This document shows, one piece after another, positions 1 through 64,000 of a DNA stretch of 64,000 nucleotides. Every line of letters begins with the position of its first letter. Position 1 is the stretch's first letter. Under the pieces are notes generated by a model. The model was not told where the DNA came from and searched no databases. It saw only the letters and a program-made list of their open reading frames with translations. The translations under genes and the position numbers were made by a program. Source of the stretch: Planctomycetota bacterium. GTDB lineage: Bacteria > Planctomycetota > J058. Location of the stretch: NCBI GenBank assembly GCA_003695705.1, contig RFHU01000377.1, forward strand, positions 1 to 64,000, read 5' to 3'.

Positions 1-1134
1 CCCCAAACCAAAGACCCCGATCCCGCCCAGGCGGAGGAAGCCGCCACCGCCCAGTCCCGCTCCCAGGCCGAAGGCCCCGAATCCGCCGCGCGTCCGGAAA
101 CGACTCCAGCAGGCCCGCCCTCCTCGCCGGGGACCCGCGTCCTGGGCCTCCTCTACGTGCTCCTCGGCGGAGGCCTCCTGGCCTTCCTCTCCTGGCGCGC
201 TTTCGCGCAGGACTTCGGCACCGAAAACCCGCGCGTCCTCTGGACCATCCGCGTGGCCTCCGTCGCACTGCCCGCCTACCCCCTCCTCCTCGGCCTCTGG
301 GCCCTCATCCGGGGGCGCCGCCCGCCCGACGCCGTCAACCCCTTCCTGCTGCCCTTCGAAGGCTGGTGGTTCGACGCCCTCGGCGTACTCGCCTGGCGCG
401 AGCTCAAGCGCTACTTCTTCCATCCCGTCGCCTACGTGGTGTTGGGCGTCTTCCTCTCGATCAACGGCGTCGTCATCCGCGCAGTGCTCGACTCCTACGC
501 CGGCTTCGACCAGTTCCGCGAGCTCTCCCTCCCCGCCTCCTACTGGATCACCGTCCACACCCTCCTCTGGCTCTCCCTCGCGGTGCTCCTCCCCGCAATC
601 ACCATGCGCCTCCTCGCGGAGGAGGACCGCGCAGGAACCCTGGAGATGCTGCTCACCGCCCCCGTGACCGAGGTGCAGGTCGTGCTCTCCAAGTTCCTCG
701 CGGCCTTCGCCTACACCCTGTTCATGGTCGTCATGACCGCGGCCTACCAGTTCATCGTGAAGGCCTACTCGGAGGAGTGGGACTGGGGACCCGTCCTCGG
801 TGGGTACCTAGGCCTCGCCCTGGCTTGCGGCCTCTTCGTGGCCGTCGGCCTGTTCTTCTCCTCGATCACCCGCAGCCAGATCCTGGCCTACGTCTACCCC
901 GCGGTCGTCCTCCTGTTCGTGGTGGTCTTCGTCCCCTGGTGGGCCGACCAGACCGCCGTGAGCGATGTGGCCGAGCGGGCCCGAGCCTTCGTCCGCTACA
1001 TCAACGTCCTCCACCATCAGCGCGAGATGGCGAAAGGCATCCTCAGCTTCAGCACGCTCACCTTCTACGTGACCTCGACCGCCTACTTCCTCTTCCTCGC
1101 CGTGCGCGGACTGGAGGCCCACAAGTGGCGCTGA
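1..1134 (+). CDS. ABC-2 type transporter permease, GldF-like (5' end outside or at window edge)
   Basis: Frame is open from base 1 (hydrophilic P/A/E-rich leader) through the listed ORF from 157; multiple TM helices; motif LLAEEDRAGTLEMLLTAPV typical of GldF/ABC-2 permeases. Confidence 0.8.
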   Translation, partial: PQTKDPDPAQAEEAATAQSRSQAEGPESAARPETTPAGPPSSPGTRVLGLLYVLLGGGLLAFLSWRAFAQDFGTENPRVLWTIRVASVALPAYPLLLGLWALIRGRRPPDAVNPFLLPFEGWWFDALGVLAWRELKRYFFHPVAYVVLGVFLSINGVVIRAVLDSYAGFDQFRELSLPASYWITVHTLLWLSLAVLLPAITMRLLAEEDRAGTLEMLLTAPVTEVQVVLSKFLAAFAYTLFMVVMTAAYQFIVKAYSEEWDWGPVLGGYLGLALACGLFVAVGLFFSSITRSQILAYVYPAVVLLFVVVFVPWWADQTAVSDVAERARAFVRYINVLHHQREMAKGILSFSTLTFYVTSTAYFLFLAVRGLEAHKWR

Positions 1135-2951
1135 ATCCAGCGCGACAGCAGGCCTCCGAAGGCGCTCACGCTCCCCACGGCGAGGGCTGGCTCCTCCCCC
1201 TGGGCATGGCCTCCCTCCTCCTGGGGCTCCTGTTCCTCTTCTTCTGGATCCTGCTCGGCCTGGGACTGGACGGCGACGCCCCCGACGCGGAGGCCGCGAC
1301 GGTCATCGCGCGCCGGTGGGTCCTCCTCTCCATCGGCTGCTTCCTCGGTCTGCAAGGTCTCGTTCTCGTCGGCGTCCGCCTGCGCCGTAGCGAAGCCCTC
1401 GGAGCAGGCGCTTCGCGCTTGGCCCTCGCTGCCAACGCCGTCGTGATGGTCGCCCTCGCTACGGTCCTCCTCGGCCTCGGCAACTACGTCTTCTCCCGGC
1501 ACGAACTGTGGCGCGCGGACCTGACGAGCCAGAAGCTCTACACACTTTCCGAAGAGTCCCGGCGCCTGGTCGCCGCGCTCGAAGGACAGGTCAAGCTCGT
1601 GGCGCTGCTCCCGCCCGGCAACCGCGAAGCCGACGCCGTCGAGCGACTCCTTCGCCAATACCGCGACGCCTCTCCGCGCGTGCTCCTCGAGTCCTACAAC
1701 CCACGTACTTTGGACTCCCGCGAGCTCAAGCTCCGGCTCGAAGCTCTCGAACTCGACCCGGACGCCAGCGAAGGAGAACTGCTCGGGGTCGTCGTCCAGT
1801 CGGGCCGCGCGGACCCGTCCGGCGAGTGGAGGCGGGAACGCTCCAAACACATCGCCTTGCACGACTTCTGGAAACGCGACGCCACCGATCCCAGCCGGCG
1901 GGTCTTCCTCGGCGAGCGCTTGCTCAGCTCGGCCATCCGCGAGGTCACGGAGGGCGAGCCGACGCGAGCCTACTTCCTGACCGGCCACGGCGAGAAGGAC
2001 ATCGAGGACTTCGAACCGCGCACGGGGCTCTCCCGCCTGGTCCAGGCGCTCCGCCAGCGCAACGTAGACGTCGAAGAACTCGACCTGCTCACGCGGGAAG
2101 GCGTGACGGTTCCAGAGGACTGCGACCTGCTGGTGGTCGCGGGCCCCAGGAAGGCGCTGACCGAGCCCGAAGTGGCGGCCGTGACCCGCTACCTCGACGG
2201 AGGCGGTCGTGCCTTGTTCCTCCTCGAGGCCTGGTACCGCAGCGCCGAGGACGGCGGAGGAACACGCTTCGACGCGAGCGGGCTCGAGGAGGTCCTCGCC
2301 CAGCGCTACGGGATCGAGCCCCTCGACGAGGCCGTCCTCCTCCTCTTCGCGGACCCGCGCACCCAGCGGCAGGCCGCGACCCCCCAGCTTTGGTGCGAGA
2401 GCCTCGACAAGACCCACCCCATCACCCAACCCCTCGCACTCCGCGGGGCGCGGATCGCCTTCTACTCGGCCCGGCCCATCCAACACCGCCCGACCCTGCA
2501 GGTCGACGCTCGCTCCTTGGTCACGACCGCGAGCTGGGGACAGCGCTGCTTCTCCACACCGGACCCCGCTCGACGCATGCAAACCGCGGAGCTCATCCGC
2601 TACGGCCCCTTCTCCATTGGCGTCGCCGCCGAGTACGCGCCCAAGCCCGACGCAGGCGAAGCCACCCCGCGCAAGCGCAGCCGAGTCGCGGTCTTCGGCG
2701 ACGTGGAGTGGGTGACCAACCAATTCCTCCAAGAAGGCGCCTACTCCAACCAAGAGCTCTTCCTCAACACCTTCCACTGGCTCCTCGAGGAGGAGCGGCT
2801 GATGGTGGGCGAGAGTCATCGGCCCACCTCGTATCGGTTGAGCATGACGTCCGGAGCGTTGGAGCGAATCCAGGCCCTGGCCTGCCCCGGCCTGCCGGCG
2901 GTGGCCCTGGCCCTGGGCCTCTTCGCCTGGATCCTGCGCCGGAGGAGCTGA
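1125..2951 (+). CDS. GldG-like ABC-type uncharacterised transport protein
   Basis: GTG at 1125 overlaps the permease stop; N-terminal TM helices, then DLTSQKLYTLSEESRRLVAAL and YFLTGHGEKDIED motifs of the GldG/ABC_transp_aux family; C-terminal TM helix. Confidence 0.8.
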   Translation: MALNPARQQASEGAHAPHGEGWLLPLGMASLLLGLLFLFFWILLGLGLDGDAPDAEAATVIARRWVLLSIGCFLGLQGLVLVGVRLRRSEALGAGASRLALAANAVVMVALATVLLGLGNYVFSRHELWRADLTSQKLYTLSEESRRLVAALEGQVKLVALLPPGNREADAVERLLRQYRDASPRVLLESYNPRTLDSRELKLRLEALELDPDASEGELLGVVVQSGRADPSGEWRRERSKHIALHDFWKRDATDPSRRVFLGERLLSSAIREVTEGEPTRAYFLTGHGEKDIEDFEPRTGLSRLVQALRQRNVDVEELDLLTREGVTVPEDCDLLVVAGPRKALTEPEVAAVTRYLDGGGRALFLLEAWYRSAEDGGGTRFDASGLEEVLAQRYGIEPLDEAVLLLFADPRTQRQAATPQLWCESLDKTHPITQPLALRGARIAFYSARPIQHRPTLQVDARSLVTTASWGQRCFSTPDPARRMQTAELIRYGPFSIGVAAEYAPKPDAGEATPRKRSRVAVFGDVEWVTNQFLQEGAYSNQELFLNTFHWLLEEERLMVGESHRPTSYRLSMTSGALERIQALACPGLPAVALALGLFAWILRRRS

Positions 2952-2957
2952 GCGGTC

Positions 2958-5339
2958 GTGAGCGGAGCAACTCCCCCGTCCCCTGCCCTGGAGCGCCCCC
3001 CCGTCCCCGAGCGGAGGCCGTGGCGCATCAACCTGGTGCTCCTCGTCCTCTGCACCGCCCTGGGGGTGTGGCTCCTGCTCGGCGAGCCCGCCACCCAGAC
3101 TTCGCATGAGGTGGGAACCCGGAGCGCCTACGTGTTCCCCTTCTTCAAGGCCCAGGAGATCGTCCGCATCGAGTTGTTGCGCGGCAGCGAACGCGTCGTT
3201 CTCCGGCGACCGACCCGCGGCTTCGACACCCAGCGCTCCAACATGCCCACCGCTGGCTGGAAACTGCTCGAGCCCCTCGAGGACCGCGCCGACGACGCAG
3301 AGGTCAATCGGCTCCTCAACGGCATTCAGTACCTGCGCATAGGGAGCCGCATTTCCCCCGCCGAGCGGGCAGAGTATCGCTTCGGGCAACCGCTGGGGAA
3401 GCTCGTCTTCTATCGCGACGGCAAAGCTCCCTTCGCCCTCACGGTCGGCGCCCCGCGCCCCGGCGCCGTCGTCCCCGTACGCGACGAGCGAGACGGAAGC
3501 ATCTACCAGGTCAAGGACGCCCTCCGCGAGCACCTCGAGCGCCCCTTGTGGATGCTTCGCGACAAGCAGCTCACGAGCATTCGCCGGGAGGACATCGCCA
3601 GCGTCTCCCTCGAAATCCGCGGCGGCGTTGGCCCCGGAGACCCCGTCCGCGAGCTGCGCTTGGTCTTGCAGGAGGGGCGCTGGCGCGTCGGCGGTCCGCG
3701 CGGGGAACACGCCGCCCGCAGCGTCGTCGACGAGGTCCTCGCCGCCGTCGGCTACGTAAAGGCCGTAGGCATCGCCAAGGACGATCCTTCGCCCGCCGAG
3801 CTGCGCGAATTCGGCCTCAACCCGCCGCTCCTGCGCATCGCCTTCTCCACCGCCGGCGAGGCACAGCAGGCGATCCTCGACGTGGGACGGCAAGTGGCGG
3901 GGAAGCCCCAGCGTCGCTACCTGCGCGTGCCCCGGCGCCCCCTCACCGTCTACGAGGGAGAAGGAGCGAAGTTCCTCCCCCTCCTGCAACGTCCTCCCGA
4001 AGACTACCTCGACCCCGCGCTGGTCCCCCTCGAAGGCGGCGAGAGCACCATCTCCGAACTGCGCGCCACCTTCGACGACGGCGCGGAGTTGCATCTCCGC
4101 CGCGAAGACAAGGACTGGCAGTTCGTCGCCGCAGGCCCACCTCAGCCGGCCCGCACGCGCGAAGTCGACGCCCTCCTCGAACAACTCCTCAGCCTGACCG
4201 TCCTCGAGCGCCACGGCAAGGAGGCCCGCCCCGAGTGGAGCCTCGACGACCCCGAGCTGCGCGTCCAATTGCGGCAGGGCAAGGCATGGATCCGCCTCGA
4301 CGTCGGGGCCGCTTCGGACGAGACGCCGGGGGCGCACTACGTCCGCCTGCGCGACGGCGACGCGCACTTCATCTACTTGGCCGACCTCCGGGACGTCCCC
4401 CTACGCCTGCGCGACGGGCCACTCGAACTGCGGCATCGACGCGTCCTGGGCATCTCGCATCACGACATCTACGGCCTGCGCCTCCTCGACGAGGCGGGGA
4501 AGACCACCTTCTCGGCCGAGCGCAAGGACCCCAGCGAGGGCAAGGACCCCAACCCCCTCCCCAAGTGGACCGTTGCCGGGGAGTCCGGAGGGACCGACCA
4601 CCAGCGAGTCGTCACCTTCCTCAAACGCTTCGAAGACCTCCGCGTCGAGCGCTGGGTCGCCCTCGATACCCCCGCTGCGCGCCGCGAATACGGCCTAGCC
4701 CCCAGCCCGCGGCGCCTGGTCTTCGAGGTTCGGACCATCGACGCTTCCGGAGAACTCGTCGATGAGGAGCGTGTGCTCCTCCTCGGCCAACGCGTGGGAG
4801 AACGCGTGCACGTCCTCTACGAAGCCGGCCAGCCGGCCATCGGGCTCGTCGATGCGAGCTTCCTCGACCGCATCGGCTTGGGCTTCGGCGCGAAGACCGA
4901 ACTCTTCTCCTTCCGCTGGTACGAAGTCGTCGAACTCGAGGTCTACGCAGGAGACGAACTGCGGGCGCGCTTCCGCAAGACCGACAAGAACTGGCTTCGA
5001 GACGGACGGACGGTGCTCTCGGACCCCGCCGACTTCGAGGACCGGTGCCTGAAGCCCTTCGACGAAGGGGTGGGCGTTGGCCGCACCGAGACGGCGAGCG
5101 CGGAACGCCTGGCCGAGCGCGGCCTGCGGCCGCCCGCTTGGAAGCTGGTGTTCCGCGTGCGCACCGAGAGCGGCGACGGCGAGCCCCGTACGTGCGAACT
5201 GTGGGTCGGCAACTCCGCGGGGCTCGGCGACGCAAGCCGCTGGGCGACGGCGCCGGGCGAAGAGCGCCTGGGCGCGTGGTATGACGGTCCCCTACGCAGT
5301 CTGCAAGGCTACCTGCGCGAGCACCCGGGATCCGAATAG
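2958..5339 (+). CDS. DUF4340 domain-containing protein
   Basis: GTG start 7 bp after GldG-like stop; N-terminal TM and repeated DUF4340-like units (ERVVLRRPTRGFDT...WKLLEPLEDRADDAEVNRLLNGIQYLR). Typically follows gldFG. Confidence 0.75.
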   Translation: MSGATPPSPALERPPVPERRPWRINLVLLVLCTALGVWLLLGEPATQTSHEVGTRSAYVFPFFKAQEIVRIELLRGSERVVLRRPTRGFDTQRSNMPTAGWKLLEPLEDRADDAEVNRLLNGIQYLRIGSRISPAERAEYRFGQPLGKLVFYRDGKAPFALTVGAPRPGAVVPVRDERDGSIYQVKDALREHLERPLWMLRDKQLTSIRREDIASVSLEIRGGVGPGDPVRELRLVLQEGRWRVGGPRGEHAARSVVDEVLAAVGYVKAVGIAKDDPSPAELREFGLNPPLLRIAFSTAGEAQQAILDVGRQVAGKPQRRYLRVPRRPLTVYEGEGAKFLPLLQRPPEDYLDPALVPLEGGESTISELRATFDDGAELHLRREDKDWQFVAAGPPQPARTREVDALLEQLLSLTVLERHGKEARPEWSLDDPELRVQLRQGKAWIRLDVGAASDETPGAHYVRLRDGDAHFIYLADLRDVPLRLRDGPLELRHRRVLGISHHDIYGLRLLDEAGKTTFSAERKDPSEGKDPNPLPKWTVAGESGGTDHQRVVTFLKRFEDLRVERWVALDTPAARREYGLAPSPRRLVFEVRTIDASGELVDEERVLLLGQRVGERVHVLYEAGQPAIGLVDASFLDRIGLGFGAKTELFSFRWYEVVELEVYAGDELRARFRKTDKNWLRDGRTVLSDPADFEDRCLKPFDEGVGVGRTETASAERLAERGLRPPAWKLVFRVRTESGDGEPRTCELWVGNSAGLGDASRWATAPGEERLGAWYDGPLRSLQGYLREHPGSE

Positions 5340-5348
5340 GGAGGGCGC

Positions 5349-5936
5349 ATGACCCCCGAGGAAGTCGTCACACGGCACTTGCACGAGAGCATCGCCACCA
5401 AGCAGCGCCTCCTCCAAGAATGCCTGGGCGACATCCTCGCCGCGGGAAAGCTGATGGCCGACGCCATCGCCGACGGCCACAAGCTCCTCTTCTGCGGCAA
5501 CGGCGGGAGCGCCGCGGACAGCCAGCACTTCGCGACCGAGCTCGTGGTGCGCCTGAGCGCCGACTTCGAGCGGGACGCGCTTCCCGCCATCGCCCTGACC
5601 GTGGACACCTCCCTGCTGACCGCCTGCGCCAACGACTACGGCTACGCGCGGGTCTTCTCTCGCCAGGTCGAGGCCCTCGGGCAGGAGGGCGACTGCCTGG
5701 TCGGCATCTCGACCAGCGGCGGGAGCGAAAACGTGGTCCTTGCCCTCGAGGCCGCCCAACGGCGGGGTCTGCGCACCGTGGGCTGGGTCGGGCAACGCGG
5801 CGGCCGCGTCGCGGAACTCGCCGACGTGGCGATCCGCGTCCCCTCGCTGGTGACCTCGCACATTCAAGAGAGCCACTTGGCGATCGGGCACGTCCTCTGC
5901 GAACTGGTGGAGCGCCTGGCCTGCGGCCGGGTCTAA
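5349..5936 (+). CDS. gmhA: Phosphoheptose isomerase / SIS domain protein
   Basis: LLFCGNGGSAADSQHFATELVVR and GISTSGGSENV motifs of GmhA. Confidence 0.88.
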   Translation: MTPEEVVTRHLHESIATKQRLLQECLGDILAAGKLMADAIADGHKLLFCGNGGSAADSQHFATELVVRLSADFERDALPAIALTVDTSLLTACANDYGYARVFSRQVEALGQEGDCLVGISTSGGSENVVLALEAAQRRGLRTVGWVGQRGGRVAELADVAIRVPSLVTSHIQESHLAIGHVLCELVERLACGRV

Positions 5937-5997
5937 GTCTGCCCCGGGCCCCGAGGAGCACCGAGCACGGCCTTCCGGGGGCGGAGAGGAGCGGGGA

Positions 5998-6996
5998 GTG
6001 AGCGAACTCTTGCGGCAAGTCGCCGCCTTGGTGGAGATCCCCTCGCCCAGCGGGGGAGAAGTCGCCTACGCGGAGGCCGTCGCGGAGATCCTCGCGCGGC
6101 GCGGCTACGGCGTCGAGCGCCAGCCGGTGGAAGGCGAACGCTGCAACCTCATCGCCCGCCCGGCCGGAGCCGCCCAGCTCTGGTTCTCCACGCACCTCGA
6201 CGTGGTCCCGCCGCACCTTCCGCCCCGCGTCGAGGGCACGAGGCTCTACGGCCGCGGCGCGGCCGACACCAAGGGCCCTCTGGTCGCGATGTTCGAGGCC
6301 GCCGCACGACTGGCGGAGCGGGGAATACGGACCGGATTCCTCCTTGTCGTGGGCGAGGAAGTCGACCACTGCGGGGCCATCGTCGCGGCCCGCGAATTGC
6401 CGCCCGACGGGGCGCCCATCGTCCTCGGCGAGCCGACGTCGAACCGGGTCGCCGCCGCCCAGAAGGGAATGCTCAAGGTGCGAGTCGTCGCGGAGGGCGT
6501 GGCGGGGCACTCCGCGTTCCCCGACCGGGGCGTGTCCGCCATCGACCGCTTGCTCGTGTTCCTCGAGGCGGTCCGGAGGGAGCCCTGGCCGGACGACCCC
6601 GTCCTCGGACCGACGACCTGCAACGTCGGGCTGATCTCTGGCGGCGTGGCCGCCAACGTCTTCGCGCCCGAGGCCCACGCGACCCTGATGCTTCGCCTGG
6701 CGACCTCCGCGGAGGCCGCCCAGGCCCGCCTCGAGGCCCTCTGCCCCGAAGGGGTGAGTCTGACCCGCATCTCGGGCAACGACCCCGTCCGCCTGGAGGC
6801 GCCTGCGGGGTTCCCTACCTGCGTGGTCCCCTTCAACAGCGACGCCAGCTACCTGAGCGCCCTCGGGCCGATCGTCCTCTGCGGACCGGGCGCCATCGAG
6901 GTCGCGCATTCGGATCACGAGCACATCGACCTCGCGGACATCGAGGCCGGCATCGACACCTACGTGCGCCTCGGGGAGGCCCTCCTTCGTGACTGA
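5998..6996 (+). CDS. M20-family metallopeptidase / ArgE-DapE-like deacylase
   Basis: LVEIPSPSGGE, STHLDVVPPH, GRGAADTKGPLVAM, VVGEEVDHCG and HSDHEHI metal-site motifs. Confidence 0.8.
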   Translation: MSELLRQVAALVEIPSPSGGEVAYAEAVAEILARRGYGVERQPVEGERCNLIARPAGAAQLWFSTHLDVVPPHLPPRVEGTRLYGRGAADTKGPLVAMFEAAARLAERGIRTGFLLVVGEEVDHCGAIVAARELPPDGAPIVLGEPTSNRVAAAQKGMLKVRVVAEGVAGHSAFPDRGVSAIDRLLVFLEAVRREPWPDDPVLGPTTCNVGLISGGVAANVFAPEAHATLMLRLATSAEAAQARLEALCPEGVSLTRISGNDPVRLEAPAGFPTCVVPFNSDASYLSALGPIVLCGPGAIEVAHSDHEHIDLADIEAGIDTYVRLGEALLRD

Positions 6997-8382
6997 GCTC
7001 TACCGTGCCGACTGGATCCTCCTCTCCACGGGCTTCGTCCCGGACGGAGCGCTGTTGGTCGACGAGGCGGGTCGCGTCGTGGCCGCCGGTCCCGCGGAGG
7101 AGGTCGCCGCGCGCCCCGAAGCCGCTCGGGCGCGCGAACTCCGCCTGGAGGACGCGGCCCTCGTCCCCGGCACCGTTTCCGCGCACAGCCACTGCTTCCA
7201 GGTCTTCCTGCGCGGGTGGGCAGACCACCCGCGCAATTTCGCCGACTGGGTGCAACGCTACCTCTATCCCTTGGTCGAGCGCATGGACGACGACTCGCTG
7301 GAGGCGGCGGCCCTCCTCTGTTTCGCCTCCATGGCCCGCGCCGGCATCACCACCGTGGGCGAGTTCCCTACCTGCACAACGCGACGGGAGACCATTGCTC
7401 GCGCAAAGGCGAACTGTCCCGACTCGTGGTGCGCGCCGCTCGCCGCGTAGGCCTCCGCGTGGCCCTCCTCAGGACGATCTACGACGTGCGCGAGAAGCCC
7501 GGCCAGGCGCGCATGGCCCAACCCATCGACGAAGCCATCGCCGAGGTGCGAGCCCTCGCCGCGGAATACGCCCACGACCCCGCGGTCACGGTCCTCCCTG
7601 CTCCCCACTCGCTCCACGGAGCGAGCCGCGAGGCCATCGAGGCGGCGGCGACCCTCGCGCGGGAACTCGAGGTGCCATGGCACATCCACCTGGCCGAACA
7701 GGAAGGCGACGTCCCCTTCGCCCGCCAGCGCTACGGAACGACGCCGCTTCTCGCCCTCGAACGCTTTGGGGTGCTGGACGAGCGAACCGTACTGGTCCAC
7801 GGAATCTGGCTGAGCGAGGAAGAGCGCACGCTCCTCGGCGAGCGGCGGGGGGCGGTGGTCTCCAACCCGACCACGAACATGGCCCTCGGAGACGGCATCG
7901 CCGACCTCCCCGACTTGCTCCGAAAGGGCGTCACCGTCGGGTTGGGGACGGACATGAACGCCAAACCGAACATCTTCGACGAACTGCGCGCCGCTGAGGC
8001 CCTGCAGCGCGTGCGCCGCCTGCGAATGGGGATCCTCGCCGAACGAGAAAACCAGGCGCCGGACCCTGCGCGCCCCTTTGCCTTGGCGACCCAAGGAGGG
8101 GCCCGCTCCCTGGGGCTCGAGGTCGGATCGCTCGAGCCCGGGCGCTGGGCCGACTTCCTCGCCGTCGACCTGCGCGATCCTTCCCTGCTCCCCGCCTCCT
8201 TGCGCGGCGGGGACTCCCTCCTCGGGGTCCTCTCGAGCGGAATGGTCCCCGAGACCGCCTTGCGAGGGTCCTGGGTCGGCGGGCGGCGCATTCTCTGGGA
8301 GGGTGATCTCCACGGACTCCCCTGGGAGGAGCTCGCCGCGCGCGTGCGGGGCTGCCGCGCGTGGCGCGACGAGGAGGCATGA
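6989..8382 (+). pseudogene. HutF-like/ATZ-TRZ family amidohydrolase interrupted by a 1-nt frameshift near 7367
   Basis: 6989-7450 encodes the N-terminal half (HSHCFQVFLRGWAD...GITTVGEF); the protein continues in the next frame of ORF 7216-8382 (YLHNATGD...LPAPHSLHGASRE...WHIHLAEQEGD...GLGTDMNAKPN). Joining at 7366/7369 restores GEF-x-YLHN. Confidence 0.75.
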
Positions 8383-9473
8383 AGCTCACCGGTCGAACGC
8401 TTCTCGCCGACGGGAAGCTGCGCAGCGGAACCCTCACCCTGGCCGACGGCCGCGTCCGCGGATTCACGCCGGGCCCGGCCCGGCCATGCTTCGTGCTGCC
8501 CGGCTTCGTGGACCTGCACGTCCACGGCGGTGGCGGCGCCGACGTCATGGACGGCGCGGAGGGCGTCGCCGCGGTCGCCTCCTTCCATCTGCGGCACGGG
8601 ACCACCGCTCTTTGCCCAACCACCGTCACCCGTCCCCTCCGCGAACTCGAGGCCGCCGTGGCCGCCGTGGGGAGCGTGTCCGACGGACCGGAGCGGGCCC
8701 GCATCCTGGGAACGCACCTCGAAGGGCCGTTCCTTGCCCCAGCCCGGCTCGGCGCCCAGCCGCCCCATGCGCTCGCCCCGGATCCTCAGGCCCTCCGGAG
8801 GCTCCTCGCGGCAGGACCCGTGGCCGCCGTCACCCTCGCGCCCGAGCTGCCCGGTGCGCTCGAGCTCGTGCGCCTGCTCGTGGGTCGTGGCATCCGGGTC
8901 GGGCTCGGACACACCGACTGCGACGCGGCGGAAGCCGCCGCGGCCTTCGAGGAGGGCGCGGGGGGCGCAACCCATCTCTTCAACGCCATGCGCGGCCTCC
9001 ACCACCGGAAGCCCGGCCTGGCCGCGGCCGCCCTCGAGGCGCCCAAGACCGTGCACGAGATCATCCTCGACGGCGTCCACGTACACCCCAGCCTGTTCCG
9101 CATCGCGTACCGCGCAGCGCGCGGACGGCTGGCCTTGGTCAGCGACGCGGTCCGAGCCTGCGGGCTTCCCCCTGGCGAAAGCGAGTTGGGCGGCCAACGC
9201 ATCGTGGTCGCGGCGGATCGCGCAACCCTCGGCGACGGGACCCTCGCGGGCAGCATCTTGACCCTCGACCGCGCCCTGCGGAAGGCCGTGTCCGCGGGCC
9301 TCTCCGTCGAAGAGGCCAGCGACCTCCTCAGCCGGAACCCGGCGGACGCCCTGGGGCGGACGGACCTAGGTCGCATCGTACCCGGCGGACCGGCCGACGT
9401 GGTCGTGCTCGACGAGGACCTCCGCCTGCGCTCGGTCCTGCGCGGCGGCCAAGAGGTGGACCTCGGCGCTTGA
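8379..9473 (+). CDS. nagA: N-acetylglucosamine-6-phosphate deacetylase
   Basis: ATGA overlap with upstream gene; PGFVDLHVHGGGGADVMD, GTHLEGPFL, GLGHTDCDA, ATHLFNAMRGLHHRKPG, DGVHVHP, VSDAV motifs. Confidence 0.9.
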   Translation: MKLTGRTLLADGKLRSGTLTLADGRVRGFTPGPARPCFVLPGFVDLHVHGGGGADVMDGAEGVAAVASFHLRHGTTALCPTTVTRPLRELEAAVAAVGSVSDGPERARILGTHLEGPFLAPARLGAQPPHALAPDPQALRRLLAAGPVAAVTLAPELPGALELVRLLVGRGIRVGLGHTDCDAAEAAAAFEEGAGGATHLFNAMRGLHHRKPGLAAAALEAPKTVHEIILDGVHVHPSLFRIAYRAARGRLALVSDAVRACGLPPGESELGGQRIVVAADRATLGDGTLAGSILTLDRALRKAVSAGLSVEEASDLLSRNPADALGRTDLGRIVPGGPADVVVLDEDLRLRSVLRGGQEVDLGA

Positions 9474-9594
9474 CGCAACACGCCGCGCAACTCCGCCTTC
9501 GGGTAGGCAGAGCGGCTCCTTGGTCCGCGCGAGGATCCCGGTTGCACGTGAGGAGGCTCCACGGCTCGAGGCCGGAGCGAACTCCGTCCTGCAC

Positions 9595-12500
9595 CTAAGG
9601 ACGTCGCCAGAGCACGTCGATGGCGTCCAAGACCGCGTGCCAGCCGCGCAGGTCGCGCCGCCCGCTGCGAAGCGCCTTCAGATCGTGACGCAGGGCGGCG
9701 ACGAGGGCCCTGGCCTGCGCCGGGCTGAGCTCGGCGTCCCGGGCGCAGCCCTGGGCCAGGCGCCGCGTCGAGCGCAGGAAGGGCGGCGAACTCCCCGCGC
9801 GAAGCGAAGCGGTGGACTGGAGACCGATGAGCTGACTGCGCAGGCGAGCGAGGGCGCGTTCGCGCGCCTTCCCTTCGGGAACGAAACGAGCGGCGAGGCG
9901 GAATTCGAGGACCGTAACCAGGAGGGCCGCGGCCCGCGCTCGGGCATCCTCGCTCTTGGCAAGGGCGCTGGTGAGATCGGACCGCACGCCCTGGATGCTC
10001 TCCAGGACCTCGAGCACTTCCTTGGGCTTGGGGGTCTTCCAACCGCGCGCACCGCGCGTGATGGCCTCCAGGCGAGGCGCGAGGTCTTGGCTCATGCGAA
10101 ACAAGCCGAGTTCGCGGTGGGCGCGGGGATCGTGGTGCGGAGCCAGGTAGGTGGCGAGGTTGAGGAAGCCCCGCACGTCTTCCGCATCGCTCCCAGCCCG
10201 CAGCGAGAGATCGACGGCGACTTCCGCGGCGCGCGCTGCGTCGACACGCGCCAGCTCGACCAGCTCGTCGCGGATCTCCGGTGTGAAGCGCGGATCCTGA
10301 GCGAAGCTCGCCCGGACGCGCAGCTCCAGCGCGCCGAGATGCCTTGGAGCGACTTCGAGGACCCGCTCGACGGCGCGGGCCGCCGCCCGTGGGTCGCCGC
10401 GGGCCATCTGCGCTTCGGCCAAGGCCAAGCCTGCGCGGGCGGCAAAGGGTGAGCTCGGATGCGCCAGCGAGGGCAAGGCCTTTACGGCCTGTTCGAGGAA
10501 GGGCCCGCCCAAAGCGATGCGGCGGATCTGCTCGCGGAGTCGCTGCCGCTCACCGGCGAACGGACGGCGCAAGGGAGGACAACGAAGTTCGAGGACGTGA
10601 TCGTCGTCCGTCGCCGCGACCAAGGTCGGCGCTGCGCTGCGTTCGCTCGTCCCGTGGGCGGTCGATCCGCCGAGCGAGCGCAGCCAGGGGCGAAGCCCTT
10701 CGGAATGCCGTCGTTCGCCAAGGTAGGCACCGTCGCGAAGGGCAAAGAAGAGGAGCACGCCCGTCGGCGCGACCACCGCCACCGCCGCCTCGCGCTCCTC
10801 GCGACGGGGAAGCACCACGGGCTCGCTGGCGCGCGCGCCGGGGCGCCCCGCGGGGAGGACCCGCGCCCAGAGCGGCCGTCCGCTGGCCGCGTCGTAGACG
10901 CGAAGCTCGGAGCGGTCGTCGAGTCCAGAGCGGGTAAGGACGAGGGCAGGACGGGTCGTGCCGCCGAGGACGGCACCGAACACTTCGCCCCTTGCCCCAT
11001 GGGTCCCGAAGTCGGCCGACCACACGAACTCACCATCGCTGCGGCGCAGGGCCAGCGCCCGCGTCGAGGTCACCGCGACCACGAGCCGCGGGAGGGCCTC
11101 GTGGCCCAGCAGGCGCAGGGGAGCGTCGGCCTCCCCCTTCGGCGCCTCGTCGCTCTCGAGAGGACGGGTCCAGAGGCGCTTCCCCGTGGGGGTGTAGGCC
11201 ACGACCCCGCCAACCTTCCCCCCCCCAAGGGCGGTGGCGCCGACGCACACGGACGAGCCCCGCGCGCCGCGGAGGCAGGCGGGACCGGCCCACTCCTCCA
11301 CCGCAGGGCCGCGGTTGGTCTTGTCGTTCCAGCGCTCCTCCCCCGTTCCGGAATCGAGGAGCGCGAGGGGGGCGCCGACCAGGACCTCCGCGTCGCCGTC
11401 TCCATCCAAGTCTTGCTCGAGCGCGCTCAGGCCGCTCAGAGGTCGCTCCAGGGGCCCCCAAGCCCGCTTCCAGCCCTCGGAGCCTCCCGCGAAGCGGAGC
11501 AGGAAGGGGACGCCGCCTTCGATCCCGCGGCCTGCGGCATAGAGCGCCGGCCGCTTGCCCGCCGTGGCGACGAGGTGCTCGACGCGAGCGGGAACCGGCA
11601 ACGGCGAAAAGGCGCGGCGCCCGTCGCTGGCCACCCGACCCGCCACGCGATCTCCAACGCCAAAGACGAGCACGGACTCCCCGCCCCACACGGTCGCAAC
11701 GCACGGCGCTCCGGGGAGGACCCGCAGCGGGGCCCGCCAGCGCTGCCAGTTGGGGTCGGGGAGAAGGGCAACCAGGGCGCGGCGGTCCGGCGCTGGTGCG
11801 AGCACCTCGCTGGTCCCGTCCCGATCGAGGTCCGCCGCCAGCGGGACGTAGTCTCGCACCGTCCACGGGGTGGGCTCGGCGCTCCGGTCGGGTGCTGGAA
11901 CCCACCCGTCCTTCTCCAGCCGGAAGCAAGCACCGGTCGTGCTCCACAGCAGGGGCCCCGCCGGGGTGGACAGGAAGACCGCTCGGGAACCCAAGGCGAG
12001 CTCGACCTCTCGGGGCCCTTTGGGGTCGAGGCGGTAGAGCCGAGCGCGACGGCGCTGGACGTCGCGCAGCATGAGCCAGGCAGGCCCGCGCTCGGGGACG
12101 AGGCCTTGAACCTCTCGGAAACGCGCGTCGGGCTCGCCGAGGCGGTACAGCGGCGCGGTCGGCTGAAGCGGGTCCACGACGTAGGCAGGACCCTCGCGAG
12201 GCAGGGCCACGATGGCCGGCAGGTCGCCGCGGCCGCGGCCGAGGGAAACGAGCGCCAGCCGGGGAGCACGCTGGAGCCCCGCCAAGGGAAGGACGGCTCG
12301 GCGGCGTCCCTCGGCGGCCTCCCACAGCTCGAGTCGACCGCCGTCCCGCTCGGTCCGGACAATGGCGACGAGGGTGGTCGGGTGCCCGTCGGCCTCGAGG
12401 TCGAGGACGACCGGGCGCGCGCGTGCTCTTGGGTCGAGCTTGTCGAGGCGAGCCGTCGCGATCCGTCCGTCGAGCGGGACACGGGCGACCCCCTCGGTGC

Positions 12501-14757
12501 TGGCGTAGACCAGTTCGGCAGGGCGCCGGCCCTTGGCAACGGCGACGGCGTGGGCGTCGAGATCCAGGGTGGCAAGCAACCGTCCGTCGTCGCCGCCAAC
12601 GACGGCAAGGTGCTGGCGGTCGCCGAGCAAAGGGTCGAGCACGCCGTCGCCATCCACGTCGATGGCATCGACCAGAACCTCGGCAGCCACCGCCACGCGA
12701 AAGCGCGGCCGGCCATAGCCTCCGCCGGGAATCAGGCTCAGCCGACGGCCCTCGGGATCGTCCTCCAAGACGAGCAGATCCAAGGCGCCGTCGCCGTCGA
12801 CGTCGCGAACGAGCGGCGGGGCGGCCAGCGTCCCGTGGAGGGGAACGCGGTAGGCCTGCAGCGGGACGAGCGTCATGCGCCGCCGAACCGCCTCACCCCG
12901 CTCGAGCTCGAGTTCGAGCACCTGCGGCAGGTAGCCCCGCTTGGTCGCGACGATGCGCTGCTCCGCGCCGAGGAGCTTCACGGGCGCCGCGTAGGCCTGC
13001 TCGTCGCCCTCGCGGCGGATGGTGACATCTTCGGGGTCGCACTCCACCTCCACTCCGGACGGGTCCGGATCGAGGCGGAGGTTCACCTTGGTCTGCACGC
13101 CGCCGGGTGCGACCTCGACCCGTTGCGGAGGAGGCGCGTGGTAGCCGGGCTTGCTGGCCCGCACCGTGTAGGTCCCCGCGAGGAACTGCTCGAAGAAAGG
13201 AGCGGTCGCTCTGTAGACCGCACGTCCGCTCTGTTCGACGGTGACCGTGGCCCCCGGGGGATCCGTGGCAACGCGCAGAGCCCCCTTGCGCGACACGAGG
13301 GTGGTGGTGAGGGGGGTGGTGAGCCCGTGGCGGATGAGCACCGTGTCGGCGCCCGGCGCCTGCTCGAGGTGGTCGGGATGGAAGAAGCGCAGCCGGTGGA
13401 GGCCGGCGGGGAGCTCCACCCGCAGCGTTCCCCCGGAGGGAACGACCCCTCGCTCCTCTCCGTCGACCTTGAGCACCACATCGCCCGGAGAGCCGGAGAT
13501 GCTCACCTCCAGGACACCGGGCAGCGTCGCGTAGTAGATCACGGCGGCGAGGAAGACGGCGAAGAAGCCGGAGAAGCCGGCGACGAGGCCGGGATGCCGG
13601 CGCCCCCAACGGGCCAGGCGGCGCGGCAGCCCGGGCGCCTGCGCGGAGATGCTGCGGTCGGCGAGGAAGGCCGCCAGGTCGTCGGCCATCTCCTGGGCAC
13701 GCTGGTAGCGCGCGGTCTTCTCCTTCTCGAGGGCCTTCAGGCAGATGGTCGCGACGTCGAGCGGGACCTCGGGGTTCTTCTTCTGGGGAGAGGGCGGATC
13801 GACATCGCAGATCTTCTTGGCCAGTTCCAAGAAGGTAGGCGCCTCGAAGGGCGGGTGCCCGGTGAGCATCTCGTAGAAGGTCGCGCCGATGGCGTAGACG
13901 TCGGTCCGGCCGTCGATCTTGTCGAGTTGTCCTCGCACCTGCTCGGGAGCCATGTAGGCGGGGGTGCCCACGGCAGCCCCGGTGCGGGTGAGTCGATCGT
14001 CCTCCCCGCCTTCGGAGAGCACGGCGAGGCCGAAGTCGGTCACCCGGGCTTCGCCGTGGGCGTCGACGAGGATGTTCGCCGGCTTGATGTCGCGGTGGAC
14101 GACGTCCCGTTCGTGCGCGTAGCCGACGGCCTCGGCCGTCTTGCGGATGATGTGCACGGCACGGCGGGGAGTCATTTCGCCCAAAGCGATCAACTCCGCC
14201 ACGGAACGGCCGTCCACCATCTCCATGGCGATGTAGTGGTACCCCTCGTCCTCTCCGGCTTCGTAGACGCGGACGATGTTGGGGTGATCGAGGCGGGCGG
14301 CGAGGCGGGCTTCGCGCTTGAATCGCTGCACGGCCCGAGGGCTGGGCGCGGCTCCGTCCTTGAGGAGGAGCTTGAGAGCCACCTCCCGGCGGAGTTCGGT
14401 GTCGCGCGCGTGGTAGACCGCCCCCATGGCGCCGGCGCCGAGGAGGCGAAGGATCTCGTACTTGCCGAGCTTCTTGAGGGGGGGATGCCCGCCGTCGTAG
14501 GCGTCAGGGTCTTCGCGCGCGAGGCGATCGCGACCGACCACCGTCGCGCGGCGCTTGGCGCCGTCGTTCGCGGAGGCGCGCTTGAGCCGCGCGGCCTCCC
14601 CCGCGTCCAGCGCGCCCATGTCCACGAGGATGCTCGCAAGCGAGCGGTCCGGCGCGTCCCACTTCTTGCGTTCGACCGCTTCGCGGACCAGGTTTGCGGT
14701 GAGGATGCGTTCGCGCATTGCCAGGCGAACGAACGCCAGCTCCTCCCCCGTGATCAT
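9595..14757 (-). CDS. Giant eukaryote-like Ser/Thr protein kinase with TM helix, PEGA-like repeats, FG-GAP/PQQ-like region and C-terminal helical region
   Basis: Kinase motifs [70 protein letters not shown]-like PPGATVTV..., [16 protein letters not shown] and [11 protein letters not shown] calcium-loop repeats. Start taken as ATG at 14757. Confidence 0.85.
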
Positions 14758-14821
14758 TCCGCGATCATACCGCCGGCTCCCCGCGGCGCGCACGCGGGGA
14801 CGACGGAGGCGGAGGAGCGCG

Positions 14822-16555
14822 CTACTGCAGCTTGAGCTCCGATACGTAGCCTGGAGGGGCCTTGTCGTTCGCCGCGCGGAACAGGCCAGCCCGTTCGAGC
14901 CCTTCCAGGTATTGTCGGAAACGGGTCAGGTAGCGTCCGTCGCCCGTGGTGAGGGCGAGTTCGCGGAGCGCACCGAGGACCGCCGCCGCCCCGAAGAGGG
15001 GAACCGTACTCCCCTTCTCCTCCGTGTAGACACGCCTCGCCGGGTCCCAACGCTCCTTGTCGAGGAGGGCGAAGACTTCCTTGGCGACGGTCAGGTAGCT
15101 CGAATCCGCAGCCGCTTTGAGACCGCGATGCGCGGCAAGCAAACCACGAATGGCAAAGGCCTGGGAGGCGAGCGACCGGGTCCGCTGTTGCCGGGTGGCC
15201 GTCCGAACGCTGTAGCTGTCGTAGAAGAGGCCGGACTGATTCTGCCTCCACGCGAAGAAGGTCTTGCAGAGCTCGGCGAGGAGGGTCTTCGCCTTCCCCT
15301 GTTCGACCTTGAGGGCGGCGACCTCGGGGCCCGGCTTGCCCCGGCGTGCGGGGGCCAGGCGAACGTCGCGCACGAAGGCTTCGAGGGCGAGGAGGAAGAG
15401 GCCGAGGTCCGTGGGAGTGAGCGTGGGACCCCGCTGGTAGCGGTCGGCCGTCGAGGAGACCTTGGCGCTGCCTTTCACGTCCACGTGCAGCTTGCTGATG
15501 GTACGGAAGACGAAGACGGCCACCTCGACCGCGTCGGAGTGGGTCGAGGGGAGGAAGATGCGCAGCAACTCCCCGCGCACCTTCTGGTCCTCGAAGAGGC
15601 CACGCAACTCCTCGGGGCCGGAAGGGTCGCTCAACTCGGCGAGCCGCGCCGCCGCCCAGAGCACCGCGGCTTGATGTCCGAGGCGCGAGGCAAAGCGATC
15701 TTCGCCCTCGGGGAGCGAGTACCTCGCACTGTCCCCGCTGCGCTTCGCCGTCCAGGCCTTGGGAAAGCAGTGGTCGCGTGGTTTGAGGCCGCGCAGGGAA
15801 CTGCGCGAAACGATGGCCCGGCGCTCCAGGTCGAGAACCAGGGAACGCTTGAGTTCCAACAGCTTGGCCGAGGCCGACTGGAGGGCGAGGAATCCGAACA
15901 GCCCGCCGGTGGGCGAGTGGCCAACCCAGCTCGCCTTCCCACCCCGCTCTTCGTCGTCGCGACGGGCGGTCAGCTCCTCCCGCGCGTAGGCGGCCTCCGC
16001 GAGGAGGCAGAAGCCCACGGCTTCGAGGGTGTAGGACTCCTCGCGGGGGGGAGCCCAGGCCCACGTGCTCGGGTCGTCATCCTTCCAAGGCTGACTCAGG
16101 GCGGCCCGGGCGCGGCGCACCGGCAAGAAGGTAGGCACGAAGCCTCGCGGGGGACGCTCGGCGCCCGAGCGCGCGGCGAACCACCCGAGGTCCCGGCGCG
16201 TGAGGTCTTCGAGGCGCGTCCCCGCCTTGCCGGCCTTGAGGAGCAGATCCCGGCGGTGGTGCTGGTAGACCGACACCGTGAGGGGCAAGCCCGCTCCCGA
16301 AGCCAGGGTCGCGCGAATGGTTCGCCCCGCGGAGCCGGCGGCGAGTTCGAGCGCCGCGCGGCGGTGGGGCCGGTCGGTGGGCCACCCGCGGGCGAAGAAG
16401 GTCCGGTAGAAGGGCCGTCCGCCCACGCACAGCTCGTAGGCCGCGTAGAGGGAGTCCGCCGTGTCGAAGCGCGCGTCCTGGGCCCTGGCGACCGGGACGG
16501 CGAGGGCGGTGCACACGGCCACCGCCGTGGCCGGGAGTCTGAGACCTCCCATCAT
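14822..16555 (-). CDS. Secreted hypothetical protein, helical (alpha/alpha toroid-like)
   Basis: Signal-peptide-like MMGGLRLPATAVAVCTALAVPVARAQ; helical repeats; family not recognised. Confidence 0.6.
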   Translation of the reverse strand: MMGGLRLPATAVAVCTALAVPVARAQDARFDTADSLYAAYELCVGGRPFYRTFFARGWPTDRPHRRAALELAAGSAGRTIRATLASGAGLPLTVSVYQHHRRDLLLKAGKAGTRLEDLTRRDLGWFAARSGAERPPRGFVPTFLPVRRARAALSQPWKDDDPSTWAWAPPREESYTLEAVGFCLLAEAAYAREELTARRDDEERGGKASWVGHSPTGGLFGFLALQSASAKLLELKRSLVLDLERRAIVSRSSLRGLKPRDHCFPKAWTAKRSGDSARYSLPEGEDRFASRLGHQAAVLWAAARLAELSDPSGPEELRGLFEDQKVRGELLRIFLPSTHSDAVEVAVFVFRTISKLHVDVKGSAKVSSTADRYQRGPTLTPTDLGLFLLALEAFVRDVRLAPARRGKPGPEVAALKVEQGKAKTLLAELCKTFFAWRQNQSGLFYDSYSVRTATRQQRTRSLASQAFAIRGLLAAHRGLKAAADSSYLTVAKEVFALLDKERWDPARRVYTEEKGSTVPLFGAAAVLGALRELALTTGDGRYLTRFRQYLEGLERAGLFRAANDKAPPGYVSELKLQ

Positions 16556-16800
16556 GCTCCTCCTCTGGCGGGCGCAAGCTAACACGTAACTCCTACCCCC
16601 ACAACGACCGGTCGTCCTCGCGGCGACCTCTGCGGCGTGACGCCCTCGCTCTGTCGAAGTGGCAGGGGCGGCCCTTCAGCCCTCCCGGCCCCCTGCCCGA
16701 ATGGCACCAAGACGTTTGCCACGCAACGACTTGGCCTCGGCACACAGCGTGCTTGCCGCGACGCGCCGAGCCCAACGTTCAACCCAGAGGGAAAGCACCC

Positions 16801-17097
16801 ATGGCGATCAACATTCGTCCCCTGAACGACAAGATCGTGGTCAAGCGCCTCGAGGCCCAAGAGAAGACCAAGGGCGGGATCATCCTGCCCGACAGCGCCA
16901 AGGAGAAGCCCCGCGAGGGCAAGGTCGTGGCCCTCGGAGCCGGCAAGCTGCTCGACAACGGCGAGCGGGCGAGCTTCCTGGTCAAGGAGGGGGATCGCGT
17001 GATCTTCAACTCCTACGCGGGCACGGAAATCAAGATCGAAGGCGAGGAGTACCTCGTCATGGATGAGTCCGACGTCCTCGCCGTCGTGGAGAACTGA
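16801..17097 (+). CDS. groES: Co-chaperonin GroES
   Basis: [37 protein letters not shown]... canonical GroES. Confidence 0.97.
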
Positions 17098-18783
<1,686 letters not shown>

Positions 18784-18812
18784 CCGTCCCCCGATCCGCG
18801 ACCTCCGCATTC

Positions 18813-18842
18813 CAGGCGGGCGCGCTGCGGCGCGCCCGCCTG
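18813..18842 (+). terminator. Strong hairpin downstream of groESL
   Basis: CAGGCGGGCGCGC-TGCG-GCGCGCCCGCCTG, 13-bp perfect stem, no U-tract. Confidence 0.6.
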
Positions 18843-18915
18843 CGCGTACTCGCACCGTTGCCCCTCCCGAGCCCCGAGCGGAACGGAAGCCTCCTGGGCA
18901 CAGAGACTTCGGCCC

Positions 18916-18946
18916 TTGCAACGGCCCCCCTCCCCTGATGTAGATT
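18916..18946 (+). promoter_or_regulatory. Possible promoter for the pilB-T-B-C cluster
   Basis: TTGCAA at 18916 and TAGATT at 18941 in a locally AT-richer stretch upstream of pilB; spacing 19 nt is suboptimal. Confidence 0.2.
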
Positions 18947-19011
18947 GATTCCGCGGCCTGGACTTGTGAGCGTGGCCGCTTCGGCGTGTCGGAACCGGCA
19001 GCGAGGGGCTA

Positions 19012-20727
19012 GTGGCCAAGAAGAAACTCGGCCAGATCCTGATCGAAATGGGCTACGTCACCCGCGAGGAGGTGGAAAGCGCCCTCGAATCCCAGCCCGG
19101 CAGCGGCGGCAAGAAGATCGGAGAGATCCTCGTCGAGGACAAGGCCTGCGACGAAGAGCAAGTCGCCAAGGCGCTCGCCCACCAGTCCGGGTTGAAGTAC
19201 TGCCAGATCAGCAAGCACCGGATCCCGCCCGAGGTCATCGGCACCGTCCCCAGGGAGGTCGCGGTCGAGCACACGATCTGCCCGCTCAAGAAGGGCAAGC
19301 GGGCGCTCATCGTCGCCAGCGAGAACCCCCTCGACTTCTTCGCCCTCGACAACCTCCGCTTCCAGCTCGGCGCCGAGGTGGAGTGCGTCATCGCCTCCCG
19401 GGTCGAGATCGTCGCGGCCATCAACCAGTACTACGGAGAAGTCCTCGGCATCGACGAGGCCCTCGAGGCCGTGGGCGGCGACGAAATCGACGTCTGCGGC
19501 GGGCACGAGGAGGACCGCGACGCCTACGACGACGACGACGACGCTCCCATCGTCCGCCTGGCCAACCAGATCATCGCGGAGGCGGTGAAGAAAGGGGCCA
19601 GCGACATCCACATCGAGCCCATGGAGCGCAAGGTGCGCCTGCGCTACCGCGTCGATGGACGCTGCGCCGAGCAAGAGCCAATTCCCAAGCGGCTACAAGG
19701 CGCGCTCCTCTCGCGGTTCAAGATCATGGCCAAGATGAAGCCGGAGGAGAAGCGGGTCCCCCAAGACGGACGCATCAAGATGCGCCTCGGAGGGCGAGAC
19801 ATCGACTTCCGCGTCAACTCCCTCCCGGCGACCCACGGGGAGTCCATCGTCCTCCGCATCCTGGACAAGGAAAAGGCGATGGTCGACTTGGAGAAGCTCG
19901 GAATGCACCCGAGCGACTACAGCAAGTTCACCAAGATGATCACTCGCCCCAACGGGATCATGCTGGTGACCGGCCCGACCGGATCGGGCAAGACGACCAC
20001 CCTCTACGCGGCCCTCAACAAGCTGAACCGACCCGACGTCAAGATCATCACCGCGGAAAACCCGGTCGAATACAACATCGAAGGCATCAACCAGGCCGAG
20101 GTCCACCACGAGATCGGCCGCACCTTCGCGGTGATCCTGAAGGCCATGCTTCGGCAGGCGCCCAACGTGATCCTCGTGGGCGAGATCCGTGACGAAGAGA
20201 CCGCTACGGTCGGGATCCAGGCCGCCCTCACCGGACACTTGGTCTTCTCCACCTTGCACACCAACGATGCTCCCTCGTCGATCTCGCGCCTGACCGACAT
20301 GGGGGTCAAACCCTTCTTGGTCGCCAGCGCGATCATCGCCGTGCTCGCGCAGCGCCTCGTGCGAAGGCTGTGCTCCGCCTGCCGCGAAGAACTCTCGCTG
20401 CGGGACATCAAGCCCTGGCAGCTCCAGGCGGTGAATCTACGGCCCGAGCACCTGCGCGGACGCCGCATCTTCGGCCCCGTGGGTTGCGAGAAGTGCGGGG
20501 GGATCGGCTACAAGGGCCGGCAGGGCGTGTACGAGCTCATGGAAATGACCCCGGCCATTCGCGAACTCGCCTTCGACGGGGCGCGCACCAGCGAGATCCG
20601 CCAGGCCGCGATCCAATCGGGAATGAACACTCTTCAGATGGATGGGGTGCGCAAGGTGCTCGAAGGCATCACGACCATCGACGAAGTCCTCCGGATCACG
20701 CACCGCCAGGATCTGCAGCTCGCCTAG
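19012..20727 (+). CDS. pilB: Type IV pilus assembly ATPase PilB / GspE with N-terminal MshEN domain
   Basis: KLGQILIEMGYVTREEVESALESQ / KIGEILVEDKACDEEQVAKALAHQ MshEN repeats; Walker A GPTGSGKTTTL; GEIRDEETA; zinc site CSAC...CEKCGGIGYKGR. Confidence 0.92.
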   Translation: MAKKKLGQILIEMGYVTREEVESALESQPGSGGKKIGEILVEDKACDEEQVAKALAHQSGLKYCQISKHRIPPEVIGTVPREVAVEHTICPLKKGKRALIVASENPLDFFALDNLRFQLGAEVECVIASRVEIVAAINQYYGEVLGIDEALEAVGGDEIDVCGGHEEDRDAYDDDDDAPIVRLANQIIAEAVKKGASDIHIEPMERKVRLRYRVDGRCAEQEPIPKRLQGALLSRFKIMAKMKPEEKRVPQDGRIKMRLGGRDIDFRVNSLPATHGESIVLRILDKEKAMVDLEKLGMHPSDYSKFTKMITRPNGIMLVTGPTGSGKTTTLYAALNKLNRPDVKIITAENPVEYNIEGINQAEVHHEIGRTFAVILKAMLRQAPNVILVGEIRDEETATVGIQAALTGHLVFSTLHTNDAPSSISRLTDMGVKPFLVASAIIAVLAQRLVRRLCSACREELSLRDIKPWQLQAVNLRPEHLRGRRIFGPVGCEKCGGIGYKGRQGVYELMEMTPAIRELAFDGARTSEIRQAAIQSGMNTLQMDGVRKVLEGITTIDEVLRITHRQDLQLA

Positions 20728-20748
20728 CCGCGGCGCCGAGGAACTGTC

Positions 20749-21876
20749 ATGCAAATCGACAAGATCCTGGACCTCGTCGTGGACAAGGGGGCGAGCGACC
20801 TGCACCTCGCGGTCGGATCGCCGCCGGTCGTGCGCTTGCAAGGGAAGCTCCGTGCCCTCAACACACCGCCGCTGACGCCCGAAGACACCCTTTCCCTCAT
20901 GAAGGCCATCACCTCGGAACGCTGCCAGCAGGAGCTTGCCGAGACGGGCGGGGCGGACTTCGGCTTCAGCTTCGGGGAGAAGGCGCGCTTCCGCGTATCG
21001 GTCTTCAAGCAGAAGGGGAACGTGGGGCTGGTGCTCCGGCAGATCTCCAACAAGCTGCTGACCCTCGAGCAGATCGGCCTGCCGCCGGCCATCAAGACGC
21101 TTCTCTCCAGGCCCCGCGGCATGTTCCTGGTCACGGGGCCGACGGGTTCCGGGAAGTCGACGACCTTGGCGAGTTGCGTCGACTTCATCAACAACGAGAT
21201 CGACGCCCACATCATCACGATCGAAGACCCAATCGAGTTCTACCACCAGCACAAGAAGAGCATCATCACGCAGCGCGAGATCGGGGTCGACGTAGGCTCC
21301 TTCGACGAGGCGATCCGCAGGGCCCTGCGCCAGGATCCCGACGTGATCCTGGTTGGTGAGATGCGCGACCTGGAGACCATCTCGGCGGCCATCACCGCGG
21401 CCGAAACGGGGCACCTGCTGTTCGGAACGCTCCACACCATGGGTGCTGCCGAAACGATCAATCGGATCGTCGATGCCTTCCCCACCAACCAGCAAGAACA
21501 GGTCAAGACACAGCTTTCGCAGGCGCTGATGGCGGTCATTTCCCAGACGCTCCTGCCGCGGGCGGACGGGAACGGGCGCATCGCCGCGCACGAGATCATG
21601 GTGCTCACGCCGGCCATCGCGCACCTCATTCGGGAAGGCAAGATCTTCCGCATCAACTCGGAAATCCAGACCGGCTCTCGCTACGGAATGCAGCTCATGG
21701 ACGACAAGCTGTTCGAGCTGTTCCGGCAGAAGAAGATCAAGTACCACGACATGATGGAGAAGTGCGTCAACCCCCAGGAGATGCTCTCGAAGGTGCGCGA
21801 GAGCGGGCTCGTGGGCGCGGGCGGCGGCGGCGGAGCGGGGCGGAGCAACGCTTCGGCCCGGGCACGCAAACGCTAG
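20749..21876 (+). CDS. pilT: Twitching motility retraction ATPase PilT
   Basis: GASDLHLAVGSPPVVR, GPTGSGKSTTLA, TIEDPIEF, GEMRDLETI, FGTLHTMGAAETINRIVDAFP. Confidence 0.95.
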   Translation: MQIDKILDLVVDKGASDLHLAVGSPPVVRLQGKLRALNTPPLTPEDTLSLMKAITSERCQQELAETGGADFGFSFGEKARFRVSVFKQKGNVGLVLRQISNKLLTLEQIGLPPAIKTLLSRPRGMFLVTGPTGSGKSTTLASCVDFINNEIDAHIITIEDPIEFYHQHKKSIITQREIGVDVGSFDEAIRRALRQDPDVILVGEMRDLETISAAITAAETGHLLFGTLHTMGAAETINRIVDAFPTNQQEQVKTQLSQALMAVISQTLLPRADGNGRIAAHEIMVLTPAIAHLIREGKIFRINSEIQTGSRYGMQLMDDKLFELFRQKKIKYHDMMEKCVNPQEMLSKVRESGLVGAGGGGGAGRSNASARARKR

Positions 21877-21897
21877 ACGCAGGTCGGAGCACACGCG

Positions 21898-23598
21898 GTG
21901 GCGCGAGGGATTGGCGAAATTCTGCAGGACATGGGCTTCGTCGACGAGGCGGAGATCCAGGAAGCCCTGCGGCTGCAGGAGAACAAGGGCGGCAAGCTCG
22001 GAGACATCTTGATCGAGTTGGGCTATGTCTCCGAGCCCGACGTCCTCTTCGCACTGGCCGAACAAACCGGTATGGAGGTCGCCGACCTCGACGAGGAAGA
22101 GGTTCCTCCCGAGGTCATCGAGATGGTCCCCAAGACCTTCGCCACGACCTACCGGGTGTGCCCGGTCGGCTACGAGGACGGCGTGCTCGTGGTCGCACTG
22201 GCCGATCCCATGAACCCCACGGTCCTCGACGACCTGCGCTTCATGCTCGACCTCGAGATCCGGGGTGCGGTCTCGACGCCCGAGGCAGTCGACCGCGCGC
22301 TCGAACGCTACTACGGCGGCGTCGACGACGGGACCTTCCAAGACACCCTCGCCGAAGCTGGCTTCGACCCGGACGACTTGGAGATGGTCGAGGAGGGGAA
22401 GCAGCTCGAGGACCTCGAGTCTCAGACCGCGTCCACTCCGGTCATCAAGCTCGTCAACCTGATCCTTCTCCAAGCGATCAAGGACCGGGCCGCGGACATC
22501 CACCTCGAGCCCTTCGAGAAGAGCTTCAAGGTGCGTCAGCGCATCGACGGGGTCCTCTACGACCTCAAACCTCCCCCCTCCCCCCACCTCGCGCGCGCCG
22601 TCATCTCCCGCATCAAGGTCATGGCGGGGCTCGACATCAGCGAGGTCCGCATGCCCCAGGATGGGCGCATCGAGCTCAACGTGGGCGGGAAGCCCGTGGA
22701 CATTCGCGTCTCCACCCTTCCGGTGGTGCACGGCGAAGCTTGCGTGATGCGCATCCTCGACCGGAGCAACGTCGACCTCGACCTGAACAACCTCGGCATT
22801 CGCCCCAAGGACCTCGAGGTCATCAAGTCGCTCATCGTGAAGCCGAACGGGGTCATCCTGGTTACGGGCCCGACCGGCTCCGGGAAGACGACCACGCTCT
22901 ACAGCTGCCTCAACGAGATCAACACCATCGACCGCAAGATCCTCACCACCGAGGACCCGGTCGAATACGACCTCGACGGCATCATCCAGTGCGCGATCAA
23001 CCCCGAAGTGGAAATGACCTACGCATCCGCGCTGCGCGCGGCCCTGCGGCAGGACCCCGATGTGATCTTCGTCGGCGAGATCCGTGACCTGGAGACGGCG
23101 AGAATCGCCGTAGAAGCCGCGTTGACCGGACACCTCGTCCTCTCCACCCTCCATACCAACGACGCCCCGTCGGTCGTGACCCGCCTCATCGACCTGGGCG
23201 TCGAGCCCTTCCTCCTCAGCGACGTGCTCGAGGGGGTCATTGCCCAGCGCCTCGTGCGCCGCATCTGCGCCGAGTGCAAGGTCCAGTACACGCCGGAACC
23301 CCAGGAGATCATGGAGGTGGGGCTGAAGCCCGACAGCGTCCGTGGTCGCAACTTCTTCTACGGCGAGGGGTGCAAGCGGTGCAATTCGACCGGCTACAAG
23401 GGTCGGCAAGCCATCTTCGAGATGTTCCTGGGAACTCCTACCGTCAAGCAAATGATCGCCGACAACGCCAAGCTCGCCGACATCCGCCGTCAAGCCCGCA
23501 AGGACGGCATGCGCACGTTGCGGGAGTCCGGGATCCTGGCCGTCTACGAGGGCACCACGACCTTGGAAGAAGTCGTCCGAGAGACCATCAACCACTGA
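21898..23598 (+). CDS. Second PilB/GspE-type assembly ATPase
   Basis: MshEN repeats GIGEILQDMGFV.. and KLGDILIELGYV..; GPTGSGKTTTLYSC; TTEDPVEYDL; GEIRDLETARIA; CAEC...CKRCNSTGYKGR. Confidence 0.92.
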   Translation: MARGIGEILQDMGFVDEAEIQEALRLQENKGGKLGDILIELGYVSEPDVLFALAEQTGMEVADLDEEEVPPEVIEMVPKTFATTYRVCPVGYEDGVLVVALADPMNPTVLDDLRFMLDLEIRGAVSTPEAVDRALERYYGGVDDGTFQDTLAEAGFDPDDLEMVEEGKQLEDLESQTASTPVIKLVNLILLQAIKDRAADIHLEPFEKSFKVRQRIDGVLYDLKPPPSPHLARAVISRIKVMAGLDISEVRMPQDGRIELNVGGKPVDIRVSTLPVVHGEACVMRILDRSNVDLDLNNLGIRPKDLEVIKSLIVKPNGVILVTGPTGSGKTTTLYSCLNEINTIDRKILTTEDPVEYDLDGIIQCAINPEVEMTYASALRAALRQDPDVIFVGEIRDLETARIAVEAALTGHLVLSTLHTNDAPSVVTRLIDLGVEPFLLSDVLEGVIAQRLVRRICAECKVQYTPEPQEIMEVGLKPDSVRGRNFFYGEGCKRCNSTGYKGRQAIFEMFLGTPTVKQMIADNAKLADIRRQARKDGMRTLRESGILAVYEGTTTLEEVVRETINH

Positions 23599-23712
23599 CA
23601 TCGAGGGCCCCGAGGCCTCGCGCCGGCGGGTCTACCCGCTTGCGCCCCGCGCACGGTCGCCCTAGGATCGCAACCCTGAGCCGCAAGCCGCCCGGAGCGA
23701 CGGAGAGGACCA

Positions 23713-24951
23713 ATGCCGACCTTTACTTGCGAAGCTGTCGACGGCAAGGGCAACAAGGTCAAGAAAGAGGTCGACGCGGAAGACCGTGACGAGGCCATGG
23801 TCAAGCTCAAGGGCATGGGACTCTACCCGACCAAGGTGGAAGAGGCCGCGGGCCGCGGCGCGGCCGCAGTCGCCGGGGGCGGCGGTGAGCGACGCGCCGG
23901 CCGGACCTTTACCATTGGCGGCGTCAGCCTCGGCGCCCTGACGACCTTCACCCAGCAACTCGCCACCCTTCAAGACGCCGGCCTGCCCATCGTTCGCTCG
24001 CTGCGCATCCTGGAGGGCCAGCTCAAGCCGGGCGTCCTCAAGAACGCACTCCTCGACGTGGCCGAGGACGTCGAGTCGGGGGCGACGCTCTCGGAGGCCA
24101 TGGCCAAGCATCCCAAGTGCTTCGACCGCCTCTACGTGGGCATGATCAAGGCCGGCGAGGCCGGCGGTGTGCTCGACACCATCCTCGACCGCTTGGCGAA
24201 CTTCATGGAGAAGTCGCTCAAGCTGAAGAAGAAGGTGATCGGCGCGCTGATCTACCCGATCGTCGTCACCGTCGTCGCGGTGGGCATCCTCGCGGGCATC
24301 ATGAAATTCGTGATCCCCGCCTTCAAGAAGATGTTCGAGGAGACGGGGATCACCCTCCCGGCCCTCACCGAGATGCTCATCGAGGTGTCGAACTTCGTCA
24401 GCGACTACTGGTTCCTGCTCCCCGGGATCCCCATCGTGGGCCTGCTCATCCTCAAGGGCCTCAAGTCGCACCCGCGGTCGAAGTACATGATCGACAAGTT
24501 CACCCTGCACATGCCGGTGTTCGGAACGATCATCCACAAGTCCACCATCAGCCGCTTCTCTCGCACCCTGGGAACACTCATCGCCTCGGGCGTCCCCATT
24601 CTCGAGTCCTTGAGCATCACGCGCGAGGCGACGACCAACGACGTCATCGCCAAGGCGATCGACGACGTGCACGCGTCCATTCGCGAGGGCGAGTCCATCG
24701 CCCGACCTCTGCAAGAGGCGGGGGTGTTCGACGACATGATGGTCAACATGGTGGACATCGGCGAAGAGACCGGTGAGCTGGACAAGATGCTCAACAAGAT
24801 CGCCGACAACTACGACGACGACGTCGACGTGGCGGTCGAATCCTTAAGTTCCATCATCGAACCGATCCTCATCGTTGGCATGGGCGGAGCCGTCGGATTC
24901 ATCGTCATCGCGCTCTTCCTCCCGCTGATCCAACTCATCGAGAAGCTCTGA
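23713..24951 (+). CDS. pilC: Type IV pilus/type II secretion inner membrane protein PilC/GspF
   Basis: FTQQLATLQDAGLPIVRSLRIL, MIKAGEAGGVLDTILDRLA, MVDIGEETGELDKMLNKIAD repeats. Confidence 0.93.
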   Translation: MPTFTCEAVDGKGNKVKKEVDAEDRDEAMVKLKGMGLYPTKVEEAAGRGAAAVAGGGGERRAGRTFTIGGVSLGALTTFTQQLATLQDAGLPIVRSLRILEGQLKPGVLKNALLDVAEDVESGATLSEAMAKHPKCFDRLYVGMIKAGEAGGVLDTILDRLANFMEKSLKLKKKVIGALIYPIVVTVVAVGILAGIMKFVIPAFKKMFEETGITLPALTEMLIEVSNFVSDYWFLLPGIPIVGLLILKGLKSHPRSKYMIDKFTLHMPVFGTIIHKSTISRFSRTLGTLIASGVPILESLSITREATTNDVIAKAIDDVHASIREGESIARPLQEAGVFDDMMVNMVDIGEETGELDKMLNKIADNYDDDVDVAVESLSSIIEPILIVGMGGAVGFIVIALFLPLIQLIEKL

Positions 24952-24970
24952 TCCGACCCTCCGGCGCAGC

Positions 24971-24995
24971 CCGAAGGCACGTCGCGAGCCTTCGG
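24971..24995 (+). terminator. Hairpin downstream of pilC
   Basis: CCGAAGGC-9 nt-GCCTTCGG, 8-bp perfect stem. Confidence 0.4.
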
Positions 24996-25048
24996 CCCGC
25001 TTCGCTCCGCAACGGAGTCGCTCGTCGCCAAGGGCCCTGGGCCGGCGT

Positions 25049-26383
25049 GTGGATCCGCGCCGGCTACCCGTCGCAAAGGCGTCGCCCTTGGTCCCGCAGA
25101 GGTCGAAGTGCGTCGGCTATGCTTCGGATGTGGTCGATCCTGCCGACGAAACCATCGACGTCCCGCCACCGCGGCGAGACCGCACGCAGGGCTACGCCGC
25201 TCGCGCAGGGGCTCCGCCGCCTGCGCGCCTGGCAGGATACGAGGTGCTCGAGGAGCTCGGACGCGGAGGAATGGCGACCGTTTACCGCGCGCGAGCTCCG
25301 GGAGGCGGCCAAGAGGTAGCCCTGAAGATCCTCCACTCCGAGGGTCCCCTCTCGGTGGAGGACCGGCTGCGCTTCCTGCGTGAGGCGCACGCGGCCTCGC
25401 GCTTGGAAAGCCCGAACATCGTGCGCGTACTCGACTGGGGCTACGCAGACGGACGCGCCTACCTGGTCATGGACCTGGTCCGCGGACGCGCGTTGAAGGA
25501 ACGACTCGCCGAAGGTCCCCTGCCGGTTCGGGATGCGGTCGCCGCGGCGGAGTCCCTCGCGCGGACCTTGGCCTACGCCCACCGGCGGGGCATCGTCCAC
25601 CGAGACGTCAAGCCAGGAAACATCCTCCTCTCCGCCGAAGGGCGACCCCTCCTCAGCGACTTCGGCCTGGCCAAGCCGAGCGACTCCTTCTCCACCGACC
25701 TCACCTCGACCGGGCAGGTGCTGGGGACGCCGGCCTACATGGCTCCCGAACAAGCTCGCGCCGAGCACGGACGGGTAGGTCCCTCGGCAGACCTCTACGC
25801 GCTCGGCGCCAGCTTTTTCGAAATGCTCACGGGGCGACCGCCCTTCGTCGGCTCCTCCCCGCTCGAAGTGCTCAAGTCGGTGATCGAAGACATGCCCCCC
25901 TTGCCCTCGGCGCTGCGGGCCGGCCTCCCGGACAGCTTGGACGCGGTCCTCCTCACCTGCCTCGCCAAGGATCCAGAGGACCGCTACCCCTCCTGCGAAG
26001 CCCTCGCCGCGGACTTGCGAAGGTTTTCCAGCGGGCGCCCCGTGGTCGCCTGTTTGCCGCGCCCCGAGGAAGTCGTTGCGCGGTCCATCGTCAGCGAAGA
26101 GGGCCTCGTGGTTCGTTCGCCCGAGACTTTCTTGGGTGGCTTCGACCCCGACTACGCGGACCACGCCGAACGCTTGCTCGAGCGCTTCTCACGCCTCCTC
26201 CGCGAAATCTCCGTCTCCATCGTCAACGACGGGCACATCGACGCAGGCGAGACCCGGGCCATTCGCGCGGAGTGGGAGCGACTCAAAGCGTATGCCGAGG
26301 CCTTCGTCGGCGCCTGCGAGGAGGGGGTCTTCGCGCAGCCTCGCCCCGACGGATCCTCACCCAACGCGCCCAACGAGTCGTAA
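25049..26383 (+). CDS. Ser/Thr protein kinase
   Basis: [46 protein letters not shown]; helical C-terminal extension. Start codon uncertain. Confidence 0.88.
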   Translation: MDPRRLPVAKASPLVPQRSKCVGYASDVVDPADETIDVPPPRRDRTQGYAARAGAPPPARLAGYEVLEELGRGGMATVYRARAPGGGQEVALKILHSEGPLSVEDRLRFLREAHAASRLESPNIVRVLDWGYADGRAYLVMDLVRGRALKERLAEGPLPVRDAVAAAESLARTLAYAHRRGIVHRDVKPGNILLSAEGRPLLSDFGLAKPSDSFSTDLTSTGQVLGTPAYMAPEQARAEHGRVGPSADLYALGASFFEMLTGRPPFVGSSPLEVLKSVIEDMPPLPSALRAGLPDSLDAVLLTCLAKDPEDRYPSCEALAADLRRFSSGRPVVACLPRPEEVVARSIVSEEGLVVRSPETFLGGFDPDYADHAERLLERFSRLLREISVSIVNDGHIDAGETRAIRAEWERLKAYAEAFVGACEEGVFAQPRPDGSSPNAPNES

Positions 26384-26544
26384 CTCGCGTTGGTTCGGAC
26401 GCGCCGGCCCTCTCCTGGAGGCCCCAGAATTCCCGATGCCCCACGGATGTCGTGTGCTACGCTCCAGGTCTGATTTCCAGACCGGACGCGGATCCCGGGC
26501 GCGTCACCTGTTTTCCTTTTCCCGGGAAGGATAAGCATTGCATC

Positions 26545-26829
26545 GTGAAGAACATCTACGTCGGCAACCTCCCCTTCCAGACGGACGAGCAGGAGCTGCG
26601 CACCCTCTTCGAGTCCTACGGAGAGGTTTCTCGGGCCACGATCATCTGCGATCGTGACACCGGTCGTCCCCGCGGCTTCGGCTTCGTGGAGATGCCGAAC
26701 GATCAAGCGGGCGACAAGGCCATCGAGGCCCTGAACGGCAGCGACCTCGGGGGACGGAACCTGACGGTCAACGAGGCGCGCCCGCGCCAGCCGCGGCAGC
26801 GGCGCGGCGGCGGCGGAGGCCGCTGGTAA
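26545..26829 (+). CDS. RNA-binding protein with single RRM domain
   Basis: VKNIYVGNLPFQT (RNP2) and RPRGFGFVEM (RNP1); glycine/arginine-rich tail. Confidence 0.92.
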   Translation: MKNIYVGNLPFQTDEQELRTLFESYGEVSRATIICDRDTGRPRGFGFVEMPNDQAGDKAIEALNGSDLGGRNLTVNEARPRQPRQRRGGGGGRW

Positions 26830-26852
26830 GCCTCGAGCGACGAGGTCGTCTC

Positions 26853-26878
26853 GACGCCCCGCCCTTCGGCGGGGCGTC
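26853..26878 (+). terminator. Hairpin terminator after the RRM gene
   Basis: GACGCCCCGCC-CTTC-GGCGGGGCGTC, 11-bp perfect stem followed by TTCGTTT. Confidence 0.75.
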
Positions 26879-27057
26879 TTCGTTTCCGGAGGAGTTCACG
26901 AACGGCGCCCGGGAAGGGCAAGGAGTCCGCCCGGCAGCGATGCGGCCGGACGCGGTCGCAGCGTCGGCCGCATTGCGGCGTCCGGACCTCCCGCAAGCCG
27001 GCCGCCACGGGAGGGCGTCAGCGTCACGAAGCCGCCCCGCGGCTCCCCCTCGAGCCG

Positions 27058-28626
27058 CTACGCAATGCCGTAGCGCTCGAGGAGATGGTAGAGGGTGGTC
27101 CTCGGAATCCCGAGTTGCCGCGCGGCACGGCTCTTGTTGTTCTGGCACTCGGCCATGGCCGCGAGGACCATTTCGCGCTCCACCTCGCCGAGGGTCTTCC
27201 CGGAGAGTTCTCCACGCGCCCGGGCGACGCCGCGGCCTTCGCGGATCTCGGGGGAAAGCTGCTGCGCCGAGACCCTCTGGAGGCCCAGGGCCGCGAGCCG
27301 CTTGGCTTCGTTCTCCAGTTCGCGCACGTTGCCCGGCCAGGAGTATCCCACCAGGAGCTTCTGCGCCCGCGAAGTCAGCTTGAGCCCTGGGCGCCCGGCC
27401 TGCTCGCAGAAGGTCTCGAAGAGGGGCAGGATGTCGCTCGGACGTTGTCGAAGCGGGGGAACGAAGATCCTCAAGACGTCCAGCCTGTAGTAGAGGTCTT
27501 CGCGGAAGCTCCCCGAGCGAATCATCTCCCGCAAGTCCCTGTGGGTCGCCGCCAGGACGCGGCAGGCAATGGGTCGGCTGGCCGTCGCCCCCACGGGACG
27601 GACGACTTGCTCTTGCAAGACACGGAGGAGCTTCCCTTGCATGGCGGGACTCATGTCGCCCACTTCGTCGAGGAAGAGGGTCCCCCTTCCTGCCTCCACG
27701 AACAGACCGTCCCGGTCGGCGACGGCGCCCGTAAAAGCGCCCTTGCGATGACCGAAGAGTTCGCTCTCGAGAAGGCTTTCGGCGACGGCGGCGCAGTTCT
27801 CCGAGAGGAAGGGCTCGGTGGGGAAGGAGCCCCGCGCGTGAATCTCGCGGGCGACGAGCTCCTTCCCTGTGCCGCTCTCACCGATCACCAGCACCGGGTC
27901 CCACGTGCGCGCTGCGCGCTCGATCTGCTCGTAGAGCTTGCACATGAGCGGGCTCGAACCCACGAGTCTCCCGAAGCGAAGTCGCCGGCGTGGCGCTGGC
28001 TCCCGAACCGCTGCCGCCGCCTCCTCCTGGGCCGCTCGCTGGGCCTTCAACTCCTCGAGTTCGCGCAGGGAGGCTGCGGAAGCGCGATCGGCTTGGGGCG
28101 CTCCCGCCAACAGCTCGGCCGTCTCCATCGCCAACGCGGCCTGATCGGCGAAGGTGGCGAGAATCTCCAAGTCGCTCTGGCTGAAGGCGCCCTTGCTGAA
28201 GCGATGGTCGAGGTAGAGGACCCCGCGGATCTCGCCGCGCAAGCGCATGGGGACGCAGACGATGGAGAGGACACGCCGGGCTTGGACGCTGGAAATCTCG
28301 AGGACATCCCGGTCCTCTTCGCTGGTGGTGACCAGCCCACGGCCTTGCTCGCACACGCGCCGCACGACGGTCCGCGAAACCTTCGATTGCCCTCCCTGGA
28401 GCGCTGCCTTGTCGAAGCCGCGCGCGACCTCGACCTTGAACCGGAACCCCCCGCTCGGCTTGCGGCCCAGCACCCGCACGAGGAATCCCCGCTCGGCCTC
28501 GGTCAGCTCGATGGCGGCGTCGAGGATGAGCGGCAGCAGGCGGGAGACGTCTCGTTCGGCAACCAAAAGGTGGGAGAGGTCGCGTACTCGGCGCAGCCAG
28601 GTGATTTCGCGTTCCGGATCGACCAT
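27058..28626 (-). CDS. Sigma-54-dependent transcriptional regulator (GAF-AAA+-Fis HTH)
   Basis: GAF-like N-terminus; GESGTGKELVAREIH, GHRKGAFTGA, GTLFLDEVGDMS; C-terminal Fis HTH NKSRAARQLGIPRTTLYHLLERYGIA. Confidence 0.92.
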   Translation of the reverse strand: MVDPEREITWLRRVRDLSHLLVAERDVSRLLPLILDAAIELTEAERGFLVRVLGRKPSGGFRFKVEVARGFDKAALQGGQSKVSRTVVRRVCEQGRGLVTTSEEDRDVLEISSVQARRVLSIVCVPMRLRGEIRGVLYLDHRFSKGAFSQSDLEILATFADQAALAMETAELLAGAPQADRASAASLRELEELKAQRAAQEEAAAAVREPAPRRRLRFGRLVGSSPLMCKLYEQIERAARTWDPVLVIGESGTGKELVAREIHARGSFPTEPFLSENCAAVAESLLESELFGHRKGAFTGAVADRDGLFVEAGRGTLFLDEVGDMSPAMQGKLLRVLQEQVVRPVGATASRPIACRVLAATHRDLREMIRSGSFREDLYYRLDVLRIFVPPLRQRPSDILPLFETFCEQAGRPGLKLTSRAQKLLVGYSWPGNVRELENEAKRLAALGLQRVSAQQLSPEIREGRGVARARGELSGKTLGEVEREMVLAAMAECQNNKSRAARQLGIPRTTLYHLLERYGIA

Positions 28627-28887
28627 GGGGGGATTGTCCCATTCGCCGAAAGCTCCTCAAGCGGTCCCGGAGCAACGGCGCGCCTCCGAGGCCACCGCGG
28701 GACCGCCGCTTGCCCGGTCGGCGCGACCCTTTCGGAGCGCGCCGCCCCGCGCCCCCGAAGGCGCGTTGCCCGTTCCGGCGCCGCAGCGGGTCGGCGAGAA
28801 CCGGCAGGGACCTCGACGCCTCTCTTCAGGAACGGCTGGTAGCCGGGATGGGCCAGGTATGTGCGGCCGATCCCCGGCGCCGTTGGA

Positions 28888-31800
28888 TCAGCGGCGCCGC
28901 CGCTTCTTCCGCACAGGCTGCGGCTCGGACCGCTCCGAGTCCCCCGAGGCCTCGGGATCGGTCTTCCGTCCGAGGTAGCTCCCGTCGGCGAGAGCGGCCA
29001 GCCCCCGATCGAGAACCGTGGTGAGTTCCTTTCGACCCGGAGGAACGCGCGCTCTGAGCGTCTGGAGTCGCTGCCGAGCGTTCTCCACCTTCCCTTGGCC
29101 GGCGATGCAGTAGGCGCGTAGGACCTCGAGGTTTACGTCGACGGTCGTGGGGGTGCGGGCGTCCACGGTCCGGATGGCGTTGAGGGCGTCGGCGAAGCGG
29201 CGAAGGCGAACGAGGCGCTCGATGCAGCGCAACGCAAGCGGAGGGGGGGCCGCCTTGCTGAGCGCGGCGCGCAGCAAAAGCTTGGTGGCCAGGTCCTCTT
29301 GCTTGCGCGCGACCGCCGTCTCGGCAATCGCGGCGTGGGCCACGGGCGTCTCCCCCGCCTGCGGATGCTTCAAAACGACCCGCCCGAGTTCCTCCGCTTC
29401 CGTGTAGCGACCCAGATGGTTGAGGAGTTGAATGGCACGGATCCGGAAGGCGAGGACGCGCGGGTTTTGCTCCATGGCTCGCTTCAGGCGACCGAGACCC
29501 TCCGCGACCTTGCCCGCGTAGACCTCCGCGGTCGCCGTCGCAATCAGCAAGTGCTCTGGGTAGCGAGGCAAGCGTCCCTTGGGGGCGGCGAGTTCCGCGG
29601 CGAGTTCCGCGGCGAGGCGTGCGAAGTCCTCCCGGCTCGCGAAGCCGGCCGGGAGACGCTCCTGCACCGTGAGCAGATTCACACGCCCGATCTTGGCGGC
29701 TGGTTCGCGCGCCTCGAGTTCGAGCCAGCCCCGCAGCCACCCCTGGTGATCGCCCGCGGTCAACTGGCGGAGCAAGGCCTGCGCCCGCGTTGCGTTCGCC
29801 TGGGTCGTAAACAGGAGCGCAGGCAAGCGCTCCCAAACGAAGGGAGGCTCTTGGTCCGGCCCGAAGTAGCGAACCGTGAGCTTGACGCTCGTCTTGGCTC
29901 GAGAACTCGGGGGCTGAACCACGAGGACCGCGTAGCGACCGGAACGCAGGGGGCGCGAGCCTCGCCCCGCGAGGAGGAGCGTCTCGTCGGGAGAAGGCGT
30001 GTTCGCCTGCAACTCGCACTCATTGAGGTTCTTCGGCTGGCCCCGGCTCACGTAGAGGTCGATGTCGGTCGTCGCTTCGCTGAGGGTCAGCAATACGGCC
30101 CGCGTACCCTCGGGCACCACCAGATCGAACGGGAAGGAGTGAAGCCGACCGCCCCCGTTGAAGCGGACCGTCTTGGAGCAGTTCTGCGCAATGGTACGCG
30201 CCTGCGCCTCGCGCTCCTTGCGCTCCCGCGTCGCCCCCTCGAGGGCGGCGATGAAGGACTCGACCTCGCGCAGCGCGTGTTCCCCTCTGCGCCGCGCCTT
30301 CTCCTTGGCCTGGCGGAGCGCGCGGACGCGACGTTCGTCGTCTCCTCGCGGTTGGCTGTGGATCACGGCCTCGGCGAGTTCTGCCCAGGGGTCGTCGACG
30401 TCGAGGTTGCGGGCGGTGCGCTGGTCCTCGAAGGCGTCCGGTCGGCGGCCTCTGCGGGCCAAGAGGATCGCGCGGTCCACCAGAAAGACCTGCCGGAACT
30501 TGTCGCTCCGAACTGCCTTGTTGGCCGCCTCGAGCCCCTCTCGCGCGGCTTCGTCGTCGCCGAGGGGTTTGCCCTCCAAGCGCAGGAAATAGGCGAGGGC
30601 GCCGTAGGCTTCGGCCTCGAAGCTCCCGCGCTCGCTCGAGCGGAGGAAGCGCTTGAGCCGCTTGCGCGCGGACTCGTGGGCTCCACGGAGATGCGCGAGG
30701 TAGGCCTGCGCGATCTCCTCGGCGGCCTTCTCCTCGGTCTCCTCCAAAGGCCCGAGCCCTTCCGCCGCCTCGGCCTTCTCGAACAGCGCCTCCGCCGCCT
30801 CCCGGTCGCCGTATTGGCGTAGCTGGATCAGTCCCGCGGCAAGGTTCGCTCGCGCCCGATGCTCCTTGGACCGGGCCGCGAGCAAGAAGTCTTCCAGGGC
30901 CCCCTTCCACGAACAGCGGAGGCGCCGCACCAAACCCCGCCGATAGGCCGTCGCCGGGCGAGGCTTGCTGTCCGGGCGCAGCTTCGCCTCGTAAGCGACC
31001 GCATCATCGAAGGCCGCCTCGGAGCGCCCCAAAGCACGCAGGAGTTCGGAGTAGGTGCTGGCCGCGCGGGCCTGGGCGTAGGCGTCCTGGCCTCCGGTCA
31101 CCGCGCGTTCGGCGCGCTGAGCGAGCTGCTCCCGCTTGCGGCGACGCGCCGCCTCTTCGCGGCGTTTCCGCTCGGCCTCGGCCTCCTCCTTGGCCCGGCG
31201 TTCCTCTTCCTTGCGCAGACGCGCCTCCTCGCGCCTCCGCTCCGCCTGGTAGTTGCTGTGGATGGCGGCGACGAGTCCGACCGCACCGACGACGGCGAGC
31301 GCAGCCCCGGCGACGACCGCCGCCTGCGCGCGGTTGCGACGGATCTTGCGCAGCCACGCCGTGAGGGGCGACGGCTTGCGGGCCCGCACGGGCTCGCCGG
31401 CAAGGTAGCGCTCGAGGTCCTCGGCCAGCTCGAGGGCGGTGGCGTAGCGCCCTTCCTTCTCCTTGCAAAGGCACTTCAGGCAGATCGCCTCCAGCTCGGG
31501 CGGAGCGCTTGGGCGGACTTGCCGCGGAGGCACGGGCTCCTCTTCGACGATCTTGCGCAGAAGTTCGTTCTGCGTCTTGGCCGTGAAAGGAACGCGCCGG
31601 GTGATGACCTCGTAGAGGATGGCGCCGAGGGCGTAGACGTCCGAGCGCGCGTCCATGGCACGGTGGTTCCCGCGTGCTTGCTCGGGGGGCATGTAGTAGG
31701 GCGTGCCGATGGCCACCCCCGACTTGGTCATGCCCTGGTCGGCCTCGAGGTTCTTCGCGAGCCCGAAGTCCATGATGTAGGGTGTCCCGTCCTTGGCCAC

Positions 31801-32913
31801 CAGAACGTTGCTGGGCTTGAGGTCCCGGTGGACGACGCCGTGCTGGTGCGCGTGGTGCGCGGCGTGGCACACCTCCACCAAGATCTCCACGCCTCGGCGG
31901 ACGGGGAGGCTCTTGGAGCGGATCATGTCCTGCAGTTCCTGGCCTTCCACGTAGCCCATGGCGTAGTAGAGAAGGCCGTCGACCTCGCCCACGTCGAAGA
32001 CGGGGACGATGTTCGGGTGGTCCAGGCGCTGGGCGAGTTCGGACTCCGCCTTGAAGCGACGCTTGAGCTTCTCGGAGGCGAATTCGCCCGCGAGGAGCAC
32101 CTTGATGGCGACGACGCGCTCGGGCTGTCCCACGGGCGCAGCCTTGTAGACGACCCCCATGCCGCCGCGACCCAGCTCGCCCAGGATCTCGTAGGGGCCG
32201 AAGCGTTTGCCGACGCCGAGTTCGCCCGAGTCGAAGTCGTCGCTGAGTTCGAACTCGTCGGGCGCCGAGGCGGTGCTGCCGACGCGGCGCCCCGAGTCGT
32301 TCGGTCCGACCGCCAGGAAGGCAGGCGCGGGAGGAACGTGGGAATGATGCCCACTCCCCGGAGGCGGCGAGGCGCGTCCGCCCGTGGGATGCCAGGAGCC
32401 CGGAGGGGCCGGGGGGGAGGTGGCCGGGGAGCGCGCACTCCCAGGAACCGCCCGCGGACCGCTGTCGACCGGGCGCACGAAGGAGCCCACGCTCGTCCCC
32501 TGGGAGTGGGCGGGGAAGGGCCCGCTCCCCGGCGCGGTCCCGTAGCGACCCGAGGAGGGGACCTGCTGGACCTGGCGCGCGGAGGTGGTGCGAAAGGAGC
32601 CGCCGCTCGGGGGAGGAAGCCGGGCGGGCCCTCCGCAGCGCGGACAGGTTTGCGGACTGTTGGGGCTCGGCGCGAGGTACGCGCTCCGGCAGCGATAGCA
32701 GGCGCGACCGCGCCCTTCGATCTCGTTGCGCAGGCGCTGGAACCGCTCTACGTCGAGCTCGCGACGCTGGACGAGCAACTGGCCCAGGGAGCAGTCCTGC
32801 CCCCCGCGGATGCGCGCGTCGCGCTCCGCCACGAGGGCGGCGAGGCGCTCCGTGCCAACGAGCCGCTGCTCGGCAAGGAGTTGGCCCCACAGATGCTCGC
32901 GGGCTGCGTCCAT
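28888..32913 (-). CDS. Ser/Thr protein kinase with N-terminal tandem-helix module, zinc ribbon, TM helix and C-terminal TPR-like region
   Basis: CYRC-x15-CPRC zinc ribbon; LGRGGMGVVYKA, VHRDLKPSNVLV, DFGLA, GTPYYMPPEQA; TM AQAAVVAGAALAVVGAVGLVAAI; long helical repeat region. Confidence 0.88.
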   Translation of the reverse strand: MDAAREHLWGQLLAEQRLVGTERLAALVAERDARIRGGQDCSLGQLLVQRRELDVERFQRLRNEIEGRGRACYRCRSAYLAPSPNSPQTCPRCGGPARLPPPSGGSFRTTSARQVQQVPSSGRYGTAPGSGPFPAHSQGTSVGSFVRPVDSGPRAVPGSARSPATSPPAPPGSWHPTGGRASPPPGSGHHSHVPPAPAFLAVGPNDSGRRVGSTASAPDEFELSDDFDSGELGVGKRFGPYEILGELGRGGMGVVYKAAPVGQPERVVAIKVLLAGEFASEKLKRRFKAESELAQRLDHPNIVPVFDVGEVDGLLYYAMGYVEGQELQDMIRSKSLPVRRGVEILVEVCHAAHHAHQHGVVHRDLKPSNVLVAKDGTPYIMDFGLAKNLEADQGMTKSGVAIGTPYYMPPEQARGNHRAMDARSDVYALGAILYEVITRRVPFTAKTQNELLRKIVEEEPVPPRQVRPSAPPELEAICLKCLCKEKEGRYATALELAEDLERYLAGEPVRARKPSPLTAWLRKIRRNRAQAAVVAGAALAVVGAVGLVAAIHSNYQAERRREEARLRKEEERRAKEEAEAERKRREEAARRRKREQLAQRAERAVTGGQDAYAQARAASTYSELLRALGRSEAAFDDAVAYEAKLRPDSKPRPATAYRRGLVRRLRCSWKGALEDFLLAARSKEHRARANLAAGLIQLRQYGDREAAEALFEKAEAAEGLGPLEETEEKAAEEIAQAYLAHLRGAHESARKRLKRFLRSSERGSFEAEAYGALAYFLRLEGKPLGDDEAAREGLEAANKAVRSDKFRQVFLVDRAILLARRGRRPDAFEDQRTARNLDVDDPWAELAEAVIHSQPRGDDERRVRALRQAKEKARRRGEHALREVESFIAALEGATRERKEREAQARTIAQNCSKTVRFNGGGRLHSFPFDLVVPEGTRAVLLTLSEATTDIDLYVSRGQPKNLNECELQANTPSPDETLLLAGRGSRPLRSGRYAVLVVQPPSSRAKTSVKLTVRYFGPDQEPPFVWERLPALLFTTQANATRAQALLRQLTAGDHQGWLRGWLELEAREPAAKIGRVNLLTVQERLPAGFASREDFARLAAELAAELAAPKGRLPRYPEHLLIATATAEVYAGKVAEGLGRLKRAMEQNPRVLAFRIRAIQLLNHLGRYTEAEELGRVVLKHPQAGETPVAHAAIAETAVARKQEDLATKLLLRAALSKAAPPPLALRCIERLVRLRRFADALNAIRTVDARTPTTVDVNLEVLRAYCIAGQGKVENARQRLQTLRARVPPGRKELTTVLDRGLAALADGSYLGRKTDPEASGDSERSEPQPVRKKRRRR

Positions 32914-33014
32914 GGACCTCTGCTGGAGCGTAGTATGGCGGCCAGGCTTCGGCGCTACAAGGTATTGGACCCCTGTACCTCTGGCCCGCCAGCCCCCCCT
33001 TCCCGAGGCCCGCG

Positions 33015-33758
33015 ATGGCCCTCCTGAGCCTCCAAGACGTCTCGAAGCACTACCGGCTGGGAACCCAGCGCGTCCGCGCCCTCGATGGCTTCGATCTCGA
33101 AGTCGAGCGGGGCGAGTACGTGTCCATCATGGGCCCCTCGGGAAGCGGCAAGTCGACCCTCATGCACCTCTTGGGCTGCCTCGACACCCCCACGAGGGGG
33201 CGCTACTGCCTCGACGGAATCGATGTGGGGAACGCCTCGGACGACCGGCTGGCCGAGGTGCGCGGACGCAAGATCGGCTTCGTCTTCCAGACCTTCCATC
33301 TCCTGCCTCGCCTGAGCGCCGCTCAGAACGTGGCGCTTCCCCTCGGCTACCAGGGCGTCCCCTCCCGCGAGCGCCGCGCGAGAGCGCTCCGCGCCTTGGA
33401 GGCCGTCGAACTCGCGCACCGCGCAGAGCATCGCCCCAACGAGCTCAGCGGGGGAGAGCGCCAGCGAGTCGCCATCGCGCGGGCGCTGGTCGTCGAGCCT
33501 TCGCTGATTCTGGCGGACGAGCCCACCGGAAACCTGGACTCCAAGGTAGGCCGCGAGATCCTTGAACTCTTCGACCGCCTGCACGGGGAAGGCGCCACGC
33601 TCGTCGTAGTCACCCACGACGAGGGGGTCGCCCGTCACGCCCAGCGCATCATCCGCCTGCGCGACGGTCGGAAGGTAGCCGACGAGCCGACCGCACGCGC
33701 TACGCTCGGGGACGGCTACGGCCCGCTGGGCAGCGCCAGCGACCGCCCTTCGGGATGA
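33015..33758 (+). CDS. ABC transporter ATP-binding protein, LolD/MacB type
   Basis: GPSGSGKSTLMHLLGCLD, LSGGERQRVAIARAL, LADEPTGNLDS. Confidence 0.9.
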   Translation: MALLSLQDVSKHYRLGTQRVRALDGFDLEVERGEYVSIMGPSGSGKSTLMHLLGCLDTPTRGRYCLDGIDVGNASDDRLAEVRGRKIGFVFQTFHLLPRLSAAQNVALPLGYQGVPSRERRARALRALEAVELAHRAEHRPNELSGGERQRVAIARALVVEPSLILADEPTGNLDSKVGREILELFDRLHGEGATLVVVTHDEGVARHAQRIIRLRDGRKVADEPTARATLGDGYGPLGSASDRPSG

Positions 33759-33858
33759 CGAAGGACCTCGCCGCGCTCGGGAGCGGCGCCGAGGCCGCCG
33801 GCGCCACCGTGCCCGCCCTTGCGGGGCCCCGCCCACGACGGGCTATGCTCGGGACGAC

Positions 33859-34572
33859 GTGCGCGTTCCCAGGTTTTTCCACGACCGCTTGCCCCGCATG
33901 CCGGGGACGGCCTGCTCCCTCGAAGGCGACGAGGCGGTGCACCTCGCACGGGTCTTGCGCCTGCGGCCCGGAGACGAGGTGGAACTCTTCGACGGTCGAG
34001 GTGGAGTCGGACGCTTCCGCCTGGCGGAGGTCGGCCGCCGGCGATCGCGGCTGGAGCTCCTCTCGCGCCGCGGTGCGGCGCCGGCCCTCCCCTTCGCGGT
34101 CCACTGCGCCGTGGCAACCCCCAAGGGCAAGCGAGCGCATCGCCTCGTCGAAGCCCTCACCGAACTGGGTGCGGCAAGCTACGCGCCGCTCGTGTGCGCG
34201 CGCAGCGCCGCTCGCCCTCCCGAGCCCGAAACCGCGCTGCGCTGGGCGCAGGAGGCCTGCAAGCAGTGCGGCCGCGACCTGCTGCCCGCCATCGCCCCTC
34301 CCTTGGCGGCGGAGAACGTCCCGGCGCGAGTCCGCGAGCACCCCCTGTCCCTCCTCCTCGACCCGCGAGGCGCCGTCCCGCTGCGCGAAGCCCTGCCCGC
34401 CACCCCCTGCTCCACCTTGCTCCTGGTCGGACCCGAAGGCGGGTTCACCGACGCCGAGCGCGAAACCTTCGCCGCAGCCGGCGCCCGGTCCGTCGTCCTC
34501 GGCCCTTCGGTGCTGCGCATCGAGACCGCCGCCGCCGCCGCCCTCGCGGCCCTGGTCGCGGCGTGGGCGTGA
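33859..34572 (+). CDS. rsmE: 16S rRNA (uracil1498-N3)-methyltransferase
   Basis: LEGDEAVHLARVLRLRPGDEVELFDG, EALTELGAASYAPL, LLVGPEGGFTDAERE, LGPSVLRIETAAAAAL. Confidence 0.92.
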   Translation: MRVPRFFHDRLPRMPGTACSLEGDEAVHLARVLRLRPGDEVELFDGRGGVGRFRLAEVGRRRSRLELLSRRGAAPALPFAVHCAVATPKGKRAHRLVEALTELGAASYAPLVCARSAARPPEPETALRWAQEACKQCGRDLLPAIAPPLAAENVPARVREHPLSLLLDPRGAVPLREALPATPCSTLLLVGPEGGFTDAERETFAAAGARSVVLGPSVLRIETAAAAALAALVAAWA

Positions 34573-34642
34573 GCGCTGCGCGCGGGCGTCCCGCGGCGAC
34601 CGCCACTCCGCCGCCGGGAGCCGGCGGTCGCGGACTGCTACG

Positions 34643-35251
34643 ATGCCGCGCATGACCCCCGAGCGGATCGACGTGCGCGTCGCGCACCCGCACCGCTGCC
34701 CCTACTGCCACGACGCCGTGCGGCCCGAGGAGGAGAAGCACGCCTGCGAAGGGTGCATGGCGTGGATGCACGCCGAATGCTTCGCCGCCTACGCGGCCTG
34801 CGGCGCCTGCGGCCGCGCCCCGGCCGGAAGACCCGCGCCGGCGCCGGCGAGATCGCCAGGGGCACCGTCCCTCCTCGAGCGGGCCAAGGAGCTGAACGAG
34901 CGCATCGAGTCCCGAGGGTCCCCGATCGCAGACACGGCGGCGGAACGCTGCCGGGCTCCGGGCTGCCCTGAGGCGCGCCTGGTGGGGAGCAGCCTCTTCT
35001 GCGCACGCCACCGAGCCGAACACCGCCTGCGAAGCCGGCGGCAAGACGCAAGGACCCTGCTGGGGATCGGTCTGCTGAACTTGGTCGTTTTCGCGGGCAT
35101 CGCCTGGTTCTTGCGCGGATCCGGGGAAGCGCCGGGACGGGATGACGTGCTGGGCATTTTCTGGATCCTCAGCGCCTTCGGCGCCCTCGCAACCGCCTGG
35201 GGCGCCTGGGTGCTCGTTCGGGTCCGGCGGGAGGGGGATCCCAGCGGATGA
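34643..35251 (+). CDS. Membrane-anchored RING-finger-like zinc-binding protein
   Basis: CPYC-x12-CEGC-x4-H-x2-C-x6-CGAC ligand pattern, second cluster CRAPGCPEARLVGSSLFCARHRAEH, then two TM helices. Start 34643 or 34652. Confidence 0.7.
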   Translation: MPRMTPERIDVRVAHPHRCPYCHDAVRPEEEKHACEGCMAWMHAECFAAYAACGACGRAPAGRPAPAPARSPGAPSLLERAKELNERIESRGSPIADTAAERCRAPGCPEARLVGSSLFCARHRAEHRLRSRRQDARTLLGIGLLNLVVFAGIAWFLRGSGEAPGRDDVLGIFWILSAFGALATAWGAWVLVRVRREGDPSG

Positions 35252-35760
35252 AGCCCACCCGCAGCGACCATCTCAGCGACGCCGAACTCGCGCTGCGGGG
35301 ACTCTCGCGCGAGAGCGACCTGCGGCTCGATGCGGAGGGGCGCTTTTGGTTCGGGCCTTCGCTCTGCACCCATCCGGGAGTGACCGCGGCCTTCGCGCGC
35401 TGGATCGAGCGCCACCCGTCGGGGCGCTACGTGCTGCGCACCGACTGGCACTACGTCTACCTGCAGGTGGACGGGGCGCCCCTCCACGCACGCGCCGTCG
35501 AGGACGGCCCCGAAGGTCCGGTCCTCCGCCTCGCGGGCGGAGAACGCGAGCCCCTCCGCCCCGAGACCTTGCGCGAGGGCCCCGACGGAACGCTCTACGC
35601 CAGCGGGCGCGACGGGTCGTGGCCCGTGCGGCTCGGCCCTGGGGCGGCCTTGGACCTCGGCGCGTGGCTCGTCGCCGGGCCCGAGGGACGTCCCTGCTTC
35701 GAAGCCGGCGGGCGGCGGCACCCGATCCCGCGGGCGGAGGACCCCCTGCGGAATGCTTGA
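35248..35760 (+). CDS. DUF1285-like protein
   Basis: ATGA overlap with upstream gene; DLRLDAEGRFWF...HPGVTAAFARWIERHPSGRYVLRTDWHYVYLQVDGAPL resembles DUF1285. Confidence 0.45.
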   Translation: MKPTRSDHLSDAELALRGLSRESDLRLDAEGRFWFGPSLCTHPGVTAAFARWIERHPSGRYVLRTDWHYVYLQVDGAPLHARAVEDGPEGPVLRLAGGEREPLRPETLREGPDGTLYASGRDGSWPVRLGPGAALDLGAWLVAGPEGRPCFEAGGRRHPIPRAEDPLRNA

Positions 35761-35785
35761 GGCGGACGCGCGCCCCAGCGACCGA

Positions 35786-37171
35786 TCAGCGCGGAGGTCC
35801 GGGGGGGTCCGGTGCGACGGCGAAGACGGCCACCGGAGACTCGAGCCCGGGAAGCACCCAGGGGTCGGCGGCGCCTCGGCTCCAGAGGGCGTCGCGGAGC
35901 GCCGGTCGGGTATCCAGCCAACGGGGCAGGGGCACGAGGACCACGAGCGGTCCGCCGAAGCGTCGCGCGAAGAGCACGCCCTCGGGGTCCGGAGTCACGG
36001 GACCGTAGGCCGGGCAGAGTTCGGCCCCCGGCCCGAGGGCGAGGACTTCCCCGGCCCCGAATTCGGCGGCTCGCTGTCGCGCAACCCGGACCCCGCCGCG
36101 CAGGTCGTGGACCTCGGCCCGCGCCTGGCCGGCGAGGGAGAGGACACCGGTCCCGAGCAGGGCGGCGGCAAGGGCCGAGCCCACCGAACGCGGCAAGGCC
36201 AAGGCCACAGCACAAGCCACCAGCGCCAACAGCGAAGGAACGGCGAAGCCCAGGAAGCGGGGGTAGCCCTGCGGCCCAAGCAGGACCAGGAGGCCGCTCG
36301 CCACCAACGGGGCGCAGAGGAGCGCGGCGGAGCGCTGGCGGCGGCGCGCAAGGGCCCAGGCACCCAGGCCCGCGCACGCGAAGAGGAGCAGCCCGAGCCC
36401 AGGCCGCCCACCGCCGAAGAGCGAGAGGGCGGCCGCGCCGTCGATGCGCCCCGGCGGGAGGGTGGGGAGCTCTCCGCCGAAGCTGCGGCGCACGAACTTC
36501 CAGGTCCGCCCCAGGATCGGCGCCCAAAGGAGCAGCCCGGCGAGGTGCCCGGTCCCCAGGGCCGCCGCGAGCCGCGCGCGCCGGCCGGGCTGAGCGAGGA
36601 GCAACGCCGCCCCCGAGACGCTCAGGCTGGCGGCGACGAAGGTCGCGTGCGCCCAGAAGCCCAGGGCAACGACGAGCGTCAGGGCGACGCTCGCTCCGCG
36701 GACACTCGCCGACGACCTCGCGCGCGCGAGGCGTTCCACCGCTCCCGGGAGCAGGGCGGCGCAGAGGAGCAGGGGCGCGTAGCCACGGACCTGCTGCGAG
36801 GCCAGCGTGGGCCACGGGCCGAGGGCCAGCAGGGCGCCGGCGAGGAAGCCCGCCCGGCGTCCCGCGAGGCGGGCGACGGACGCCCCCAGGGCCGGCGCTG
36901 CCAAGGCGCCGAGGACCACGAAGGGGAGCCGCAGGCCGACCTCGCCCTCGGCGAAGCGAGCCGCCGCCCAGGCGAAGAGCGAGGCCAGGGGATGGTTGGC
37001 GGCCGCGACCTGCTCGCCCACGGCCCGCGCGGGCGAGGTCGCGAAGCGGGTGAGGGTGAAGAGCTCGTCGTAGCCGAGGCTGCGCCCCAGGCCGGGCAGG
37101 CGTGCAAGGAACGCCAGGACGAAGAGGAAGGCCCCCGCGGGGCGCTGAAGCGCGGGCGCTGACCCGCTCAC
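35786..37171 (-). CDS. Glycosyltransferase family 39-like membrane protein
   Basis: LARLPGLGRSLGYDELFTLTRFATSP...NHPLASLFAWAAARFA plus many TM helices; GTG at 37171 overlaps upstream stop. Confidence 0.7.
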   Translation of the reverse strand: MSGSAPALQRPAGAFLFVLAFLARLPGLGRSLGYDELFTLTRFATSPARAVGEQVAAANHPLASLFAWAAARFAEGEVGLRLPFVVLGALAAPALGASVARLAGRRAGFLAGALLALGPWPTLASQQVRGYAPLLLCAALLPGAVERLARARSSASVRGASVALTLVVALGFWAHATFVAASLSVSGAALLLAQPGRRARLAAALGTGHLAGLLLWAPILGRTWKFVRRSFGGELPTLPPGRIDGAAALSLFGGGRPGLGLLLFACAGLGAWALARRRQRSAALLCAPLVASGLLVLLGPQGYPRFLGFAVPSLLALVACAVALALPRSVGSALAAALLGTGVLSLAGQARAEVHDLRGGVRVARQRAAEFGAGEVLALGPGAELCPAYGPVTPDPEGVLFARRFGGPLVVLVPLPRWLDTRPALRDALWSRGAADPWVLPGLESPVAVFAVAPDPPGPPR

Positions 37172-38214
37172 GCCGGCCGTGCTTCGGCCAGGTCGAGCCG
37201 CCGGCGCGGTCGCGGATCGCGCCGCTCGTCGCCGACCTCGAAGGCGGCGACGCCGCGAGCGACGAGCCGGCGGGCAAGCTCCCAGCCGGGGCCACGGCGC
37301 TCGAAGAGGTCGAGGGTCACGTCGGCCGCTTCGGTGTGGTTGCAATAGACCCGCCGCCCGTCGGGGTCGCGGTATTCCACGCTCACGAAGTCCTCGGGGG
37401 ACGCGCTCACGGTTCCGCGCAAGAACAGGTCGCGCTTGTAGGCCTCGAAGGACCACGAACCGAGGGAAAAGCGGCTTTCGGTGGTCCAGAGTTCGTGGGG
37501 CCCGCTCCAGGTCAGACGGCGCCCGGGCGCCAGGCGCAGGCAAAGGGGCGAGGCCGGGGGGAGGAGCAGGCCGCCCTTGCGAACCCGCGCGCTCACGCCC
37601 TCGAAGATGGCGGCCGGCGCGCCTTCGAATTCGTTGCAGTGGACCCAGGCCCAGCGGCTGGCGTGGCGCCGACCGAAGACGTGGCCTTGTTCGCCCACCG
37701 CGTTGCGCAAGCGGATCTCGCGCTCACCCACCCGAACGATCCCGCTGGCGCGGAAGCGGAGCCCGGGGGTCGCCACGGCGCTGCTGGCGATGCCGAGGCG
37801 GTAGAGGACCGGAGAGACGTGGCGAAAGCCGCGCGCGTCGTTCTCGTCGAGGCGCAGGTCCCAGGCGATGCGCCGCGCCCCGTGGCCCACCGCCCCGCAG
37901 GCGAGCCCGGCGGCGCTGCCGACCTCGAAGCGCGCGGGGCCCAGCTCGATGTCGAAGACCTTTCCGTTCGAGCGGTCCAAGAAGCGCTTCAAAGGGTAGC
38001 GGTCGAGGAGTTCCAGCGCCCTGCCTGCGCCGTTGCCGCCGGGCGGGAAGCTGAACGCCCACAGGCAGGCCTCTCCGGGCAAACCGTCCGGGGGCACGTG
38101 GATCGAAACGCGGAACCAGAAGGCCCAGCCGCTCTCCGGGTCTCGAAGGGTGAGGTACCACGCCTCGTAGAGGCCCCGCTGGCCGCGCCACTCCCTGCGG
38201 TTCAACCCGCTCAC
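37168..38214 (-). CDS. Lipocalin-like (AttH/hydroxyneurosporene-synthase-like) protein, function unknown
   Basis: YEAWYLTLRDPESGWAFWFRVSIHVP, WVHCNEFEG; beta-rich; GTG at 38214. Confidence 0.45.
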   Translation of the reverse strand: MSGLNRREWRGQRGLYEAWYLTLRDPESGWAFWFRVSIHVPPDGLPGEACLWAFSFPPGGNGAGRALELLDRYPLKRFLDRSNGKVFDIELGPARFEVGSAAGLACGAVGHGARRIAWDLRLDENDARGFRHVSPVLYRLGIASSAVATPGLRFRASGIVRVGEREIRLRNAVGEQGHVFGRRHASRWAWVHCNEFEGAPAAIFEGVSARVRKGGLLLPPASPLCLRLAPGRRLTWSGPHELWTTESRFSLGSWSFEAYKRDLFLRGTVSASPEDFVSVEYRDPDGRRVYCNHTEAADVTLDLFERRGPGWELARRLVARGVAAFEVGDERRDPRPRRRLDLAEARPA

Positions 38215-38407
38215 GGGCGAAAATGCTACCGCCTGGGGCGGAGGGAGCGGAGCCTCAGCGAAGGACTCCGGCGAGTGGCAGGGCGCAAGCTGCCCTCGCG
38301 CCACCGCCAGGGTGCCGCCGCCGCGTAGACCGCGGGAGCCTGCGCGCGGAGGGAACCGCGACGCCGCACCGCTTCGCGTAGACTCGGGTCCGCCTGGGGA
38401 GGACACG

Positions 38408-41002
38408 GTGCGGGGCGTCTCGTGCTGCTGGGTCTTGACGTGCGCTGCGGCGACGGCAGCGGCGGCGGCGCCGGAGGAGTCGGCGACGCCGCCGGCGAGC
38501 GAGGCCGACCGGCGGGCGGCCAGCGAGGCGGCAACCCAGGCAGGCGTCCACGCCTACCGGGCGAAACGCTGGGCCCAAGCCGTCGCCGCGCACGGACGCG
38601 CCATTGCGCTCTGGCCCGAGAACGCACGATCCCTCAACGACCTCGCCTGGATCTTGCTCACCGCGCCCGACGAAGGGCTGCGGGATCCGCGCCGGGCCTT
38701 GGAACTCGCCCGCCGGGCGGTGGCCATCGAGCCGCGCGCGCACGCCTACCTCGACACCCTGGCCACGGCCTGGGACCGCATCGGGCGCTCGCGGAAGGCC
38801 GCGCGGCTCGAGTTCGAGGCCACGCGTCTCGACCCGCAGGACGTCTACGGCGAGCATCTCGTCCGCTTCGCGCAGCGGGCGCGCTCGGGCGCCGCAGGAA
38901 ACGGGCGTGCCGTGGCCGAGGCCACGGGACTCGAGGCGTGGGGCTGGCGGGTCCGAGCTTGCGCCGCCACTCCGCCCCGCGCGGCGCGACCGCTGTGGGA
39001 GCGGGCCCTCTCGCTCGTGGCCCACGTCGAGGGTGGCGACCTGCGAGCGCTCGCCGTGCGGGGCGAGGCGCTCGCGGCCCTCGGACGATGGGCCGAGGCC
39101 GAAGTCGCCCTCGGCGAGGCCGTGGCCCACGGAGCCGATCGCCTGGTGCCGGCGCTTTGGGTCCACCGCGCCCAGGCGCTCGAGGCCCTGGGGCACCGAA
39201 CGGAGGCCGCGGCAGCCCTGGAGGAGGCGCTCGCCCGCCGGCCCTCGGCGCACGATCTGTGGCATCGCCTGGCGGAGACCTGGCGCGCCCTGGAGCGGCC
39301 CGAGCGCGTCGCCGACGCAGTGTCCCGGGGCGTTGCCGCCGTCTCCTCGGCGTCGCCGCTCTGGGCCACCCGAGTACGGGCCCGCTTGCACCGCGTGGCG
39401 GCGCGCGCCTTCGCCGACGCCCTCGCGCGCGCGCGAACGGGCCTCCCGCCCGAGGCTCCCGACCCGCCGGCGGCCGCGGCCGCGCGGCGCGGTTGGCGCG
39501 ACGCGCTGGTCCGCTCCGTCGCCGCCCGGAGCGAAAACGACGCCGCGGACCGGCGCATCGCCGAACTCGACGCGCGCCTGCGCAACGGCGCCCCGCAACC
39601 CTCCCGCGCGGACCTGCGCGCGCGCCTGGGCCGCGAAGTGCTCGGCGTCGAAGAGGCGCCGCGCTTTCGCGCGGAGCCTTTGCCCGGAGGCGTCCGCGCA
39701 CGGCGCGTGGCCCTCGGCGACGTCGACGACGACGGCGACCTCGACATCGTGACCGACGGCTCGCGTCTGCTGCGCAACGACGGGGGAGGACGCTTTCGCC
39801 TCGACGAAGACTCCGGCCTGCGACCTGGCAGCCAGGGCGGTGTGCTCGGCGACGTGGACCGAGACGGTGACCTCGATCTCTTCGCCTTCGGCGGCGGACG
39901 AGCGGGGGACCGACTCTACCTCAACCAAGGAGGCGGTCGCTTCCGCGACGTCGCCGGCGCGGGCGGCGCGCGCGACGCGCTCCCCAGCCAGGCCGCGGCC
40001 CTCGGCGACCTGAACGGCGACGGAGCCCTCGACCTCTACGTCGCCAACTACGAGCGCCCGGGCCCGCCCCTCGGTCGCGGAACGCGGGACCGGCTCTACT
40101 TCGGCGACGGTCGCGGCGGCTTTCGCGACGCCTCGACGCGCCTCGGCAGCGCCGCGGCGCTCTGCGCGCGTGGCGCGAGCATGGCCGACGTCGACGGCGA
40201 CGGCGACCTCGACCTGTTCGTGCCGACCTATCGCCTGCAGCGGGACCTGCTGTGGATCAACGAGGGGTCGGGGAAGCTGCGCGAGGAGGGGCGCGAGCGC
40301 GGCGTGGCGGGGCGTGCAACCCGCGGCGCGTACGGCCACGGCATCGGGGCGGCCTGGGGGGACCTGGACCGAGACGGAGACCTCGACTTGGTCGTGGCGC
40401 GCCTGGCGCACCCACGCTTCATCGAATTCAGCGACACCACGGCCGTCTACCTGCAGCAAGCAGACGGTCGCTTTCGCCGTGCATCCGGACGGGCGGGAAT
40501 CGCCTTCGAGGAAACCCACGCGAACCCGACCCTCTTCGACGCCGACGACGACGGAGACCTCGACCTGTTCTTGACCAGCACCTACCCCGGACGGCCCAGC
40601 AGCCTCTGGCGCAACCTGCTCTGCGAGACGGGAACTCTGCGCTTCGAGGACGTGACCTGGGTGGCCAGCGCGCGCCTCTACGATGGCTGGGGAGCGGCGG
40701 CGGGCGACCTCGACGGCGACGGCGACCTCGACCTCGCCGTCTCGGCGGGAGGACGACTGCGCCTGCTCATGAACCGGGGCGCGGAGGGGACGAACCCCCG
40801 CAGCCTGCGGGTTCGGCTGCGTGGCACGCGCGGCGACGCCTGGGGCGTGGGCGCGACGGCGATCCTGCGCAGCCCTGGCGCCCCGCCGCTCCTCGAGGCG
40901 GTACGACTGGGAGAAGGCACCGGCTGCCAATCGGAACCGGTGCTCCACTTCGGCCTGGGGCAGCGAAGGGGTCCGTTCTCGCTGGAGGTGCGCTGGCCCT
41001 AG
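38408..41002 (+). CDS. TPR + FG-GAP/VCBS (CRTAC1/ASPIC-UnbV) exported protein, apparently truncated by an in-frame TAG
   Basis: Signal-like MRGVSCCWVLTCAAATAAAAA; TPR NDLAWILLTAPDEGLRDPRRALELARRAV; repeated D(V/L)D(R/G)DGDLDL loops; C-terminal LEVRWP then TAG at 41000. Confidence 0.8.
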   Translation: MRGVSCCWVLTCAAATAAAAAPEESATPPASEADRRAASEAATQAGVHAYRAKRWAQAVAAHGRAIALWPENARSLNDLAWILLTAPDEGLRDPRRALELARRAVAIEPRAHAYLDTLATAWDRIGRSRKAARLEFEATRLDPQDVYGEHLVRFAQRARSGAAGNGRAVAEATGLEAWGWRVRACAATPPRAARPLWERALSLVAHVEGGDLRALAVRGEALAALGRWAEAEVALGEAVAHGADRLVPALWVHRAQALEALGHRTEAAAALEEALARRPSAHDLWHRLAETWRALERPERVADAVSRGVAAVSSASPLWATRVRARLHRVAARAFADALARARTGLPPEAPDPPAAAAARRGWRDALVRSVAARSENDAADRRIAELDARLRNGAPQPSRADLRARLGREVLGVEEAPRFRAEPLPGGVRARRVALGDVDDDGDLDIVTDGSRLLRNDGGGRFRLDEDSGLRPGSQGGVLGDVDRDGDLDLFAFGGGRAGDRLYLNQGGGRFRDVAGAGGARDALPSQAAALGDLNGDGALDLYVANYERPGPPLGRGTRDRLYFGDGRGGFRDASTRLGSAAALCARGASMADVDGDGDLDLFVPTYRLQRDLLWINEGSGKLREEGRERGVAGRATRGAYGHGIGAAWGDLDRDGDLDLVVARLAHPRFIEFSDTTAVYLQQADGRFRRASGRAGIAFEETHANPTLFDADDDGDLDLFLTSTYPGRPSSLWRNLLCETGTLRFEDVTWVASARLYDGWGAAAGDLDGDGDLDLAVSAGGRLRLLMNRGAEGTNPRSLRVRLRGTRGDAWGVGATAILRSPGAPPLLEAVRLGEGTGCQSEPVLHFGLGQRRGPFSLEVRWP

Positions 41003-41270
41003 GGGCGCCGCAGCGTGCACGAAGTCGCCCCCGGCGCCAACGTCGTGCGCGAGCCCGAAGGACCCTGACGTCCTGCCGGCCCTGCGCCGGTTCTCGGAGG
41101 GGTGCGCCCCGCCTGGACGAAGTCCGCTCGCCGCCTCCGGACGACCGTTGCGTCGAGCGTGCGTACCGGAGGGAGAGTTCGGATCGCGCGGCCTGCAGCG
41201 AGCGGTGCGGCCGCGGACCTTGCGGACGTGGCGCTCCGCAGCGCACGCCGGCGGCCTCGGCGCCCGGAGG

Positions 41271-41786
41271 TCAGCCGGCGTAGGGCTGGTCGGGCTCGGC
41301 GCCCCCGGCCAGGAGGATCTCTCCCCCGCGCAGGAGGCCCGCCTTGTAGAGGGTGTGCGCGAGCATTTGCGGAGCGTCCCGGAGCACGACCCGGCGCGCG
41401 CCCCGACCGGCGAGTTCGCGTACGAGGTCGACGAAGCGCGCCAGGGCCACGCCGCCCTGGAGTTCCAAGGTGCCGCAGTCCACTTCGACTTCGTGCGGCG
41501 CCCGGGCGCAGGCGGCGCGCCAGTCCCTCGCGAACGCCCCGTCGGCTCCGTCCCAAGCACCGCGGGGACGCAGGAGGAGACGACCCGCGGGCTCTTCGCC
41601 CTCCACCTCGAGCTCCACGCGCGTCCTCCCGTCGAGGCGGAGGATCCTACCCGGCGAACCGAGGTGGCGCCCCTGCGCAGCAGGCGAGGTGTCCGGCGGC
41701 CCGCGCAGCCCTTGCCGGGCCTCCCTCTCCCGCCTCGGGTCGCGGCGCGTAGCGCGGAGTCGCCGCCTGCACCGGGCCCCGAGCAT
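41271..41786 (-). CDS. STAS-like domain protein (putative)
   Basis: HEVEVDCGTLELQGGVALARFVDLVRELAGRGARRVVLRDAPQMLAHTLYKAGLL resembles STAS fold; start uncertain. Confidence 0.45.
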   Translation of the reverse strand: MLGARCRRRLRATRRDPRREREARQGLRGPPDTSPAAQGRHLGSPGRILRLDGRTRVELEVEGEEPAGRLLLRPRGAWDGADGAFARDWRAACARAPHEVEVDCGTLELQGGVALARFVDLVRELAGRGARRVVLRDAPQMLAHTLYKAGLLRGGEILLAGGAEPDQPYAG

Positions 41787-41821
41787 GCCGCGCTCCTCCG
41801 ACAACCCGCCCGCGGATTCCT

Positions 41822-42060
41822 CGGAGCCGCCGCCTCGCCGACCGGCGCAAGACCTTCCGCACGGGCCGCCGCGCGCAGGCCTCGGCCGCCTTCGCGCTCT
41901 TCGGGAAGGAAACCTGCCTGCGCAGGACCAGGGGCTCGGGGACGATCTTCTTCGCCCCGTGCAGCCGGCGCTGCGTCTTCTGCCCGAACCGGATGACCTC
42001 TCAGCAGGGCGCAGGGGAGGAACTCGAAGCCGATGACTGCCCCGAGGTCGCCAGCGCGGC
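41822..42060 (+). pseudogene. Remnant of COG1313-like radical SAM (PflA-like) protein
   Basis: Frame 2 reads TGRRAQASAAFALFGKETCLRRTRGSGTIFFAPCSRRCVFCPNRMTSQQGAGEELEADD, retaining CxxxCxxC and the (G/R)TRGSGTIFF signature; no complete ORF either side. Confidence 0.7.
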
Positions 42061-42270
42061 AGCCGGCGCGAGGCACCGCCAGGTCGGACCGTTGCGCCTC
42101 GGCGGGGCCGGACGGACACGGGCCGGGCCGGGCGGGCGAGCCCCTCCGGGCTTCGCCGCCCGGTCCGCGCGCGCAGAGGGAGCTCGGGAGGGCCCGCAGC
42201 GCGCCGATCGCGTTGCCCGTCGCGGACGAGAGCACCGACCGCCGGCACCGTCGAAGGAAGGGTGGCCTGG

Positions 42271-42290
42271 GGTCCGCCTCAAGGCGGACC
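42271..42290. terminator. Perfect hairpin in the decayed intergenic region
   Basis: GGTCCGCC-TCAA-GGCGGACC. Confidence 0.35.
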
Positions 42291-42338
42291 GCCGCCCGTC
42301 GCACCGCGGATCGACACGTATCGGAATTCAACTGCCTA

Positions 42339-42356
42339 GGACGCCAAGGACGCCAA
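42339..42356 (+). repeat. Two tandem copies of GGACGCCAA
   Basis: ggacgccaaggacgccaa read directly, immediately 3' of the GxxExxY remnant. Confidence 0.9.
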
Positions 42357-42359
42357 GAA

Positions 42360-42625
42360 TCAAGAGAGGACGACGCGTTGCACGCCGTCCTTTGGCCCGG
42401 GAACGTTGAAATGGATCAGCAGAGCGAGGTTCTTGCCCGTGGCCTTCCGAGAGGAGACGACGGTCGCTTTGTGGAGCGGTAGGACCTAGCGCACGGCCTC
42501 GAGTTCGACGATCCAGCGACCGCCCACAAGGAGGTCGAGCCTCCCTTCCCCAACGTAGGCCCCCTTGCATTCAACCTTGCGTCGGGCCTCCCGACGGGCG
42601 TCGAGCGCAGTGATGGCCCTTCGGT
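42360..42625 (-). pseudogene. GxxExxY-family protein remnant with internal TAG
   Basis: Minus strand: VGEGRLDLLVGGRWIVELEAVR*VLPLHKATVVSSRKATGKNLALLIHFNVPGPKDGVQRVVLS* ; amber at 42488-42486, terminal TGA at 42362-42360; N-terminal half missing. Confidence 0.75.
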
Positions 42626-42751
42626 ACGCGCCGTGGCTCTTCGACCCGCCCGCTCGCTCTTCCGCCTGGCGCCGGGGCGCAAGCCGCTGGGGAAGTCCCC
42701 AGGCGTCCGACGGAGCCCTGGGGTAGCCTGGAGCGAGGGAGGAGGTGCCTC

Positions 42752-43300
42752 GTGGGCGAAGCCTCGAACGGACGAGCGTCGGCAGCCAGCGACGCGGAGG
42801 AGCGGGAACTCGCGCACGCCCTGCGCGGCCTGCAGGTCGGTGCCGCGGGCCTGCTGTTCGGCGTGCTGTCCTTCTTCGGCCTCGTGGTCGTGCTCTCGCA
42901 GCGGGGCGCGCCCGCTCAGCCCGCAGGCGACTCGGGCCCCCTGTTGATCCAACTGACCGCCGCGGCGGGCTTGTTGGCGCCGAGCGCGTGGTTGGCCGCC
43001 GGCGTACTGCATCGCGCCTTCGCGCAGCGCCTTCGCGCCCTCGACCCGCGCGCGCGCCGCGGAGCCGAAGGGCTCCGCCTCTACCGCACCGCGGTCCTCC
43101 TTCCGCTGGCCCTATGCGAGGGTACGGCGCTCTTCGGCCTGGTCGTCCTGCTCCTGGGAAGTCTGCAGGGCGGACTGCGCGACGCTCCGCTGCTGTGGGT
43201 CAACGCCCTCTACTCGCTCGGGCTCGTCGTCGCGCTGGCTGTTCTCTTCCCTACGCCCGAACGCGCGCGCGCGCTCCTGAGCGGAAGCGACCCTCCCTAG
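42752..43300 (+). CDS. Small membrane protein, function unknown
   Basis: Four predicted TM helices; GTG start preceded by gggaggaggtg. Confidence 0.65.
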   Translation: MGEASNGRASAASDAEERELAHALRGLQVGAAGLLFGVLSFFGLVVVLSQRGAPAQPAGDSGPLLIQLTAAAGLLAPSAWLAAGVLHRAFAQRLRALDPRARRGAEGLRLYRTAVLLPLALCEGTALFGLVVLLLGSLQGGLRDAPLLWVNALYSLGLVVALAVLFPTPERARALLSGSDPP

Positions 43301-43434
43301 CAGGCCTTGGGCCAGAGCCCCGCTCGCGCCGGCCGAAGGTCCAGCCCCGTGGGTTGCTGGGCCTCGGGTCATCCCGGCCGAGCGCTCCCGAGACCCCAAG
43401 GATCCGCCCCCCCGCCCGGAGGGGAGCGCGCGCT

Positions 43435-44607
43435 TCAGCCGAGGATGAGGCGCCGCGCCGCGGCCAGGACCCGCTCGACGGTGGTGTCTTCCCAGCAAGT
43501 CTCCGGGCACGGGTAGGCGGGAACCCCGTGGCAGTGGTGCAGCACTCCTTCGGGGCGATGAGGACACCCGCTGCGCAATACGCTCACCCGAGGGCCGATG
43601 GGTGCGCAGAGGGCGGGGTTGGTGCTGTTGAACAGGGCCACGGTCGGCGTCCCCGCGGCGGCCGCCAGGTGGCTCAGCCCGGAGTCGTTGCAGACCACCA
43701 GCCGTGCCGAGGCGAGGAGCACGGCGATGCCCCCGAGATCGGCCCCCGCGATCGCGCGACCGCGGCGGGTTCCGGCGACCACCTGCGCACAGAGCGCTTC
43801 TTCGTCGGCGCTGCCCACGGCCGCGACCTCGAACTGCCGCTCCTCGAGGGCCTCGGCCAGGCGAGCGAAGCGGGCCGCCGGCCAGCGCTTGCCGGCCCAC
43901 CCCGCCCCCGGCGCGAGCACCGCCAAGGCCGCCCGGGGCTCGAGCCCCAAGGCTTCGAGGGCGGCCCAGCGGCCGGCAACGCTCCCGGGCAGCGGAAGCG
44001 GGCGCGGCTCCGGAGGCGCCTCGGGCGGCGCGGTCTCGAGCAAGGGCGCGGCCACGTGCCACGGACGCAGCGCCAGGTGGCTTCCGCGCGCCGGTGGCGG
44101 CTGCGCGACGGAGTAGAGTTCGGCCAGTTCGTGCAGGGCGAGGCCGACGCTGCGGGCCGGGCGGGCCGCGAAGGCCACCAGCGCCGAGAAGGGATTCGAG
44201 CACAGGTCCAGAACCAGGTCGAAACCTTCGGCACGCAGGCGGGCTGCTTCGGACCACAGGCTCCGCCAGTTCGCGCCCTCCCGGAGTCGGTCGCTCACCA
44301 GGCCCGGGGCCTCGATGACCCGCTCGTCGGCGACCACCCCGCGCCAGAGCCCTCGCGCGCGCGGGCTGGTGGCGACCCACAGAGCCCCGCCGCCAAAACG
44401 CTCGGCGAGCGGCCGCGCCACCTGGCTCGCCCAGAACACATCGCCCAGCCAGCCGGGGGCGAGGAGCAAGATGCGTTCGCGCCCGCAGTCCTCGAGGTCG
44501 GGTCGAAAGTAGCCGGACCGGGCCAAGCCGCGCAGGGCAGGGCGGGAGAGGCCAAGGAGCCGCGCCAGGCTCTTCCCGAAGGTGCGCGCGTCGGTGAACC
44601 ATCCCAT
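43435..44607 (-). CDS. Glycosyltransferase family 9 (heptosyltransferase-like)
   Basis: LLLAPGWLGDVFWASQVARPLAERFG, AVLAPGAGWAGKRWPAARFARLAEAL, CNDSGLSHLAAAAGTPTVALFNSTNPALCAPIG. Confidence 0.85.
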   Translation of the reverse strand: MGWFTDARTFGKSLARLLGLSRPALRGLARSGYFRPDLEDCGRERILLLAPGWLGDVFWASQVARPLAERFGGGALWVATSPRARGLWRGVVADERVIEAPGLVSDRLREGANWRSLWSEAARLRAEGFDLVLDLCSNPFSALVAFAARPARSVGLALHELAELYSVAQPPPARGSHLALRPWHVAAPLLETAPPEAPPEPRPLPLPGSVAGRWAALEALGLEPRAALAVLAPGAGWAGKRWPAARFARLAEALEERQFEVAAVGSADEEALCAQVVAGTRRGRAIAGADLGGIAVLLASARLVVCNDSGLSHLAAAAGTPTVALFNSTNPALCAPIGPRVSVLRSGCPHRPEGVLHHCHGVPAYPCPETCWEDTTVERVLAAARRLILG

Positions 44608-44741
44608 GCCTCTACCTATACGGGAGGACGCGCCCCACCCCAAGCGACGTGGCCCTTGCCCTTTCCCTGGCGGGCACGGCCACACGGACCGCGGGAGCCG
44701 AGGGCGATCCCCGCGACGAGGGTGCGCGGTAGAGTACTTCC

Positions 44742-45740
44742 ATGAGCTACGCAGCCCCCACTGGCTTCGCCTACCGGCCTACCCCTTGGCGCTTCCAAGC
44801 GGAGTGGGACGGTTCTTGGAGCGAGGGAAGGCTTCTCTCCGATCCTCGCCTGAGCATCGAGGAGGGGGCGACCTGCCTCCACTACGGACAGCAGTGCTTC
44901 GAGGGACTCAAGGCCTACGCCGCTCCGGACGGAACGCCCCTCCTCTTTCGACCCGAAGAGAACGCGCGGCGCATGGCGCGCAGCGCCGAGCGTCTCTTGC
45001 TCCCGCCGCCTCCGGAAGAGCTGTTCTTCGCAGGAGTCCGGGCCTGCGTCCGGGCGAACCGCGACCACCTCCCCGCGCACGGGTCGGGCGCCTCCCTCTA
45101 CGTTCGGCCCGTGCTGCTCGGGGTGGGCGACAACCTCGGGCTTCGTCCAGCGCCGCGCGCCGTGTTCCGAGTCTTCTGCTCCCCGGTGGGGCCCTACTTC
45201 GCCGATGGGCTGCGGGGAATCCGCCTTCTGGTCAGCGACGAAGACCGCGTCGCCCCCCGCGGGCTGGGCGCCTACAAGGCGGGGGGCAACTACGCCGGAG
45301 GCCTCTTGCTCGCGAAACGCGCCAAGGAGCAAGGCTACGACGAAGTGCTCTACCTCGACGCCATCGAGCATCGCTACCTCGACGAAGCCGGTTCGGCCAA
45401 CGTCTACGGCGTCGCCGGAGGCACCCTCCTCACCCCCCGCTCGCCCTCCATCCTCCCCTCGATCACACTCGCCTCGCTGTTGGTGCTCGCCGAGGAAGAG
45501 CTCGGCCTGCGGGTGGAGCGCCGCCGCGTCGCCATCGACGAAGTGGCGGACTTCGAGGAGATGGGCTGCACGGGCACGGCGGCGGTCATCACCCCCGTGG
45601 CCTCCGTCCGGCACGGAGAGCAGGAGTGGCGCCTGCCCCACGCGCCCGGACCCCGCACCGAAGAACTCTACCGGCTCCTCGTGGGCACCCAGACCGGAGC
45701 GCTCCCAGACCCTCGCGGCTGGCGCATGCCCGTAAGTTGA
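44742..45740 (+). CDS. ilvE: Branched-chain amino acid aminotransferase
   Basis: LHYGQQCFEGLKAY, RPEENARRM, YVRPVLLGVG, AYKAGGNYAGGLLL, EVLYLDAIEHRYLDEAGSAN. Confidence 0.9.
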   Translation: MSYAAPTGFAYRPTPWRFQAEWDGSWSEGRLLSDPRLSIEEGATCLHYGQQCFEGLKAYAAPDGTPLLFRPEENARRMARSAERLLLPPPPEELFFAGVRACVRANRDHLPAHGSGASLYVRPVLLGVGDNLGLRPAPRAVFRVFCSPVGPYFADGLRGIRLLVSDEDRVAPRGLGAYKAGGNYAGGLLLAKRAKEQGYDEVLYLDAIEHRYLDEAGSANVYGVAGGTLLTPRSPSILPSITLASLLVLAEEELGLRVERRRVAIDEVADFEEMGCTGTAAVITPVASVRHGEQEWRLPHAPGPRTEELYRLLVGTQTGALPDPRGWRMPVS

Positions 45741-46111
45741 CCGACGCGGGCCGCCTGGGCCTCGAACCCCCACGCCGGACCCGGCGCCCGCTCCCCTCGC
45801 GCTCGTCGACCCAAAACTCCCGCCCCACGCTGCGCCGAGCCCGACCTCGTCCCCCACCCGCTTCCTGGGCAGGTCGGCAGGTACGCGGCGCGTAAAGATC
45901 GCGGGAAGTCCTTGCAGCGCGGCCGCCCGGCGGGAGAATGCGTGCTTCCCCAAGCGCCCGCGACGAGGCCCCACGGCCCGTCGAGGCAGCTCCGACGGCC
46001 CCCCCTCGCGTCGCTCCCAGCCCTCGCTCGGAACGGCGCAACCCGCCGTCGGGACTCCTGCGACGGGTCGACCGCAAGGGCCACCGCCGCGCGGCGAACC
46101 GAGGTGCTGCC

Positions 46112-47227
46112 ATGGCCGACTTGAGCGTGACCGTCGACGGTCTCGAGTTCGACAACCCCTTCGTGATCGGCTCGGGACCGCCGGGCTCCAACTACAACAC
46201 GATGGCCCGCGCCTACGACCAGGGTTGGGGCGGAGTGGTGTGCAAGACGGTGGCCCTCGAGTGCGAAAAGGTCCACAACGTCGCTCCGCGCTACGCACGC
46301 CTGCGCGTGGACAACGACGACACCTCCAAGAAGAACATCTTCGGCTTCGAGAACATCGAACTCATCTCGGACCGCCCCTTCAGCGACTGGCTCGACGACT
46401 TCAAGCGGGTGAAGGACGACTACCCCGACAAGGTGCTCATCGCCTCCATCATGGAGGAGCCCCGCAAGGAGGCCTGGCAAGAAATCACCGAACGCTGCCA
46501 GGAGGCGGGCGTCGACGCCTTCGAACTCAACCTCTCCTGTCCGCACGGCCTCCCCGAACGCAAAATGGGCATGGCCATGGGCCAGCACCCGGACCTGGTG
46601 CGCGAGGTGTGCGGCTGGGTGATGGAGGTCGCGAAGGTTCCGGTGTGGGCCAAGATGACCCCCAACGTCACCGACATCACCGAACCCGCACGGGCCGCCT
46701 TCGAAGCCGGTTGCCAGGGCGTCTCGGCCATCAACACCATTCTCAGCGTCATGGGGGTGGACCTCAAGACGCTCCGCCCCCTGCCCACGGTCGAGGGCTA
46801 CACCACGCCCGGCGGCTACTCGTGCAAGGCCGTGCGCCCCATTGCCCTCCGCCAGTGCATGCAGCTCGCCCGCGCCTTCCCCGACAAGACCCTCAGCGGC
46901 ATCGGAGGCATCGAGACCGGCAAGGACGCCGCGCAGTTCCTGCTGCTCGGAGCGCACACGGTGCAAGTCTGCACCGGGGTCATGCTCTACGGCTACAAGA
47001 TGGTCAAGGACATGATCGCCGAGCTGAGCGCCTTCATGGACGAGCACGGTTTCTCGACCATCGAGGAGTTCCGTGGCAAGAGCCTCGAGTACTTCACGAC
47101 CCACGCGGACCTGCACCGGCGACAGGTGGAGGCCAAGGTCAAGAAGGCCCTCGAACGCGACACCGATTGGAAGGGCGACGAGTTCGTGGAGCAGTCCGAG
47201 AAGCTCGTCACCGACACCGTCAACTAG
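46112..47227 (+). CDS. preA: Dihydropyrimidine dehydrogenase catalytic subunit PreA-like (no C-terminal ferredoxin domain)
   Basis: DNPFVIGSGPPGSNYNTM, FELNLSCPHGLPERKMGMAMGQ, VWAKMTPNVTDI, GGYSCKAVRPIALR, LLGAHTVQVCTGVMLYGYKMVKDM. Confidence 0.88.
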   Translation: MADLSVTVDGLEFDNPFVIGSGPPGSNYNTMARAYDQGWGGVVCKTVALECEKVHNVAPRYARLRVDNDDTSKKNIFGFENIELISDRPFSDWLDDFKRVKDDYPDKVLIASIMEEPRKEAWQEITERCQEAGVDAFELNLSCPHGLPERKMGMAMGQHPDLVREVCGWVMEVAKVPVWAKMTPNVTDITEPARAAFEAGCQGVSAINTILSVMGVDLKTLRPLPTVEGYTTPGGYSCKAVRPIALRQCMQLARAFPDKTLSGIGGIETGKDAAQFLLLGAHTVQVCTGVMLYGYKMVKDMIAELSAFMDEHGFSTIEEFRGKSLEYFTTHADLHRRQVEAKVKKALERDTDWKGDEFVEQSEKLVTDTVN

Positions 47228-47248
47228 GCCCGTCCACCAGGAGCGATC

Positions 47249-48109
47249 ATGACCACCGTCAAGTGCGGCCTGATTCAACTCGCGAACCCCCTGAACGACG
47301 AGAGCAAGCCCGTCGCCGAGATCCAGGAGGCCATGTTCCAAAAGCATCTGCCCTGGATCGAAAGAGCCGGCGAGCAGGGGGTTCAGATCCTCTGCCTGCA
47401 AGAGATCTTCAACGGCCCCTACTTCTGCCCCAGCCAGGACGCGCGCTGGTACGCGGCCGCCGAAGAGGTCCCCGGACCGACCTGCGAGCGCCTGAGCGAA
47501 TACGCCCGCCGCTACGAAATGGTCATCGTGGTGCCCATCTACGAGAAGGCCATGCGCGGCGTCTACTACAACACCGCTGCGGTCCTCGACGCAGACGGGA
47601 GCTACCTGGGCAAGTACCGCAAGCAGCACATTCCGCAAGTGGCCGGCTTCTGGGAGAAGTTCTTCTTCAAGCCCGGCGACGGCGGCTACCCGGTCTTCCA
47701 GACCCGCTACGCGAAGGTCGGGGTCTACATCTGCTACGACCGCCACTTCCCCGAGGGGGCGCGCTGCCTGGGCCTCAACGGGGCAGAGATCGTGTTCAAC
47801 CCCAGCGCCACCGTGGCCGGCCTCAGCCAATACCTATGGAAACTCGAGCAACCGGCCCACGCCGTGGCCAACGGCTACTTCGTGGGCGCCATCAACCGGG
47901 TCGGCACCGAGCCGCCGTGGAGCATCGGCAAGTTCTACGGGACGAGCTACTTCTGCGACCCTCGCGGACAGATCATCGCCGAGGCCAACGAGGACGACGA
48001 CGCCTTGGTCGTCGCCGACCTCGACCTCGACATGATCGATGAAGTGCGCAACACCTGGCAGTTCTATCGGGACCGCCGCCCCGAGACCTACGACGCCCTG
48101 ACGCGCTGA
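47249..48109 (+). CDS. Beta-ureidopropionase / N-carbamoyl-beta-alanine amidohydrolase (nitrilase superfamily)
   Basis: E-K-C triad: LCLQEIFNGPYF, GKYRKQHIPQV, GVYICYDRHFPEGAR. Confidence 0.88.
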   Translation: MTTVKCGLIQLANPLNDESKPVAEIQEAMFQKHLPWIERAGEQGVQILCLQEIFNGPYFCPSQDARWYAAAEEVPGPTCERLSEYARRYEMVIVVPIYEKAMRGVYYNTAAVLDADGSYLGKYRKQHIPQVAGFWEKFFFKPGDGGYPVFQTRYAKVGVYICYDRHFPEGARCLGLNGAEIVFNPSATVAGLSQYLWKLEQPAHAVANGYFVGAINRVGTEPPWSIGKFYGTSYFCDPRGQIIAEANEDDDALVVADLDLDMIDEVRNTWQFYRDRRPETYDALTR

Positions 48110-48161
48110 CGGCCTCCGCCACGCGAGCGGCGCCCGTCCGGCGGCAGAACGCCGCCGCCGC

Positions 48162-48193
48162 GCGCCGCCCTCCGGTTCCGCGGCGGGCGGCGC
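48162..48193. terminator. Bidirectional hairpin between convergent genes
   Basis: GCGCCGCCC-14 nt-GGGCGGCGC between beta-ureidopropionase (+) and dihydropyrimidinase (-). Confidence 0.45.
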
Positions 48194-48212
48194 AGCGGTC
48201 GACCTGCGCTCG

Positions 48213-49610
48213 TCAACGCAGGAGCTCGCCGACGCGGGCGCGGCGAACGAACTGTCCGCCGCCCTCGGTCTCCAGTTTTCCGTCCCGGCAAACGACGCGC
48301 CCGCGAGAAAGGACGACCTCGCTCCACCCCTGGACCTCGAAGCCCTCGTACGCCGAGTAGTCCACGTTCATGTGGTGGGTGAAGGGGTTGTCCACGCTGA
48401 TGGTCTCGCGGCGGTTGGGGTTGAAGATCACGATGTCGGCGTCGCTGCCCACGGCGATGGTCCCCTTCTTGGGGAACATGCCGAAGGTCTTGGCGGCGGC
48501 GGTCGAGGTCAGCTCGACCCAGCGGTTCAGGGACATGCGCTGCTCGACGACGCAACCGTGGTACATGAGGCTGAGCCGGTTCTCCACGCCGGGCGCGCCG
48601 TTGGGGATCTTGCGGAAGTCGCCCAGACCGAGCTCCTTCTGCTCCTTCATGCAGAAGGGACAGTGGTCGGTGGCCACGTTGCACAGGTGCCCGAACTCGA
48701 GCCCCTTCCAGAGCACGTCCTGATTCCACTTTTCGCGCAGGGCGGGAGTCATGACCCACTTCGCCCCCTCGAAGCCTTCCTTGAAGTAGTAGCTCTGATC
48801 GAGGAACAAGTACTGGGGGCAGGTCTCTGCGGTGACGTCGACCCCGCGCATGCGCGCGCGCTTGACTTCCTTGAGCGCGTCCGCGCTGCTGAGGTGCACG
48901 ATGTAGAGGGGGACCTCGGCCACCTCGGCGATGGCCACCGCGCGATGCACCCCCTCGGCTTCCATGCGGGTGGGGCGAGTGAGCGCGTGGTAGCGCGGCT
49001 CGAGCTTCCCGTCGGCGGCGGCCTCGCGAATGATCTCGTCGATGACGATCCCGTTCTCTGCGTGCATGCAGATGCGCGTGCCGTCCTGTCCCGCTTGGCG
49101 GAAGGCGCGGTAGAGGGTGCCGTCGTCGACGTAGAGCACGCCGGGGTAGGCCATGAACAGCTTGTAGGAGGTCACTCCTTCGTCGGCGAGCTTGCTCATC
49201 TCCGGCAGCCGCTCCACGGGCATGTCGGTGATGATCATGTGGAAACCGTAGTCGATGGTCGCCTTGCCCTCCGCCTTCTGGTGCCAGGTGTCCAAGCCCT
49301 TGAAGCAGGACTCGCCCTTGGTCTGGATGGCGAAGTCGATGATCGTGGTCGTTCCGCCGAAGGCGGCCGCCTTGGTACCGGTCTCGAAGTCATCGGCGCT
49401 GACCGTGCCGCCGAAGGGCATGTCCAGATGGGTGTGGGCATCGATGCCTCCGGGAACGACCAAGCGGTCCGTGGCGTCGATGACTTCATCCGCCTGGACC
49501 GAGAGGGCCTTGCCGATCATGGCCACGGTCTCGCCGTCGACGAGAAGGTCGGCGTAGTAGTCGTCGGTGGCCGTGACGATGCGGCCGTTCTTGATCAACA
49601 ACGTAGACAT
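48213..49610 (-). CDS. hydA: Dihydropyrimidinase
   Basis: GGIDAHTHLDMPFGG, TSYKLFMAYPG (carbamylated Lys), YIVHLSSADAL, VATDHCPF; GGAGGT RBS before ATG at 49610. Confidence 0.93.
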   Translation of the reverse strand: MSTLLIKNGRIVTATDDYYADLLVDGETVAMIGKALSVQADEVIDATDRLVVPGGIDAHTHLDMPFGGTVSADDFETGTKAAAFGGTTTIIDFAIQTKGESCFKGLDTWHQKAEGKATIDYGFHMIITDMPVERLPEMSKLADEGVTSYKLFMAYPGVLYVDDGTLYRAFRQAGQDGTRICMHAENGIVIDEIIREAAADGKLEPRYHALTRPTRMEAEGVHRAVAIAEVAEVPLYIVHLSSADALKEVKRARMRGVDVTAETCPQYLFLDQSYYFKEGFEGAKWVMTPALREKWNQDVLWKGLEFGHLCNVATDHCPFCMKEQKELGLGDFRKIPNGAPGVENRLSLMYHGCVVEQRMSLNRWVELTSTAAAKTFGMFPKKGTIAVGSDADIVIFNPNRRETISVDNPFTHHMNVDYSAYEGFEVQGWSEVVLSRGRVVCRDGKLETEGGGQFVRRARVGELLR

Positions 49611-49774
49611 CTGCACCTCCTGCCCCCGGGGAGCGGACCGGATCCTAAGGGATGCCGCGTGTGGTTGCACCGGCTCGCCCGCCGGGGCGGCCCCAGGAAG
49701 TCCTTCCCTCGGTGCCAGGAATGTGGTCTGTTCGGAGCCCCGCAAAGAGCCGCAGGGACCGCAGGGAGGGGCGC

Positions 49775-51577
49775 ATGAGCGAGGAGACCGCGGGCGGAGA
49801 CGCGCCCGCCCCCCAGGAGGCCGCACCGGAGTCGGGGCCCGCTGGTCCCGCACCGCCGGACCCGCCGACGGCGGAACACCCCGTCGGCACGCGGGTCCAC
49901 GGCACGTCCGACGCGAAGAAGGGGCCGGAACTCATCTACGGCATCGACGACATCCCCCCGCCCGGCGAAACCCTCGCCCTGGGCTTCCAGCACTACCTGA
50001 CGATGTTCGGCTCCACGGTGGCAATTCCCCTCCTCCTCGCGCCGGCCTTCGGCATCGACCCGCGCACCCACGAAGGCGGCGTCGACCTCGCCAAGCTCAT
50101 GGCGACGATGTTCTTCGTTTCGGGAATTACGACGCTCCTGCAGACCACCTGGGGAAACCGCCTGCCCATCGTCCAGGGCGGGACCTTTTCCTTCCTCGGC
50201 CCCACCTTCGCGATCTGCGGCATGGCCTCGCTTGCGGACCAGGGCTGGCAAGTCCGCATGCAGCACGTGCAGGGGGCGATCATCCTCGGCTCCTTGGTCG
50301 AAATCGCCCTCGGGGTCACCCGCCTCGCCGGGTGGGTCCTGCGCTTCGTCGGCCCGGTAACCATCGCCCCCACCATCGCGTTGATCGGACTCGCCCTCTT
50401 CGAGTTCGGGGCGCCCATCGCGGGGACGCACTGGCCCACCGGGGGCTTGACCATCGTCCTGATCGTCCTCTTCTCGCAGGTCCTGCGGCGCAAGCATCGC
50501 GCCTTCGAGCTCTACCCCATCCTGCTCGCCCTCCTCGGCGCCTGGCTGGTGGCGGTCCTCTGCACCCTCCTCGGCATCTTCCCCGAGGGGCACCCGGCCC
50601 ACGTCTCCACGCAGAACATTCGCAACGCGCCGTGGGTGCGGATCCCCACCCCCTTCCAGTGGGGCTGGCCGCAGTTCGGTGCCGCCGCCTTCGTCGGCAT
50701 GCTCGCCGGCTACCTCGCCTCGGTGGTCGAGTCCATCGGCGACTACTTCGCCTGCGCACGCCTGGCCGGCGCTCCGCCGCCGGACGCCCGCACGGTGAAC
50801 CGCGGGATTGCCTTCGAAGGGCTTGGCTGCCTGGTCGCCGGCGCGTTCGGGACGGGCAACGGAACCACCTCCTACAGCGAGAACATCGGCGCCATCGGCC
50901 TGACGCGGGTCGGCAGCCGCCGTGTAGTGCAGGCCGGCGCACTGATCATGCTCCTCCTCGGCGCGGTGGGAAAATTCGGCGCCCTGTTCACCACCATCCC
51001 GCAGCCCATCGTGGGCGGCATGTACTGCGCTCTCTTCGGCATGATCGCCGCGGTCGGGCTCTCCAACCTGCAACTCGTCGACCTCAACAGCTCGCGAAAC
51101 CTGTTCATCCTCGGTTTCGCCTTCTTCATGGGCCTCTCGGTGCCGCAGTACTTCAAGCAGCACCCGCTCGTCCTCGTGGAGCCGGTGCAGACCGCCAAGG
51201 CCCGGCCGCTGGGCGACGGAGACCCCGTCCACGCCGACGCCACGGCCCTCTCCGTCCTCGGCCTCGCGCCGCAAGCCACCGTGGGGGAAGCCAAGGCCGT
51301 GCACGCCCGGCTGCGCGAGGTGGTCGCGACCGCCAAGGGGACCGACCCCGCGCGGGCCGAAGCCCTCGACGCCGCGCTCGCCGCGGTCTCGGCGGTCCCG
51401 CCCCCTCCGCCCGAACCGCACGGCGCCCTCGAAGAATTCCTCTTCACGCTGCAGAACATCCTCAACACCCTGGGCAAGACGGGCATGGCCATCGCCGCCT
51501 TGCTGGCGCTCTTGCTCGACAACGTGGTTCCGGGGACGCGCGAAGAGCGCGGCCTCTCCCACACCACCAAGCACTAG
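49775..51577 (+). CDS. NCS2-family nucleobase (uracil/xanthine) permease with a cytosolic-loop insertion
   Basis: LALGFQHYLTMFGSTVAIPLLL, QGGTFSFLGP, GNGTTSYSENIGAIGLTRVGSR, SSRNLFILGFAFFMGLSVPQYF, LLDNVVPGTREERGL. Confidence 0.9.
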   Translation: MSEETAGGDAPAPQEAAPESGPAGPAPPDPPTAEHPVGTRVHGTSDAKKGPELIYGIDDIPPPGETLALGFQHYLTMFGSTVAIPLLLAPAFGIDPRTHEGGVDLAKLMATMFFVSGITTLLQTTWGNRLPIVQGGTFSFLGPTFAICGMASLADQGWQVRMQHVQGAIILGSLVEIALGVTRLAGWVLRFVGPVTIAPTIALIGLALFEFGAPIAGTHWPTGGLTIVLIVLFSQVLRRKHRAFELYPILLALLGAWLVAVLCTLLGIFPEGHPAHVSTQNIRNAPWVRIPTPFQWGWPQFGAAAFVGMLAGYLASVVESIGDYFACARLAGAPPPDARTVNRGIAFEGLGCLVAGAFGTGNGTTSYSENIGAIGLTRVGSRRVVQAGALIMLLLGAVGKFGALFTTIPQPIVGGMYCALFGMIAAVGLSNLQLVDLNSSRNLFILGFAFFMGLSVPQYFKQHPLVLVEPVQTAKARPLGDGDPVHADATALSVLGLAPQATVGEAKAVHARLREVVATAKGTDPARAEALDAALAAVSAVPPPPPEPHGALEEFLFTLQNILNTLGKTGMAIAALLALLLDNVVPGTREERGLSHTTKH

Positions 51578-51587
51578 GAGGCGGCCC

Positions 51588-52910
51588 GTGGACACCCAGG
51601 AGATGATCGACCTCTGCAAACGGCACACCCTGTTCAGCTGGTCCGCCACCGGGGCGGTGGACCCCCTCCCCATTGCACGGGCCGAAGGAATCTTCCTCTA
51701 CACCCCCTCGGGCGAGCGGATCATCGACTTCAACAGCCAGCTCATGTCGGTGAACATCGGCCACAGCCATCCGCGGGTGATCGAGGCGATCAAGCGTCAA
51801 CTCGACAGCGGCCTCATTTACACCTTCCCAGGCAGCGCCACCGAAGTCCGGGCGCGGCTCGCCAAAAAGCTCGCCGATTTGGTCCCGGGCGACATCAACA
51901 CCTTCTTCTTCACCCTCGGCGGGGCCGAGGCCAACGAGAACGCCATCAAGGCCGCGCGCCTCTACACCGGCCGCCACAAGATCCTCAGCCGCTACCGCAG
52001 CTACCACGGCGCAACGCACGCCTGCATGCAACTCACGGGGGATCCGCGGCGCTGGGCCAACGAGCCGGGTGCGCCGGGGTTCATCCGGGTCATGGATCCG
52101 CGCCCCTACCGCTTCAGCTTCGGCGCCGACGACAAGGAGATCACCGAGAACAACCTCGAATACCTCGAAGAAGTCATCATGTACGAGGGGCCCGAGACCA
52201 TCGCGGCCATGTTCATCGAGACGGTCACAGGGACCAACGGCATCCTGCCGCCCCCCGAGGGCTACCTGGCAGGGCTGCGCGAGCTCCTCTCTCGCCACGG
52301 GATCCTGCTCGTGTGCGACGAGGTGATGTGCGGCTGGGGGCGAACCGGCAAGCTGTTCGCCTTCGAGCACGGCGGAATCGTTCCCGACATCGTCACCATG
52401 GCCAAGGGGCTCACCAGTTCCTACGCTCCCCTGGGAGCCATGGGCCTCAGCGACCCCATTGCCCAGCACTTCCAGGACCACGTCTTCTGGGGCGGCCTCA
52501 CCTACAACGCCCACGCGCTGATGCTGGCCGTCGCCGAGGCGAACATCGACGTGCTCCTCGAAGAGGGCTTGGTGGAGAACGCGGCCCGCCTGGGCAAGGT
52601 CATGCGCGCGGAGATGGACCGGCTGACCGAAAAGCACCCCTCGGTCAAGGAGGGACGCAACGTCGGCCTCTTCGGCATGATCGACGTGCAGAAGAACGCG
52701 TCCGGCGAACCCATGGCCCCCTACAACGGAAAGAGCGAGGCCATGACCCGCCTGGGCGCCTTCTTCCGCGAGCGGGGCCTGTTCACCTTCATTCGCTGGG
52801 GGAGCTTCATGTGCAACCCCCCCCTGTGCATCACCGAGGAGCAGCTCCTCGAAGCCTTCGCCATCGTCGACGAAGGCCTTGCCATCACCGACGAATACTA
52901 CGAAGGCTGA
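51588..52910 (+). CDS. Class-III PLP-dependent aminotransferase (probable beta-alanine:alpha-keto acid aminotransferase)
   Basis: FNSQLMSVNIGHSHPRVIEAI, FTLGGAEANENAIKAARLYTGRHKI, LVCDEVMCGWGRTGKLFA, IVTMAKGLTSSYAPLGA; context with uracil degradation genes. Confidence 0.85.
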   Translation: MDTQEMIDLCKRHTLFSWSATGAVDPLPIARAEGIFLYTPSGERIIDFNSQLMSVNIGHSHPRVIEAIKRQLDSGLIYTFPGSATEVRARLAKKLADLVPGDINTFFFTLGGAEANENAIKAARLYTGRHKILSRYRSYHGATHACMQLTGDPRRWANEPGAPGFIRVMDPRPYRFSFGADDKEITENNLEYLEEVIMYEGPETIAAMFIETVTGTNGILPPPEGYLAGLRELLSRHGILLVCDEVMCGWGRTGKLFAFEHGGIVPDIVTMAKGLTSSYAPLGAMGLSDPIAQHFQDHVFWGGLTYNAHALMLAVAEANIDVLLEEGLVENAARLGKVMRAEMDRLTEKHPSVKEGRNVGLFGMIDVQKNASGEPMAPYNGKSEAMTRLGAFFRERGLFTFIRWGSFMCNPPLCITEEQLLEAFAIVDEGLAITDEYYEG

Positions 52911-52945
52911 GCGCGCGGAGCGGTGCGCCGCGCGCCCTCGCAGGC

Positions 52946-52969
52946 GCGGGGCGCAGATCCGCGCCCCGC
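52946..52969. terminator. Hairpin between convergent genes
   Basis: GCGGGGCGC-AGATCC-GCGCCCCGC, 9-bp perfect stem. Confidence 0.5.
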
Positions 52970-53017
52970 CTCCGCGCGCGGACGGCCGCCGGCCGGGGAC
53001 GGGATCGTCGCGGCGCG

Positions 53018-53707
53018 TCAGGGCTCTCCTGCGGGCGGGGCAGCGTCCTCCGCGGGCGGGGCAGCATTCTCCACGCGAGGAGCGCGCTCCGGAGTCTCGT
53101 TCGCAGCAAGGGCGCGGCCGTCGGCGACCGCCTCGTCGGCGAGGTCGGCGCAGACGACCGCGCCCTCGCCGACGACGCTCCACGCGCCCATCCGGAGGTG
53201 CGGGGAAAGGACGGCGCCCGCGCCCACCAAGGCGCCCTCCCCCAGCCAGCAGCCGTAGGCCAGCCGGACACCGGGACCCAGGCGCGCGAAGGCCTCCAAT
53301 CGCGCGTCCACCCCCACCAACGCCCCCGCGCCCACCACCGCGTGGGGGCCGAGCACCGCGTCGGGTTGAACCACCGCCCCCGCGCACACGATCGCGCCCG
53401 GCCCCAGGCTGGCGGTGGGGGCAACCCAGGAGAAGGGGTGCACGAGCGAGAGCCACTCCACCTCGAGGCCCTCGGCGAGCCGCCGCCGTTCGCGGTTGTC
53501 TTCCACGGCGAGCACGCATGGTCCCGGCCCTTCCTCCGCCGCGGAGAGCGGGCGCACGGGCACGCCCAACACGGCCCGAGTCCAGCAAAGGGCCTCGTCG
53601 TCGAACACGGCGACCACGCGGTAGCGGCCCGCGCCAAGGGCGGCGACGAGCTCGCGCCCCAGGGGCCCCGCCCCCACGACCGCCACCTCGGTGCGTTCGT
53701 CGTCCAC
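53018..53707 (-). CDS. NeuD/PglD-like sugar O-acyltransferase (left-handed beta-helix)
   Basis: EVAVVGAGPLGRELVAAL nucleotide/sugar N-domain; LVHPFSWVAPTASLGPGAIVCAGAVVQPDAVLGPHAVVGAGALVGVDA hexapeptide repeats. Confidence 0.8.
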   Translation of the reverse strand: MDDERTEVAVVGAGPLGRELVAALGAGRYRVVAVFDDEALCWTRAVLGVPVRPLSAAEEGPGPCVLAVEDNRERRRLAEGLEVEWLSLVHPFSWVAPTASLGPGAIVCAGAVVQPDAVLGPHAVVGAGALVGVDARLEAFARLGPGVRLAYGCWLGEGALVGAGAVLSPHLRMGAWSVVGEGAVVCADLADEAVADGRALAANETPERAPRVENAAPPAEDAAPPAGEP

Positions 53708-53837
53708 GAAGTCCTCCGCGGGGCGCGCGCCCTGCCCCGCTCCACCCTCCCCGCGGCGCGGCAGGTGCGCAAGGGATCGCTCCGGGGGGACGGCCCGCAC
53801 CCGGACGCCACTCGGCGCGGGAACCGCACCGAGGAGT

Positions 53838-54455
53838 TCAGCCTGGCTCGTCCGGCGCGGCGTCGACCCCGTCCGGCACGCCCTCGAGGAGGTGGGCGAG
53901 GGCAACCTCGGCGTCTTGCGAGGCGGCCGCCCGGTGCACGGCCAGCAGCAGCGAGCCTTCCGCCGCCGAGTCCGCGAAGGGGGCGAGGACCTCGCAGGCT
54001 TCTCGTCGCCTGCCCTCGCTCAGGAGCCGGGCCGCGCGAGCCAGCGACCCGTCGTCCTCGCCTCCGGGAACCGTGACCTGGGCCTCCCGCAAAGCATCGG
54101 CTGCGATGCCCCAGGGATCGAAAGAGCCACTCCGCGCGGCCGCGAGCAGACGCACCGCCAGCGGGTGGGCCCGATGGGCACGGGCCGCGCGCACCAAGGC
54201 GCTCACCCGCCCCAGGGCCCACGGCAAGCGGATCAAGGAAGCGCTCAGCTCCCGACGCTCGGCCGGGCCGAAGAGCCCGGCCGCGAGGAGGCAGATGCTC
54301 TGGGGAGTGAGCTCGTCGAGCGCAGCCCGCCGCGCGCCGTCGGTCGTCGATCGCGCCCGCTCAGCGAGCGCGCGCGCGACGAGGGTCCCGAAGGCGGGGT
54401 CTGCGGGCGCAGAAGCCCGGGTCGGCTGGCCGGGGGGCGGAGGGGCTTCGGGCAT
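53838..54455 (-). CDS. Hypothetical helical protein
   Basis: Continuous 205-aa ORF on same strand as neighbours; helical repeat-like; no family recognised. Confidence 0.5.
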   Translation of the reverse strand: MPEAPPPPGQPTRASAPADPAFGTLVARALAERARSTTDGARRAALDELTPQSICLLAAGLFGPAERRELSASLIRLPWALGRVSALVRAARAHRAHPLAVRLLAAARSGSFDPWGIAADALREAQVTVPGGEDDGSLARAARLLSEGRRREACEVLAPFADSAAEGSLLLAVHRAAASQDAEVALAHLLEGVPDGVDAAPDEPG

Positions 54456-54611
54456 GGGACGGCTCCTCGGCAGGGAGGGACGAAGTTCTTGGGTGCGCGG
54501 GAGGCGCCGCGGGCCTCGCCTCCGCGCGCTGCTGCGCAGGGCGATTCGAACGCGGGGGAGGGAAGACCCCCACGGACCCGGCGCTCCCCGAAGGCGACGC
54601 GGCTCCCGCGT

Positions 54612-55970
54612 TCACGAGCGAGTCCTCCCCCGGCGCAGGGGCTTGCGCTCGACGAGGCAGGCGTTGTAGTCTGGAAAGCCCGGACCGAGGCCCTGCTCGA
54701 GCAGCTTGGCGCGCAGGCCCTGCATGACGCCCTCCGCGCGCCGAGCGTCGAGGTCCAGGCCGCTCCGGCGCGCGACCTCGACGGGCGCGAGGCCGCGCTT
54801 GCAAGTGAGGTCTTTGTACATGCGGCAGCCCGCGGGAGGGGCGTGGGCGCAGCGCTCGGCAACGACGGCCAGCTCGAACTCGTCGATGACGCCGCGACGG
54901 CGGAGCGTCTCGTAGGCCCGATCCACGAGGCCCATCCAGACCTTGAGGCGTACGCGGTTGAGGCACAAGTTGATGGCGTTGGTGGTCAGGCGCTGGGCCC
55001 GCTCGAGGTCGCGAACGCGCAGTCCGGGGCGGGCGAAGGCGCGGGCGAGGGCCCAGGCCTCGGTGCCGAGCGGCGCGCCGAGCAATTCGGCGAGTTCGGC
55101 GAGCACCGCTTCGTCGCGACCGCTGACGGTCGCGGCCTCGGTCGGGGTGAGGCCGTCGAGGAGCAGCCGCAGGGCGAGGGCGTCCTCGCTCTCCAGCGGG
55201 CTGCCCACGCGTTCGCAAACGCGCTGGAAGCGGTGCGGAACGTCCGAGGACCGCAGTCCGTGGACGATGTCCGCCACCGAGCGTCCCTGACCCACCAAGC
55301 TCATCAGGACACCGTCCAGGGCACCAATGCGTCCCGCCGCCTCGAGTTCATCGATCACCGACAGCACGTAGTCGAGGGCGTCGCGCTGGGCCACCGAAGG
55401 CGCCGCGGGTCGGGAACCCTCCCCGGGATCCTCCTCGAGGGGGGCCGGCCTTCGCGCCGTGACCCGGTCGAGGCAGTGGTTGCGCACGATCCGCGCGCAG
55501 TAGGCCCTGAAGTCGCGGCCGTCCCACTTGGCAATGGCCTCCCAAATCCGGCTCTGCAAGGCGGGCAGCTCGTGCTCCGGGTCGAGCCGGTATCTACGAA
55601 CGATACGGGCGACGGGCAGCTGGCTTTCGAGCAATTCCCAGAGGGAGCGGAAGGCCGCGTCGTCCTCCCGACGGAGGAAGACTTGCTTGGCGAGGCGGAA
55701 GTACGGAGAACCGCAGGCCTTGGCCAGCTCGCGAGCAAGGCTCTGAGCCACCCCCCGAACGCCCCCTTCCAGCCCCTCGAGGGAGGGCGGCGGGGAGCCC
55801 TCCTCTGCCTCTTCGAGCGCTTCGCGCCAGGGGGCGTGGCGACGAAGGATCTTGGGGAGGAGCTGGCGATGGAAGCCGCCGAAGCGCTCCTCGGGGACGA
55901 GGGCCTCGAGTTCGGCCGCGGTGAGCTCGCAAAGCGCCTCGAGTTCGTCCTCGGAGGGGAGGGAGGTCAT
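54612..55970 (-). CDS. Divergent sigma-70-like protein with long C-terminal region
   Basis: Region-2-like LPALQSRIWEAIAKWDGRDFRAYCARIVRNHCLDRVTARR; possible HTH TPTEAATVSGRDEAVLAEL. Start at 55970 or 55979. Confidence 0.6.
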   Translation of the reverse strand: MTSLPSEDELEALCELTAAELEALVPEERFGGFHRQLLPKILRRHAPWREALEEAEEGSPPPSLEGLEGGVRGVAQSLARELAKACGSPYFRLAKQVFLRREDDAAFRSLWELLESQLPVARIVRRYRLDPEHELPALQSRIWEAIAKWDGRDFRAYCARIVRNHCLDRVTARRPAPLEEDPGEGSRPAAPSVAQRDALDYVLSVIDELEAAGRIGALDGVLMSLVGQGRSVADIVHGLRSSDVPHRFQRVCERVGSPLESEDALALRLLLDGLTPTEAATVSGRDEAVLAELAELLGAPLGTEAWALARAFARPGLRVRDLERAQRLTTNAINLCLNRVRLKVWMGLVDRAYETLRRRGVIDEFELAVVAERCAHAPPAGCRMYKDLTCKRGLAPVEVARRSGLDLDARRAEGVMQGLRAKLLEQGLGPGFPDYNACLVERKPLRRGRTRS

Positions 55971-56026
55971 GCACCGCATGCTACGAGAGAGCGACCGAGC
56001 GGCGCCAGTTGGCCGGTCCGTAGGGT

Positions 56027-57265
56027 TCAGCGAAGGCGTTCGGTCGCGGACAGGGCCGCGCCCTCCGGTCCGAAGCCTCCGACGACCAGAACGCTCCCGT
56101 CGCGCAAGCGGACGGCGGCGAAGTCGCTGCGAGGGTTCAGCAAGGAGGCAAAGGGCACGAAGGCGTCCCGCGCGGGGTCGTAGAGTTCGCAACTCGCGAG
56201 GGGCGCGCCGTCGGCGTCGAGCCCGCCGAGGACCAAGACCGAGCCCCCGGCGACCACGGCCTCCGCGCCGAAGCGCGCCGTAGCGAGGGAGGGCCCCGGA
56301 ACGAAGCTCCCCTGCGCGAGGTCGTAGCGGAGCGTGCTGGTGGTGGCCGCGAGTCGCTCCCCCTGGGGGACCTGCCCGCCGACGACCAAGGCGCCCCAGG
56401 AGGTCCGCGCCGCGGCGGCGAGGACGCGGCCCTGGCCCGGGCCGGCGATGGGGCCGAAGCGACCGCTGGCGCCTGCGAAGCGCTCGGCGTTCGTGGCCGG
56501 AAAGCGCTGCACGGTCCAGCCGCCGCCGGCGGCCTGGCCCACGTCGGCGCCGCCGACCACCAACGCGTCGCCGCCCAACGCCACGGCGCTGCCCCAAGCG
56601 CGCACGTCGGAGAGGGCGAGGGGCGTGAAGGTCTCGCTGCGCGGATCGAAGACCTCTGCCGTGGCCGTCGCGCGCAGGCTCGCGTCGAGGCCACCCACCA
56701 GGAGCACCCGCCCGTCGGAGAGCAGGAGCGCCTCGTGCCAGGCCCGGGGAGTCGTCAAGGAACCGACGGGGCGAAAGGTGTTCGAGGCCGGCTCGAAGAC
56801 GTAGGCCGAGCGGAGGGTCTCGAGGACGGGCATCCCGCGAGGGTCGGCGCGCTCGATGCCAATGCCCCCCGCGATGAGGACGCGTCCGTCGAGCAAGCGC
56901 GTGGCGCTGTGGAGTTGGCGGGCGGTGGGGACACGCCCGCGGGGATCCATCATCAGGCCGCGGGCGGGGTCGTCGTGGAGGGCACGGACGAGGTCCCAAG
57001 TGCCGGTGAGCGGGTCGTAGAGTTCGGCGTCGGCGAGAACGCCCGCACCGTCGGTGCCGCCCACGACGAGGACGCGACCGTCGGCGAGAAGGGTGGCCGT
57101 GTGCTGGGCCCGGGGAGAACGCATCGCGCCGTCGGCCACGAAGGCGCCGCCGGCGACGAAGGCGGGACTCGCGGCGGAAGCCGCGCCCGAAGAAGCGGAG
57201 TTCCCTCCGCCGCAGCCGAGGAGCAGGGCAAGCGGCAGCGCAAGCCAGCGACGCGACGGTCCCAT
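56027..57265 (-). CDS. Kelch-repeat lipoprotein
   Basis: Lipobox LALLLGCGGG; repeated RxxHTATLLxDGRVLVVGGxD...YDPLTGTW units. Confidence 0.88.
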   Translation of the reverse strand: MGPSRRWLALPLALLLGCGGGNSASSGAASAASPAFVAGGAFVADGAMRSPRAQHTATLLADGRVLVVGGTDGAGVLADAELYDPLTGTWDLVRALHDDPARGLMMDPRGRVPTARQLHSATRLLDGRVLIAGGIGIERADPRGMPVLETLRSAYVFEPASNTFRPVGSLTTPRAWHEALLLSDGRVLLVGGLDASLRATATAEVFDPRSETFTPLALSDVRAWGSAVALGGDALVVGGADVGQAAGGGWTVQRFPATNAERFAGASGRFGPIAGPGQGRVLAAAARTSWGALVVGGQVPQGERLAATTSTLRYDLAQGSFVPGPSLATARFGAEAVVAGGSVLVLGGLDADGAPLASCELYDPARDAFVPFASLLNPRSDFAAVRLRDGSVLVVGGFGPEGAALSATERLR

Positions 57266-57589
57266 GGGCCCTCCCTTCGCCTCGAGGGGCGAAGGGTGGA
57301 GATCAATTTCCTTGCCAAACAAAGCGGAAGGAATGCCCCAGAGCCAAAGGGGTTCCGCGCCCTCAACGCCACGATCCGAAACGATGAGGGACGATGGGCG
57401 CAATCCGTTTCATTTCCCGGGATTGGGTTCGAATTCGTCTACGGGTGGACGAAAGGGGGGAGGGGTGCTACCGTGCCTTTCGTAAAGCCAGATTGCACGT
57501 AGCATCTGCGGCCTGGCAACCACGGCCGAACGTCGGCGCTTCGAGTTACAACCCGTTTGCTCCACCCGCGGAGATCGAGGGGTGTCCCC

Positions 57590-57943
57590 ATGCGGAAAAT
57601 CAAGACGAAGGGGCTGAAGATCAAGCACAAGCCCGTGGATCGGGGTCCTCGGTTCTGCGTGGTGCTCCACGGGATCAAGAAGGACACCGACAAGGTCAAG
57701 GAAGCCATGGGCAGGATCTTCGAGATCAACGACGCCCTGGCGGACCAGGTCATCAGCAAGGCCCCCGTGGTCATCTGCAAGGACCTCGACCAAGAAGTCG
57801 CCTCCGATTACGTAAAGAAGCTCAAGTCTGCCGGAGACTTCCGCGTGTGGCTCGAGAGCGCGGCCGGGCGCATGAAGCAGATGAACCTAAAGCAGAAGAA
57901 CGGCCCGCCGCCCATGCAGGCCCCCCAGATCCGCAAGCACTGA
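57590..57943 (+). CDS. Small protein resembling ribosomal protein L7/L12 C-terminal domain
   Basis: FCVVLHGIKKDTDKVKEAMGRIFEINDALADQVISKAPVVICKDLDQEVASDYVKKLKSAGDFRVWLE has the L7/L12-CTD pattern. Confidence 0.5.
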   Translation: MRKIKTKGLKIKHKPVDRGPRFCVVLHGIKKDTDKVKEAMGRIFEINDALADQVISKAPVVICKDLDQEVASDYVKKLKSAGDFRVWLESAAGRMKQMNLKQKNGPPPMQAPQIRKH

Positions 57944-58115
57944 CCAAGCAGCACAGAGGGCCGAGCGCAACGCCCGGAGGAATCCACCGGCGACCGGACC
58001 CTCCTCGTCGTCCCTGGGCCCGTTCCACCGCCTAGGCCCCGGACGCGGGCCGGCGAAGGTCCAGCCAGCCTCCCCGGATCGAGGGACCCGCCGCCGAGCG
58101 AACCCCGAACGGCCA

Positions 58116-58143
58116 AAAGGAATACACTGAAAGGAATACACTG
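58116..58143 (+). repeat. Two perfect tandem copies of AAAGGAATACACTG
   Basis: Direct reading: aaaggaatacactg aaaggaatacactg. Confidence 0.95.
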
Positions 58144-58360
58144 GAAGGACTTGCCCTCAAGTCCCCCCAAGCTCGGCGATGCGCAAGGGCCCCTCGCCGG
58201 TTCCTGGGTGCTAACGGAACCATGACATTCGTTTGGGGGGCCTGGGGTATGCTGAGCCGCGTCGTGAGAGCTTCGGGGGGTTGCGTGGCGGGCTACCGCT
58301 GCGGGGTCGGCTCCCTAACCCCACGAGCGCTCCTCTCCCTCCAGCCTCGTTAGGAGACCC

Positions 58361-58606
58361 ATGAAAGCCCGCTTCGATTCCAAGCCGCTCAAGCTCGCAG
58401 CCAAGGTTCGGACCCGAGCGAACGGAGCCGAGGGATACGTCACCCGCATGGGCCTGCTGCGGCTCAAGCGCGGCGGAAAGACCAAGGTCGACGTCTACTT
58501 CCCCGAGCGCAAGGCCCGCGGCTACACCTTCATGGGCCAGAAGACCTATCTGGCGAGCTTCCTCAAGTACAGCGGCTCCCTCGAAAGCGAGACCGCCAAG
58601 GTCTGA
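58361..58606 (+). CDS. 81-aa basic hypothetical protein
   Basis: ATG ORF preceded by TAGGAGACCC and followed by two hairpins; no family recognised. Confidence 0.55.
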   Translation: MKARFDSKPLKLAAKVRTRANGAEGYVTRMGLLRLKRGGKTKVDVYFPERKARGYTFMGQKTYLASFLKYSGSLESETAKV

Positions 58607-58649
58607 ACGCGCGCTCCGCCTCGCGGCGGAACCCCTCGGACCCACTTCG

Positions 58650-58675
58650 CGGCCGCGCCCCCAAGGGCGCGGCCG
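58650..58675 (+). terminator. Hairpin terminator after the 81-aa ORF
   Basis: CGGCCGCGCCC-CCAA-GGGCGCGGCCG, 11-bp perfect stem, followed by TT. Confidence 0.6.
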
Positions 58676-58820
58676 TTCGCGTTGGTTCGAGGGCCGCTGG
58701 GGGAGCGTGTTGCCGGTGCGGCCCGCCCGCCGCAGCGCCCGGCCACGGCCTCGGGCGAGTTCACGGACGGTCTACCGGAAGATCCGTTCGGCGGGTACGC
58801 TGCCTGGGACGGACGGCTTG

Positions 58821-59810
58821 ATGAGTCCTCTGGATCGCCTCCTGCAGTTCAAGCTGCGCGTCGGGCGCATTGCGCGCATCGACGTCTACGCGCACTGGAC
58901 TTTGCTCCTTTTGGGCGCGTACCTCCTCTACTCCTTCCGCAGCGACCTCAAGCTGGGGTTGCTCGTCGAACTCGGCCTTTGGGGGAGCATTTTCCTCCAC
59001 GAGCTGGGGCACTGCTGGGCAGCGCGCCGCGTGGGCGGCGAGGCCGACGAAATCGTCCTCTGGCCGCTTGGCGGGCTGGCGCTGACCCGAGAAGCCTTCC
59101 GACCGTGGCCCAAGTTCTTCACCGCGGCGATGGGCCCCGCGGTCAACGCCCTGCTCCTCGTGGTCGCCCTCCCCCTCTACCTCATGCTCGGCGGGGACCT
59201 GGCGGCCCTCCTCCCCGGGTCCTACCCCTCCAGTCCGGCGCTGGGGATCTGGTTCCTCTACACCTTCGTCTACCTCAACGGACTGCTCCTGCTGCTCAAC
59301 CTGCTTCCCGCCTTTCCCCTCGACGGCGGGCGCATGTTCCAGGCGGCCCTCTGGCCGCGGCTCGGCTTCCGCCGATCCTTGCAATGGGCGATCTTCGCCG
59401 CCTACGCCTCGGCCGCCCTCATCGCCGTCTACGCCGTCTTCGTGGCGCAGAGCTTCCTGCTCGGGTGCGTGGCCCTGTTCGTCGTCTACGGCGCCCTGCA
59501 GGAGCGCGCGCGCTTGCGCTACGGCCTCTACGAGGAGGTCGAGCTCCTCGGGGGAAGCGCCTCTCCCTGGTCGCCCGGCTTCTCCCCCGAGCCCGACGAG
59601 GGACCGCGCCCCTCCGCCTTCCGGCGTTGGCGCGAGCGACGGCGCCGCCGACGCGAAGCGCTGGAGGCGCGGCGGCTCGCCGAACTGCGCGAGCGCCTCG
59701 ACGAGGTCCTCGCGAAGGTGTCTCGGGTGGGCATGGACGGGCTTACGCGCGAAGAGCGCGCCTTCCTCGAGCGCGCCAGCAAGGAGCTGCGCAAGCAGCG
59801 CTCCCGCTGA
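58821..59810 (+). CDS. M50 family site-2-protease-like metalloprotease
   Basis: FLHELGHCWAARRVGGEADEIVLWPLGG and LLPAFPLDGGRMFQA motifs; multiple TM helices. Confidence 0.88.
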   Translation: MSPLDRLLQFKLRVGRIARIDVYAHWTLLLLGAYLLYSFRSDLKLGLLVELGLWGSIFLHELGHCWAARRVGGEADEIVLWPLGGLALTREAFRPWPKFFTAAMGPAVNALLLVVALPLYLMLGGDLAALLPGSYPSSPALGIWFLYTFVYLNGLLLLLNLLPAFPLDGGRMFQAALWPRLGFRRSLQWAIFAAYASAALIAVYAVFVAQSFLLGCVALFVVYGALQERARLRYGLYEEVELLGGSASPWSPGFSPEPDEGPRPSAFRRWRERRRRRREALEARRLAELRERLDEVLAKVSRVGMDGLTREERAFLERASKELRKQRSR

Positions 59811-59817
59811 GGCTCCG

Positions 59818-60396
59818 GTGGCCGTGCGTCGTCTGCGCCGCTCCTTCTTCGCGCGCCACTCCGTGGCCGTCGCACCGGAACTCCTCGGCTTGGTCCTTCT
59901 CAAGGACGGCGTCGGCGGGCCCATCATCGAGGCCGAGGCGTACCACGAGGAAGAGCCTTCCTGCCACGCGCACGGAGGCCGCACGGCGCGCAACCAGAGC
60001 CTCTTCCTCCGCGGAGGGCACCTCTACGTCTACCGGATCCACCGATCCCTGTGCGCCAACGTCAGCACGGGCCCTCCGGGCTCGGGCCAAGGCGTCTTGG
60101 TGCGGGCCCTCCTCCCCACCGACGGGCGCGACCGGATCGCTCGGCGGCGGGGAGGGCGGCCCGAACGGATCTGGACCGACGGGCCCGGGAAAGTGTGCCA
60201 GGCACTCGCCATTTCCCTCGACGACGACGGACAGGACCTCCTCTCGCCCGGCGGCGTGCGCCTGGTCGACCGCGGCCACCGCCCGCGCCCGGACGATGTC
60301 GAGGTCGGCCCGAGGGTTGGGATCTCACGGGCCGTCGACTTGCCCTGGCGTTTCCTCTGGCACCCACCACGGCCGCTCGGTGCCCCGCGCACCTGA
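59818..60396 (+). CDS. mpg: DNA-3-methyladenine glycosylase
   Basis: FFARHSVAVAPELLG, IIEAEAYHEEEPSCHAHGGRTARNQSLF, HLYVYRIH...ANVSTGP, VLVRALLP, GPGKVCQAL. Confidence 0.9.
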   Translation: MAVRRLRRSFFARHSVAVAPELLGLVLLKDGVGGPIIEAEAYHEEEPSCHAHGGRTARNQSLFLRGGHLYVYRIHRSLCANVSTGPPGSGQGVLVRALLPTDGRDRIARRRGGRPERIWTDGPGKVCQALAISLDDDGQDLLSPGGVRLVDRGHRPRPDDVEVGPRVGISRAVDLPWRFLWHPPRPLGAPRT

Positions 60397-60485
60397 CGAA
60401 GCGAACCCGCGGCGGCGTCGTGTCCCCAGACTCCGCGCACGCCACGGCCTCTTCCCCTGCCACGGAACGCGCTGCGTCCGGCAGT

Positions 60486-63400
60486 TCAGCCCTCCGTGCG
60501 GGGCTCCGCCCAGCTGGGGTGGGGAGCCCCGGCGGGGCCGCGGGCCTCGCGGATGGCGTCGACCAGGCCGTTGTCGCTCCGCAAATGCAGGTCGACTTGA
60601 GGAAACGCGATCTCGATGCCCTCGGCGGCAAAGCGCCTGGCGATGGCCGAGTGGAGCTGGTCGGAGATCCGGTAGAGATCGGCCGGGCTGCTGACGAAGG
60701 CGTGCAGCTCCCAGTTGAGCGTGCTGTCGCCGAAGCCGAGGAACAGGGCCTCCGGCGCCGGATCCTTGAGAACGCGGGGATGCTCGCCGGCCACGGAGAG
60801 GAGCGCAGCGCGAACGGGGTCGGGGTCCGTCCCGTAGGCTACGCCGACGGGGACGGTGAGCCGCACGACCGAGTCGGTGAGTCCCCAGTTGATGACGTTG
60901 CCCGTCACGAAGGTCTTGTTGGGGATGATCAACTCCTTGCGGTCGCGATCCAGAATGGTCGTCGCGCGGATGCGGATGCGGCTGACCACGCCGGTGATGT
61001 CGCCGACGGTAACCCAGTCGCCCAGTCGAATCGGCCGCTCGAAGAGGATGATGAGGCCGGAGACGAAGTTGGCGAAGATTTCTTGAAGCCCGAAGGCAAG
61101 GCCGAAGGTGAGCGCCGCGGCGAGCCACTGAATGCTGTCCCAGCGGAAACCGATCATGCCCAGACTCACCGAAGCGCCGACCAAGACGATGGTGTAGCGC
61201 GCGACGGTGCTGATGGCGTAGCGCGTTCCCGAGTCGAGGGCCACCCGCGAGAGGAGCAGGAACTCGAGGAGGCCGGGGAGGGTCTGGGCCGCGAGCACGG
61301 TGAGCACGACCGCGAGGAGTGCGAGGCCCACATCCGCGAGGGTCAAGCGCTCGGGGATCGCTTGCTCGAGGTCTTCCACCGCGGGCGCAGGCGCTGGGCC
61401 CGCCCCCGGGCGGCCGGGAGCGGTCGGGGTCGCCGGGGACGGGCTTTCGACGCGGGACCGATTCGGATCCTCGAGCACGGGCAGCGCCTGCTCCTCGGCT
61501 TCGAGGTAGGCGACCTCCGGCCACACTTGGATTTGGTCCAGACGCCGGAGCGCAGGCAGGACGTCCGCCCAGAGCCAGAAGAAGCCCATGGCCGCAGCGA
61601 GCGCGATGAGGGTGCGGAAGAAGCGCTGGGATTGGGAGCTGAGGGCGGCGTGGTCGACTTCGTCGAGGTCGATGGTGATGGCGCTCGAGCCGTCGACCTC
61701 TCTCGCCGCCCCCACGCCATCGAGCACTGCGGATGGTCTCCGGGCCCCGCGGGTGGTGGCTCCGAAGCGCGCCGCCCGCCGCGTCACGGCGTGTGCGGAG
61801 GGCGTCGCCCCCGCGTCCCTGCCGGCCGGCTTTTCGACGGTGGAGGCTGGCCCCTCGACGTCCTCGCCCGAGGGTTCCTCTCCGCCCGACCCCGACGCAG
61901 CGCCGGAGGCAGGGGGAGACGCGGCGCCCTCCTCCGAACCCGCCCCGCCCTTGGCCGCAGCACCGGCGCCGGCGCCGGCGGAAGAGGGCACCTCGGCCTC
62001 GGCGGCTGGTTCTCCGGAGGCGGCCTCGACCGTTTCGAGCGCCGCGGCGGCGGCCCGCGCAGCCTCCTCCGCCGCGCGCCTCGCTTCTTCCGCCTCGGCC
62101 TCGGCGGCGATCTGCTGGTGGATGAGCCGGGTGCGAGCGAGCCGAAGCCAGCGGAGGAGAAGGGCGTGGGCGAGGATGAGCCCCGCCACGAGCCACAGGG
62201 AAGCCTGCGTCCGGTCGAGGAGCTTGAGCGCAGTGTAATGGTAGCCACGCAGGGAGATGACGGCGAGGCACAACGGAAGGCCGGCGCTGAGCGGATACCA
62301 CACGTAGCGCAGGCGGGCGATCCAACCGCTCCGGTGCCGTTTGAGGTAGTTGGCCATCACCGGCCCGCTCGGGCGCAAGGTCCGGTAGACGAAGACGGAA
62401 TAGACCAAGGCCTGCACGGTGAGCGCCATGCGCCCCAGCGAATCGTTCCAGCGCGGTTCGTGAAGCGCGTCGAGCGTGACGACGACGTAGGCGGTGACCA
62501 GCACCGCGGGGGTGAACCAGCGCAGGTGCCAGCGCAGGTGTCCCAGGCTCGACGAGCGCCAGCGGAAGTGGGCCACCCCCAAGCCCCGCGGATCGAAGAT
62601 GCGGCGGACGAGCTCCAGGCCCAGGAGCAACTCCGCGCAGGAGCGCAGCCCCTGCGCGATCGCGATCGCGGCCTGGCTCTGACCCTGCGGACGCGCCAGG
62701 AACCAGGAAAGGCCCCAGAGAAGCGTGGGGACGGGAAGGGCAAGAAGGAGGGTGAACACGAGGGCGCGGAGCGTATGGCCGTAGTCGTCGCGCTGGGGCT
62801 TCCACACGGACTCGGCGCTGCGTTCGAGCCCTGCGCGCGCCACGGGGTGCCCCACCAGGAGGAGGAGCAGCAGCAACACCCAGAGGGTGGCTTCGGGCCA
62901 GTGGACCCGGGCAGCGCGGAGGGCGAGGGGGACGGCGTCGCCAAGGTCCCGCGGAGCAACGATCCAGCGAAGCCCCTCCAGAGCGGCCGCCGGAGAGGGC
63001 AACGCCGAGCCGGCGACGCTGCGAACCCAGAGGATCCGCTCCTCGAGGTAGGCGCGGTACTCGCTCGTCGCCTCGATGAGCTGGCGGGTCGTCGCGTCGA
63101 GCTCGACCATGCGATCGAAGAGGCGGGTGTAATCTTCGATGAGCGCGTCGAGGAGGTCGCGGCGGGCGGTAAGCAGCTCCCGCGCGATGTCCTCCACCCG
63201 CGCGCGTTCTTCCGGGTTGAGGCTGCTGACGGCCTCGGCCAGCCGCGCGGCGATGTCCCCGGCCTGGAGGCGCTCCTCCTCGCGCAGAATGAGTTGGTAC
63301 TGCACGTCGGCCAGGAGTTCCTGGCGTGCAGCCAGGCGACGGGCAAGGGTGCCTTCGTCCGGAAGCTCGTCCAGCTTCTTGCGCAGGAGCTGCCCAATGG

Positions 63401-64000
63401 CGTTGGTGACTCCGGCCACCTTGACTTTCCGCCGCAAGAGGCCAAAGGACGCGCGCACGTCGGCGAGCTGCTGGCGGAGGGCGGTCAATTCGGCGTCGAC
63501 TTCCGCCAGCTTGTGCGCGGTGCCTTCCTCGCCCGTGCGCAAGTTGGCGAGGGTGCGGTTCTCGTTGGCCAACGCGAGGAGCTGCGGAGTCTTCTCGGTG
63601 GTCTCGCGCCGAAGGCGCTCCTCGGCCTCCCGCGCGGCCTTCTCGGCCTCTGCCTTGGCCCGCTCCGCTTCGAGCTGCCGGCGCTCTCCGACCACCGTCT
63701 GCCAAGCGAGCGCCGTCTTCTCGGCCACCCCTTCCTCGCGCGTCGCAAGGTCGAGGCGTGCGCGGAGCAGGTCTCGCTCGGCGTCGAAGCTGGCCAGCTC
63801 GGCCTCGATGGCACCGACCTGGGCGAGGAGCGCCTCGCGCCGCGCACGGAGCTCGGCGCGCGTGGCGCGCACGAGCTCCCGCGGGAGCTCGGCGGGAGGC
63901 GTCGTCGCGAGCCCCCGATCGAGGTCCTCGAGGGTCTTCTTGAGAACGGCAAGCTCTTGGCTGGCCTTGGCGCGCCGCGCGGTCCGCCGCGCCTGCTCGG
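60486..64000 (-). CDS. Large MscS/MscK-type mechanosensitive channel (5' end beyond window)
   Basis: Coiled-coil periplasmic-type N-terminus, multiple TM helices, MscS core GLAFGLQEIFANFVSGLIILFERPIRLGDWVTVGDITGVVSRIRIRATTILDRDRKELIIPNKTFVTGNVINWGL; frame still open at 64000. Confidence 0.9.
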   Translation of the reverse strand, partial: EQARRTARRAKASQELAVLKKTLEDLDRGLATTPPAELPRELVRATRAELRARREALLAQVGAIEAELASFDAERDLLRARLDLATREEGVAEKTALAWQTVVGERRQLEAERAKAEAEKAAREAEERLRRETTEKTPQLLALANENRTLANLRTGEEGTAHKLAEVDAELTALRQQLADVRASFGLLRRKVKVAGVTNAIGQLLRKKLDELPDEGTLARRLAARQELLADVQYQLILREEERLQAGDIAARLAEAVSSLNPEERARVEDIARELLTARRDLLDALIEDYTRLFDRMVELDATTRQLIEATSEYRAYLEERILWVRSVAGSALPSPAAALEGLRWIVAPRDLGDAVPLALRAARVHWPEATLWVLLLLLLLVGHPVARAGLERSAESVWKPQRDDYGHTLRALVFTLLLALPVPTLLWGLSWFLARPQGQSQAAIAIAQGLRSCAELLLGLELVRRIFDPRGLGVAHFRWRSSSLGHLRWHLRWFTPAVLVTAYVVVTLDALHEPRWNDSLGRMALTVQALVYSVFVYRTLRPSGPVMANYLKRHRSGWIARLRYVWYPLSAGLPLCLAVISLRGYHYTALKLLDRTQASLWLVAGLILAHALLLRWLRLARTRLIHQQIAAEAEAEEARRAAEEAARAAAAALETVEAASGEPAAEAEVPSSAGAGAGAAAKGGAGSEEGAASPPASGAASGSGGEEPSGEDVEGPASTVEKPAGRDAGATPSAHAVTRRAARFGATTRGARRPSAVLDGVGAAREVDGSSAITIDLDEVDHAALSSQSQRFFRTLIALAAAMGFFWLWADVLPALRRLDQIQVWPEVAYLEAEEQALPVLEDPNRSRVESPSPATPTAPGRPGAGPAPAPAVEDLEQAIPERLTLADVGLALLAVVLTVLAAQTLPGLLEFLLLSRVALDSGTRYAISTVARYTIVLVGASVSLGMIGFRWDSIQWLAAALTFGLAFGLQEIFANFVSGLIILFERPIRLGDWVTVGDITGVVSRIRIRATTILDRDRKELIIPNKTFVTGNVINWGLTDSVVRLTVPVGVAYGTDPDPVRAALLSVAGEHPRVLKDPAPEALFLGFGDSTLNWELHAFVSSPADLYRISDQLHSAIARRFAAEGIEIAFPQVDLHLRSDNGLVDAIREARGPAGAPHPSWAEPRTEG

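Follow-up and report, generated by a model that had tools for sequence, protein, structure and literature searches.

A membrane-anchored RING-type protein of a Planctomycetota bacterium, probably an adaptor of a ubiquitin-like conjugation system

The protein encoded at positions 34643-35251 (plus strand) is best explained as an E3-like adaptor of the RING type, anchored in the membrane and working in a bacterial ubiquitin-like conjugation system. We put the probability of this reading at roughly 0.6. The same genome encodes a complete ubiquitin-like operon and about 39 RINGs, and the protein is therefore probably one of many ubiquitin-ligase-like proteins.

Results and discussion

The RING gene and its product

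The window, that is, the whole stretch of 64,000 nucleotides that was analysed, was searched with a profile of the RING family and gave a single match, the frame at 34643-35251 (E = 1.5e-19), while 20 shuffled windows gave no match to the profile at E<=1e-3. The open reading frame and its translation define a protein of 202 aa, with an alternative ATG possible at 34652. The eight-ligand pattern described in an earlier note on this DNA is present in the translation exactly as it was given there: CPYC (residues 19-22), CEGC (35-38), H43-x2-C46 and CGAC (53-56). The zinc ligands are thus C19, C22, C35, C38, H43, C46, C53 and C56, with spacings of x2, x12, x2, x4, x2, x6 and x2. The RING-type C4HC3 cross-brace domain that they delimit covers residues 19-56 (34697-34810, plus strand) and was assigned on the invariance of the ligands, the AlphaFold2 model and Foldseek matches to RING and PHD structures.

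The second Cys/His cluster and two transmembrane helices that the note had also listed were recovered from the translation, the hydropathy profile and the helices of the AlphaFold2 model. The cluster has the form C-x4-C-x11-C-x2-H (C103, C108, C120 and H123; 34949-35011, plus strand) and lies in a region of low model confidence (pLDDT of about 50-60 across residues 91-120). Four relatives (L042, L050 and two L058 genes) show the same pattern, and L057 a looser version of it; by genome, a second zinc site ahead of a transmembrane segment is seen in G006, at several G008 genes and, more loosely, in G004. The site probably binds one zinc. The first transmembrane helix (about residues 136-156; 35048-35110, plus strand), found by hydropathy and AlphaFold2, lies within a predicted helix of residues 121-159, and the second (about residues 169-187; 35147-35203, plus strand), for which charge was counted as well, within one of residues 166-198. 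The basic flanks of the helices suggest that both termini are inside (N-in/C-in), which would place the RING in the cytoplasm.

Fold of the domain

AlphaFold2, run with a 64-row alignment, returned block pLDDT values of 91-96 for residues 21-60 and 84 for residues 11-20, and a mean of 88 for the RING domain alone. When the predicted domain was compared with the PDB using Foldseek, the matches were cross-brace fingers of the PHD and RING types. PHDs (Pygopus, MLL3) head the list by E-value and align over about 30-40 columns, while the RINGs of RNF165, EL5, RNF24 and Ring1b align over 44-52 columns, most of the domain. The RING of RNF165, from its complex with UbcH5b~Ub, aligned over 46 columns with a TM-score of 0.70 by target, and that of EL5 had a TM-score of about 0.62 by target. 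Since the Foldseek E-values, all above 0.04, are not significant by themselves for so small a domain, the fold assignment rests on the confidence of the model together with the list of matches.

The ligand order, C4HC3, is not the C3HC4 or C3H2C3 of canonical RINGs; it is the ligand set of Prok-RING_1 (PF14446). The domain by itself scored 13.7 bits against this Pfam model (cut-off 29.1). Across the family, 58 of 58 domains matched the model at E<=0.1 (best 4e-11), as did 53 of 68 full-length proteins at E<=1e-3. The model confidence, the Foldseek matches and the family-wide matches to Prok-RING_1 support a RING-type, cross-brace treble clef with a membrane anchor, in agreement with the original proposal. 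The two independent zinc ribbons that the note had named as the competing fold are disfavoured by Foldseek, where the sole ribbon-like hit among the matches listed was a weak, low-probability one to ribosomal chains. A plain PHD finger was also considered and rejected: a long gap is expected before the last ligand pair and only about 6 residues are present, coverage by the PHD matches is partial, and the PHD score in Pfam is 14.7 against a cut-off of 24.

The E1-Ubl-E2-JAB operon

According to the earlier note, no E1, E2 or ubiquitin-like (Ubl) gene is visible in the window and conjugation is therefore not implied. The observation is correct, but the deduction fails when the whole genome is searched, for E1, E2 and JAB genes were all found, in one operon on another contig. 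This operon, on contig C236 of the genome under study (G000), consists of an E1 (ThiF), a 92-aa YukD-type Ubl, an E2 (UQ_con) and a JAB peptidase, with Pfam scores of 182, 47, 46 and 42 bits, respectively, all past the cut-offs. The four genes are intact and carry their catalytic motifs. The E2 reads FHPNI-RGQAVCHSQQWSPAW and retains the HPN motif, the catalytic cysteine and WSPA; the SPA motif is a feature of eukaryotic E2s that bind RINGs. Its relatives in the PDB are eukaryotic E2s (E = 1e-6). The JAB motif HTHP-x6-S-x2-D is present. Serine/threonine kinase-like genes lie on both sides of the operon, on the same strand (L158:5422-7698 and L158:12332-13609, G000:C236).

An E2 was found in 8 of the 10 genomes of the order to which this genome belongs, versus 0 of 14 control genomes. 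All eight of these E2-positive genomes (8/10 overall) have the gene order E1-Ubl-E2, and in five of the eight JAB was recovered next to it; two of the remaining three loci stop at contig edges. Mean pairwise identity across the order is 93% for the Ubl (87-98), 77% for E2, 68% for E1 and 55% for JAB; for comparison, RsmE proteins share 37-58% identity with that of the genome under study. The Ubl ends in ...TFVAG, without a tail in three genomes and with one of 2-6 variable residues in the remaining five, and Ubls outside the order mostly end in ...TAG or ...VAG with variable tails. The tails resemble a precursor pattern, in which the protein would be trimmed to its terminal glycine. In one genome of the order, G008 (loci L169 on C833 and L163 on C1106), the compact E1-Ubl-E2 operon coexists with an E1-Ubl-JAB operon of an older type that includes two RINGs of its own, and a second, divergent E2 lies on another contig (L167).

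Size, spread and architecture of the RING family

Paralogous or homologous RING domains were aligned in 58 rows (alignment A1), and a profile made from this alignment was used with a threshold of E<=1e-3. The earlier note would have given up its assignment if no homologues retained the eight ligands; all eight positions are kept in the 58 domains, seven columns being strictly invariant and the eighth always Cys, at x2 or x4 spacing. Among 69 family members the last ligand pair has x2 spacing in 46 and x4 in 23, and the second ligand spacing varies across the family from 10 to 15 residues.

The profile detects 39 RING domains in the genome under study, so that the protein is no rare one-off. 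Across the ten order genomes, counts run from 39 to 112 RING domains in nine, this one included, and fall to 3 in the tenth, G007. Elsewhere in the Planctomycetota, 33 of 382 genomes have any RING, with at least 1-4 each; these counts are lower bounds, since no more than 17 candidates were scored in each genome. A search of public records with a close subset of A1 returned related sequences from metagenome-assembled genomes (MAGs) labelled Planctomycetota and from one labelled 'uncultured bacterium'.

A transmembrane helix is predicted downstream of the RING in 49 of 69 distinct proteins, and other RING proteins bear DUF4011/AAA helicase, PDZ, Sel1 or GntR domains. The RING is placed at the N-terminus of DUF4011/AAA-type helicases in two genomes (L011/L003, G000:C32; L048, G004:C187). 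At L049 (G005:C46) and L051 (G002:C309), the gene of a single-RING membrane protein adjoins a gene with two tandem RING-like domains.

Association of RINGs with the conjugation system

The genomic link to E1, E2, Ubl and JAB that marks Prok-RING_1 is found here as well, on a different contig in the genome under study and within operons for homologues elsewhere in the Planctomycetota. At 13 loci outside the order (L196, L197, L201-L204, L206-L208, L210 and L212-L214) and one within it (L169, the second operon of G008), 14 in all, family RINGs lie inside or beside an E1/E2/Ubl/JAB operon. Co-occurrence was assessed over 392 genomes by Fisher tests, the p-values of which ignore shared ancestry: a RING is present in 28 of 29 Ubl-positive genomes (p = 8e-31; outside the order 20/21, p = 1e-23) and in 27 of 34 E2-positive genomes (p = 3e-24; outside the order 19/26). 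The surroundings of the compact operon contained no dispersed RING, and a tree of the short domain parts dispersed from in-operon RINGs (27/29 versus 67/69), though its support is uneven (0.94 and 0.17) and we do not build on it. Most simply, the operon RING of Planctomycetota ubiquitin-like systems would have left the operon in this order and multiplied, and the operon would have shrunk to E1-Ubl-E2-JAB.

Two genomes of the order have RINGs and no detected operon. Genome searches found no E2, Ubl or E1 of this type in G007, and no E2, Ubl or order-type E1 in G003, a MAG with 72 RINGs that is 89% complete and in 970 contigs; the missing operon of G003 is either an assembly gap or a real loss. 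Outside the order, 14 genomes have 1-4 RINGs with E2 undetected, which indicates that a genome may have the domain and lack the system.

Neighbouring genes

Upstream of the RING gene lies rsmE, encoding the 16S rRNA m3U1498 methyltransferase (33859-34572, plus strand; PF04452 and PF20260), and downstream a DUF1285-like gene of 170 aa (35248-35760, plus strand), which has a weak match to PF06938 (14.1 bits, cut-off 29.3) and orthologues in the order. Both are regarded as neighbours outside the RING system. The rsmE stop is separated from the RING gene by 70 bp, and the RING stop codon overlaps the DUF1285-like start by 4 bp as ATGA, so the RING gene is probably co-transcribed with its neighbours. 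The conserved rsmE-RING-DUF1285 order envisaged in the earlier note was not seen in relatives. There, rsmE and the DUF1285-like gene adjoin each other (G003 and G006) or converge (G002 and G005), in each case without a RING, and the best relative of the RING, with 50% over 96 aa, sits elsewhere in G002. This synteny rules out a conserved operon, and in this lineage the RING gene looks like an insertion. Elsewhere in the window we noted a large serine/threonine kinase with an N-terminal, zinc-ribbon-like C-x2-C...C-x2-C part (28888-32913, minus strand) and an 896-aa protein with TPR and FG-GAP/UnbV_ASPIC domains (38312-41002, plus strand).

Proposed mechanism and alternative explanations

From genome context and fold we infer that the dispersed RINGs, that of this protein among them, would bind E2 and act as ligases on a substrate, and that they would still be coupled to the operon. 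In the mechanism that we propose, JAB would trim the short Ubl tail where one is present, E1 would adenylate the C-terminal glycine (...VAG) of the Ubl, and the Ubl would be handed to the active-site cysteine of E2. The cytoplasmic RING would then bind E2~Ubl and help to move the Ubl onto a lysine of a substrate in or near the membrane. The remainder of the RING protein (the second zinc site, the linker and the transmembrane hairpin) would select this substrate, and JAB would reverse the tag. The roughly 39 RING proteins would share one E2 and one Ubl, each serving as a different adaptor.

The expanded RINGs might instead be generic zinc-bound modules of the PHD/C1 kind that bind protein or lipid and are uncoupled from conjugation, with the operon working on its own. 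The C4HC3 order and the C-x2-C-x4-H-x2-C spacing do match PHD and C1, both of which appear among the Pfam and PDB hits, and a ligase role is not obvious for RINGs fused to helicase, PDZ, Sel1 or GntR-type proteins; the 14 genomes with E2 undetected and the separation of dispersed from in-operon RINGs in the unevenly supported tree point the same way. We nevertheless consider this reading doubtful, given the near-constant company of RING and Ubl, the homologous RINGs that sit in operons, and the structural matches over the full domain, which are to RINGs and not to PHDs. Furthermore, the operon-less G007, whose assembly is larger and less fragmented than that of G003, has just 3 RINGs. It is very improbable that the protein works with RsmE and the DUF1285-like product in rRNA or stress physiology at the membrane, its RING being a structural element: the close spacing of the three genes suggests co-transcription, but the RING is absent from the rsmE and DUF1285-like loci of four relatives and its best relative lies elsewhere.

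A role in defence overlaps with the E3-like adaptor reading in its chemistry and differs in purpose, the expansion being a defence or conflict network in which RINGs are sensors or effectors and the Ubl system a switch. Bacterial E1/E2/Ubl/JAB systems such as Bil and CBASS Cap2/Cap3 are anti-phage (PMC10097602, PMC11354881), RING-bearing Ubl systems are known in conflict systems (PMC7159879), and the E1 weakly matches the E1-E2 and BilD models of PADLOC. However, PADLOC gave no match for the Ubl, E2 or RING, and a near-invariant Ubl kept through the order does not look like part of a defence module that moves and diversifies; we therefore think this purpose unlikely.

For the order as a whole, we see an even chance that, in parallel to eukaryotes, this uncultured group evolved a hub-and-spoke network, with one E1, E2, near-invariant Ubl and JAB serving 40-112 dispersed, mostly membrane-anchored putative RING ligases that differ in their substrate-binding parts. 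Planctomycete ubiquitin-like operons were already described in 2011 by Burroughs et al., as cited in PMC4197634, and what stands out here is the dispersal and expansion of RINGs to tens of copies together with a near-invariant Ubl. We found no report of such an expansion in the Planctomycetota in the literature accessible to us, many subscription papers lying outside it. Bacterial Ubl systems in the cited literature have no ligase, or a few in the same operon as the system. If our reading is true, the lineage would offer a parallel to the ubiquitin system of eukaryotes, with a large set of dispersed ligases and a modifier held under strong purifying selection, and one could test how a single modifier and a small number of E2s come to be used by many ligases. 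As a practical lead, the genes for E1, E2, Ubl and dozens of natural RINGs are short and could be co-expressed in laboratory E. coli.

Comparison with known systems

BilABCD and type II CBASS (Cap2/Cap3) likewise combine an E1, an E2 and a JAB peptidase acting on a protein or Ubl in one operon; they are anti-phage modules without a RING E3, whereas here the E2 is a UQ_con protein with HPN and the Ubl is YukD-type. PHD fingers (Pygopus, MLL3/4) share the C4HC3 cross-brace and space their first six ligands in a similar way, but in our domain the last ligand pair follows after about 6 residues and the match spans about 30-40 columns only. The ubiquitin operon of Caldiarchaeum subterraneum contains the same prokaryotic set of Ubl, E1, E2, RING and JAMM peptidase (PMC4197634, PMC11354881); it differs in having one RING-H2 gene, in the operon, with no expansion reported in those two papers.

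Prokaryotic RINGs are described as C4HC3 with a longer last pair in a review of prokaryotic ligases (PMC11354881), and prokaryotic RING E3s go back to Burroughs, Iyer and Aravind 2011, whose work is represented here by the accounts in PMC4197634, PMC11354881 and PMC7159879. So far as those accounts extend, the family resembles these Prok-RING_1 proteins in its C4HC3 ligands, in the longer last pair of some members (C-x4-C in 23/69 here) and in the link to E1, E2, Ubl and JAB in Planctomycetota. Theirs, however, number 1-3 and lie inside the operon, like those at the operon loci listed above, while here the operon is without a RING and 39-112 are dispersed, most with a transmembrane helix. Compared with eukaryotic RING E3s, the proteins described here are predicted ligases, are C4HC3, and would act with a YukD-type Ubl ending in a single glycine (VAG). 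They share with the eukaryotic RING E3s (RING-H2: RNF165, EL5, Arkadia) a predicted cross-brace, an E2 with HPN, Cys and WSPA, and a plan in which many ligases, here putative, serve few E2s and a highly conserved modifier.
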